Shown one piece after another: positions 1 through 29,018 of a stretch of 29,018 nucleotides of DNA. The notes under the pieces were generated by a model that did no database searches, had not been told where the DNA came from, and saw nothing but the letters and a program-made list of their open reading frames with translations. Source of the stretch: a virus. Position 1 is the stretch's first letter, and each line of letters starts with the position of its first letter. The translations under genes and the position numbers were made by a program. The stretch is taken from positions 1 through 29,018 of the IMG/VR virus record IMGVR_UViG_3300038713_000106; one strand, written 5' to 3'.

Positions 1-94
1 TGGTATAGGAAATTTTAGTCCTAAAAATCACTATGGTAATGGAGAAAGTAAATATAATTATGATTGGAATAATGAAATACCTAGTAAATTATAT
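1..94. repeat. Left copy of the terminal overlap (circular closure)
   Basis: These 94 bases recur at the right end of the window (28925-29018). The two copies differ only at position 74, which is G here and C at 28998. Read through the junction, one methyltransferase frame stays open with a conserved motif order. This is what an assembler produces from a circular or circularly permuted molecule. A true terminal repeat of the virion DNA is less likely, because the repeat lies inside a gene. Confidence 0.93.
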
Positions 95-541
95 TTTGAA
101 GAATTAAAAAGAATAAGTAAAGATAGGATAATATTTGGTGCAAATTATTATAATTGTTTTGAAGAAAAAGGTGGTGCTATTATTTGGTATAAAGACCAAA
201 AACACCCTAATATGTCGCAATGTGAAATAGCAAGTTTTAGTAGATATAAAAAAGTAGATTTTTTTAGATACGACTGGACAAATACAGATAAATATAATGA
301 ATTAAGAAAAACTGATATACACCCTTGTCAAAAACCTATAACATTATATGATTGGATTTTAAAAAAATATGCAAAAAAAACAGATAAAATATTAGATACT
401 CATTTAGGAAGTGGATCTAGTGCTATATCTAGTTTTTATTATGGTTGCAAAGAATTTGTAGGAATTGAAATAAATACAGAATATTACAATAAAAGTATAA
501 AAAGAATACAACAAGAAACAGTACAAATTAAATTATTATGA
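2..541 (+). CDS. Beta-class DNA methyltransferase, 3' part (gene begins at 28821)
   Basis: This frame is open from base 2 and continues the gene that starts at 28821; joined over the junction it encodes 214 residues. The catalytic motif IV (DPPFGIG) is coded across the junction. Downstream come a conserved-looking HPCQKP block (about 332-349) and the S-adenosylmethionine motif LDTHLGSGSSA (about 392-424). Motif IV before motif I defines the beta class of N4-cytosine or N6-adenine methylases. It modifies phage DNA, probably to evade host restriction, but the target sequence cannot be read from the gene. An internal ATG at 212 is not the start, because coding continues upstream with conserved motifs. 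The stop overlaps the next gene by 4 bp (ATGA). The two window ends disagree at one codon, GAA here and CAA at 28998. Confidence 0.92.
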   Translation, partial: GIGNFSPKNHYGNGESKYNYDWNNEIPSKLYFEELKRISKDRIIFGANYYNCFEEKGGAIIWYKDQKHPNMSQCEIASFSRYKKVDFFRYDWTNTDKYNELRKTDIHPCQKPITLYDWILKKYAKKTDKILDTHLGSGSSAISSFYYGCKEFVGIEINTEYYNKSIKRIQQETVQIKLL

Positions 542-822
542 GAAAGAAACACAGTCCACCAAAAAACATAAGAACAAAAGATCAATACTTTAGATATTTT
601 TTATTTGAAGTAGATAGAGGGGTAACAAATGACGTTTATATACATAAAGAAACACAAAAAATAGAAAGTGAGGACGAGTACATACTAAATAAAATAGATT
701 TTATACAAGACCAATATAACCCTCAAATGGTTGTAGTAGAAATTTCGCCTTTAGGTAAGTGGGAATACAATGCTTTAAAACAAACGGGAGTTAATTTATT
801 TGCTGAACTTTGGAAAAACTAA
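538..822 (+). CDS. Hypothetical protein, 94 aa
   Basis: I do not recognise this protein. It has a basic N terminus (MRKKHSPPKN), a mixed charged middle, and a C-terminal segment that reads as a beta strand and helix (MVVVEISPLGKWEYNAL). There is no signal peptide, membrane segment or cysteine cluster. Its ATG overlaps the methyltransferase stop, and its own end overlaps the sigma-like gene by 13 bp, so it is translationally coupled on both sides within the early/middle operon. This tight packing supports it being a real gene. A role with the flanking DNA-modification or transcription genes is only a guess from position. Confidence 0.75.
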   Translation: MRKKHSPPKNIRTKDQYFRYFLFEVDRGVTNDVYIHKETQKIESEDEYILNKIDFIQDQYNPQMVVVEISPLGKWEYNALKQTGVNLFAELWKN

Positions 823-1331
823 ACGAATATTTAGAAAAAAGCTATACTAATTTGTTAGATATATCTAAACGTATAACTAGCAATAGACACCCCGACTATG
901 AAGACTTATTACACGAAACTATATTAGCTTTATACAATTCAGACCAAAAAAAAATAAAAGATATTATACAACAAAAAAAACTAACATTTTATATTGTTAG
1001 AATAATGTTAAATCAATATCAAAGCAATACAAGTCCTTACCATAAAAAGTATAGAAAACAATACAACGAAAAACAATTAAAAGAATTTTATATTTATACT
1101 AAAGAACCTTTAACAAAAGAGAAAATGAAAAAGTTAGAGGAGCAAGAGGATAGGTTACAATGGATAGAAGACAAATTAAAACATTTGAGCTGGTTTGACG
1201 TAGAGGTATTTAAAATATATTATAGAGAAAATTATAGTTTAAACACAATGAGCAAGGCAACAAAAATAAATAGAAGTACACTTGGTAAGTCAATAAGGTA
1301 TATAAAAAACTATTTAAAAGGTTTAAAATGA
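810..1331 (+). CDS. Sigma-70-like phage transcription factor
   Basis: The 173-residue protein has the layout of a small sigma factor. A region-2-like segment contains HPDYEDLLHETILALYN (about residues 27-43), resembling sigma region 2.2, followed by FYIVRIMLNQYQS and a basic stretch resembling 2.3-2.4. A charged linker leads to a region-4-like helix-turn-helix near residues 142-170 (YSLNTMSKATKINRSTLGKS). The start is TTG at 810; the next ATG is far downstream and would remove region 2. It overlaps the preceding gene by 13 bp and the next by 4 bp. As the only transcription-initiation candidate in the genome, it is the natural partner for the four matching late promoters at 4064, 12634, 13685 and 16516. 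The sigma similarity is by eye and divergent; a non-sigma DNA-binding role remains possible. Confidence 0.72.
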   Translation: MEKLNEYLEKSYTNLLDISKRITSNRHPDYEDLLHETILALYNSDQKKIKDIIQQKKLTFYIVRIMLNQYQSNTSPYHKKYRKQYNEKQLKEFYIYTKEPLTKEKMKKLEEQEDRLQWIEDKLKHLSWFDVEVFKIYYRENYSLNTMSKATKINRSTLGKSIRYIKNYLKGLK

Positions 1332-1447
1332 TAGAGTTTATAAAACATTTATTAGGATTATGTGGAGAACCTCATTTAAACATATTTACTATTATGATGA
1401 GTACGCCAATAATAAGTTACATAATATATAAAATAATTAAGTTATGA
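1328..1447 (+). CDS. 39-aa membrane micro-protein
   Basis: This short frame fills the gap between the sigma-like gene and the next gene exactly. Its ATG overlaps the upstream TGA (1329-1331), and its TGA overlaps the downstream ATG at 1444. The product begins MIEFIKHLLGLCGEPHLN and continues with a hydrophobic stretch (about residues 19-37), so it should be a single-pass inner-membrane peptide. Its function is unknown. The perfect ATGA coupling on both sides and the coherent hydrophobic segment are the evidence that it is translated. Confidence 0.7.
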   Translation: MIEFIKHLLGLCGEPHLNIFTIMMSTPIISYIIYKIIKL

Positions 1448-1809
1448 CAAAAAGTAAAGGACTAGGTGACGATATAGCAAAGTTTACAAAAGCTACGGGT
1501 ATAGACAAGTTAACTAAAAAAGTATTAGGTGACGATTGCGGTTGTGATGAGCGTAGACGTAAATTAAATCAACTATTTCCAAGATTTAAAAACATAAGGC
1601 AATTTACACAAGACGAAATAAAAATATACGAAGAAGTCATACCCAGCATTGAAAAAACACAAACAATAAATAGAGAACAAAAAAGTATAGTAAACGCTTT
1701 ATATAAAAGTATATTTGGTAACAAGCCACAATGGAAAAGTTGTAGTCCTTGTAATAAGCAAATTATGAACAATTTAAAAAAGGTATATGAAAAAAGTTGT
1801 AAGATTTGA
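1444..1809 (+). CDS. Hypothetical cysteine-containing protein, 121 aa
   Basis: The N-terminal half has the pattern GLGDDIAKFTKATGIDKL followed by LGDDCGCDERRRKLNQLFP, and the C-terminal half carries a second cysteine pair (CSPC) and a final KSCKI. The CGC and CSPC pairs could bind a metal or form disulfides, but neither is demonstrated. I recognise the DCGCDERRxKLN block from other flavobacterial phage proteins that sit just upstream of terminase genes, without a known function. It is ATGA-coupled to the micro-protein before it and overlaps the HNH gene after it by 4 bp. The location hints at packaging or virion assembly. Confidence 0.8.
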   Translation: MTKSKGLGDDIAKFTKATGIDKLTKKVLGDDCGCDERRRKLNQLFPRFKNIRQFTQDEIKIYEEVIPSIEKTQTINREQKSIVNALYKSIFGNKPQWKSCSPCNKQIMNNLKKVYEKSCKI

Positions 1810-2069
1810 AAAAGTACGTTAAAATATATATGGAATATTACGACTACGTTATTGATGACGTTATACTATGTGAACATTGTAGTAGAGTTGCGGTAGATAT
1901 TCACCATATAGACGCTAGGGGTTTAGGTGGTGACCCAAGAGGACATAGAAACCAAATAGAAAATCTTATAGCTTTATGTAGAAGTTGTCATATAAAAGCT
2001 GAAACAAATAAAGACTTTAATAATCAATTAAGAAAACAAAATAAAAGCAAACATAATCATAGTTACTAA
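1806..2069 (+). CDS. HNH endonuclease
   Basis: The protein (87 aa) shows a compact zinc-type HNH fold: CEHC at the start, DIHHID as the first histidine motif, RNQIENLIALC as the asparagine helix, and CRSCH closing the metal site. HNH proteins next to terminase genes are known to be needed for DNA end cleavage in several cos-type phages, so a packaging role is more likely than homing. The reading begins with TTG at 1806 in a 4-bp overlap with the previous stop; an in-frame ATG at 1830 would give 79 aa and keep every motif, so the start is not certain. The next gene's ATG overlaps its stop. Confidence 0.88.
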   Translation: MKKYVKIYMEYYDYVIDDVILCEHCSRVAVDIHHIDARGLGGDPRGHRNQIENLIALCRSCHIKAETNKDFNNQLRKQNKSKHNHSY

Positions 2070-2551
2070 TGAAAATAGAAAAAGTAAAAATACACGATTT
2101 AAACCCGGCGGAATATAATCCAAGAAAAATGACAACTAAACAATACGAGGATTTAAAAAAATCTTTAGAAAAGTTTGGTTGTGTAGATCCTATAATAATA
2201 AACTCGGATAATACAATTGTAGGCGGACACCAAAGAGTTAGAATTATGGTAGAGCTAGGAGCTAAACAAGTACCCGTAGTTAGAGTAAATCTATCTAAAG
2301 AAGACGAAAAGGAATTAAACGTAAGATTAAATAAGAATACGGGAGAGTTTGACTTTGATATAATGGCGGACAACTTTGATATAGAGGATTTGCTAGAATG
2401 GGGTTTTAAACATATTGATCTGGGATTGAATATAGATAAAATAGAAGAAGACAAGCCAACAACAATAACAATAAAAGAGAAAGACATAAAACTAGCTAAT
2501 AAATTATATGAGGATTTAAAAGCACAAGGTTATAAAGTAAGTATAAAATAA
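2069..2551 (+). CDS. ParB/sulfiredoxin-fold N-terminal domain protein
   Basis: The first 90 residues match the ParB-like nuclease fold: HDLNPAEYNPRKM, then DPIIINSDNTIVGGHQRVRI, with the GGHQR loop that forms the nucleotide-binding pocket in this family. The C-terminal half lacks the ParB helix-turn-helix, so this is not a plasmid partition protein. Stand-alone ParB domains are common upstream of terminase genes in phages, where they may act as nucleases or CTP/ATP-dependent DNA-binding factors. It sits between the HNH gene (1-bp overlap) and the terminase small subunit. One GATCTGG copy of the distributed heptamer lies inside at 2417 and uses a CTG leucine codon. Confidence 0.85.
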   Translation: MKIEKVKIHDLNPAEYNPRKMTTKQYEDLKKSLEKFGCVDPIIINSDNTIVGGHQRVRIMVELGAKQVPVVRVNLSKEDEKELNVRLNKNTGEFDFDIMADNFDIEDLLEWGFKHIDLGLNIDKIEEDKPTTITIKEKDIKLANKLYEDLKAQGYKVSIK

Positions 2552-2561
2552 ATTTAATAAA

Positions 2562-2945
2562 ATGGGCAAAAAAGAACGTACACTAAAGAAAGAAACATTA
2601 CTACAAGCGTTAGAAAGTAGTTTAGGAATTGTAGCTACGGCTTGTAATAGAACGGGAATAAGTAGAAGTAGTTATTACAAATGGTATAAAGAAGACGAAG
2701 AATTTAGAAAAAGGGTAGACGAAATAGACAATATAAAATTAGACTTTGTAGAAAGCAAGTTATTTAAAAATATAGAAAACGAAAAAGAGAAAAGTATTAT
2801 ATTTTACCTACAACATAAAGGGCATAAGCGAGGTTATATACAAAGACAAAATATAAATTTAACATCTAACGAAGAAGACATAAAGAAAATAGAAATTGAA
2901 ATTATTGAACCTAAAGGGAACGGTAGTCCTACAAAAGAATCTTAA
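2562..2945 (+). CDS. terS: Terminase small subunit
   Basis: The 127-residue protein has an N-terminal helix-turn-helix of the small-terminase type (GIVATACNRTGISRSSYYKW, about residues 22-41), then charged helices (DEEFRKRVDEIDNIKLDFVESKLF) suited to oligomerisation, and an acidic C-terminal part. It would recognise the phage packaging site and stimulate the large subunit. It directly precedes and overlaps the large subunit gene by about 50 bp, the usual order. The assignment rests on the HTH pattern plus position; small subunits diverge widely, so the family is moderately certain while the role is well supported. Confidence 0.85.
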   Translation: MGKKERTLKKETLLQALESSLGIVATACNRTGISRSSYYKWYKEDEEFRKRVDEIDNIKLDFVESKLFKNIENEKEKSIIFYLQHKGHKRGYIQRQNINLTSNEEDIKKIEIEIIEPKGNGSPTKES

Positions 2946-4065
2946 TGCTAGTACAAGAATTGTAGTTAATCAAGGTGGTACAAGAAGTAGTAAGACGTAT
3001 TCACTAGCTCAATTAATAATACTTAAAGCATTACAAAGCAAAGGTAAGGTATATACTATTTGTCGTAAAACGCTACCAGCACTAAAAGGAACGGCGTATA
3101 GAGATTTTTTTAATATACTAGAAAGTCATAATTTATATAATCCCGACAACCACAATAAAAGCGAATTAACATACAAGCTAAATGGAAATACAATAGAATT
3201 TTTAAGTATTGATATGAGCCAGAAAATCCGAGGTCGTAAGAGAGCCGTACTATGGCTAAATGAAGCTAACGAGTTTGCTTTTGAGGATTGGGTTCAATTG
3301 TCATTAAGGACTACGGAAAACATATATTTAGACTTTAACCCGTCTGACCCTTATAGTTGGATTTATGACAACGTTATAAATAGAGATGACTGTACTTTTA
3401 TAAAATCTACATATTTAGACAACCCATTTTTACCCGAAGAAACAATTAAAGAAATTGAAAGGTTAAAAAAGCTAGATTCTAACTATTGGACTATATACGG
3501 TTTAGGGGATATGGCTCAACCTACCGAAACAATATTTAGACAATTTAACCTATGTAACACGATTCCAGATCAAGCCACGCTAATAGCTTTAGGTATGGAT
3601 TTTGGATATAGCAACGACCCAACGGCTATTGTAGAAGTATACAAGCTAAATAACGATTTATACATTAATGAGTTGTTATACGCTAAAGGTCTAACTAATC
3701 AAGATATAGCTAAAAGGTTAAGAGAGTATAATATAACAAGGCAAGTAGAAATAATAGGTGATAGTGCCGAACCAAAAAGTATAGAAGAAATACATAGACT
3801 AGGATTTAATATAAAAGGAGCTAAAAAAGGAGCGGATAGTATTAATATGGGAATAGATGTATTAAGGCGTTATAAGATACATATAACAAAAAATAGCGTA
3901 AATGCTATTAACGAATTTAAGTATTATAAGTGGCTAGTAGACAAGAACGGACAAGTAATAAACAAACCCGCAACAAATCAACAAGACCACCTAATTGACG
4001 CCCTCAGATACGTAGCGTTAAATAAGCTAACTACCAATTATAGTGGTAAGTATTATATTTTATGA
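2896..4065 (+). CDS. terL: Terminase large subunit (Terminase_3 type)
   Basis: The packaging ATPase and nuclease, about 389 residues. The ATPase has a Walker A-like GGTRSSKT at residues 27-34 and a Walker B with catalytic acidic pair in AVLWLNEANE near residues 117-126. The nuclease domain has the three metal-binding acidic motifs in order: GMDFGYSNDP near 233, IIGDSAEP near 286, and DHLIDALRY near 364. It drives DNA into proheads and cuts the concatemer. The start is TTG at 2896, inside the small-subunit gene; another TTG at 2905 is possible, and no ATG occurs before the Walker motif. The stop lies at the -35-like part of the first late promoter. Confidence 0.95.
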   Translation: MKLLNLKGTVVLQKNLNASTRIVVNQGGTRSSKTYSLAQLIILKALQSKGKVYTICRKTLPALKGTAYRDFFNILESHNLYNPDNHNKSELTYKLNGNTIEFLSIDMSQKIRGRKRAVLWLNEANEFAFEDWVQLSLRTTENIYLDFNPSDPYSWIYDNVINRDDCTFIKSTYLDNPFLPEETIKEIERLKKLDSNYWTIYGLGDMAQPTETIFRQFNLCNTIPDQATLIALGMDFGYSNDPTAIVEVYKLNNDLYINELLYAKGLTNQDIAKRLREYNITRQVEIIGDSAEPKSIEEIHRLGFNIKGAKKGADSINMGIDVLRRYKIHITKNSVNAINEFKYYKWLVDKNGQVINKPATNQQDHLIDALRYVALNKLTTNYSGKYYIL

Positions 4066-4092
4066 ACAAAAACAACAATTTTATATTTATAA
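4064..4092 (+). promoter_or_regulatory. Phage late promoter candidate P1
   Basis: GAACAA at 4064-4069, a 14-base spacer, then TATTTATAA at 4084-4092. The same two blocks with the same 29-base span occur at 12634, 13685 and 16516, each time ahead of a structural-gene block. It opens the tail operon at 4096. The second block ends only three bases before the ATG, so any transcript would be leaderless or nearly so. Confidence 0.65.
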
Positions 4093-4095
4093 CAA

Positions 4096-4680
4096 ATGGC
4101 TAGAAAACAATTTGAGGTTATAGTGCCTACGGAATGGAAAGATATTACTATTGCAGAATATCAAAAGTATTTAGAATTATCTAGGGTAAAGAGAAAAACA
4201 AAAGAGGACGAGATAATAGCTATGTTTTGTAAAGTAGATAAAAAACTTATAAAAAAAATAAAATTAAAAGATAAAAAAATACTTGTAGAAAAATTAAACA
4301 AGTTTTTAAATAGTAAAGAAGAAAAAGATTTAGAAAAAAGAATAGAGTTTAAAGGTAAGCAATACGGCTTTATACCTAATTTGAGTAAAATGACAACGGG
4401 CGAGTTTGTAGATTTAGAAGAATATTCTACTAATATAAACGCTAATTTACATAGAGTAATGTCGGTTTTGTATAGAGAAGTTGATAGAGAAATAAACGAG
4501 TATTATAGCGTAAAACCTTATGATCCCGACGAGCTGGAAATAGACAAATTTAAAGATTTACCAATGAGTACAACACTATCGGCGATAGATTTTTTTTTTT
4601 ATTTAGGGAAAAATTTGTTGGAAGATTTAAACAGTTATTCGACGGAGCTAGTGAAGAACAACAAGGTCAAAAAACTTTAG
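4096..4680 (+). CDS. Tail assembly chaperone (short form, gpG-like)
   Basis: This 194-residue protein opens the tail region and has the N-terminal pattern WKDITIAEYQKY typical of tail assembly chaperones in Bacteroidota siphoviruses. It is rich in lysine and helix-forming residues and has no membrane segment. Near its 3' end an 11-T run (4590-4600) lets ribosomes slip to the -1 frame, which stays open to 4841 and would give a 248-residue long form. Paired short and long chaperones made by -1 frameshifting are conserved in long-tailed phages, where they wrap the tape measure before tube assembly. Here the pair is separated from the tape measure (10941) by four tail genes, farther than usual. 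Confidence 0.82.
   Translation: MARKQFEVIVPTEWKDITIAEYQKYLELSRVKRKTKEDEIIAMFCKVDKKLIKKIKLKDKKILVEKLNKFLNSKEEKDLEKRIEFKGKQYGFIPNLSKMTTGEFVDLEEYSTNINANLHRVMSVLYREVDREINEYYSVKPYDPDELEIDKFKDLPMSTTLSAIDFFFYLGKNLLEDLNSYSTELVKNNKVKKL
4590..4600 (+). promoter_or_regulatory. Slippery homopolymer for -1 ribosomal frameshift
   Basis: Eleven consecutive T residues read as GAT TTT TTT TTT TAT in the zero frame. They contain several X-XXY-YYZ type heptamers (T TTT TTT and T TTT TTA), so tandem slippage of tRNA-Phe by -1 keeps perfect pairing. I do not see a strong stem-loop just downstream, but U-rich slippery runs can work without one. A homopolymer sequencing error would be the trivial alternative. Confidence 0.8.
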
Positions 4681-4841
4681 CTAGTAAATGGGGTTGGTAT
4701 AACATTATATTTTCTTTGTCTTCGTCTATATTAGACATAGAAAAAATAACTAAAACGGAGATAGCTTTAGTGTTTACATATTTAAGCTATCAACAAGACA
4801 AGAACAATATAGAAAAAAGTAATTATAATAAATATAAATGA
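4590..4841 (+). CDS. Tail assembly chaperone C-terminal extension in the -1 frame (gpGT-like)
   Basis: The -1 frame is open from 4554 to the TGA at 4839-4841. It contains no ATG or GTG, and no TTG near its beginning, so it cannot easily be started on its own. Its product continues FREKFVGRFKQLFDG and then QKTLASKWGWYNIIFSLSSS and IEKITKTEIALVFTYLSYQQ. The KWGWY block and the helical end fit the T domain of long-form tail chaperones in related phages. The stop overlaps the start of the next tail gene (4838) in ATGA fashion, showing that this end is under normal gene packing. It is best read as a fusion to the 4096 gene. Confidence 0.82.
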   Translation, partial: FFFLFREKFVGRFKQLFDGASEEQQGQKTLASKWGWYNIIFSLSSSILDIEKITKTEIALVFTYLSYQQDKNNIEKSNYNKYK

Positions 4842-5347
4842 TAACATATAAAAACATAGTAGACGACTTTAATACAATAGCTACAAATCATTTTTTAATT
4901 AATTCTTTTCATAGTGGATTGTTAGACGAAGTAGATATTGATAAAATGGATTCTAGCAATTTTCCTATACTTTATGTAGAGCCAGGAAATACAAACATAG
5001 ACAAAGGCGTACTAACTTATACATTTAAGGTTTTCACTATGAATTTAGTAAAAGAAGACTTGTCTAACCGTGAGGAAGTTTGGTCGGAAATGTTACAAAT
5101 TATGCAAGATGTTATAGCAGAGTTTAGACAAAACTTGTCGGTTCAAACAGCTAACGACCCGGGTAAAAAGTTTAGCTATATACCTAACGAAGTAGTTTTA
5201 AACTTACCTATAAACGCCGAGCCATTTAGCGTTAGATTTTCTAATATGCTAACGGGTTGGAACGCTACTTTTACTATGCAAGTTAATAACAATAATTCAC
5301 TATGTGACGCTCCTATTGAGCCAAGCGATAAAGATAGAAACGTATAA
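4838..5347 (+). CDS. Tail terminator/completion-like structural protein
   Basis: The 169-residue protein begins MITYKNIVDDFNTIATNHF and carries ILYVEPGNTNIDKGVLTYTF and LQIMQDVIAEFRQNL followed by a C-terminal SVRFSNMLTGWNATFTMQV. I recognise this pattern as a frequent neighbour of tail genes in Bacteroidota phages; the alternation of an N-terminal helix with beta strands resembles tail terminator or neck proteins. It starts in an ATGA overlap with the frameshifted chaperone and its stop overlaps the next ATG by 1 bp. The exact place in the virion (tail terminator or head-tail joining) is inferred from order, not shown. Confidence 0.7.
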   Translation: MITYKNIVDDFNTIATNHFLINSFHSGLLDEVDIDKMDSSNFPILYVEPGNTNIDKGVLTYTFKVFTMNLVKEDLSNREEVWSEMLQIMQDVIAEFRQNLSVQTANDPGKKFSYIPNEVVLNLPINAEPFSVRFSNMLTGWNATFTMQVNNNNSLCDAPIEPSDKDRNV

Positions 5348-5913
5348 TGGAATTAAAAACAAAAGCATTAGAAGAAGTATTAACAAGTTTTGGTAGTAAT
5401 CTAATAGAAAAAGCCAGATCTAACTTAAACAAAAAAGGTAAAAGAGCAAAAGGCACTTTATTTAATGAGATGAGCTATGATATTGAAAAAACTGAAAGTG
5501 GCGTAAAGTTTGTAATGAATTTTGGACAAGCTGAAGACTATTGGATATTTGTAGACGAGGGCGTACAAGGTGCGGGTGGCTTTAAAGGTAGCGGTAATAA
5601 AAGAGGTCAAGGTAGTCCGTTTAAATTTACAAACAAACAACCGCCTTTTAGTGCTATACTACCTTGGATAAAATTAAAGGGTTTAAAAGGTAGAGATAAA
5701 AAAGGTAGATTTATAAAAGATAAATCTTTAGCGTTTTTAATAGCAAGAAGTATAAAACAAAAAGGTATAGAAAGAACAAGGTTTATTAGCAAACCGTATA
5801 ACGATATGATAGAGGACTTAAAAGTAGATTTAACTAGAGCTATGGCGGAAGATATGGATAATTCAATAACAATAGAAGAACAACCTAATTTAAAAATTAA
5901 TTTAAGTAGATAA
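5347..5913 (+). CDS. Tail completion/neck-type structural protein (HK97 gp10-like role)
   Basis: A basic 188-residue protein with an N-terminal helix (LEEVLTSFGSNLIEKARSNL), then YWIFVDEGVQGAGGFKG, a glycine- and lysine-rich loop, and the segment AFLIARSIKQKGIERTRFIS. The YxxFVDEG and Rx(I/K)KxxG pattern is what I know from tail-completion proteins of the gp10 type in Bacteroidota phages. Position between the terminator-like and baseplate-type genes agrees. It overlaps both neighbours by one base. A CCAGATC heptamer lies inside at 5414. Function at the head-tail joint is inferred. Confidence 0.65.
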   Translation: MELKTKALEEVLTSFGSNLIEKARSNLNKKGKRAKGTLFNEMSYDIEKTESGVKFVMNFGQAEDYWIFVDEGVQGAGGFKGSGNKRGQGSPFKFTNKQPPFSAILPWIKLKGLKGRDKKGRFIKDKSLAFLIARSIKQKGIERTRFISKPYNDMIEDLKVDLTRAMAEDMDNSITIEEQPNLKINLSR

Positions 5914-7340
5914 TGGCGTTTACAATAGAACAAAAACCAAATCAATTAGCGGGAGCAAATAACCCTATGATCTTTGTATTAAAAGAAAGCACAACAATTA
6001 TAAACGACCCTAAATTTAAGTATGTAGCTAAAATATATAAAAGTACAACTAACGCTAGTACTTGGTCTTTATTAACAACTATAAAAGTGCCTAAAAATAA
6101 TGCTGGAGTTGGTATAATAGATATACACAAAATAGTAAAAACAAGTTTAGAAACACAATTAAAAGATGTAGGTAATCAAGAATCAATAGACGGTTCTATA
6201 CATTCAATAGGTAAAAATGACACGTCTAATATATATTCTCAAAATACAAGTCAAGTAGTAGGAATAAAAGTAGAGGGGGGTTACGAAAAAGCCACGTCAC
6301 AAACTACCGCTCCCGTTGTTACTTTGCCTAGTGGTGGTGTAGACGGAGCTAGTGAAATTATATATTCTATTCCCGCAACTACACCTTTTACCGATACGGG
6401 TACAAACGAGGGCGGGTTAGACATTGACGGAACAAATAACCCAATGACTAAATATATACCTCAAAGTATAGTAAAACAATTTTTAACTAATAGTCCAACA
6501 TATCAATTTGTTAGAGGTGGTAATTCTTCTAGTGATAATGTAGACGAATTAACGTTAGCTTTTATACAAGACGGGTTAATTACTGACGGATCGCCAATAG
6601 AAAAAATAAACGTTAGCTATTATTTAGCTGACGGAACACTAATAAATAGTGTAGATATTAGCAACGTTACGGGTGTAGGTGGTAAAGCTAGTGCTGACGA
6701 CGTAAAAAATAGTTTAATATATTTTGGGGCGGGTACATACAACTTGCAAAATTTTGATAATGGTGGTACAAATCTACAAAGACCTAGCAACAATACTAAT
6801 TGGGCGTACTATACAATTAAAGGACAAGCTACAAGTGGCGGAGCTAGAACAAAAACCTATTACTTTTATAGATATGGAGCTGGAATTACGGGCGTAGAGG
6901 ATAGACACCAAAGTTGCAATAAATACGACAATATTAGGTTAGCTTGGCGTAATAGGTTAGGTTGTTGGGATTATATGAATTTTCGGGGTAAGTCTATGGA
7001 AAGCATAGATATAAAAAGCGAAGAAATGGAAAGAGTAGTAGGAAGTTGGAATAGTGCTACGTTTACTTATGAAAACTTTGATAGGGGTAGAGAAACTTTA
7101 TTTACAGAAGCACAAAGAAAGTTAGTTGTTAATACTGATTGGTTAAATGAAGACGAGGGTGCTTGGCTAGAAGAATTGTTTACGTCTACTAACGTACATT
7201 TACTAGATGATAATAGTATTGTGTACCCAATGATAATTACTAATAAAAATTACACAAAAAAAACAAGCGTAAACGATAAAATGAAAATACAATATACTAT
7301 AAATTTAGAGTACGCTAATAAAGTAAAAACGAATAGCTAA
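5913..7340 (+). CDS. Tail structural protein (distal tail/baseplate type), 475 aa
   Basis: The protein begins MAFTIEQKPNQLAGANNPMI and has a serine/threonine/glycine-rich beta-strand composition with no signal peptide. A conserved-looking core near residues 330-360 reads HQSCNKYDNIRLAWRNRLGC followed by WDYMNF, and the C terminus contains WLNEDEGAWLEELFTS and TINLEYAN. The WxNxxGxWDYxNF arrangement is familiar from tail proteins of flavobacterial siphoviruses that lie directly upstream of the large tail-tip gene. It may form the distal tail ring or an upper baseplate layer. It overlaps both neighbours by one base, indicating coordinated translation with them. Confidence 0.65.
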   Translation: MAFTIEQKPNQLAGANNPMIFVLKESTTIINDPKFKYVAKIYKSTTNASTWSLLTTIKVPKNNAGVGIIDIHKIVKTSLETQLKDVGNQESIDGSIHSIGKNDTSNIYSQNTSQVVGIKVEGGYEKATSQTTAPVVTLPSGGVDGASEIIYSIPATTPFTDTGTNEGGLDIDGTNNPMTKYIPQSIVKQFLTNSPTYQFVRGGNSSSDNVDELTLAFIQDGLITDGSPIEKINVSYYLADGTLINSVDISNVTGVGGKASADDVKNSLIYFGAGTYNLQNFDNGGTNLQRPSNNTNWAYYTIKGQATSGGARTKTYYFYRYGAGITGVEDRHQSCNKYDNIRLAWRNRLGCWDYMNFRGKSMESIDIKSEEMERVVGSWNSATFTYENFDRGRETLFTEAQRKLVVNTDWLNEDEGAWLEELFTSTNVHLLDDNSIVYPMIITNKNYTKKTSVNDKMKIQYTINLEYANKVKTNS

Positions 7341-10300
7341 TGAATGTTAGACTTGTAGCATACCGTAGAGAAAATGATAGCTCCGCACCTTTTGAAGTCG
7401 AGCAATACGAATTAGATTTACAACAAGCTCCTAATGTAGTTGTAAATTATAATTTTTTAGATTTAAAAAATCCAGATCAAAGAAAGGCTAATTTTAGCCA
7501 AACAATTAAGCTACCTTTTTCGAACCGCAACAATGATTTTTTTGAAAACTATTTTGACGTTAATTTAGAAACGTTAGTATATAATGCTCAAACTAAATTT
7601 CAAGCTATACTATATATAGATAGTGTACCACAACTAAAAGGTTTTTTACAACTAAAAGCTATATATTTAAATAAAAGATTATACGAAATAGCTTTATTTG
7701 GTAATACTGCGGATTTTTTTACTGACCTTAAAGATAAAAGACTACAAGACGCTTTTAAAAATGTAAATGAAACTACGGGAGCAATAACAGACGACAAGCA
7801 ATTAGACCACATTCTATCAGTAGACAATATTATTAATAGTTGGACAACGGGAATTACTACTACGGAAGACACGCCAACTACTACAAACGATATAATGTAC
7901 CCAATTATAGACTATGGACATTCTAATCAACCTTTAAGCTCGTCTATGTTTTGGTCGCCCGAAGACTTTGTAGATGAAATTGGATATTCTAATACTGATT
8001 TATTTGTAGACTATTTAGAGATTTTAAACGGTATGAACCAATACGGGATTATAAGACCTAGTATGCTTAAACCCGCTATAAGAATACAAAGATTATTTAG
8101 AATAATAACACAAAAAGCCGGGTATCAAATTAAAAGTACATTTTTAGGAATTGACGACACAAATGTTTCTACACCCGTCACCGATACTCAATGGTTTAGT
8201 AGGTTGTTTATGACTTTAGCACCGCAATTTGAAAGAGTGCAAACTAAATTTGAAACAGCAACGTCTACTACGGGAGCTTTTGTTGGTTTTAAAGGAGAAC
8301 AAGAGGTAGTTACACCTATTGCTACTGTTCCTTTTTCGGGTGATTCTGTTGGTGAGATTTGTTATCAAGGTCTTATTTGTAGTGAAGTTTACGACCCGAA
8401 TAATATGTTTTTTCCAGATCTATCGGCTTTACCTTTTGACCTTGCTTTACCCACAAATGTACCCTTTGCTCCCGCAATACTTTTTAATACTACACAAGAT
8501 ATTACACAAACAGACGCTCAATTGCCTTTTGGTTGGGTTAGTATCGAAACAAAATTTACTTTACTAATACCGCCTACGGCTTATTTAAGTAGCGACCCAA
8601 TAGATTCTATTAATGTTCAAGTGGCTTGGTACGAATATTCATATGCTAGTACGTTATTAGATTCAACAACTTTTACTTTAACGCCGGGAACACACGATAT
8701 TCAAACAGTAAGTGAATTATGGGCGGGTGGTCCTCAAATGGCGTGTTATTTAGTTGTTGTTTTTTATGGTGCTGAAAGTACGGGTAATTTAAGTGGTGAT
8801 ACATTTCAACCCATTATAACCGATTTATCAATACAAAGTTTAGGCACGGGAGAAACAGGTATGTTTAGTGGTTTTGAAAAAGGTGAAGTTACTATGTTTC
8901 ACAATATGCCCGATATGAGCCAAGCGGACTTTGTAAAAGACCTTTTAAATAGATTTAATTTAATTATAAAAACAGACCCCGATAACGAAAAATTATTATT
9001 AATAGAGCCATATCAAGATTTTATAAATGAGGGTACAACTAAATATTGGACGGAAAAATTAGACGTTTCTAAAGAGCAAGTAGTTAGGTCTACTAATGAA
9101 ATACAAAGTAAAATTTTAAGTTTTAAAGATTTAGAAGACAAAGACTTTTTGAATGATAGATACACAAAACAACAAAATGTAGTATATGGTGAGCGACGTA
9201 GAATAATGAATAATGATTTTTCAAACGGAGAATTTAGCAACTTTAGTGTTATGTCGCCTTTTATAGCACAAGGATTACCACATTGGGATACAAACGGTAT
9301 AAATTCAGCTATGCCCGACCAAAACGTAGCTATTGCTTATATGTTTGAAGCGGAAGAATACGGTGTTAGAAAAGTACCAAGCGGTATGAAACCTAAATTA
9401 TTTTATTATTCGGGTACACCAATAGAATTTACGGGTACTAATCCGATAACTAACAACGCTTATAAATTTGCAATATATTCAAATTCATTTATATCTAGTT
9501 TAGATGTAGACAGTTTCTACAAATTTGTTAACCCTAGTTCACCCACTACTATTAAATTTCCTTTGTGTTTACAATACAATTTAGACAACTTAAATACGGG
9601 TGTAGTAGCCGACACAAAAATAGTTAATTGGACTTATTATAGTCCGTCTTTTAATACGGGATTTACATTTAACTACTTTGGTAATTTACCTAGTAATAAA
9701 GGTTTTTATAATGAGTATTGGGCACAGTATATAAACGAGATATACGACAAGGACGCTAGGATTATGGAGTGTTATGTAAATTTAGACCCCGAAGACATAA
9801 GAACTTTTGAGGGTTCGGGATTTCAAGATACATATTTTATAAAGAATTGTTTATGGAGAGTTCTTAGTATAGATAATTATTTAGTAGGTGGTAACAAGTC
9901 TACTAAAGTAAAACTAATGAAAGTTATAGAAAGGTTAGAAACGGGTTGTGACGCTATACACACAACAACACAAACGGGTTTAATGACTTGGGTAGATAGT
10001 GCTACGGGTTTAGCAACAACTATAACTAACGAATGTTGTACGCAACAAAATCCTAATTGGATTTTTGTAGAAACTAACTCTACTACGGGCGAAGGTGATT
10101 GTTATGAGTTTTTAGTAAATCAAGATAATAGTGGTGGTGACGGCACTGTACCAACATATACCGATTTTGGATTTACACAAGTGCCTATGTTACCTTATAA
10201 CAATACGCCAAATAATACATTTATTCCAGCTCTAATGCCTAATATAGAAAACAACTTTCCTATTAGTGCTATGAGAAGAAATGCACAAGAAACTAGAGCT

Positions 10301-10786
10301 ATTACTATATATGCCCAAGCAACAACTTTTAACAATTCTACACAATATCCATTTACAAATAATAGCTATACTACAAAATTTTTAAAACTACCTAATTTTA
10401 CTATGGTAGACGTTAAGATAACTTTATTAGGTACAGTTTTAGACGGCACAAATAAAGGAAAAATAGGCACGTTTACTTATTTAACTCTTTTAGTTAATAG
10501 AAGTGGTACGCCTAGCTTTGTAGGAACGGCTGGGGGTAGTTTAGACCATATAAATAAAGATTCAGCTTTTACTACACCAAGTATAAATATAACGGGATAT
10601 GATAGTAAAGGATTTTGGAAGCCGTTAATAGTTGGTGGTGCTAATGAACAAGTTATGTGGACGGCAAAAATAGAATTACTAACCCAACCCGTAGGTAACG
10701 ATGACACACAATTACCAACGGGAGCTATATTCCAAAATGGAAATAGAATATTGTTTGAAGAAAATAACTTTTTACTATGGAATTAG
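7340..10786 (+). CDS. Large tail-tip/baseplate hub protein, 1148 aa
   Basis: The largest protein of the genome. Its N terminus contains YELDLQQAPNVVVNYNFLDL followed by KANFSQTIKLPFSNRNNDFF, a pattern seen in large tail proteins of Bacteroidota phages. A middle part (VKDLLNRFNLIIKTDPDNEK and LLLIEPYQDFI, about residues 530-560) looks like the hub-type domain that contacts the tail tube. The C-terminal third is rich in asparagine, threonine and aromatic residues, as in host-contact proteins, and ends NRILFEENNFLLWN. It therefore probably combines baseplate hub and adhesion functions. It lies between the distal-tail gene and the tape measure, and a 59-aa frame overlaps its stop. It contains two CCAGATC heptamers (7472, 8414). 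Confidence 0.7.
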   Translation: MNVRLVAYRRENDSSAPFEVEQYELDLQQAPNVVVNYNFLDLKNPDQRKANFSQTIKLPFSNRNNDFFENYFDVNLETLVYNAQTKFQAILYIDSVPQLKGFLQLKAIYLNKRLYEIALFGNTADFFTDLKDKRLQDAFKNVNETTGAITDDKQLDHILSVDNIINSWTTGITTTEDTPTTTNDIMYPIIDYGHSNQPLSSSMFWSPEDFVDEIGYSNTDLFVDYLEILNGMNQYGIIRPSMLKPAIRIQRLFRIITQKAGYQIKSTFLGIDDTNVSTPVTDTQWFSRLFMTLAPQFERVQTKFETATSTTGAFVGFKGEQEVVTPIATVPFSGDSVGEICYQGLICSEVYDPNNMFFPDLSALPFDLALPTNVPFAPAILFNTTQDITQTDAQLPFGWVSIETKFTLLIPPTAYLSSDPIDSINVQVAWYEYSYASTLLDSTTFTLTPGTHDIQTVSELWAGGPQMACYLVVVFYGAESTGNLSGDTFQPIITDLSIQSLGTGETGMFSGFEKGEVTMFHNMPDMSQADFVKDLLNRFNLIIKTDPDNEKLLLIEPYQDFINEGTTKYWTEKLDVSKEQVVRSTNEIQSKILSFKDLEDKDFLNDRYTKQQNVVYGERRRIMNNDFSNGEFSNFSVMSPFIAQGLPHWDTNGINSAMPDQNVAIAYMFEAEEYGVRKVPSGMKPKLFYYSGTPIEFTGTNPITNNAYKFAIYSNSFISSLDVDSFYKFVNPSSPTTIKFPLCLQYNLDNLNTGVVADTKIVNWTYYSPSFNTGFTFNYFGNLPSNKGFYNEYWAQYINEIYDKDARIMECYVNLDPEDIRTFEGSGFQDTYFIKNCLWRVLSIDNYLVGGNKSTKVKLMKVIERLETGCDAIHTTTQTGLMTWVDSATGLATTITNECCTQQNPNWIFVETNSTTGEGDCYEFLVNQDNSGGDGTVPTYTDFGFTQVPMLPYNNTPNNTFIPALMPNIENNFPISAMRRNAQETRAITIYAQATTFNNSTQYPFTNNSYTTKFLKLPNFTMVDVKITLLGTVLDGTNKGKIGTFTYLTLLVNRSGTPSFVGTAGGSLDHINKDSAFTTPSINITGYDSKGFWKPLIVGGANEQVMWTAKIELLTQPVGNDDTQLPTGAIFQNGNRILFEENNFLLWN

Positions 10787-10956
10787 AAAAATACATAAAA
10801 GAGGTAGGCAAACTAATGCCTATAACAATAAATTTACTTACTGATCTTGGAGCAACTGGTAGTAAATATGATTTTGCAACGGGTTCGCAAGAATACCCAA
10901 GCACAATAAAAGAAACATTTAAAAAAATTAAAGAATTATTATGTCGGAAAAAGTAA
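10777..10956 (+). CDS. Small hypothetical protein, 59 aa
   Basis: This frame exactly bridges the large tail-tip gene and the tape measure. Its ATG at 10777 lies 10 bp inside the upstream gene and its stop lies 16 bp inside the tape-measure gene. The product starts MELEKYIKEVGKLMPITINL and contains TDLGATGSKYDFATGSQ, with a basic C terminus. It is soluble, with no cysteine motif, and I do not recognise a family. The only support is the packing, the absence of any other gene in the gap, and a natural amino-acid composition. A minor baseplate or tail component is possible. Confidence 0.6.
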   Translation: MELEKYIKEVGKLMPITINLLTDLGATGSKYDFATGSQEYPSTIKETFKKIKELLCRKK

Positions 10957-12635
10957 CAATAGAAGTAGAGGCGGACGTAAAAGACGCTTTAACAAAATTA
11001 GGGGCATTAGAAAAAGGAGTTAAAGACGTCGGTAACGAAACTAAAAAACAAACGTCAGCGGTTAAAAGTTTATCTAACGGTTTTAAAGGTTTAGGTTTAG
11101 TATTTAGGGGTCTAGGTTTAGGTATTGTTTTAAAAATGGCTAATAAACTTTGGGAAGCGTTACAAAAAAATCAACAAATAGCCGATACTGTCACTACCGC
11201 TTTTAATATGATAGGTGTTGTTGTAGGTAAACTTTCAGAAGTTATAACAGAAGTGGTAAATAGAACAGGCTCCTCGGCAGAAAATTTTGACGCTTTAGGA
11301 AGAATAATGAAAAACTTAATCAAACTTGCTTTAGAGCCTTTGAAATTAACATTTTTTAGCGTTGCTTTAGTTATTAAAGAAGTACAATTAGCTTGGGAAA
11401 AGTCTTGGTTAGGTAAAGGTGATATAGAAAAAATTAACAAATTACAAAAACAAATATCGGGGTATAAAGAAGAAATAAGGTCGGCAACAGAAGAAACTAT
11501 AAAAGCTGGTAAATCAATAATAGTAGATTTTAAAGAGGGTGTTGGAGAAATACAAAAATTAGGTGAAGTGACTACGGTAGCATTTAACAACACTTTTAAA
11601 GATGTTACAGTTGAAAGTGTAAAAGACCAAGCGGAAGCCGTAACAAAAGCAACAAACAACCTTGGTATATTACAAGCTAAATTAGGAGAGGTTAGAATAG
11701 AATTTGAAACACAAGCGGAAAAACAAAGACAAATAAGAGATGATGTTAGTAGAACTATTGAGGATAGAATTGAAGCAAATAATAAATTATTAGAGATTTC
11801 AAAAAATCAAGCAGACGCAGAAATAGAAGCATTAAGGCAACAACAAGGAGCTTTAAGAAAACAAATGGACGTAAACGTAGATAATGCTGAAATTAAAGCA
11901 CAAATATTAGAATTAGACAACGCTATTGCCGAAACAGAATTTAGAAAGACACAATTACAAAAAGAAAGCGGAGAGCAAAACAATGCTTTATTATCTGAAC
12001 AATTAGCTAATAGGCAAGAGTTAGCTAAAATAGGCGTTGACGAAGTAGCAAGACAACAACAAGAGTTTATAAATGAAAGAGATAGATTGCTACGTATGGC
12101 GGAGCTAACTATTACTAACGAACAAGAATTAGCACAAAAAAAAGAACAAATAAATAAAGATTACCAAACAAAAAAAGATAAGCTAGACGCTGAAGGTGTA
12201 GCAAAAGAAGAAGCAATACAAGACCAAAGAAGACAAATCATAGGTAGTGCTTTAAGTGGTATAACGGCTTTAGTGGGTGCTGAAACAAAAGCGGGTAAAG
12301 GTTTAGCGGTAGCACAAGCAACTATGGACACTTACGCGGGGGCAACCAAAGCTCTAGCACAAGGTGGTTTATTTGGTACATTAGGAGCGGTAGGAATTAT
12401 AGCTCAAGGTTTAGCAAATGTTAGAACAATACTACAAACGGACATTCCTGGTGAACCCGACGGAGGCGCACCGCCACCACCTACACCCGAAGTAGTAGAA
12501 GACGTTACTCCAATAGCTCCTACTTTTGGAGCAATAGAAACCGAACCGCCACCCGTACAAGCGTTTGTAGTTGAGAGTGATGTAAGTAGTAGTCAAGCGT
12601 TACAAAATGATTTAGATTTACAAGCAACGTTATAA
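10941..12635 (+). CDS. Tail tape measure protein
   Basis: The 564-residue protein has the tape-measure plan. A charged N-terminal helix (VEADVKDALTKLGALEKGVK) is followed by hydrophobic glycine-rich segments (FKGLGLVFRGLGLGIVLKMA; LKLTFFSVALVIKEVQLAW), then long coiled-coil heptads rich in Q, E and K (about residues 215-420), a glycine/alanine hydrophobic region, and a proline-rich tail ending ALQNDLDLQATL. At about 1.5 angstrom per residue it predicts a tail of roughly 85 nm. It sets tube length and is ejected ahead of the DNA. Two downstream genes of the head module follow under their own promoters. The hydrophobic stretches could form a membrane channel during DNA entry. Confidence 0.85.
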   Translation: MSEKVTIEVEADVKDALTKLGALEKGVKDVGNETKKQTSAVKSLSNGFKGLGLVFRGLGLGIVLKMANKLWEALQKNQQIADTVTTAFNMIGVVVGKLSEVITEVVNRTGSSAENFDALGRIMKNLIKLALEPLKLTFFSVALVIKEVQLAWEKSWLGKGDIEKINKLQKQISGYKEEIRSATEETIKAGKSIIVDFKEGVGEIQKLGEVTTVAFNNTFKDVTVESVKDQAEAVTKATNNLGILQAKLGEVRIEFETQAEKQRQIRDDVSRTIEDRIEANNKLLEISKNQADAEIEALRQQQGALRKQMDVNVDNAEIKAQILELDNAIAETEFRKTQLQKESGEQNNALLSEQLANRQELAKIGVDEVARQQQEFINERDRLLRMAELTITNEQELAQKKEQINKDYQTKKDKLDAEGVAKEEAIQDQRRQIIGSALSGITALVGAETKAGKGLAVAQATMDTYAGATKALAQGGLFGTLGAVGIIAQGLANVRTILQTDIPGEPDGGAPPPPTPEVVEDVTPIAPTFGAIETEPPPVQAFVVESDVSSSQALQNDLDLQATL

Positions 12636-12662
12636 ACAATTTTAAACAATTTATATTTATAA
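12634..12662 (+). promoter_or_regulatory. Phage late promoter candidate P2
   Basis: AAACAA at 12634-12639, 14 bases, TATTTATAA at 12654-12662, the same bipartite element as P1. It lies between the tape measure stop and the protease gene, whose ATG is at 12665, only two bases after the element. This is the one copy with A instead of G at the first position. The 14-base spacer itself is not conserved between copies except for TTTA next to the second block. Confidence 0.62.
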
Positions 12663-12664
12663 GT

Positions 12665-13678
12665 ATGAGTAAAGAAAAACTAAAAAAAGTAGAACTAATT
12701 ATAGACGAGGATAGCGAAAGATTTGGTGTAGAAGCTATTAGTTTAGTTGAATTTCCAGCAATAGAAGAAAATTGGGTATTTTTTAACAAAGACCAATTTT
12801 TAACATTAGCAAAATTAGACGAAGAACAAAAAACTTTAGTTGGTGCGGTATTAATACCTAACAAAGAAATTCCAAGATATGATCAAGAAAAAGACGAAAA
12901 ATATATAGTCTACTTTACCGAAGAAACTATAAGACAAGCACAAGAGCTATTTATGTCAAGTTTAAGAAACAATAACGCTACTTATGAGCATAAAGTACCC
13001 GTAAAAGGAATTAGCGTAGTTGAAAGTTGGATAAAAGAAGACGAAAAAAATGATAAGTCTAGCTCTTTTGGATTTAAAAAATTACCTATTGGTACTTGGT
13101 TTGTAAAAATGAAAGTAAATAATGATGAGATTTGGAATAGTGTAAAAGAGGGTAAAGTAAGAGGTTTTAGTATAGAGGGGTTTTTTACTGATAAAATAAT
13201 AGAAGCGTCAATACCTAAAGATATTATTGACCTAGCTGAAGAATGTACGGATTGTCCCGACGAAGTTACACTAGCAAAAATAAAAGACATTATTTTAGAA
13301 AACGAATTAGCCGTTGTTGGTAGTTTAGACGGAGAGCCATTATTTGCAACTAAAGAAGAAGCTGAAATATACGCTGAAATGTTTAAAGGGTGTAAAGGTT
13401 TTCATACTCATAACGTAAACGGCGTAGTTAGGTATATGGCTTGTTATACTCACGAAGAAAGTACAAAGAAAGAATACATAGAAGACGAGTTAGGAAAAAA
13501 ACGTAAAAAGTATAAGAAAAAAAACAAATATGTAAGTTATTCTAATTATATACATAAACAAGCGTTAGCTAAATATAATTGGAATGATTGTATTAGAGAT
13601 ATGGTTAGGCAATACAACAATAAAAAAATTGCTAATAAGGTTTGTAATTCCATAAAAAATAGGGTAGAAAAAAGATAG
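12665..13678 (+). CDS. Head maturation protease, XkdF-type, with C-terminal extension
   Basis: The first 180 residues follow the phage XkdF-like serine peptidase pattern: EAISLVEFPAIEENWVFF, LVGAVLIPNKEIPRYD, YIVYFTEETIRQAQELF, ATYEHKVPVKGISVVESWI and VREGxxxGFSIEG-type closure (VKEGKVRGFSIEGFF). The H/S pairs in EHK and FSIEG are the likely catalytic elements. An unusual extension follows: a segment with GCKGFHTHNVNGVVRYMACY (about 242-261), a lysine-rich linker, and a C-terminal WNDCIRDMVRQYNNKKIANK block. Such W-x-x-C-I-x-D motifs occur at the ends of other phage head proteins, role unknown. It cleaves scaffold during head maturation, and lies just upstream of scaffold and capsid under promoter P2. 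Confidence 0.8.
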   Translation: MSKEKLKKVELIIDEDSERFGVEAISLVEFPAIEENWVFFNKDQFLTLAKLDEEQKTLVGAVLIPNKEIPRYDQEKDEKYIVYFTEETIRQAQELFMSSLRNNNATYEHKVPVKGISVVESWIKEDEKNDKSSSFGFKKLPIGTWFVKMKVNNDEIWNSVKEGKVRGFSIEGFFTDKIIEASIPKDIIDLAEECTDCPDEVTLAKIKDIILENELAVVGSLDGEPLFATKEEAEIYAEMFKGCKGFHTHNVNGVVRYMACYTHEESTKKEYIEDELGKKRKKYKKKNKYVSYSNYIHKQALAKYNWNDCIRDMVRQYNNKKIANKVCNSIKNRVEKR

Positions 13679-13684
13679 TCCTAT

Positions 13685-13713
13685 GAACAATTATTTAAGT
13701 TTAATATTTATAA
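13685..13713 (+). promoter_or_regulatory. Phage late promoter candidate P3
   Basis: GAACAA at 13685-13690, 14 bases, TATTTATAA at 13705-13713. It precedes the scaffold gene (ATG 13727) and so would drive scaffold, major capsid and, by readthrough of the hairpin at 15471, the tail tube gene. Thirteen bases separate the element from the ATG, a more ordinary leader than at P1 and P2. Confidence 0.66.
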
Positions 13714-13726
13714 AAAAAAAGTAACA

Positions 13727-14431
13727 ATGACTACAATAGAAAAAATAAAAAAACTTTTGTTATCTAAAGACGAAAACAAAGAAATTAAAATGTATGCAGA
13801 GATGATACTAGAGGACGGTAGAGTATTAGCAACAGAAGACGACCAATTTATGATTGGCTCTAAAGTTATGGTTATTGGTGACGACGGAGAAACATCACCG
13901 CTAGAAGCCGGTTCTTATACAATGCAAGACGGGGCAAAAATAACAATAGACGAAGATTCTAAAATATTAGATATGGGAGAAGAAAAAGAAGCGGAAGAAG
14001 TTGAAAACGAAGAAGAAAAAGAAGAAATGGAAGAAGAAAAGAAAGACGAAGAAATGGAAGAAATAGACGAAGAAGAATTGTCTAAAGCAATATTTGACCA
14101 TACTCCAGATCACGTTAGCAAAGATAAAGCTAAAGAAATGGCTAAAAAAGTTAAAGAAATGGCTTATGAGAAAAAAGAAGAAATGGCGGAAGAAGTAGAG
14201 GAAGTTAAAGAAGAAGTAAAAGAAGAAGAAATGGTTGAGATGTCTAAAGATATGATTTCTTCGTTAGTAGAAGAAGTTGAGGAATTAAAATCTCAAATAA
14301 TAGAATTAGAAAAAGAACCGGGTAGTGAGGGTTTTACTCATTCACCCGAAAGTAATACTAAATCTAAAACAGTTGATTTAGCTAGAATGTCACCTAGAGA
14401 TAGGGTAGCATATTATATTAACAATAAATAA
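13727..14431 (+). CDS. Head scaffolding protein
   Basis: A strongly acidic 234-residue protein. The N-terminal 80 residues form a small beta-type domain (MYAEMILEDGRVLATEDDQF, DGETSPLEAGSYTMQDGAKI), followed by a very long glutamate- and lysine-rich coiled coil (about 83-200) and a C-terminal tail ending MSPRDRVAYYINNK, likely to contact capsid subunits. Acidic coiled-coil composition, size, and position between the protease and the major capsid gene all fit an internal scaffold removed by the protease. A CCAGATC heptamer lies at 14105. The identity of the small N-terminal domain is unknown. Confidence 0.8.
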   Translation: MTTIEKIKKLLLSKDENKEIKMYAEMILEDGRVLATEDDQFMIGSKVMVIGDDGETSPLEAGSYTMQDGAKITIDEDSKILDMGEEKEAEEVENEEEKEEMEEEKKDEEMEEIDEEELSKAIFDHTPDHVSKDKAKEMAKKVKEMAYEKKEEMAEEVEEVKEEVKEEEMVEMSKDMISSLVEEVEELKSQIIELEKEPGSEGFTHSPESNTKSKTVDLARMSPRDRVAYYINNK

Positions 14432-14446
14432 TTAAATTTTTAAAAA

Positions 14447-15457
14447 ATGAGTAAATTAAATGAATTAAGTAAGCAGTACAATTTTGATGTTACTGTAAGT
14501 CCCGCTACAACTTATGCGGGTGAACAAGCGTTACCTTATGTTACAAGTGCTGTAAAATCTAATGACACAGTAGCTAAAGGTTATGTTAGAATTATGGACG
14601 GTTTAACAAGTAAAGCTGTAATTAGTAGCTTGGTAACTACCGACCCTATTGTAGCTTCGGCTTGTAGTTTTTCTGATGCTGGTACTACTACACTAGGAGA
14701 AAGAGTTTTAACTGTAAACGACTTAAAAGTAAATAGAGAAGTATGTAGAAAAACAGTATACCCAACTTGGGTTGGAAAAAATATGACGCAAAACGGTGAT
14801 CTACCAGGTAGTTTTTCTGACTTTTTAATTGAAGTTGTATCGGGTCAAGCGTCGGCACAAATAGAAAATGGTATTTGGGTTTCGGATAACTCTAATGGCG
14901 ATGGTAACAATGGTATATTTGGTGCGGGGTTTTTATCTAACGATGGAACATTTGACCAAAATGGTTTGAATGCTTCTGCAACTGCGGACTTTACACAAGT
15001 TACAATGAATAGTGGAAGTGCTACTACAAATTCTAATATAGACGACGCTTTAGCTTCTGTTTATGCTAGTGTTGTAGGTAGTCACCCGGGACTAGAATTT
15101 AGAGAGGGTTTTGGTTTCTATATGAATAACAAAATGTATAGCTTCTATGCTCAATTTTTATCGGGTACTGCACAAGGACAAGGTATTAATATGGTAGGTT
15201 TAACACTAAACCCAGAGGGACTAACGTACTTGGGACACCCAATTTACAGATGCCCTGGTATGCCTGACGATTGTATTGTTGCAACTTACAAAGACAATTT
15301 AGTATTTGGAACTAATTTAGGTACTGATTTAACTGAAGCGTCTATTATACCTACTTATCAATATGACGGTTCAGATAACGTTCGTGTTGTTATGAACTTT
15401 GGTATAGGTGTACAAACTGGAATTGGAACTGACGGGGTTGTTGGTTGTATATTCTAA
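14447..15457 (+). CDS. Major capsid protein
   Basis: The 336-residue product follows the scaffold and precedes a strong hairpin terminator, the standard place for the major capsid. The sequence has the mixed alpha/beta character of HK97-fold shells: an N-terminal arm (LNELSKQYNFDVTVSPATTY), a long central domain (ASAQIENGIWVSDNSNGDGN and GFGFYMNNKMYSFYAQFLSG) and a C-terminal strand region (LGHPIYRCPGMPDDCIVATY, GTDLTEASIIPTYQYDG). Polar, glycine-rich and free of membrane segments. The specific fold is inferred from length, order and the GxPIYRCPxMP-type loop that I associate with capsid P-loops. Expected to be the most abundant virion protein together with the tube protein after it. Confidence 0.85.
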   Translation: MSKLNELSKQYNFDVTVSPATTYAGEQALPYVTSAVKSNDTVAKGYVRIMDGLTSKAVISSLVTTDPIVASACSFSDAGTTTLGERVLTVNDLKVNREVCRKTVYPTWVGKNMTQNGDLPGSFSDFLIEVVSGQASAQIENGIWVSDNSNGDGNNGIFGAGFLSNDGTFDQNGLNASATADFTQVTMNSGSATTNSNIDDALASVYASVVGSHPGLEFREGFGFYMNNKMYSFYAQFLSGTAQGQGINMVGLTLNPEGLTYLGHPIYRCPGMPDDCIVATYKDNLVFGTNLGTDLTEASIIPTYQYDGSDNVRVVMNFGIGVQTGIGTDGVVGCIF

Positions 15458-15470
15458 ATTGAATTAAATT

Positions 15471-15499
15471 AGGGGTGTGAAATACCACCCCTTTTTTTT
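15471..15499 (+). terminator. Rho-independent terminator after the major capsid gene
   Basis: A seven-base-pair stem (AGGGGTG pairing with CACCCCT), an eight-base loop and a T tract of eight. It lies 14 bases after the capsid stop and 32 bases before the tube gene. Part of the transcription presumably reads through, making capsid mRNA more abundant than tube mRNA. Confidence 0.9.
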
Positions 15500-15530
15500 A
15501 AAAGAATATTAACAATATAAAATATATAAA

Positions 15531-16148
15531 ATGGCTTGTAATTTAACAAAAGGTTTATTAGTAGATTGTAAAGACCAAATAGGCGGTTTAAAGCGTATAT
15601 ACTTTGTTAAGTCATATTGTTCAGACATTAGAGCTAATGCTACTTTTGACGGAACCGATACAAATGTTATAGATACTGCGGGATTTACTAATTGGGATAT
15701 TGCTGACGGTGGTGCGGTAACAGTATTTCAATATGATTTAAGACCTAACTTGTCTTCTATGACCGTAAACTTTACTAGCGACCCGGCTACGGGTACTACT
15801 TTTTTCGAGCAAACTTTATCTATTACTATGCAAAAATTAAGCGTTGCACAAACTAACGAGCTGAAGTTGATTTCTTACAATAGAAGTCAAGTATTCGTTT
15901 TAGACAACAACGATAATTTATTTTTGTTAGGTATAGATAATGGTATGGACGTAAGCGGTGGTACTGCGGTTAGTGGTGCTGGAAAAGGTGATATGACCGG
16001 TTTTACTTTAGAATTAAGAGGTGAAGAAAAAGACCCTATGATTTGGATTAATGCAACTGCGGGAGTAGGATCTGGGGGTACGCCTACACCTAAATATCCG
16101 TTTGACGGATTAACAGACGAAGCAAATTTAACTATCACTACGGGATAA
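15531..16148 (+). CDS. Major tail tube protein (probable)
   Basis: The 205-residue protein begins MACNLTKGLLVDCKDQIGGL and contains VFQYDLRPNLSSMTVNFTSD, TTFFEQTLSITMQKLSVAQT and LGIDNGMDVSGGTAVSGAGK, ending with DMTGFTLELRGEEKDPMIWI. This order (CKDxxGGLKxxYF, FEQxLxxxxxKL, GxDNGxDVxGG) is what I know from the tube-type proteins of Bacteroidota phages. Beta-rich, with strands fit for a ring-forming tube. It is separated from the other tail genes but sits directly after the major capsid, between two strong terminators, as expected for a second highly expressed virion protein. An abundant head-decoration protein is the main alternative. It contains a GATCTGG heptamer at 16069. Confidence 0.68.
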   Translation: MACNLTKGLLVDCKDQIGGLKRIYFVKSYCSDIRANATFDGTDTNVIDTAGFTNWDIADGGAVTVFQYDLRPNLSSMTVNFTSDPATGTTFFEQTLSITMQKLSVAQTNELKLISYNRSQVFVLDNNDNLFLLGIDNGMDVSGGTAVSGAGKGDMTGFTLELRGEEKDPMIWINATAGVGSGGTPTPKYPFDGLTDEANLTITTG

Positions 16149-16171
16149 TTAATAAATCGTTACTCAAAAAG

Positions 16172-16197
16172 AAAGGGGCAATTAAGCCCCTTTTTTT
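16172..16197. terminator. Strong, probably bidirectional terminator
   Basis: An eight-base-pair stem (AAAGGGGC pairing with GCCCCTTT), a six-base loop AATTAA, and a seven-T tract on the plus strand. On the minus strand the run of A before the stem gives a U-rich tract as well. It separates the plus-strand tube gene from the convergent minus-strand gene ending at 16201, so it can stop transcription from both sides. Confidence 0.9.
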
Positions 16198-16200
16198 GTT

Positions 16201-16419
16201 TTAATTAATTTCTATTACTTGATAAGGTTCTACACCCGTCCAACCCGTACCCGAACCTACTTTATTTACATTATAAATAGTTATACCGTTACATTGAACG
16301 TAAACTATTTGGACTTTTCTAGTAAATGTTTGTCCATTCAATTCAAAAACAATTTTTTGTCCTTGTTTAATATTTAACGAATTATATTTACCAAATGTAT
16401 TATTATTTTGTGTTTTCAT
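16201..16419 (-). CDS. Isolated minus-strand gene, 72 aa, moron-like
   Basis: The product begins MKTQNNNTFGKYNSLNIKQG and contains IVFELNGQTFTRKVQIVYVQ followed by a glycine-rich turn and WTGVEPYQVIEIN. It looks like a small beta-barrel or SH3-size protein with one cysteine; I do not recognise it. It is the only minus-strand gene among the structural genes and is a complete transcription unit: its own TAnnTTTG promoter (16446-16453), a leader matching that of the minus-strand early operon, and a bidirectional hairpin at its end. This is the design of a moron, a gene carried for a function outside virion assembly, such as host interference. That function is inferred from context only. Confidence 0.8.
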   Translation of the reverse strand: MKTQNNNTFGKYNSLNIKQGQKIVFELNGQTFTRKVQIVYVQCNGITIYNVNKVGSGTGWTGVEPYQVIEIN

Positions 16420-16474
16420 TACTTTTTGTTTTAATTATTATACTACAAATATATAAAGAAAATTTAACATAAAT
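16420..16474 (-). promoter_or_regulatory. Host-like promoter and leader of the isolated minus-strand gene
   Basis: Read on the minus strand, TGTTAAATTT is followed 14 bases later by TATATTTG (16446-16453), an exact Bacteroidota TAnnTTTG box, then a 26-base A-rich leader ending in ACAAAAAGTA before the ATG. The same arrangement, with the same leader words, stands before the minus-strand operon at 26128-26180. The two leaders are near-copies over about 55 bases. Confidence 0.72.
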
Positions 16475-16515
16475 ACTATAATTATAAAATATTTTTTATA
16501 AAAAGTACAAGTTGT

Positions 16516-16544
16516 GAACAATATAATGACTTTTATATTTATAA
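16516..16544 (+). promoter_or_regulatory. Phage late promoter candidate P4
   Basis: GAACAA at 16516-16521, 14 bases, TATTTATAA at 16536-16544. It follows the terminator block and the divergent minus-strand gene and restarts plus-strand transcription for the neck, portal and fibre genes. Eleven bases lie between the element and the preferred ATG at 16556. Because no further terminator is visible up to 24930, it may also drive the envelope and lysis module. Confidence 0.66.
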
Positions 16545-16555
16545 TAAACTATATT

Positions 16556-16768
16556 ATGGCTTGGAAAGTTAAAGACGAATACAAAGATTACAAACCCTTA
16601 AATATGAACTTATCATTTGGTGAATTAAAACCTCATCAAGTAAATAATTTAAGCCAAGAGTTTAAAGAAAAATATTTTACAAACAAATCTAAAAAGAAAA
16701 AAATCAAAACAAAAAGAGTAGAAATAGAAGACGATTTAGATTTTATAGGCGGTAACAATGGGAACTAA
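16556..16768 (+). CDS. Small hypothetical head-region protein, 70 aa
   Basis: Preferred start ATG 16556, giving MAWKVKDEYKDYKPLNMNLS as N terminus; an upstream in-frame ATG at 16526 lies inside promoter P4 and would add a hydrophobic tail of no clear use. The protein continues with a helical stretch (HQVNNLSQEFKEKYF) and a lysine-rich segment followed by acidic residues. I recognise MAWKVKD-type small proteins as neighbours of structural genes in flavobacterial phages, without known role. It overlaps the next small frame by 11 bp. It is the first gene of the P4 transcript. Confidence 0.7.
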   Translation: MAWKVKDEYKDYKPLNMNLSFGELKPHQVNNLSQEFKEKYFTNKSKKKKIKTKRVEIEDDLDFIGGNNGN

Positions 16769-16907
16769 AATAGATTGGTTACATATAGATTGGGATATGC
16801 ACAATGAATTAAAAGAAAAGCTATCAAAAGCAAAAAGCGAAGAAGAAAAGGAAAAATTACACAAAGAATATCATAATAAAGTATTTTCGACTAATGGGAA
16901 TGTATAA
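16758..16907 (+). CDS. Small helical protein, 49 aa
   Basis: This frame fills the gap between the 70-aa gene and the 204-aa gene, overlapping the first by 11 bp and the second by 14 bp. The product begins MGTKIDWLHIDWDMHNELKE and continues with a very charged helix (SKAKSEEEKEKLHKEYHNK), so a small amphipathic or coiled-coil protein is likely. No family recognised. The overlap chain and natural composition are the evidence; the location suggests a minor virion or assembly factor. Confidence 0.62.
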   Translation: MGTKIDWLHIDWDMHNELKEKLSKAKSEEEKEKLHKEYHNKVFSTNGNV

Positions 16908-17508
16908 TTTAGAATTTACGGGTACTATGCCCCCTACTGTATTAGGTGGTAGTGTAACTTTTTATGAAAACTTAAATAGTTTAGTAGATATACCAAATAC
17001 AAAATATATTATAGCTTTGTGTAGATCAAGAAAAACAAATATAACAAGATGTGTTACAACTTTTCCAGTTGACGGTAGTAATGATATAGATAATCCCGTT
17101 TATTTTAATAATGATAGATTTTGGAAATTTCGTATTACTTTTTTATTTGCTAAAAAAAGTATAAGAAATATATATGACAATTCTGTAAATAGGAAATTAA
17201 GTTTAGTTTGTATGCCTACTGACGATACAATAGACATAGATTTATATTATCATTCTTTAAATAGTTATTTATTTAGCTCAGCCGACCCGTCACAAGAAGT
17301 TTTAACAAAAATAGAGGGTACTAATATAGTAGTTAATTTAAAGTGTAAAGAGGATTATGTGCAAAAGGGCGATTTTCCAGTTAGTTTTTTTACAGAATAT
17401 AATGATAATGACGTTGTACCTATAATTCCTAGTACAGATAGTGGGCAACCCGCTTCTGACCAAGAAGAATTAAATGCTCAATACGGAACACAAACATACG
17501 AAGTATAA
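16894..17508 (+). CDS. Hypothetical structural-region protein, 204 aa
   Basis: The product starts MGMYNLEFTGTMPPTVLGGS (a second ATG at 16900 is equally good) and is rich in beta-forming segments: VTFYENLNSLVDIPNTKYII, RFWKFRITFLFAKKSIRNI, SFFTEYNDNDVVPIIP. It has no signal peptide or membrane segment. Its C-terminal quarter is acidic and polar (STDSGQPASDQEELNAQYGT). I do not recognise a family. It directly precedes the portal gene (one base between the stop and the portal ATG), so a neck, portal-associated or head-completion role is plausible but unproven. Confidence 0.7.
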   Translation: MGMYNLEFTGTMPPTVLGGSVTFYENLNSLVDIPNTKYIIALCRSRKTNITRCVTTFPVDGSNDIDNPVYFNNDRFWKFRITFLFAKKSIRNIYDNSVNRKLSLVCMPTDDTIDIDLYYHSLNSYLFSSADPSQEVLTKIEGTNIVVNLKCKEDYVQKGDFPVSFFTEYNDNDVVPIIPSTDSGQPASDQEELNAQYGTQTYEV

Positions 17509-17509
17509 A

Positions 17510-19678
17510 ATGAAGAAAAAAGACAACATATCGGTTATACATTTGGCGGAATATAATCTACCAACTATAAAAGAAGTAAATAACAAAGACTATATTGAGT
17601 TTGGAGCGGATAATATGTACCCTCAATATTTATTAGAGCTATACAATGGTAGTAGTATAAACAACGCTATTATAAAAGGTGTTAGTAGTATGATTTATGG
17701 AGAGGGTTTAGACGCTACCGATAGAGAAAAAGACGATAATAAAAAACAAAGTTGGTTAGCTTTAAACACTTTACTACATAATTCACCAAAAGATACGTTA
17801 AAATGTTTAGCATTTGATTTAAAACTATTTGGAATGTGTTACATTAATACTATATGGAACAGACCAAGAACAAAAATAGTAGAAGTAAGACATATTCCAG
17901 CTCAATATATAAGAAGTGGTAAAGCGGACGCTTACGGTAAAGTAAATAATTACTATTATAGTGCGAATTGGGAAAACACAAGAAAACATAAACCAAGATA
18001 TTATAAAGCATTTGATTTAAAAGATAGGTCGGACGCTAATCAAGTGTTATGTATAAAGGATTATAGCCCTGGTACTTTTTACTATGCTACACCCGACTAC
18101 CAAGGTTCTACTAGCTATATACAATTAGATATGGAAATAGCTCAATTTCACTTGTCAAATATAAAAAGTGGTATGTTTCCTAGTATGGCTATAAATATGG
18201 CTAACGGAATACCTACACAAGAAGAAAGAAGAACAATAGAAAGACAAATAAATACTAAATTTGGCGGTAGTGGTAATGCGGGTAAAATACTATTAACGTT
18301 TAACGACGGTAAAGATACCGCTCCAGAAATAGTACCTATTAACGCTAATGACAATAGCGATAGTTACCAATTTTTATCACAAGAAACTACAAGAAAGGTT
18401 TTGACGGGTCATAGGGTAACAAGTCCTTTACTATTTGGTGTAAAGGGTGACGGATCTGGATTTGGTAATAATGCTGACGAATTAAGAGATAGTTACAGTT
18501 TATTTAACAATACTGTAATTAAACCATTTCAAAACACGCTTTTAGAGGGTTTAGAGCCAATATTTCACGCTAACGACATAAACCTAGATTTATACTTTAA
18601 AACGCTAAAACCCGCTGATTTTATAGATATTGGAAATGTAGATAAATTAGATGAAGAAGAACAAGAAAAAGAGGGAATAGATACGGGTGATGAAATTAAA
18701 AAAGAATTTAAGGCGTTAGACGACATAGATACAAAGCCAACTAAAGGAATGATAGAAGAAGCTAAAAAGGGTTTAGAATGGCGTAAAGAATACGGTCGAG
18801 GTGGTACTATGGTTGGTGTAGCTAGAGCTAGAGATATTGCAAATGGTAAAAACTTGTCTATATCTACAATAAAACGAATGAATAGTTTTTTTGCTAGACA
18901 CGAAAAAAGTAGTAAACAAGGAGAGGGTTTTGAACCAGGCGAGGACGGATTTCCGTCAAGAGGTCGTATAGCTTGGGCGTTATGGGGCGGTGACGCTGGG
19001 CAAAGTTGGTCAAAAAAAAAAGTCCAAGAAATAGAAAACGTTGAAGAATTAACTGAATTATCGGACGAACAATTTGATGAGGTTTTAAGCAAATTAGACG
19101 GACAACAAATAAATAGTGAAGAATGGGAAATAGTAGATGAAAGAGATTATGGTAGTAAAGAAAGTTACGAAGATTGGGCAAATAGATTAATACAAAAAAA
19201 AGAAAATTTTGCGGTTAATGAAATTAAATCTAATGAAGACAAATTTAGCTATTTAGACAAAGCTATATATAGAGTTAGGTTTAAATATGCGGTAGGATCA
19301 ACAAAAGCAAAAAAAACTGGTAAAAGTAGACCGTTTTGTGAAAATATGATGAGATTAAGTAGAGGTGGTTTTGTATGGAGAATAGAAGACATAGACAATG
19401 CTAGTCGAAGCGGTGTTAATAAGCAATTAGGACATAAAGGTAAAAAATATGATTTATTTAAGTTTAAAGGCGGGGTTTATTGTAGACATAAATGGAAAGA
19501 AATACTATATAGACTTAAACAAGGTACAGAATTAAAAGACGGACAAAGTTTAGATAATGATTATAACAAAGTTAATAGTATTCCTAAAAGTTATGTAAGA
19601 AGTCCTAGAGGAATTAAAGAAAGTAAAATAGCTCCCGTAAATATGCCTAACCAAGGGGCATACCCGGGAAAAAAATAA
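17510..19678 (+). CDS. Portal protein fused to two extra C-terminal domains
   Basis: The 722-residue protein has a portal core in its first 380 residues (YIEFGADNMYPQYLLELYNG near the start, then GVSSMIYGEGLDATD and ETTRKVLTGHRVTSPLLFG). Two further domains follow. About 408-505: KGMIEEAKKGLEWRKEYGRG, VGVARARDIANGKNLSISTI, then SRGRIAWALWGGDAGQSW, a block I know from head proteins of many phages but cannot name. About 578-670: YRVRFKYAVGSTKAKKTGKS, SRPFCENMMRLSRGG, GVYCRHKW, resembling a minor-head (MuF-like) module with conserved C and H. The start at 17510 is preferred to an upstream ATG (17474) that lies in the previous gene. The portal ring forms the DNA gate of the head. Confidence 0.82.
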   Translation: MKKKDNISVIHLAEYNLPTIKEVNNKDYIEFGADNMYPQYLLELYNGSSINNAIIKGVSSMIYGEGLDATDREKDDNKKQSWLALNTLLHNSPKDTLKCLAFDLKLFGMCYINTIWNRPRTKIVEVRHIPAQYIRSGKADAYGKVNNYYYSANWENTRKHKPRYYKAFDLKDRSDANQVLCIKDYSPGTFYYATPDYQGSTSYIQLDMEIAQFHLSNIKSGMFPSMAINMANGIPTQEERRTIERQINTKFGGSGNAGKILLTFNDGKDTAPEIVPINANDNSDSYQFLSQETTRKVLTGHRVTSPLLFGVKGDGSGFGNNADELRDSYSLFNNTVIKPFQNTLLEGLEPIFHANDINLDLYFKTLKPADFIDIGNVDKLDEEEQEKEGIDTGDEIKKEFKALDDIDTKPTKGMIEEAKKGLEWRKEYGRGGTMVGVARARDIANGKNLSISTIKRMNSFFARHEKSSKQGEGFEPGEDGFPSRGRIAWALWGGDAGQSWSKKKVQEIENVEELTELSDEQFDEVLSKLDGQQINSEEWEIVDERDYGSKESYEDWANRLIQKKENFAVNEIKSNEDKFSYLDKAIYRVRFKYAVGSTKAKKTGKSRPFCENMMRLSRGGFVWRIEDIDNASRSGVNKQLGHKGKKYDLFKFKGGVYCRHKWKEILYRLKQGTELKDGQSLDNDYNKVNSIPKSYVRSPRGIKESKIAPVNMPNQGAYPGKK

Positions 19679-19686
19679 TATAAAAT

Positions 19687-20262
19687 ATGGCGATACAACA
19701 TACATTATTTATAAGTACAAATAGACTAAAAAAAGATAGTAGTTTAGGCGGTAGTGTAGACGACGACTTATTACTACCATATATACTTATGGCTCAAGAT
19801 AGATATATACTACCCGTACTAGGAACGGATTTATACAATAAGCTAATAAGCGAAGTAAATAATGACACTTTGACGGGTAATTATTTAACGTTACTACAAA
19901 CATATATACAACCCGCTTTAGTACAGTTTTCGTACGCCGTTATTTTACCGTTTTTACGTTTAAGAATGGTTAATAATGCGGTTGTTACTATGTCAAGTGA
20001 ACAAGGCGGTAGTGTTAGTCACGAAGACCTAAAACCATTAATAAATTCGGCTATGGATATGGGCGAGTTTTATAGAGAAAGATTAATTGACTATATAAGA
20101 AATAATACGGGTTTATTTCCCGAATATTCTACTAACACGGGAGCTGATTTAAACCCAACAACACAGAATTATTATGCTGGTTTAAATCTTGACGTAGCAC
20201 CAACAAGCAATAAAATTAAAAGTTTTTTACAAGGTGCTAATATAACTATATTTGATTGTTAA
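19687..20262 (+). CDS. Head-tail connector/adaptor protein (DUF6712-like)
   Basis: The 191-residue product starts MAIQHTLFISTNRLKKDSSL and contains YILMAQDRYILPVLGTDLYN followed by LQTYIQPALVQFSYAVILPF. The DRYILPxLGxxLYxxL helix pattern is typical of the connector-like proteins that follow the portal in Bacteroidota phages. It ends IKSFLQGANITIFDC. Its role would be to join portal and tail terminator. It lies nine bases after the portal stop; the family name is recalled from pattern and not verified. Confidence 0.72.
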   Translation: MAIQHTLFISTNRLKKDSSLGGSVDDDLLLPYILMAQDRYILPVLGTDLYNKLISEVNNDTLTGNYLTLLQTYIQPALVQFSYAVILPFLRLRMVNNAVVTMSSEQGGSVSHEDLKPLINSAMDMGEFYRERLIDYIRNNTGLFPEYSTNTGADLNPTTQNYYAGLNLDVAPTSNKIKSFLQGANITIFDC

Positions 20263-20263
20263 A

Positions 20264-20386
20264 ATGATAACAAAACAAAAGGTAAAAGAAAGAAAAAAAA
20301 ATATTAATAAACTTAAAACATATTTAAGAAAAAATGGCTTCACAAAGACTAACAGACAAAACGGCTCTAGCCGAACCGACCGCTAA
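20264..20386 (+). CDS. Possible 40-aa basic peptide
   Basis: An ATG one base after the connector stop opens a 40-residue frame, MITKQKVKERKKNINKLKTY then LRKNGFTKTNRQNGSSRTDR. It is very basic and helical. The second half overlaps the start of the fibre-like gene by 53 bp, which is more than usual for this genome, so it could be non-coding leader DNA. Its regular spacing from the upstream stop argues for translation. Confidence 0.4.
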   Translation: MITKQKVKERKKNINKLKTYLRKNGFTKTNRQNGSSRTDR

Positions 20387-20858
20387 AGACGATTTATATA
20401 TGATTGTCGATAAGTCCGATACTACGGGTAGTAGTGCGGGAACAAGTAAAAAAATCGACGCTAAATTTATTATACAAACTGATATAGTAACGGGTAATTT
20501 AGACTTAAATACTAATCCTTTAACTTTAGTAGCACAACCTGGACTTGGTTATATAGTACAACCTCTTTCTATTACTGTTTTATATACTTTTAATACTATA
20601 CCAAGTCCAACAGCAAATAATGTGTATATAAATTATGATAGTAGTGATCCAACCGAATATTTAGTAAGACAAAGAGATTTTATTAGAAATGATTCCGCTA
20701 GTAGAACTTATCAATTTGGTGCTTCTGGCTTTACTACCGGTGACGGAGTTTATGCGGGAAGTATAGAAAATAGAGCGCTAGTAATGTGGGCAACTGCTGA
20801 TTTAGGTGGTAATGGTGCTTTTAAAGTTTATGTAACATATCAAATAGTAAAATTATAA
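20334..20858 (+). CDS. Fibre-like virion protein, 174 aa
   Basis: The N terminus, LTDKTALAEPTAKDDLYMIV followed by DKSDTTGSSAGTSKKIDAK, is the kind of short attachment segment found in head-fibre or tail-fibre proteins of Bacteroidota phages. The rest is beta-rich, with many polar and glycine residues (RTYQFGASGFTTGDGVYAGS, LVMWATADLGGNGAFKVYVT), consistent with a small trimeric head domain. It has no signal peptide, so it should be a cytoplasmically assembled virion part. Position after the connector and before the envelope module fits an adsorption or decoration protein. Which structure carries it cannot be told. Confidence 0.62.
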   Translation: MASQRLTDKTALAEPTAKDDLYMIVDKSDTTGSSAGTSKKIDAKFIIQTDIVTGNLDLNTNPLTLVAQPGLGYIVQPLSITVLYTFNTIPSPTANNVYINYDSSDPTEYLVRQRDFIRNDSASRTYQFGASGFTTGDGVYAGSIENRALVMWATADLGGNGAFKVYVTYQIVKL

Positions 20859-21886
20859 TGGAAACGTCTAAATATATATACGCTTTACTAATAATTATAA
20901 TATTAGGATTTGGTACTTGTCAAGCACAGTTTTTTAAATACGCTACTTTTTATACTACTATGAGTATAAATACAAGTATGATAGAAGACCAAGATTATAT
21001 AGCAATTAATAAAGGTTATGAAGAAACTACACAAATTAATTTGTACGACTACGACTTTACTATTGGGATTCGTAAAATCGCTAGGTTTGACTTTGAGCAA
21101 AAACTTAAAACTTGGTACTATGGTAATGAGCAAAGCGTTAGCGATTATACTACTATTGGTAATAATAGCGGTTGGGAGTATTTACTTAATTACTCTTTTA
21201 TTCGTAATAGGTCTGAAAAATTTACTAATCAAGATTTTTGGATTAGATATTTAGGAAATAATGGAGTTACAAAAATACAAATAAAGAATGATGAAGCACG
21301 GGATTTACAATTTACTTCATTTGATACTAGATATAGATTAAATAAAGGTCGTTGGGATTTTAGTTTAGGTGTGGTTGGTAGAAGCCATAGAGTTTACGGC
21401 TATAATCCTATTGAAGAAACTTGGGAAGTTGGCGAAGAAAGTTTTTTTGATCTGGCTAATGACTTTGGTTATAGTAGTCAATTTATAAATGGTCGTTTTC
21501 ATTGGTTTAAAAATGGTGAATTATTAGCAACGTCAAATGACGAATTTTTTAAACATTATTTCGGCTCGGCAATAGCTCAATATAATCAAAACGAAATAGA
21601 CGCTTTAGGTAGCGTATATGAGCTTTCTGCGGTGTTTGGAATGTCTTACTATAAGTATAGTAATGATTTTTGGCTTTTAAGTTGGGTAAATGTAATGCCG
21701 TATCATTACGGTTTAAATAAATTTAGTTATGAATACGACGATTTACCAATAGATTTAGATTTAGGACTTGTTACGGGTTGGAAAATAACAAAGTCGTTAG
21801 GTGTATTTATTGAGGGTACATATTTACGTTATTGGGAGAAACCTATATACGAGTGTAAATTAGGGTTTAATTATTTAATATTTTAG
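20858..21886 (+). CDS. Exported outer-membrane beta-barrel-like protein
   Basis: The 342-residue product has a signal peptide (YIYALLIIIILGFGTCQA, then cleavage near Gln24). The mature part is a series of alternating polar/hydrophobic aromatic strands, such as YDFTIGIRKIARFDFEQKLK, FTSFDTRYRLNKGRWDFSLG and YELSAVFGMSYYKYSNDFWL, and ends in the aromatic signature FNYLIF with a terminal Phe recognised by the outer-membrane insertion machinery. No enzyme motif is seen. It opens the envelope module, one base overlapping the fibre gene. Possible roles are outer-membrane disruption at lysis, receptor masking (superinfection exclusion), or a host-derived porin-like protein. A virion role is unlikely because of the signal peptide. 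Confidence 0.7.
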   Translation: METSKYIYALLIIIILGFGTCQAQFFKYATFYTTMSINTSMIEDQDYIAINKGYEETTQINLYDYDFTIGIRKIARFDFEQKLKTWYYGNEQSVSDYTTIGNNSGWEYLLNYSFIRNRSEKFTNQDFWIRYLGNNGVTKIQIKNDEARDLQFTSFDTRYRLNKGRWDFSLGVVGRSHRVYGYNPIEETWEVGEESFFDLANDFGYSSQFINGRFHWFKNGELLATSNDEFFKHYFGSAIAQYNQNEIDALGSVYELSAVFGMSYYKYSNDFWLLSWVNVMPYHYGLNKFSYEYDDLPIDLDLGLVTGWKITKSLGVFIEGTYLRYWEKPIYECKLGFNYLIF

Positions 21887-21888
21887 TT

Positions 21889-22398
21889 ATGAAAAAGTTG
21901 TTATTATTTTTTGTGTTTAGTTTTGGTTTTAGCCAAACAAATTGTGAATTATGCGTTGAGCAAAATGGCTTTTATTGTGGTGATGATGAAGCTAATTGGA
22001 CACAATATAGTCCTAACGGTTGTGTACCTAATGGTTTGAATGATTTATTTTATTTAAATGACGGTTGGCTTGATTGTGTAGACGGTTCAGACGAACAAAA
22101 CGCTACACCTACTACTTTAGCGGATTGTGATATATACAATATTGGCGATACTATATTTATAACTGACACTCTTTATATTAATGTTATTGACACTTTGTAT
22201 ATAAATACTATTGACACCTTAACTATAACCGAATATATAGATTGTTTAACCGGTATGCCTTGTGATAATACGGGTATAATAGAAATACTTAAAAAATCAC
22301 AAAACAAAAATAAAATATATAACATTGAGGGTAAAGAAATATACAGACGTAAAGGGTTATATATAGAGAATGGAAAAATTAACTTTAAATTAAAATAA
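21889..22398 (+). CDS. Secreted protein with LDL-receptor-A-like motif, octapeptide repeats and sorting-like tail
   Basis: Residues 1-17 form a signal peptide (LLLFFVFSFGFSQ). Eight cysteines (19, 22, 30, 45, 63, 80, 119, 125) suit an extracytoplasmic disulfide-bonded protein. Residues 56-69, LNDGWLDCVDGSDE, resemble the Ca-binding end of LDL-receptor class A modules (DCxDGSDE). Residues 91-114 are three octapeptide repeats with consensus xxDTLYIN. The last 27 residues (IYNIEGKEI, then GLYIENGKINFKLK) resemble the C-terminal type A sorting domain used by the Bacteroidota type IX secretion system, but are shorter than a full domain. It follows the barrel gene by two bases. Function unknown; the features point to the cell surface. 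Confidence 0.68.
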   Translation: MKKLLLFFVFSFGFSQTNCELCVEQNGFYCGDDEANWTQYSPNGCVPNGLNDLFYLNDGWLDCVDGSDEQNATPTTLADCDIYNIGDTIFITDTLYINVIDTLYINTIDTLTITEYIDCLTGMPCDNTGIIEILKKSQNKNKIYNIEGKEIYRRKGLYIENGKINFKLK

Positions 22399-22400
22399 AT

Positions 22401-22586
22401 ATGAAAGAAGTAATAATGAAAATGGTAAACAGTAGAAAATTTTGGTATGGATTCTCTATACTAATGGTAATAATGTTTTCCGAAGATTTAGGAATTAGTG
22501 AAACAAAAATGAATAGTTTGCTTGTTGTGGGTGTAGCTTTAATTATAGGGCAAGGACTAGCGGACAAATCTTGTAATATGAAATAA
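22401..22586 (+). CDS. Small two-TM membrane protein (holin-type candidate)
   Basis: The 61-residue protein (alternative ATGs at 22416 and 22422) has two hydrophobic segments, FWYGFSILMVIMF and SLLVVGVALIIGQGLA, separated by a polar turn (SEDLGISETKMN), with a basic N terminus. Size, topology and location in the lysis region fit a small holin or a membrane accessory of one. It lies two bases after the secreted protein. The later three-TM protein (23811) is the better holin candidate, so this may be an antiholin or pinholin, which is inference. Confidence 0.6.
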   Translation: MKEVIMKMVNSRKFWYGFSILMVIMFSEDLGISETKMNSLLVVGVALIIGQGLADKSCNMK

Positions 22587-22587
22587 A

Positions 22588-22863
22588 ATGGCTACGGAAA
22601 TTTCAGAAAACACTAAACTACAACTCAATATTAAAACAATAATAGCTATTATAGTTTTAGTTAGTAGCTTTGTTGGTCAATACTATGTTTTAAGTAATGA
22701 AATAGAACTAGCAAAACGTTTGCCCGAATCGGAAATATCTAGGTCGGAGCTGGATTTAAAGCTAGAATTAATTAGTAAAACTGTTATGTCTAACGCTGAA
22801 AAACTAGGAAAAATAGAAAACCAAGTAGAAAAAATTGAGGAAAGGGTTTACGAATTAAAATGA
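22588..22863 (+). CDS. TM plus coiled-coil membrane protein (spanin-like candidate)
   Basis: The 91-residue product has a short cytoplasmic N terminus, one hydrophobic segment (TIIAIIVLVSSFVGQYYVL) and a charged coiled coil (residues 37-91, with heptads in LELISKTVMSNAEKLGKIEN). The topology is that of an inner-membrane spanin or of a small lysis regulator; no lipoprotein partner with a clear lipobox is nearby, though the next gene is exported. It lies one base after the 61-aa gene and its stop overlaps the next ATG in ATGA fashion. Confidence 0.62.
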   Translation: MATEISENTKLQLNIKTIIAIIVLVSSFVGQYYVLSNEIELAKRLPESEISRSELDLKLELISKTVMSNAEKLGKIENQVEKIEERVYELK

Positions 22864-23210
22864 AATTTCTAAAATACATACTATTATTGTTGGTAAGCGG
22901 ATATTGTTGCGGTCAAGAAATTAGAGGGTCTAATGGAATATTAGTCGTAGAGTTCTACGCTGATTGGAATAAACATAATTCTTGCAAATATTTAGAACAA
23001 CTAAAAGAGTGTAAAACTCTAAAAGTTAATATAGATAAAAAAAAAGATTTACAAGAAGAATATAATATAGAGGTCTTACCAACTTTAATAGTTTTTAACA
23101 ATTCGGTCGAAATATGCCGATTTAAAGGTAATTTATTATTTCAATTAAATGTTGAAAAGAAAGAAGTACAAGCTAAAATAGATAGTATAATAATAAGTAA
23201 ATTTAGATAA
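22860..23210 (+). CDS. Exported thioredoxin-fold protein without the catalytic CxxC
   Basis: A signal peptide (FLKYILLLLVSGYCCG) is followed by a thioredoxin-like core: ILVVEFYADWNKHNSC, KTLKVNIDKKKDLQEEYNI, then VLPTLIVFNNSVEICRFKG with the cis-proline loop VLPT. At the position of the WCGPC motif it reads WNKHNSC, so the active-site cysteine pair is lost. It is therefore a thioredoxin-fold binding protein, not an oxidoreductase. Its coding overlaps the coiled-coil gene (ATGA) and the enzyme gene after it (1 bp). Export and position suggest a periplasmic role in the envelope module, perhaps as a scaffold or chaperone. Confidence 0.72.
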   Translation: MKFLKYILLLLVSGYCCGQEIRGSNGILVVEFYADWNKHNSCKYLEQLKECKTLKVNIDKKKDLQEEYNIEVLPTLIVFNNSVEICRFKGNLLFQLNVEKKEVQAKIDSIIISKFR

Positions 23211-23824
23211 TGAATTTAACACGAGAGTTAATAGAAAAAACTGTAAAAGATAAGGGTTACAATTGGTTTGAAAAAGGCGATTATAATTTAAACATTGTAG
23301 GCGTTAGAAATAGCTCTACGGGTGACGAGGTTACTAATAAATTTGACGATAAAATAACACTTTCTTACAAAGTAGACGGTAAATGGGAATTTTATAGTTT
23401 TGACGCTACAACAGACCCAGGGCGTTATTGGGTAGAAAATATAATGAGAGTAGAGGGCGTAGCGTGTATGAAGCCTGGACAATATAAAGCATATAGAATA
23501 GACAAGCATAGAGGAAACTATGACGCTCTTTGTCAAAGAGAGGGCGAGGTTACAGTATATAGAGATAACAATAAGGACGGTTGTTACGATTTAGACGATA
23601 ATAATACACAAACGGGATTTTTTGGTATAAATATACATAGAGCTACGGCTAGAGAAAAGAAAAAGTCTACACAAGTAGATAAATGGAGTGCGGGTTGTCA
23701 AGTAATAGCAAGTAATGACGATTGGAACGATTTTATTTTTGCTTGTTATAAAGCAAAAGAAATTTGGGGTAATAAGTTTACATATACATTAATTAATAGC
23801 GACGATATTTATGGGGATATTTAA
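23210..23824 (+). CDS. L,D-transpeptidase-like cell-wall enzyme (probable endolysin)
   Basis: The 204-residue protein has a YkuD-type catalytic signature: a histidine in GINIH followed 16 residues later by SAGC (about residues 143-163), the H-x(16)-S-x-G-C pattern where Cys is the nucleophile. Upstream are RYWVENIMRVEGVACMKPGQ and HRGNYDALCQREGEVTVYRD. A loop D-N-N-K-D-G-C-Y-D-L-D-D (near 119-130) resembles an EF-hand calcium loop. No signal peptide is present, so it would need the holin to reach peptidoglycan, as endolysins do. It lies between the exported thioredoxin-like gene and the holin, overlapping both. The enzymatic class is inferred from the motif; hydrolysis versus transpeptidation is undecided. 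Confidence 0.68.
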   Translation: MNLTRELIEKTVKDKGYNWFEKGDYNLNIVGVRNSSTGDEVTNKFDDKITLSYKVDGKWEFYSFDATTDPGRYWVENIMRVEGVACMKPGQYKAYRIDKHRGNYDALCQREGEVTVYRDNNKDGCYDLDDNNTQTGFFGINIHRATAREKKKSTQVDKWSAGCQVIASNDDWNDFIFACYKAKEIWGNKFTYTLINSDDIYGDI

Positions 23825-24194
23825 AAAATTATTAGGCACAGATAAAGTTATAGATAGCGTAGGTAATATTATAGACGGGTTAGTTACAAACAAAGAAGAA
23901 AAGCTAAACGCTAAAGCTAAAATAAAAGAAATAATGAACTCTTATAAAATAGAGGTTGAAAAAAACATTACGGCACGTTGGGAAGCTGACGCTAACGGAA
24001 ATGCACTTACCAGATCCGTAAGACCACTTGTACTTATATTTCTTATAGTTTGTACTATGCTACTTGTATTTATTGATAGCGGTAGTATAGCTTTTGAAGT
24101 AGCGGACAAATGGACGGATTTACTACAATTAACTTTAATAACAGTAATAGGAGCTTATTTTGGCGGTCGTTCGGTTGAAAAACTAAAAAAGTAA
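23811..24194 (+). CDS. Holin of the three-TM/gene-transfer-agent type
   Basis: The 127-residue product has an amphipathic N-terminal part (FKKLLGTDKVIDSVGNIIDG) and a conserved block GNALTRSVRPLVLIFLIVC, then LLVFIDSG, and a last membrane helix QLTLITVIGAYFGGRSVEKL. The RSxRPxxLIxL, YFGGRSxEK pattern is that of the 3-TM holin family known from gene transfer agents and many phages. It overlaps the endolysin-like gene by 14 bp, a usual holin/lysin pairing. It should form the membrane lesions that release the lysin. Confidence 0.82.
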   Translation: MGIFKKLLGTDKVIDSVGNIIDGLVTNKEEKLNAKAKIKEIMNSYKIEVEKNITARWEADANGNALTRSVRPLVLIFLIVCTMLLVFIDSGSIAFEVADKWTDLLQLTLITVIGAYFGGRSVEKLKK

Positions 24195-24254
24195 ATTATC
24201 AAAAAAAATTATAGATTAAGATTAACAAAATTAGAACACGATATAATAAAAGAA

Positions 24255-24929
24255 ATGCGTGTATCTAATGGTGGTATAGTTAACAATGTTTTAGTTATTG
24301 GTGATTTACACGAACCTTTTAGTTTAGACAAATATTTAGAATTTTGTGTATCTAAATATGAGCAATTTGATTGTACCGAAGTAGTTTTTATAGGTGATAT
24401 AATTGATAATCATTACGCAAGTTACCACGAAACAAATGCGGACGGAATGGGTGGAGCTGATGAGTTAGAATATGCAATACAAAGAATATCAAGGTGGTAT
24501 AAAGAATTTCCAAAAGCAACAGTTATAATAGGTAATCACGACCGAATGGTGATGAGAAAGGCACAAACTAGCTCTATACCTAGCAAATGGATTAAAAGCT
24601 ATAAAGAGGTTTTAGAGGTGCCTGGTTGGAATTTTGTAGAAAGATATGTAAAAGACGGGGTGCAATATTTACACGGAGAGGGTGGAACGGCTAGAACAAA
24701 ATGTAGAGCCGATATGATGAATACAGTACAAGGACATTTACATACTCAAGCGTATTGTGAGCATTATGTAGGTCAAAATTTTAGAGTGTTTGGAATGCAA
24801 GTTGGAACGGGTATAAAGTTTTCAGAATATAGCTTCGCTTATGCTAAAGCGGGGAAAAAACCCGCTATTGGTTGCGGTGTTGTTTTAAACAATGGTAAGC
24901 TACCTATAAATCTACTAATGGAATTATAA
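24255..24929 (+). CDS. Calcineurin-like metallophosphoesterase
   Basis: The metal-binding motifs are all present in order: GDLHEP near residue 17, FIGDIIDNHYASYHE near 48, IIGNHDRMV near 92, and VQGHLHTQAY near 155. The protein is 224 residues from the ATG at 24255. The same frame is open back to 24195, directly after the holin stop, and encodes a helical, conserved-looking segment (NYRLRLTKLEHDIIKE) that would need an ATT or ATC start. It probably hydrolyses a phosphodiester, possibly a nucleotide signal or nucleic acid; the substrate is unknown. It is the last gene of the rightward late transcript before a hairpin stack. Confidence 0.88.
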   Translation: MRVSNGGIVNNVLVIGDLHEPFSLDKYLEFCVSKYEQFDCTEVVFIGDIIDNHYASYHETNADGMGGADELEYAIQRISRWYKEFPKATVIIGNHDRMVMRKAQTSSIPSKWIKSYKEVLEVPGWNFVERYVKDGVQYLHGEGGTARTKCRADMMNTVQGHLHTQAYCEHYVGQNFRVFGMQVGTGIKFSEYSFAYAKAGKKPAIGCGVVLNNGKLPINLLMEL

Positions 24930-24931
24930 AA

Positions 24932-25008
24932 AATAAGGGCAAAAATACTATAATTTTATAGTATAATCACCCTTATTCCGAGTAGCAAAGTAATGAAAAA
25001 AGCTACTC
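24932..25008. terminator. Hairpin stack between convergent transcripts
   Basis: Three inverted repeats. AATAAGGG (24932-24939) pairs with CCCTTATT (24970-24977); inside it ATACTATA (24945-24952) pairs with TATAGTAT (24957-24964) around a four-base loop; a third stem GAGTAGC/GCTACTC (24980-24986 and 25002-25008) follows. On the minus strand the outer stem is followed by a U-rich tract (TTTTTT), typical of a terminator for the leftward operon. On the plus strand no T run follows, so stopping there is less clear. Confidence 0.72.
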
Positions 25009-25370
25009 TACATTTCAAACATTCTTCTTTGTATTTCTTCTTCGTGTTTTTCTCTTGCCGTCTTTCTATACATATCTCTAATATGCGGTTCTAATATTTC
25101 TTTTCTATGCTCGTAAGTAGAACCTCTTAATTCTGTTATTTCTTCTTGCAATTTGCACTTTGTCCGCCTTATTGTTTCAGCACTTGTTAATTTTTTTTGT
25201 TTTATTAAATCAAACAAATTTCCAGCACTAATACTATTAGCATTGTACCCTAATTCTTCTAATTCTAAAGTCCAATAAGTACATACGCAAACTTGGGATT
25301 GATTTCTAGCTTCTTCGCTACTCTCTAAAATTAGTCTAACTCTAGTTTTAGTTGTTATTTTATCACTCAT
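25008..25370 (-). CDS. Hypothetical helical protein, 120 aa
   Basis: The product begins MSDKITTKTRVRLILESSEE and contains RNQSQVCVCTYWTLELEELG, LTSAETIRRTKCKLQEEITE and a very charged C-terminal helix (TAREKHEEEIQRRMFEM). The SAETIRRxxxKLQEE block is one I know from small phage proteins near replication genes, function unknown. It is the last gene of the leftward operon; its ATG overlaps the stop of the 68-aa gene in ATGA fashion. Its length and strong helicity suggest a protein-protein adaptor, which is inference. Confidence 0.72.
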   Translation of the reverse strand: MSDKITTKTRVRLILESSEEARNQSQVCVCTYWTLELEELGYNANSISAGNLFDLIKQKKLTSAETIRRTKCKLQEEITELRGSTYEHRKEILEPHIRDMYRKTAREKHEEEIQRRMFEM

Positions 25371-25573
25371 AATGTTTTATTTTCTATTATTATATTATAA
25401 AAGTATTTGTAAAATTTATCAAAATCTTTTTGAGCTTCTTTAGTATATTTAAAACTACTGAACTCATTATAGTTATTTGTATAATAATCTATTTTAAGAT
25501 CAGTATATTTTTTTTCTACTTTTTTGTGTGCTAAAGCTATTGCTAAACGGTCTACGTCTATTTTTACTATCAT
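25367..25573 (-). CDS. Hypothetical protein, 68 aa
   Basis: The product reads MIVKIDVDRLAIALAHKKVE followed by an aromatic, asparagine-rich segment (YYTNNYNEFSSFKYTKEAQK) and DKFYKYFYNIIIENKTL. It is soluble, rich in tyrosine and lysine, and not recognised. It overlaps the gene before it (46-aa frame) and the gene after it by 4 bp each. Part of the leftward early operon. Confidence 0.68.
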   Translation of the reverse strand: MIVKIDVDRLAIALAHKKVEKKYTDLKIDYYTNNYNEFSSFKYTKEAQKDFDKFYKYFYNIIIENKTL

Positions 25574-25710
25574 AATAAACTATTTTTAATTTTTATTAAT
25601 GTACTAATATCTTTTTCTTGTAGCTTTTTTGAATAAAAATATAAATCTTTTACAGACGTATTATTTTTAAGAGCTATAATTTGTTCTATTAAAAATTGTT
25701 TTGTATTCAT
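25570..25710 (-). CDS. Small protein, 46 aa
   Basis: This short frame begins MNTKQFLIEQIIALKNNTSV and ends STLIKIKNSLL. It is amphipathic and helical. It was found as the missing link between the 63-aa gene (one base apart) and the 68-aa gene (ATGA overlap). The neat packing argues that it is translated. Function unknown. Confidence 0.65.
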   Translation of the reverse strand: MNTKQFLIEQIIALKNNTSVKDLYFYSKKLQEKDISTLIKIKNSLL

Positions 25711-25711
25711 T

Positions 25712-25903
25712 TTATATATTTTTAATTATTAAACCTTTTACTTTATACCATTGAGTATGTAGCTCTAAAATCTTATGTTGTAGAGCTTCGTATATTGTAG
25801 AATAGTCTTTATATTCTTCTTGTTCTTTTTCTAATTCTTTAATTCTTTTGTCAAGAATAGATAAGTATTCTTCTAATAGTGTTATATCTTTTTTCGTAGT
25901 CAT
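25712..25903 (-). CDS. Small coiled-coil protein, 63 aa
   Basis: MTTKKDITLLEEYLSILDKR, then IKELEKEQEEYKDYSTIYEA and LQHKILELHTQWYKVKGLII: a nearly continuous alpha helix with hydrophobic heptads, so probably dimeric. It starts MTTK like the first gene of the operon. No known family recognised. Five bases lie between it and the 72-aa gene, whose transcript it shares. Confidence 0.68.
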   Translation of the reverse strand: MTTKKDITLLEEYLSILDKRIKELEKEQEEYKDYSTIYEALQHKILELHTQWYKVKGLIIKNI

Positions 25904-25908
25904 AATGT

Positions 25909-26127
25909 TTATAGTTTTATATTAGAGTGTACTAAATCATTTACTAATTCGGGATATTTGTCACTTAACAAATCCAGATCATAATTCGATAATTCATTAC
26001 CTTTTATATCTTTACCGCTTGAAAAGTAAGCGTCGCAATATTTAGGGTGGTCGTTAGTATCTATGCCCGAAACCTCTAACGTTTCTATATCAACGTCTTT
26101 ATAATTTATAGTGTATTTTGTAGTCAT
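25909..26127 (-). CDS. First gene of the leftward early operon, 72 aa
   Basis: The preferred start is the ATG at 26127, giving MTTKYTINYKDVDIETLEVS. A longer frame from 26181 would run through the promoter box and adds an improbable hydrophobic end, so it is rejected. The product continues with FSSGKDIKGNELSNYDLDLL and is small, acidic and unrecognised. It has the same length as the isolated minus-strand product (16201-16419) and the same leader, but no clear sequence similarity. It contains a GATCTGG heptamer (25974) using a CTG leucine codon. Being first behind a host-like promoter suggests very early expression. Confidence 0.7.
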   Translation of the reverse strand: MTTKYTINYKDVDIETLEVSGIDTNDHPKYCDAYFSSGKDIKGNELSNYDLDLLSDKYPELVNDLVHSNIKL

Positions 26128-26182
26128 TACTTTTTTGTTTTGATTTATATAAAACAAATATATATAAAATAAATTTAACAAA
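26128..26182 (-). promoter_or_regulatory. Leftward early promoter and leader
   Basis: On the minus strand TGTTAAATTT is followed 16 bases later by TATATTTG (26155-26162), an exact TAnnTTTG box, then a leader ending CAAAAAAGTA before the ATG. A TTTG also lies 16 bases upstream of the box. Over about 55 bases it is nearly the same as the leader at 16420-16474, which drives the isolated minus-strand gene. Confidence 0.75.
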
Positions 26183-26202
26183 AAAAATAAATACTTTACA
26201 CT

Positions 26203-26228
26203 TTATTAACAATTGTTAAGTTAATAAC
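26203..26228. promoter_or_regulatory. Palindromic operator candidates in the divergent control region
   Basis: A perfect 14-base palindrome TTAACAATTGTTAA at 26206-26219 is nested with TTATTAAC (26203-26210) facing GTTAATAA (26220-26227). They lie between the leftward promoter and the rightward promoter of the HTH gene, the classic place for an operator of that regulator. The half site GTTAATAACT recurs at 26961-26970 before the replication initiator. Confidence 0.55.
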
Positions 26229-26234
26229 TTTTTA

Positions 26235-26262
26235 TTTTTGTAAAAATATTTTAACTATATTG
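26235..26262 (+). promoter_or_regulatory. Rightward early promoter candidate
   Basis: TTTTTG at 26235-26240 and TATATTG at 26256-26262 resemble the Bacteroidota -33 (TTTG) and -7 (TAnnTTTG) boxes, with 15 bases between. The HTH gene starts 16 bases downstream at 26279. The second box lacks one T of the consensus. It is distinct from the late GAACAA/TATTTATAA elements. Confidence 0.55.
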
Positions 26263-26278
26263 CATAAAATTATTTAAT

Positions 26279-26494
26279 ATGAAATATAAAAGCAATGAAG
26301 AAATTAGCGATTGTATAATTTTACATATAGCTAAAAATAGAATAACAAAAAAATATATTGAAAGAGAAATGAATTTATCATATCCAACAATATTAAAATT
26401 TATAGATAACCCAGGTAGTTTGAAATATAGTCAATTAGTTTTATTATGTAAAGTAATTGACATAGATATAATAGAATTAATAACTAAATACTAA
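26279..26494 (+). CDS. HTH transcriptional regulator (Cro/C1-like), 71 aa
   Basis: The product is a single small DNA-binding domain. The segment RITKKYIEREMNLSYPTILK (about residues 21-40) reads as helix 2-turn-helix 3, followed by a Cro/C1-type C-terminal part (SLKYSQLVLLCKVIDIDIIE). It is the first gene of the rightward early transcript, adjacent to palindromic operator candidates, so autoregulation and control of the early genes are likely. Since no integrase or second repressor is seen, it more probably acts as an early-gene repressor than as a lysogeny switch. Its ATG is preceded by TTTAAT, without Shine-Dalgarno sequence. Confidence 0.78.
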   Translation: MKYKSNEEISDCIILHIAKNRITKKYIEREMNLSYPTILKFIDNPGSLKYSQLVLLCKVIDIDIIELITKY

Positions 26495-26498
26495 AAAA

Positions 26499-26951
26499 AT
26501 GGAAACAAAAAAATCAACAATTACAGAACTTAATTTACAAAACGAAAAATTTAACGATATGTATATTTTTACTATTGCTTTTGAGAATGGAGATATAGGT
26601 AAATTATATAAAAAGAAAGACAAAACTTATGAGCAAGTAGGAGATGAAGTTGAATATACTTTAAGTCCTAAAGGAACAGTTAAAATAGCTTTTAAAGGTC
26701 AAAGTAAATTTGACGATAACAATACAAAAACAACAGTTAATTATGTAAATAATGATGTAAGTTCACAAGATATTATTAGACACGCTCAAGCAATGAATTT
26801 AGCTGAACAAAGATATTGCTTTGATAAAATTAACCATACTGAAATAGATAAAGTTACAAAAGAAATATATTTTAAATTAAAAAATTTTAATGGTTATAAA
26901 GAAAATGAAGTAGAGCAAAAGGTAGAAGTAGACAACGATATGCCTTTTTAA
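26499..26951 (+). CDS. Single-stranded DNA-binding-like protein
   Basis: The 150-residue product has an OB-fold-like N-terminal part (YIFTIAFENGDIGKLYKKKD, VEYTLSPKGTVKIAF), a flexible middle, and ends VDNDMPF. That acidic tail with a terminal MPF closely resembles the DDDIPF tip by which SSB proteins recruit replication partners. The location between the regulator and the replication initiator fits. The OB fold is a visual inference. A helix-rich block (SSQDIIRHAQAMNLAEQRYC) separates the two elements and has no assigned role. Confidence 0.72.
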   Translation: METKKSTITELNLQNEKFNDMYIFTIAFENGDIGKLYKKKDKTYEQVGDEVEYTLSPKGTVKIAFKGQSKFDDNNTKTTVNYVNNDVSSQDIIRHAQAMNLAEQRYCFDKINHTEIDKVTKEIYFKLKNFNGYKENEVEQKVEVDNDMPF

Positions 26952-27020
26952 CTAATCATTGTTAATAACTAATAATTTAATTTTATAAAATGTAAAATAA
27001 TTTTATATAAATTAGGCACA
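26952..27020 (+). promoter_or_regulatory. Short control region before the replication initiator
   Basis: It holds GTTAATAACT (26961-26970), also present in the operator region at 26220, and a direct repeat AATTTTATA at 26979-26987 and 26999-27007, 20 bases apart (two helical turns). No TAnnTTTG box was found. It may be an operator, or an initiator-binding site; the evidence is the repeats only. Confidence 0.4.
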
Positions 27021-27809
27021 ATGAAAAAATCAATACTAGCAACTACGCCTTTTTTAATTATAAATAAATGTCTTCTCGTTAATTTAGGCGTAGACGCTAG
27101 TTTAGTTTTATCGGATTTAATTCAAAAAGAACAATACTTTAAAGATAGCTCCCAAAATAACGGGGGCTATTTTTTTAATGTAACAAATGACATTAGTTGT
27201 AGTACCACCCTTTCGTATTACCAAATTAAACAAGCACTTTCTGTGCTAGAAAAATGGGGCATAATTCAAGTAGTATTAAAGGGTGTACCAGCTAAAAAAC
27301 ATTTTAAGATAGATCATTCCCAGATATTAAATTTTTTAAATACTAGAATTGAAAAAACTGAAGAACTAGATTGTAAAAATTTTAATAACAAGATATTAAA
27401 AAACTCAAACTCTATTAATAATAATAAAGAAATAAAAATTAAAAATAAAAAAGTATATACACGCAAAGAAAAATTTTTAAATGACATAAAAGAATTAGAA
27501 CCCAAAGAACATATAGAGGACTTTGTTGATTATTGGACTGAAGAAAATAATGTAGGTAAACAACGTTGGGAATTAGAGAAAACTTGGAATACTAATTTAC
27601 GATATAAACGTTGGTGTAGAAATCAAAAAAACTTTAGTAAAGGAAGTAATGCAAATACTATGCCCGATTTTTTAGATAGTGCTTATATAAATAGAATTAA
27701 AGACGACCAAGCACAAGTAAATAAGTTTTATAAGCATTTAGTAGAAAATTGTGGTTATGAACGTATAGAAACGGCTACGGGATATATTAGGTATAGAAAA
27801 AGGATATGA
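27021..27809 (+). CDS. Replication initiation protein
   Basis: The 262-residue protein has a winged-helix-type N-terminal half: LGVDASLVLSDLIQKEQYFK, ISCSTTLSYYQIKQALSVLE, then KWGIIQVVLKGVPAKKHFKI, the order of initiator/replisome-organiser proteins. A low-complexity asparagine/lysine linker (about residues 120-155) follows, and a C-terminal domain contains DFVDYWTEENNVGKQRWELE followed by KTWNTNLRYKRWCRNQKNF, common in helicase-loading initiators. No phage polymerase or helicase is encoded, so it should recruit the host replisome. The linker DNA (27381-27460) is very AT-rich and may include the origin, as in other phages with the origin inside the initiator gene. Confidence 0.78.
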   Translation: MKKSILATTPFLIINKCLLVNLGVDASLVLSDLIQKEQYFKDSSQNNGGYFFNVTNDISCSTTLSYYQIKQALSVLEKWGIIQVVLKGVPAKKHFKIDHSQILNFLNTRIEKTEELDCKNFNNKILKNSNSINNNKEIKIKNKKVYTRKEKFLNDIKELEPKEHIEDFVDYWTEENNVGKQRWELEKTWNTNLRYKRWCRNQKNFSKGSNANTMPDFLDSAYINRIKDDQAQVNKFYKHLVENCGYERIETATGYIRYRKRI

Positions 27810-28255
27810 ATAAACAACAAATAAAATTATTTAGTAGTAAAAAAACGGATAATTGGTCTACTCCTAATTATTTATATAAAGAGTTAGATCAAGAATTTAA
27901 TTTTGATTTTGACCCTTGTCCGTTAAACTCTACTTTTGACGGATTAAAAATACAATGGGGTTTAAGAAACTTTGTTAATCCACCTTATAGTAATGTTGTT
28001 GGTTTTTTACAAAAAGCTCATTATGAACTAGAACACGGTATAGCCGAAATTTGTGTATTTTTAACTTTTGCTAATACAGATACTAAATGGTTTCACAAAT
28101 ACTGTTATAATATAGGTGAATTAAGATTTATAAAAGGTAGGTTAAAATTTGTAGACGAAAACGGTATAACAAAAAATTCAGCTATGCGTCCGTCTATGTT
28201 AGTAATTTTTACAAGAGAAAATATAGAAATACACAAATATAGAAAAACAATATGA
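27806..28255 (+). CDS. dam: DNA N6-adenine methyltransferase (Dam-type phage family)
   Basis: The 149-residue product has the small phage Dam pattern: DNWSTPNYLYKELDQEFNFD, FDPCPLNSTFDGLKIQWG, and the catalytic motif FVNPPYSNVVGFLQKAHYEL (NPPY, about residues 52-55). Further motifs ELRFIKGRLKF and SAMRPSMLVIF follow. Phage enzymes of this family usually methylate adenine in GATC; that target is not provable here. It overlaps the replication initiator (ATGA) and a micro-protein after it. GATC appears under-represented in the genome, making the target of interest. Confidence 0.88.
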   Translation: MNKQQIKLFSSKKTDNWSTPNYLYKELDQEFNFDFDPCPLNSTFDGLKIQWGLRNFVNPPYSNVVGFLQKAHYELEHGIAEICVFLTFANTDTKWFHKYCYNIGELRFIKGRLKFVDENGITKNSAMRPSMLVIFTRENIEIHKYRKTI

Positions 28256-28395
28256 TGTTTATTACCTTAATAAGAAACGGAATAATGTTAGGTGTAAGAC
28301 ACTTTGCCCCCGACGATATACGAACTTATTGGGAAATACATATATATTTAATAATAATTCAAATTAACATATTTATAACAAATGATAACAATTAG
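28252..28395 (+). CDS. Micro-protein, 47 aa
   Basis: MMFITLIRNGIMLGVRHFAP is followed by DDIRTYWEIHIYLIIIQINI and a short polar end. A hydrophobic C-terminal half (HIYLIIIQINIFI) suggests membrane association. The ATG overlaps the Dam stop by 4 bp, and the end overlaps the next micro-protein by 14 bp. Similar GIMLGVR-type small proteins occur in related phages, without function. Confidence 0.6.
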   Translation: MMFITLIRNGIMLGVRHFAPDDIRTYWEIHIYLIIIQINIFITNDNN

Positions 28396-28480
28396 TAATT
28401 TTAGTTTAGCAACATTAATTTTAGGTGTATTTGTTCTAGGATTTTTTACAGCTTTATATATACAAAGTCAAATAAAATGA
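28382..28480 (+). CDS. Single-TM micro-protein, 32 aa
   Basis: MITISNFSLATLILGVFVLG then FFTALYIQSQIK: essentially one transmembrane helix (residues 7-26) and a short basic tail. The ATG follows TATTTATAACAA, which matches the -10-like half of the late element but lacks a GAACAA partner. Its stop overlaps the VRR-NUC start (ATGA). Function unknown. Confidence 0.58.
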   Translation: MITISNFSLATLILGVFVLGFFTALYIQSQIK

Positions 28481-28821
28481 AAGAACAAAATTTACATAAC
28501 AGTATAGTAGAATATTTGAATTACTACCCTCATATACTTTGGACTAGCACGTTAGGGGGTGTATATTTAGGTAAGGGAAATTATAAACAAAAGGCGTTAG
28601 TTAAAAAACATTATAAAAAAGGCGTTCCAGATCTTTTAATATTTGAACCTAATAAAAAATATAATGGATTAATGGTTGAGTTAAAAATAAAATACAATAA
28701 ACCTAGTAAAGACCAAAAACTATGGTTAGCTAATTTAACCGCTAGAGGTTATAAAGCTGTTGTATGTTATTCATTAGAAGAATTTATAGAAATATTTAAT
28801 AATTATACTAAAACGATATAA
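28477..28821 (+). CDS. VRR-NUC nuclease
   Basis: The 114-residue protein shows the virus-type replication-repair nuclease fold: HNSIVEYLNYY at the start, KKGVPDLLIFEP with the metal-binding Asp, then NGLMVELKIKYNKPSKDQKL with the E-x-K pair, and LTARGYKAVVCYSLEEFIEI at the end. The PDLLIF, VELK, DQ order is diagnostic. It is a structure-specific nuclease likely to resolve replication or recombination branches before packaging. It overlaps the methyltransferase by one base, so the pair is made together; a restriction-modification-like pairing is possible but less likely. A CCAGATC heptamer lies at 28627. Confidence 0.88.
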   Translation: MKEQNLHNSIVEYLNYYPHILWTSTLGGVYLGKGNYKQKALVKKHYKKGVPDLLIFEPNKKYNGLMVELKIKYNKPSKDQKLWLANLTARGYKAVVCYSLEEFIEIFNNYTKTI

Positions 28822-29018
28822 TGTTTATAAAAAATAATCTAAAAATAATAAATGCTGATTGTATGGACATAATGAAAGGTTATGAAGATAATTATTTTGA
28901 TTTAGCAATAGTTGATCCGCCCTTTGGTATAGGAAATTTTAGTCCTAAAAATCACTATGGTAATGGAGAAAGTAAATATAATTATGATTGGAATAATCAA
29001 ATACCTAGTAAATTATAT
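28821..29018 (+). CDS. Beta-class DNA methyltransferase, 5' part (continues at base 2)
   Basis: The true start of the methyltransferase whose remainder lies at 2-541. It begins MFIKNNLKIINADCMDIMKG and reaches motif IV, DLAIVDPPFGIGNF, just before the window end; beyond 28924 the sequence repeats base 1 onward. The ATG overlaps the VRR-NUC stop by one base. The single difference between the two ends changes Glu to Gln at one codon in the repeated part. Confidence 0.92.
   Translation, partial: MFIKNNLKIINADCMDIMKGYEDNYFDLAIVDPPFGIGNFSPKNHYGNGESKYNYDWNNQIPSKLY
28925..29018. repeat. Right copy of the terminal overlap (circular closure)
   Basis: It repeats bases 1-94 with one difference (C at 28998 versus G at 74). 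See the left copy. The circular length is therefore 28,924 bp if the overlap is collapsed. Confidence 0.93.

Follow-up and report, generated by a model that had tools for sequence, protein, structure and literature searches.

Short C-terminal domains (CTDs) acting as signals for type IX secretion (T9SS) have been described in Prevotella intermedia, where they measure 40-51 aa, have an invariant Gly and a strongly conserved Tyr in motif B, 1-6 residues between this motif and motif D (GxY, then Ile), and a basic motif E (PMC11969387). Such a short CTD forms a single sheet whose three strands correspond to strands 3, 6 and 7 of the long CTDs (PMC11969387). GFP was secreted in P. gingivalis with just the 22 C-terminal residues of a CTD (PMC4804311), so a minimal signal of the size of the tail described below is plausible. 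Type B T9SS cargo is paired with PorP/SprF barrels (PMC9143113, PMC12618676), and among phages the one known as Cryophage encodes T9SS cargo in variable accessory genes (PMC7468147). Phage-encoded T9SS cargo is thus already known; the protein family that we describe here and the gene cassette around it appear undescribed, as we found neither a phage LDLa (LDL-receptor-A) protein nor a comparable cassette in the open-access literature. We propose, tentatively and with slightly more doubt than conviction, that the product of the gene starting at 21889 would be exported by T9SS and kept at the cell surface as a stalk bearing a calcium head, its late production serving to change the surface of the infected cell.

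The window analyzed is the entire IMG/VR record, 29,018 bases, with terminase, head protease and portal genes upstream of 21889. At its C terminus the 734-aa portal protein (17474-19678) carries an additional part matching phrog_2859 (416-535), as if another phage protein had been fused to it, and DNA-methyltransferase-like fragments are found near both ends of the record (212-541 and 27806-28255). The run of genes from 20334 to 24194 is tight (gaps of -14 to 2 bases) and contains the following features.

20858..21886, + strand: outer-membrane (OM) beta-barrel gene, 342 aa, with signal peptide and C-terminal Phe; assigned from AF2, Foldseek and linkage
21889..22398, + strand: coding sequence, 169 aa, ATG start; signal peptide, LDLa-like head, stalk and short-CTD-like tail
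21889..21933, + strand: signal peptide (residues 1-15), read from the sequence, with probable cleavage before the invariant Q16
21934..22128, + strand: LDLa-like N-domain (residues 16-80), with Cys 19/22/30/45/63/80 and invariant D58, D62, D68 and E69 at Ca-ligand positions
22021..22095, + strand: equivalent of the LDLa stretch from Cys3 to SDE (residues 45-69), with N57 at the Cys4 position, from alignment to PF00057 and PDB LDLa
22129..22239, + strand: acidic beta-repeat stalk (residues 81-117) with DTLYIN octapeptides, without Lys, Arg or His
22240..22263, + strand: DCLTGMPC (residues 118-125), a Cys pair joining stalk and tail; C119 and C125 in 63/63
22273..22395, + strand: short-CTD-like tail (residues 129-169), modelled as a helix followed by three strands, with YNxxGxxI, GxYI and a basic end
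22401..22586, + strand: 61-aa membrane protein, weakly holin-like at best, linked in 30-kb phages
22588..22863, + strand: putative inner-membrane-anchored protein ending in a coiled coil (phrog_20984, E 3e-7; topology and coiled coil predicted from sequence)
22860..23210, + strand: thioredoxin-fold protein with signal peptide (PF00085, E 1.4e-9), without CxxC
23210..23824, + strand: endolysin/peptidase-like gene (phrog_3000, 1.8e-34; phrog_33083, endolysin, 1.5e-16)
23811..24194, + strand: holin (phrog_3427, 5.4e-25; PF11351, 2.5e-5)

A scan of IMG/VR found relatives of the 21889 protein at 70 viral loci, at 37-99% identity. When the N-domain only was used, 213 stretches were found to encode it, 80 of which were fetched as a second set; in all, about 140 uncultivated viral contigs were read. 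The family is absent from 50,697 GenBank phage records (a single match, E 0.8, was at chance level), and a search of genomes for close relatives of the protein found nothing. The first-pass annotation of this DNA, made from its letters, had described a product with a signal peptide and eight cysteines in a phage lysis region, and all of this was borne out. The signal peptide is MKKLLLFFVFSFGFS, followed by Q16, which is present in 63/63 distinct relatives; the eight Cys (19, 22, 30, 45, 63, 80, 119, 125) are all in the mature part and equally invariant (63/63 each); and the genes downstream include one for a peptidase/endolysin-like product (23210) and one for a holin (23811). The parts come in one order in every complete member: signal peptide first, then the Cys-rich head, the stalk, DCxTGxPC and the tail. 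The dN/dS ratio is 0.126 for the gene as a whole and ranges from 0.11 to 0.15 among its segments, indicating selection on every part of the protein, and the gene is under strong purifying selection. The AF2 model of the full-length protein, with a mean pLDDT of 48 and an unreliable head and stalk, was too poor for a fold search.

The same annotation had likened the last stretch, IYNIEGKEI..GLYIENGK (residues 143-163), to a T9SS sorting domain. The standard models TIGR04183 and PF18962 matched no member of the family in a profile scan, which counts against a T9SS tail by the measure that the annotation had itself proposed, profile similarity to sorting domains; what survives of the claim is the fit to the short CTDs of Prevotella and the resemblance to C-terminal tails in the PDB. 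Residues Y144, G148, Y158, I159 and G162 are invariant in the 63 distinct sequences, the gap between the tail motifs is 4 residues in 122/122 members, and the chain ends 9-11 residues past GxYI. K167 is found in 60/63, and the terminal residue is K or R in 75/122 members and something else in the other 47, a point against the T9SS reading. Thus, of the features of short CTDs, the tail has motif B (Y..G), motif D (GxY-I), a gap within 1-6 aa, the C-terminal position and, in part, motif E; the AF2 model of this region (helix plus three strands, pLDDT 73-83) adds the three-stranded sheet. Searching the PDB with the tail profile, the top match was ERIYDLSGRLVTTPLQKGIYIRNGK in 4kca (E 0.024, residues 655-679 of 692) and the second was in 7jvi (E 0.27, residues 812-840 of 847). 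Both matches are the C-terminal tails of their proteins, an endo-arabinanase and a beta-helix protein, respectively, which we take to be of Bacteroidota type; the reversed profile, used as a control, gave zero matches.

Comparisons with cellular CTDs gave evidence for and against such a tail, with marginal scores. A profile of 29 cellular CTDs placed family members first and in most of the top 25 positions among 4,357 viral ORFs, at E values of 0.06-0.2 that are marginal, and when the tail profile was run against cellular CTDs together with 1,500 decoys, CTDs filled 10 of the 14 best positions (one cellular CTD, L195, had been picked by pattern and was excluded from this ranking). Two results count against a T9SS tail. 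By hhalign the tail aligned with cellular CTDs marginally and over the first motif only. Across 395 Bacteroidota genomes the tail profile recovered no CTDs, giving weak internal matches to its last 12 positions only, four of the five coming from a single family of unrelated proteins; the DNA pattern for GxYIxNGKK had a single C-terminal match in these genomes, L195. Judged by its sequence, the tail appears to fit the short T9SS signal class of Prevotella, and we regard T9SS-dependent display of the protein at the surface as somewhat probable. A further signal-peptide, Cys-rich protein, located between the barrel and the LDLa gene in another contig (L079, 341-853), ends in GVYIDIFGRRHSTPPKGLSIMNNQKYLRL, which looks like a second short T9SS tail, here attached to another kind of protein.

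Regarding the host, the portal is closest to that of Nonlabens phage P12024S, and the closest named phages for the terminase are Bacteroides phages. Cellular homologues of the LDLa-like head occur in small Flavobacteriales MAGs that have 27-29 TIGR04183 matches, and one of these homologues itself ends in a T9SS CTD (17.7 bits, below the cut-off and in N-rich sequence). The host is likely a T9SS-bearing marine flavobacterium.

The gene immediately upstream (20858) codes for a protein modelled by AF2 with moderate confidence (pLDDT 68.5) as a barrel that has about 12 strands and a further domain inserted, for which Foldseek retrieved generic OM barrels (NanC, FapF, autotransporter domains) at E about 1e-4; together with this fold it has the signal peptide and the C-terminal aromatic residue of OM barrels. 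Linkage to 21889 is constant, the barrel gene being directly 5' of the homologue in 66/66 loci. In the second set it was upstream at 76 loci, and where there was enough flank it was two genes away or closer in 69/73 cases and three or four genes away in the other four. Its identification as PorP/SprF was considered and rejected, none of 34 members being matched in a Pfam scan; this result and the generic nature of the Foldseek matches count against the display reading. No relatives of the barrel were found in cultured phages, and its best viral structure match, A0A516LKJ4 (33% identity, 342 aa, E 1.7e-26, model m33dbdb9949de), was not found in the phage collection.

Downstream of 21889, genes of the 22588 and 22860 types usually follow, each in 59 second-set loci. 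The barrel, 21889, the coiled-coil and the thioredoxin-like genes persist as a four-gene set while the neighbouring structural genes differ, and a holin is near the set in only 23 second-set loci; we therefore consider it an envelope cassette that is often, and not always, beside the lysis genes. The set is carried by many uncultivated phages, whose hosts are probably marine flavobacteria. The OM barrel, the coiled-coil and pseudo-thioredoxin genes, as well as the Lys/Arg-free stalk and its variation in length (see below), go beyond what the first-pass annotation had noticed. In the 22860 product WNxxN replaces WCGPC, the C terminus NIMFQL..KK.VQ..ID...KF is conserved, and CxxC is present in 0/124 relatives. 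A role as an active disulfide isomerase for the Cys-rich cargo was rejected on this last count, and the family appears to be a redox-dead periplasmic thioredoxin of phages. In many relatives (contigs L025-L055) the position of the endolysin-like gene (23210-23824) is taken by ORFs of 149-178 aa unrelated to it, which looks like an exchange of lysins next to a constant cassette.

In the 30-kb phages the endolysin and the holin adjoin the cassette, and this neighbourhood is accounted for equally well by the main rival of surface display, in which the four envelope proteins would form a trans-envelope complex that disrupts the OM at lysis, as a spanin substitute; the tail would then bind the phage barrel or stay in the periplasm and be no T9SS signal. 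The 22588 product is laid out like an i-spanin (a predicted N-terminal membrane helix and coiled coil), all the envelope layers are represented among the cassette proteins, and the window has no recognisable spanin of the conventional type. However, no OM lipoprotein was recognised either, many larger phages have the cassette without a recognised holin or endolysin, an LDLa head with calcium ligands has no role in a spanin, and the tail fits a T9SS signal. We consider a lysis device unlikely, even as the strongest of the alternatives.

The LDLa-like character of the head, which the first-pass annotation had read from the acidic stretch LNDGWLDCVDGSDE (residues 56-69), turned out to be a matter of homology and not of canonical membership. 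LDLa is a calcium-binding module known above all from the LDL receptors of animals. PF00057 matched residues 58-71 of the 21889 product with E 0.079 and 13.6 bits, below the cut-off of 24.1; similar sub-cut-off matches were found in 25/37 relatives (best E 7e-4), and the best score in the phage family, 20.1 bits, is still under the gathering cut-off. The head profile, on the other hand, retrieved from the PDB 28 matches (best E 0.0039), all of them LDLa-type proteins judging by their names. The residues D58, D62, D68 and E69, which we take, by analogy with LDLa structures, to be the calcium ligands, are present in 63/63 distinct sequences, and short-form members such as that of contig L046 (CVPNNWINDGWVDCVDSSDE) keep the LDLa spacing CxxxxWxCDGxxDCxDxSDE with Asn for Cys4. 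This substitution is found in 63/63 relatives, so the canonical set of six Cys, paired 1-3, 2-5 and 4-6, is not complete and the head cannot be called a canonical LDLa.

Cellular proteins with the same head also turned up in the genome scan. The head of one of them, from a Marinimicrobiota MAG (L153), reads DCAAIGGFYCGDDESNWTSWSPNGCVVSSYICDGYGDCADASDEAGC and combines the signature of the phage family (CGDDESNWT..SPNGCV) with all six LDLa cysteines; it exceeds the PF00057 cut-off, scoring 26.9 bits when the domain is taken by itself and 47.6 over the protein. Since this sequence is an intermediate, common ancestry of LDLa and the phage-family head is very likely, and the sequences support an LDLa-derived head with its calcium-ligand residues intact. 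The phage and Flavobacteriales heads have lost Cys4, their last head Cys is displaced (residue 80 here), and they have one more Cys near the N terminus; that a 19-80 disulfide compensates is a guess. The L153 protein (7218-9344) has canonical six-Cys LDLa domains together with lamin-tail domains and an ExeM-like match. In two Flavobacteriales MAGs (L187 and L189) the same head immediately follows the signal peptide, just as it does in phage members, and these cellular proteins are possible donors or recipients.

The presence of the N-domain in cellular Flavobacteriales and Marinimicrobiota proteins would suit a captured host surface protein (a moron or auxiliary gene), displayed by T9SS and changing adhesion, aggregation or nutrient binding instead of phage adsorption, and Cryophage provides a precedent in its T9SS cargo enzymes (PMC7468147). 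Against this, 21889 is constant in one cassette across phages of otherwise different content, its strong purifying selection is unlike the variable Cryophage cargo, and its position looks late, so that we find such a capture quite improbable. Conservation and barrel linkage across phages that otherwise differ in gene content indicate that the cargo likely serves the infection itself.

The stalk varies in length. Of the three xxDTLYIN repeats that had been reported, at about residues 91-114, two agree exactly with the motif (ITDTLYIN, VIDTLYIN) and the third is a variant (TIDTLTIT); their number is not a fixed property, as the stalk measures 16-184 residues between head and tail throughout the family, with an alternating beta-type sequence (DTVYVE, ETEYIT, DTLFID). 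Not a single Lys, Arg or His was found among 10,843 stalk residues from 138 proteins. Asp and Glu make up 23% of the stalk residues, and Lys and Arg 15% of those of the tails. The window protein (169 aa) and its L046 relative (236 aa) have near-identical tails and 85% identical barrels, and despite this they differ by entire stalks; since close relatives can differ in this way, stalk length appears free to change while the ends are fixed. The longest Lys/Arg-free run in the window (131 aa) is that of the 21889 protein. The notion that such a run is peculiar to this gene was rejected, as two other window proteins show runs of 113 and 107; the unusual feature is the absence of Lys and Arg across the whole family, rather than the length of the run in the window.

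The variable stalk, together with the conserved LDLa head and the barrel, would be left unexplained if the protein were a T9SS blocker, its short tail occupying the shuttle or translocon and shutting down host secretion; short CTDs have been modelled binding PorV as the long ones do (PMC11969387) and a small, abundant late protein could compete, and still we hold this to be very improbable. Least probable of all is a virion component (fibre or decoration) exported incidentally, which would agree with the location of 21889 directly after structural genes (portal 17474) and sits badly with the signal peptide, the disulfide-rich design and the membrane and periplasmic proteins encoded by the linked genes.

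Returning to surface display, we envisage the following sequence of events. Produced late, alongside the lysis genes, the 21889 protein would be taken by Sec to the periplasm, where the pseudo-thioredoxin and the membrane-anchored coiled coil may act as folding or hand-over factors. The tail of about 40 residues would be a short T9SS signal in which the strands correspond to 3, 6 and 7 of a type A CTD. The translocon of the host, assumed to have a T9SS, would then move the protein over the OM. There the tail would retain it at the surface, by the usual linkage to lipopolysaccharide or by the phage's own barrel, the latter option being modelled on type B cargo held by PorP/SprF barrels. With the tail at the membrane, the N-terminal head would fold with seawater calcium at the distal end of the stalk. 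In the last and least certain step, acidic stalk and head might mask or occupy receptors, so that progeny or rival phages fail to adsorb to infected cells and debris. This effect is suggested by the position, acidity and calcium site of the protein and by what surface proteins that phages make late would generally be expected to do; granted display, we see the case for adsorption blocking as evenly balanced. The complete scheme, in which a dedicated and widely shared cassette remodels the surface of infected Bacteroidota by hijacking T9SS, with the OM barrel as private shuttle or anchor, and a calcium-dependent LDLa-type head on a length-tuned stalk free of Lys and Arg blocks adsorption, is a doubtful one, more probably wrong than right in some of its parts.

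If true, the phages would possess a system founded on the takeover of type IX secretion, and the cassette would show how Bacteroidota phages act on the exterior of their hosts. The family is also a rare prokaryotic and phage branch of LDLa, with a natural intermediate showing the loss of one disulfide, and offers natural length variants of a Lys/Arg-free stalk.

Compared with known systems, the head resembles LDLa (PF00057) in the spacing from Cys3 through SDE, the calcium-ligand residues and an N-terminal F-x-C, and departs from it in the Asn for Cys4, a Cys6 moved by about 8 residues, the additional N-terminal Cys and a longer Cys2-Cys3 stretch. As in two-component spanins (Rz/Rz1), envelope proteins adjoin endolysin and holin and one member is a candidate inner-membrane coiled-coil protein, but no OM lipoprotein was recognised in the cassette, and this member is accompanied by a barrel, a pseudo-thioredoxin and a stalk protein with predicted export. 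Type B T9SS cargo shares with 21889 the adjacency of an exported-type gene and an OM barrel gene; here, however, the barrel is upstream and not downstream, is not PorP/SprF by Pfam, and the tail resembles type A or short signals. Like the T9SS cargo of Cryophage, the 21889 product is phage-encoded, with a T9SS signal predicted from sequence, but the Cryophage cargo, which bears type A signals, consists of enzymes that vary and of a PA14 protein, whereas 21889 sits in one conserved cassette with no recognised enzyme. There is a further likeness to the short CTD cargo of Prevotella intermedia, with which it shares a signal peptide and the Y..G, GxY-I and basic motifs of the tail. It differs in being a phage gene missed by the standard CTD models, with export predicted only, in having a helix ahead of the first strand of the tail and in the terminal basic residue, missing from some members of the family.
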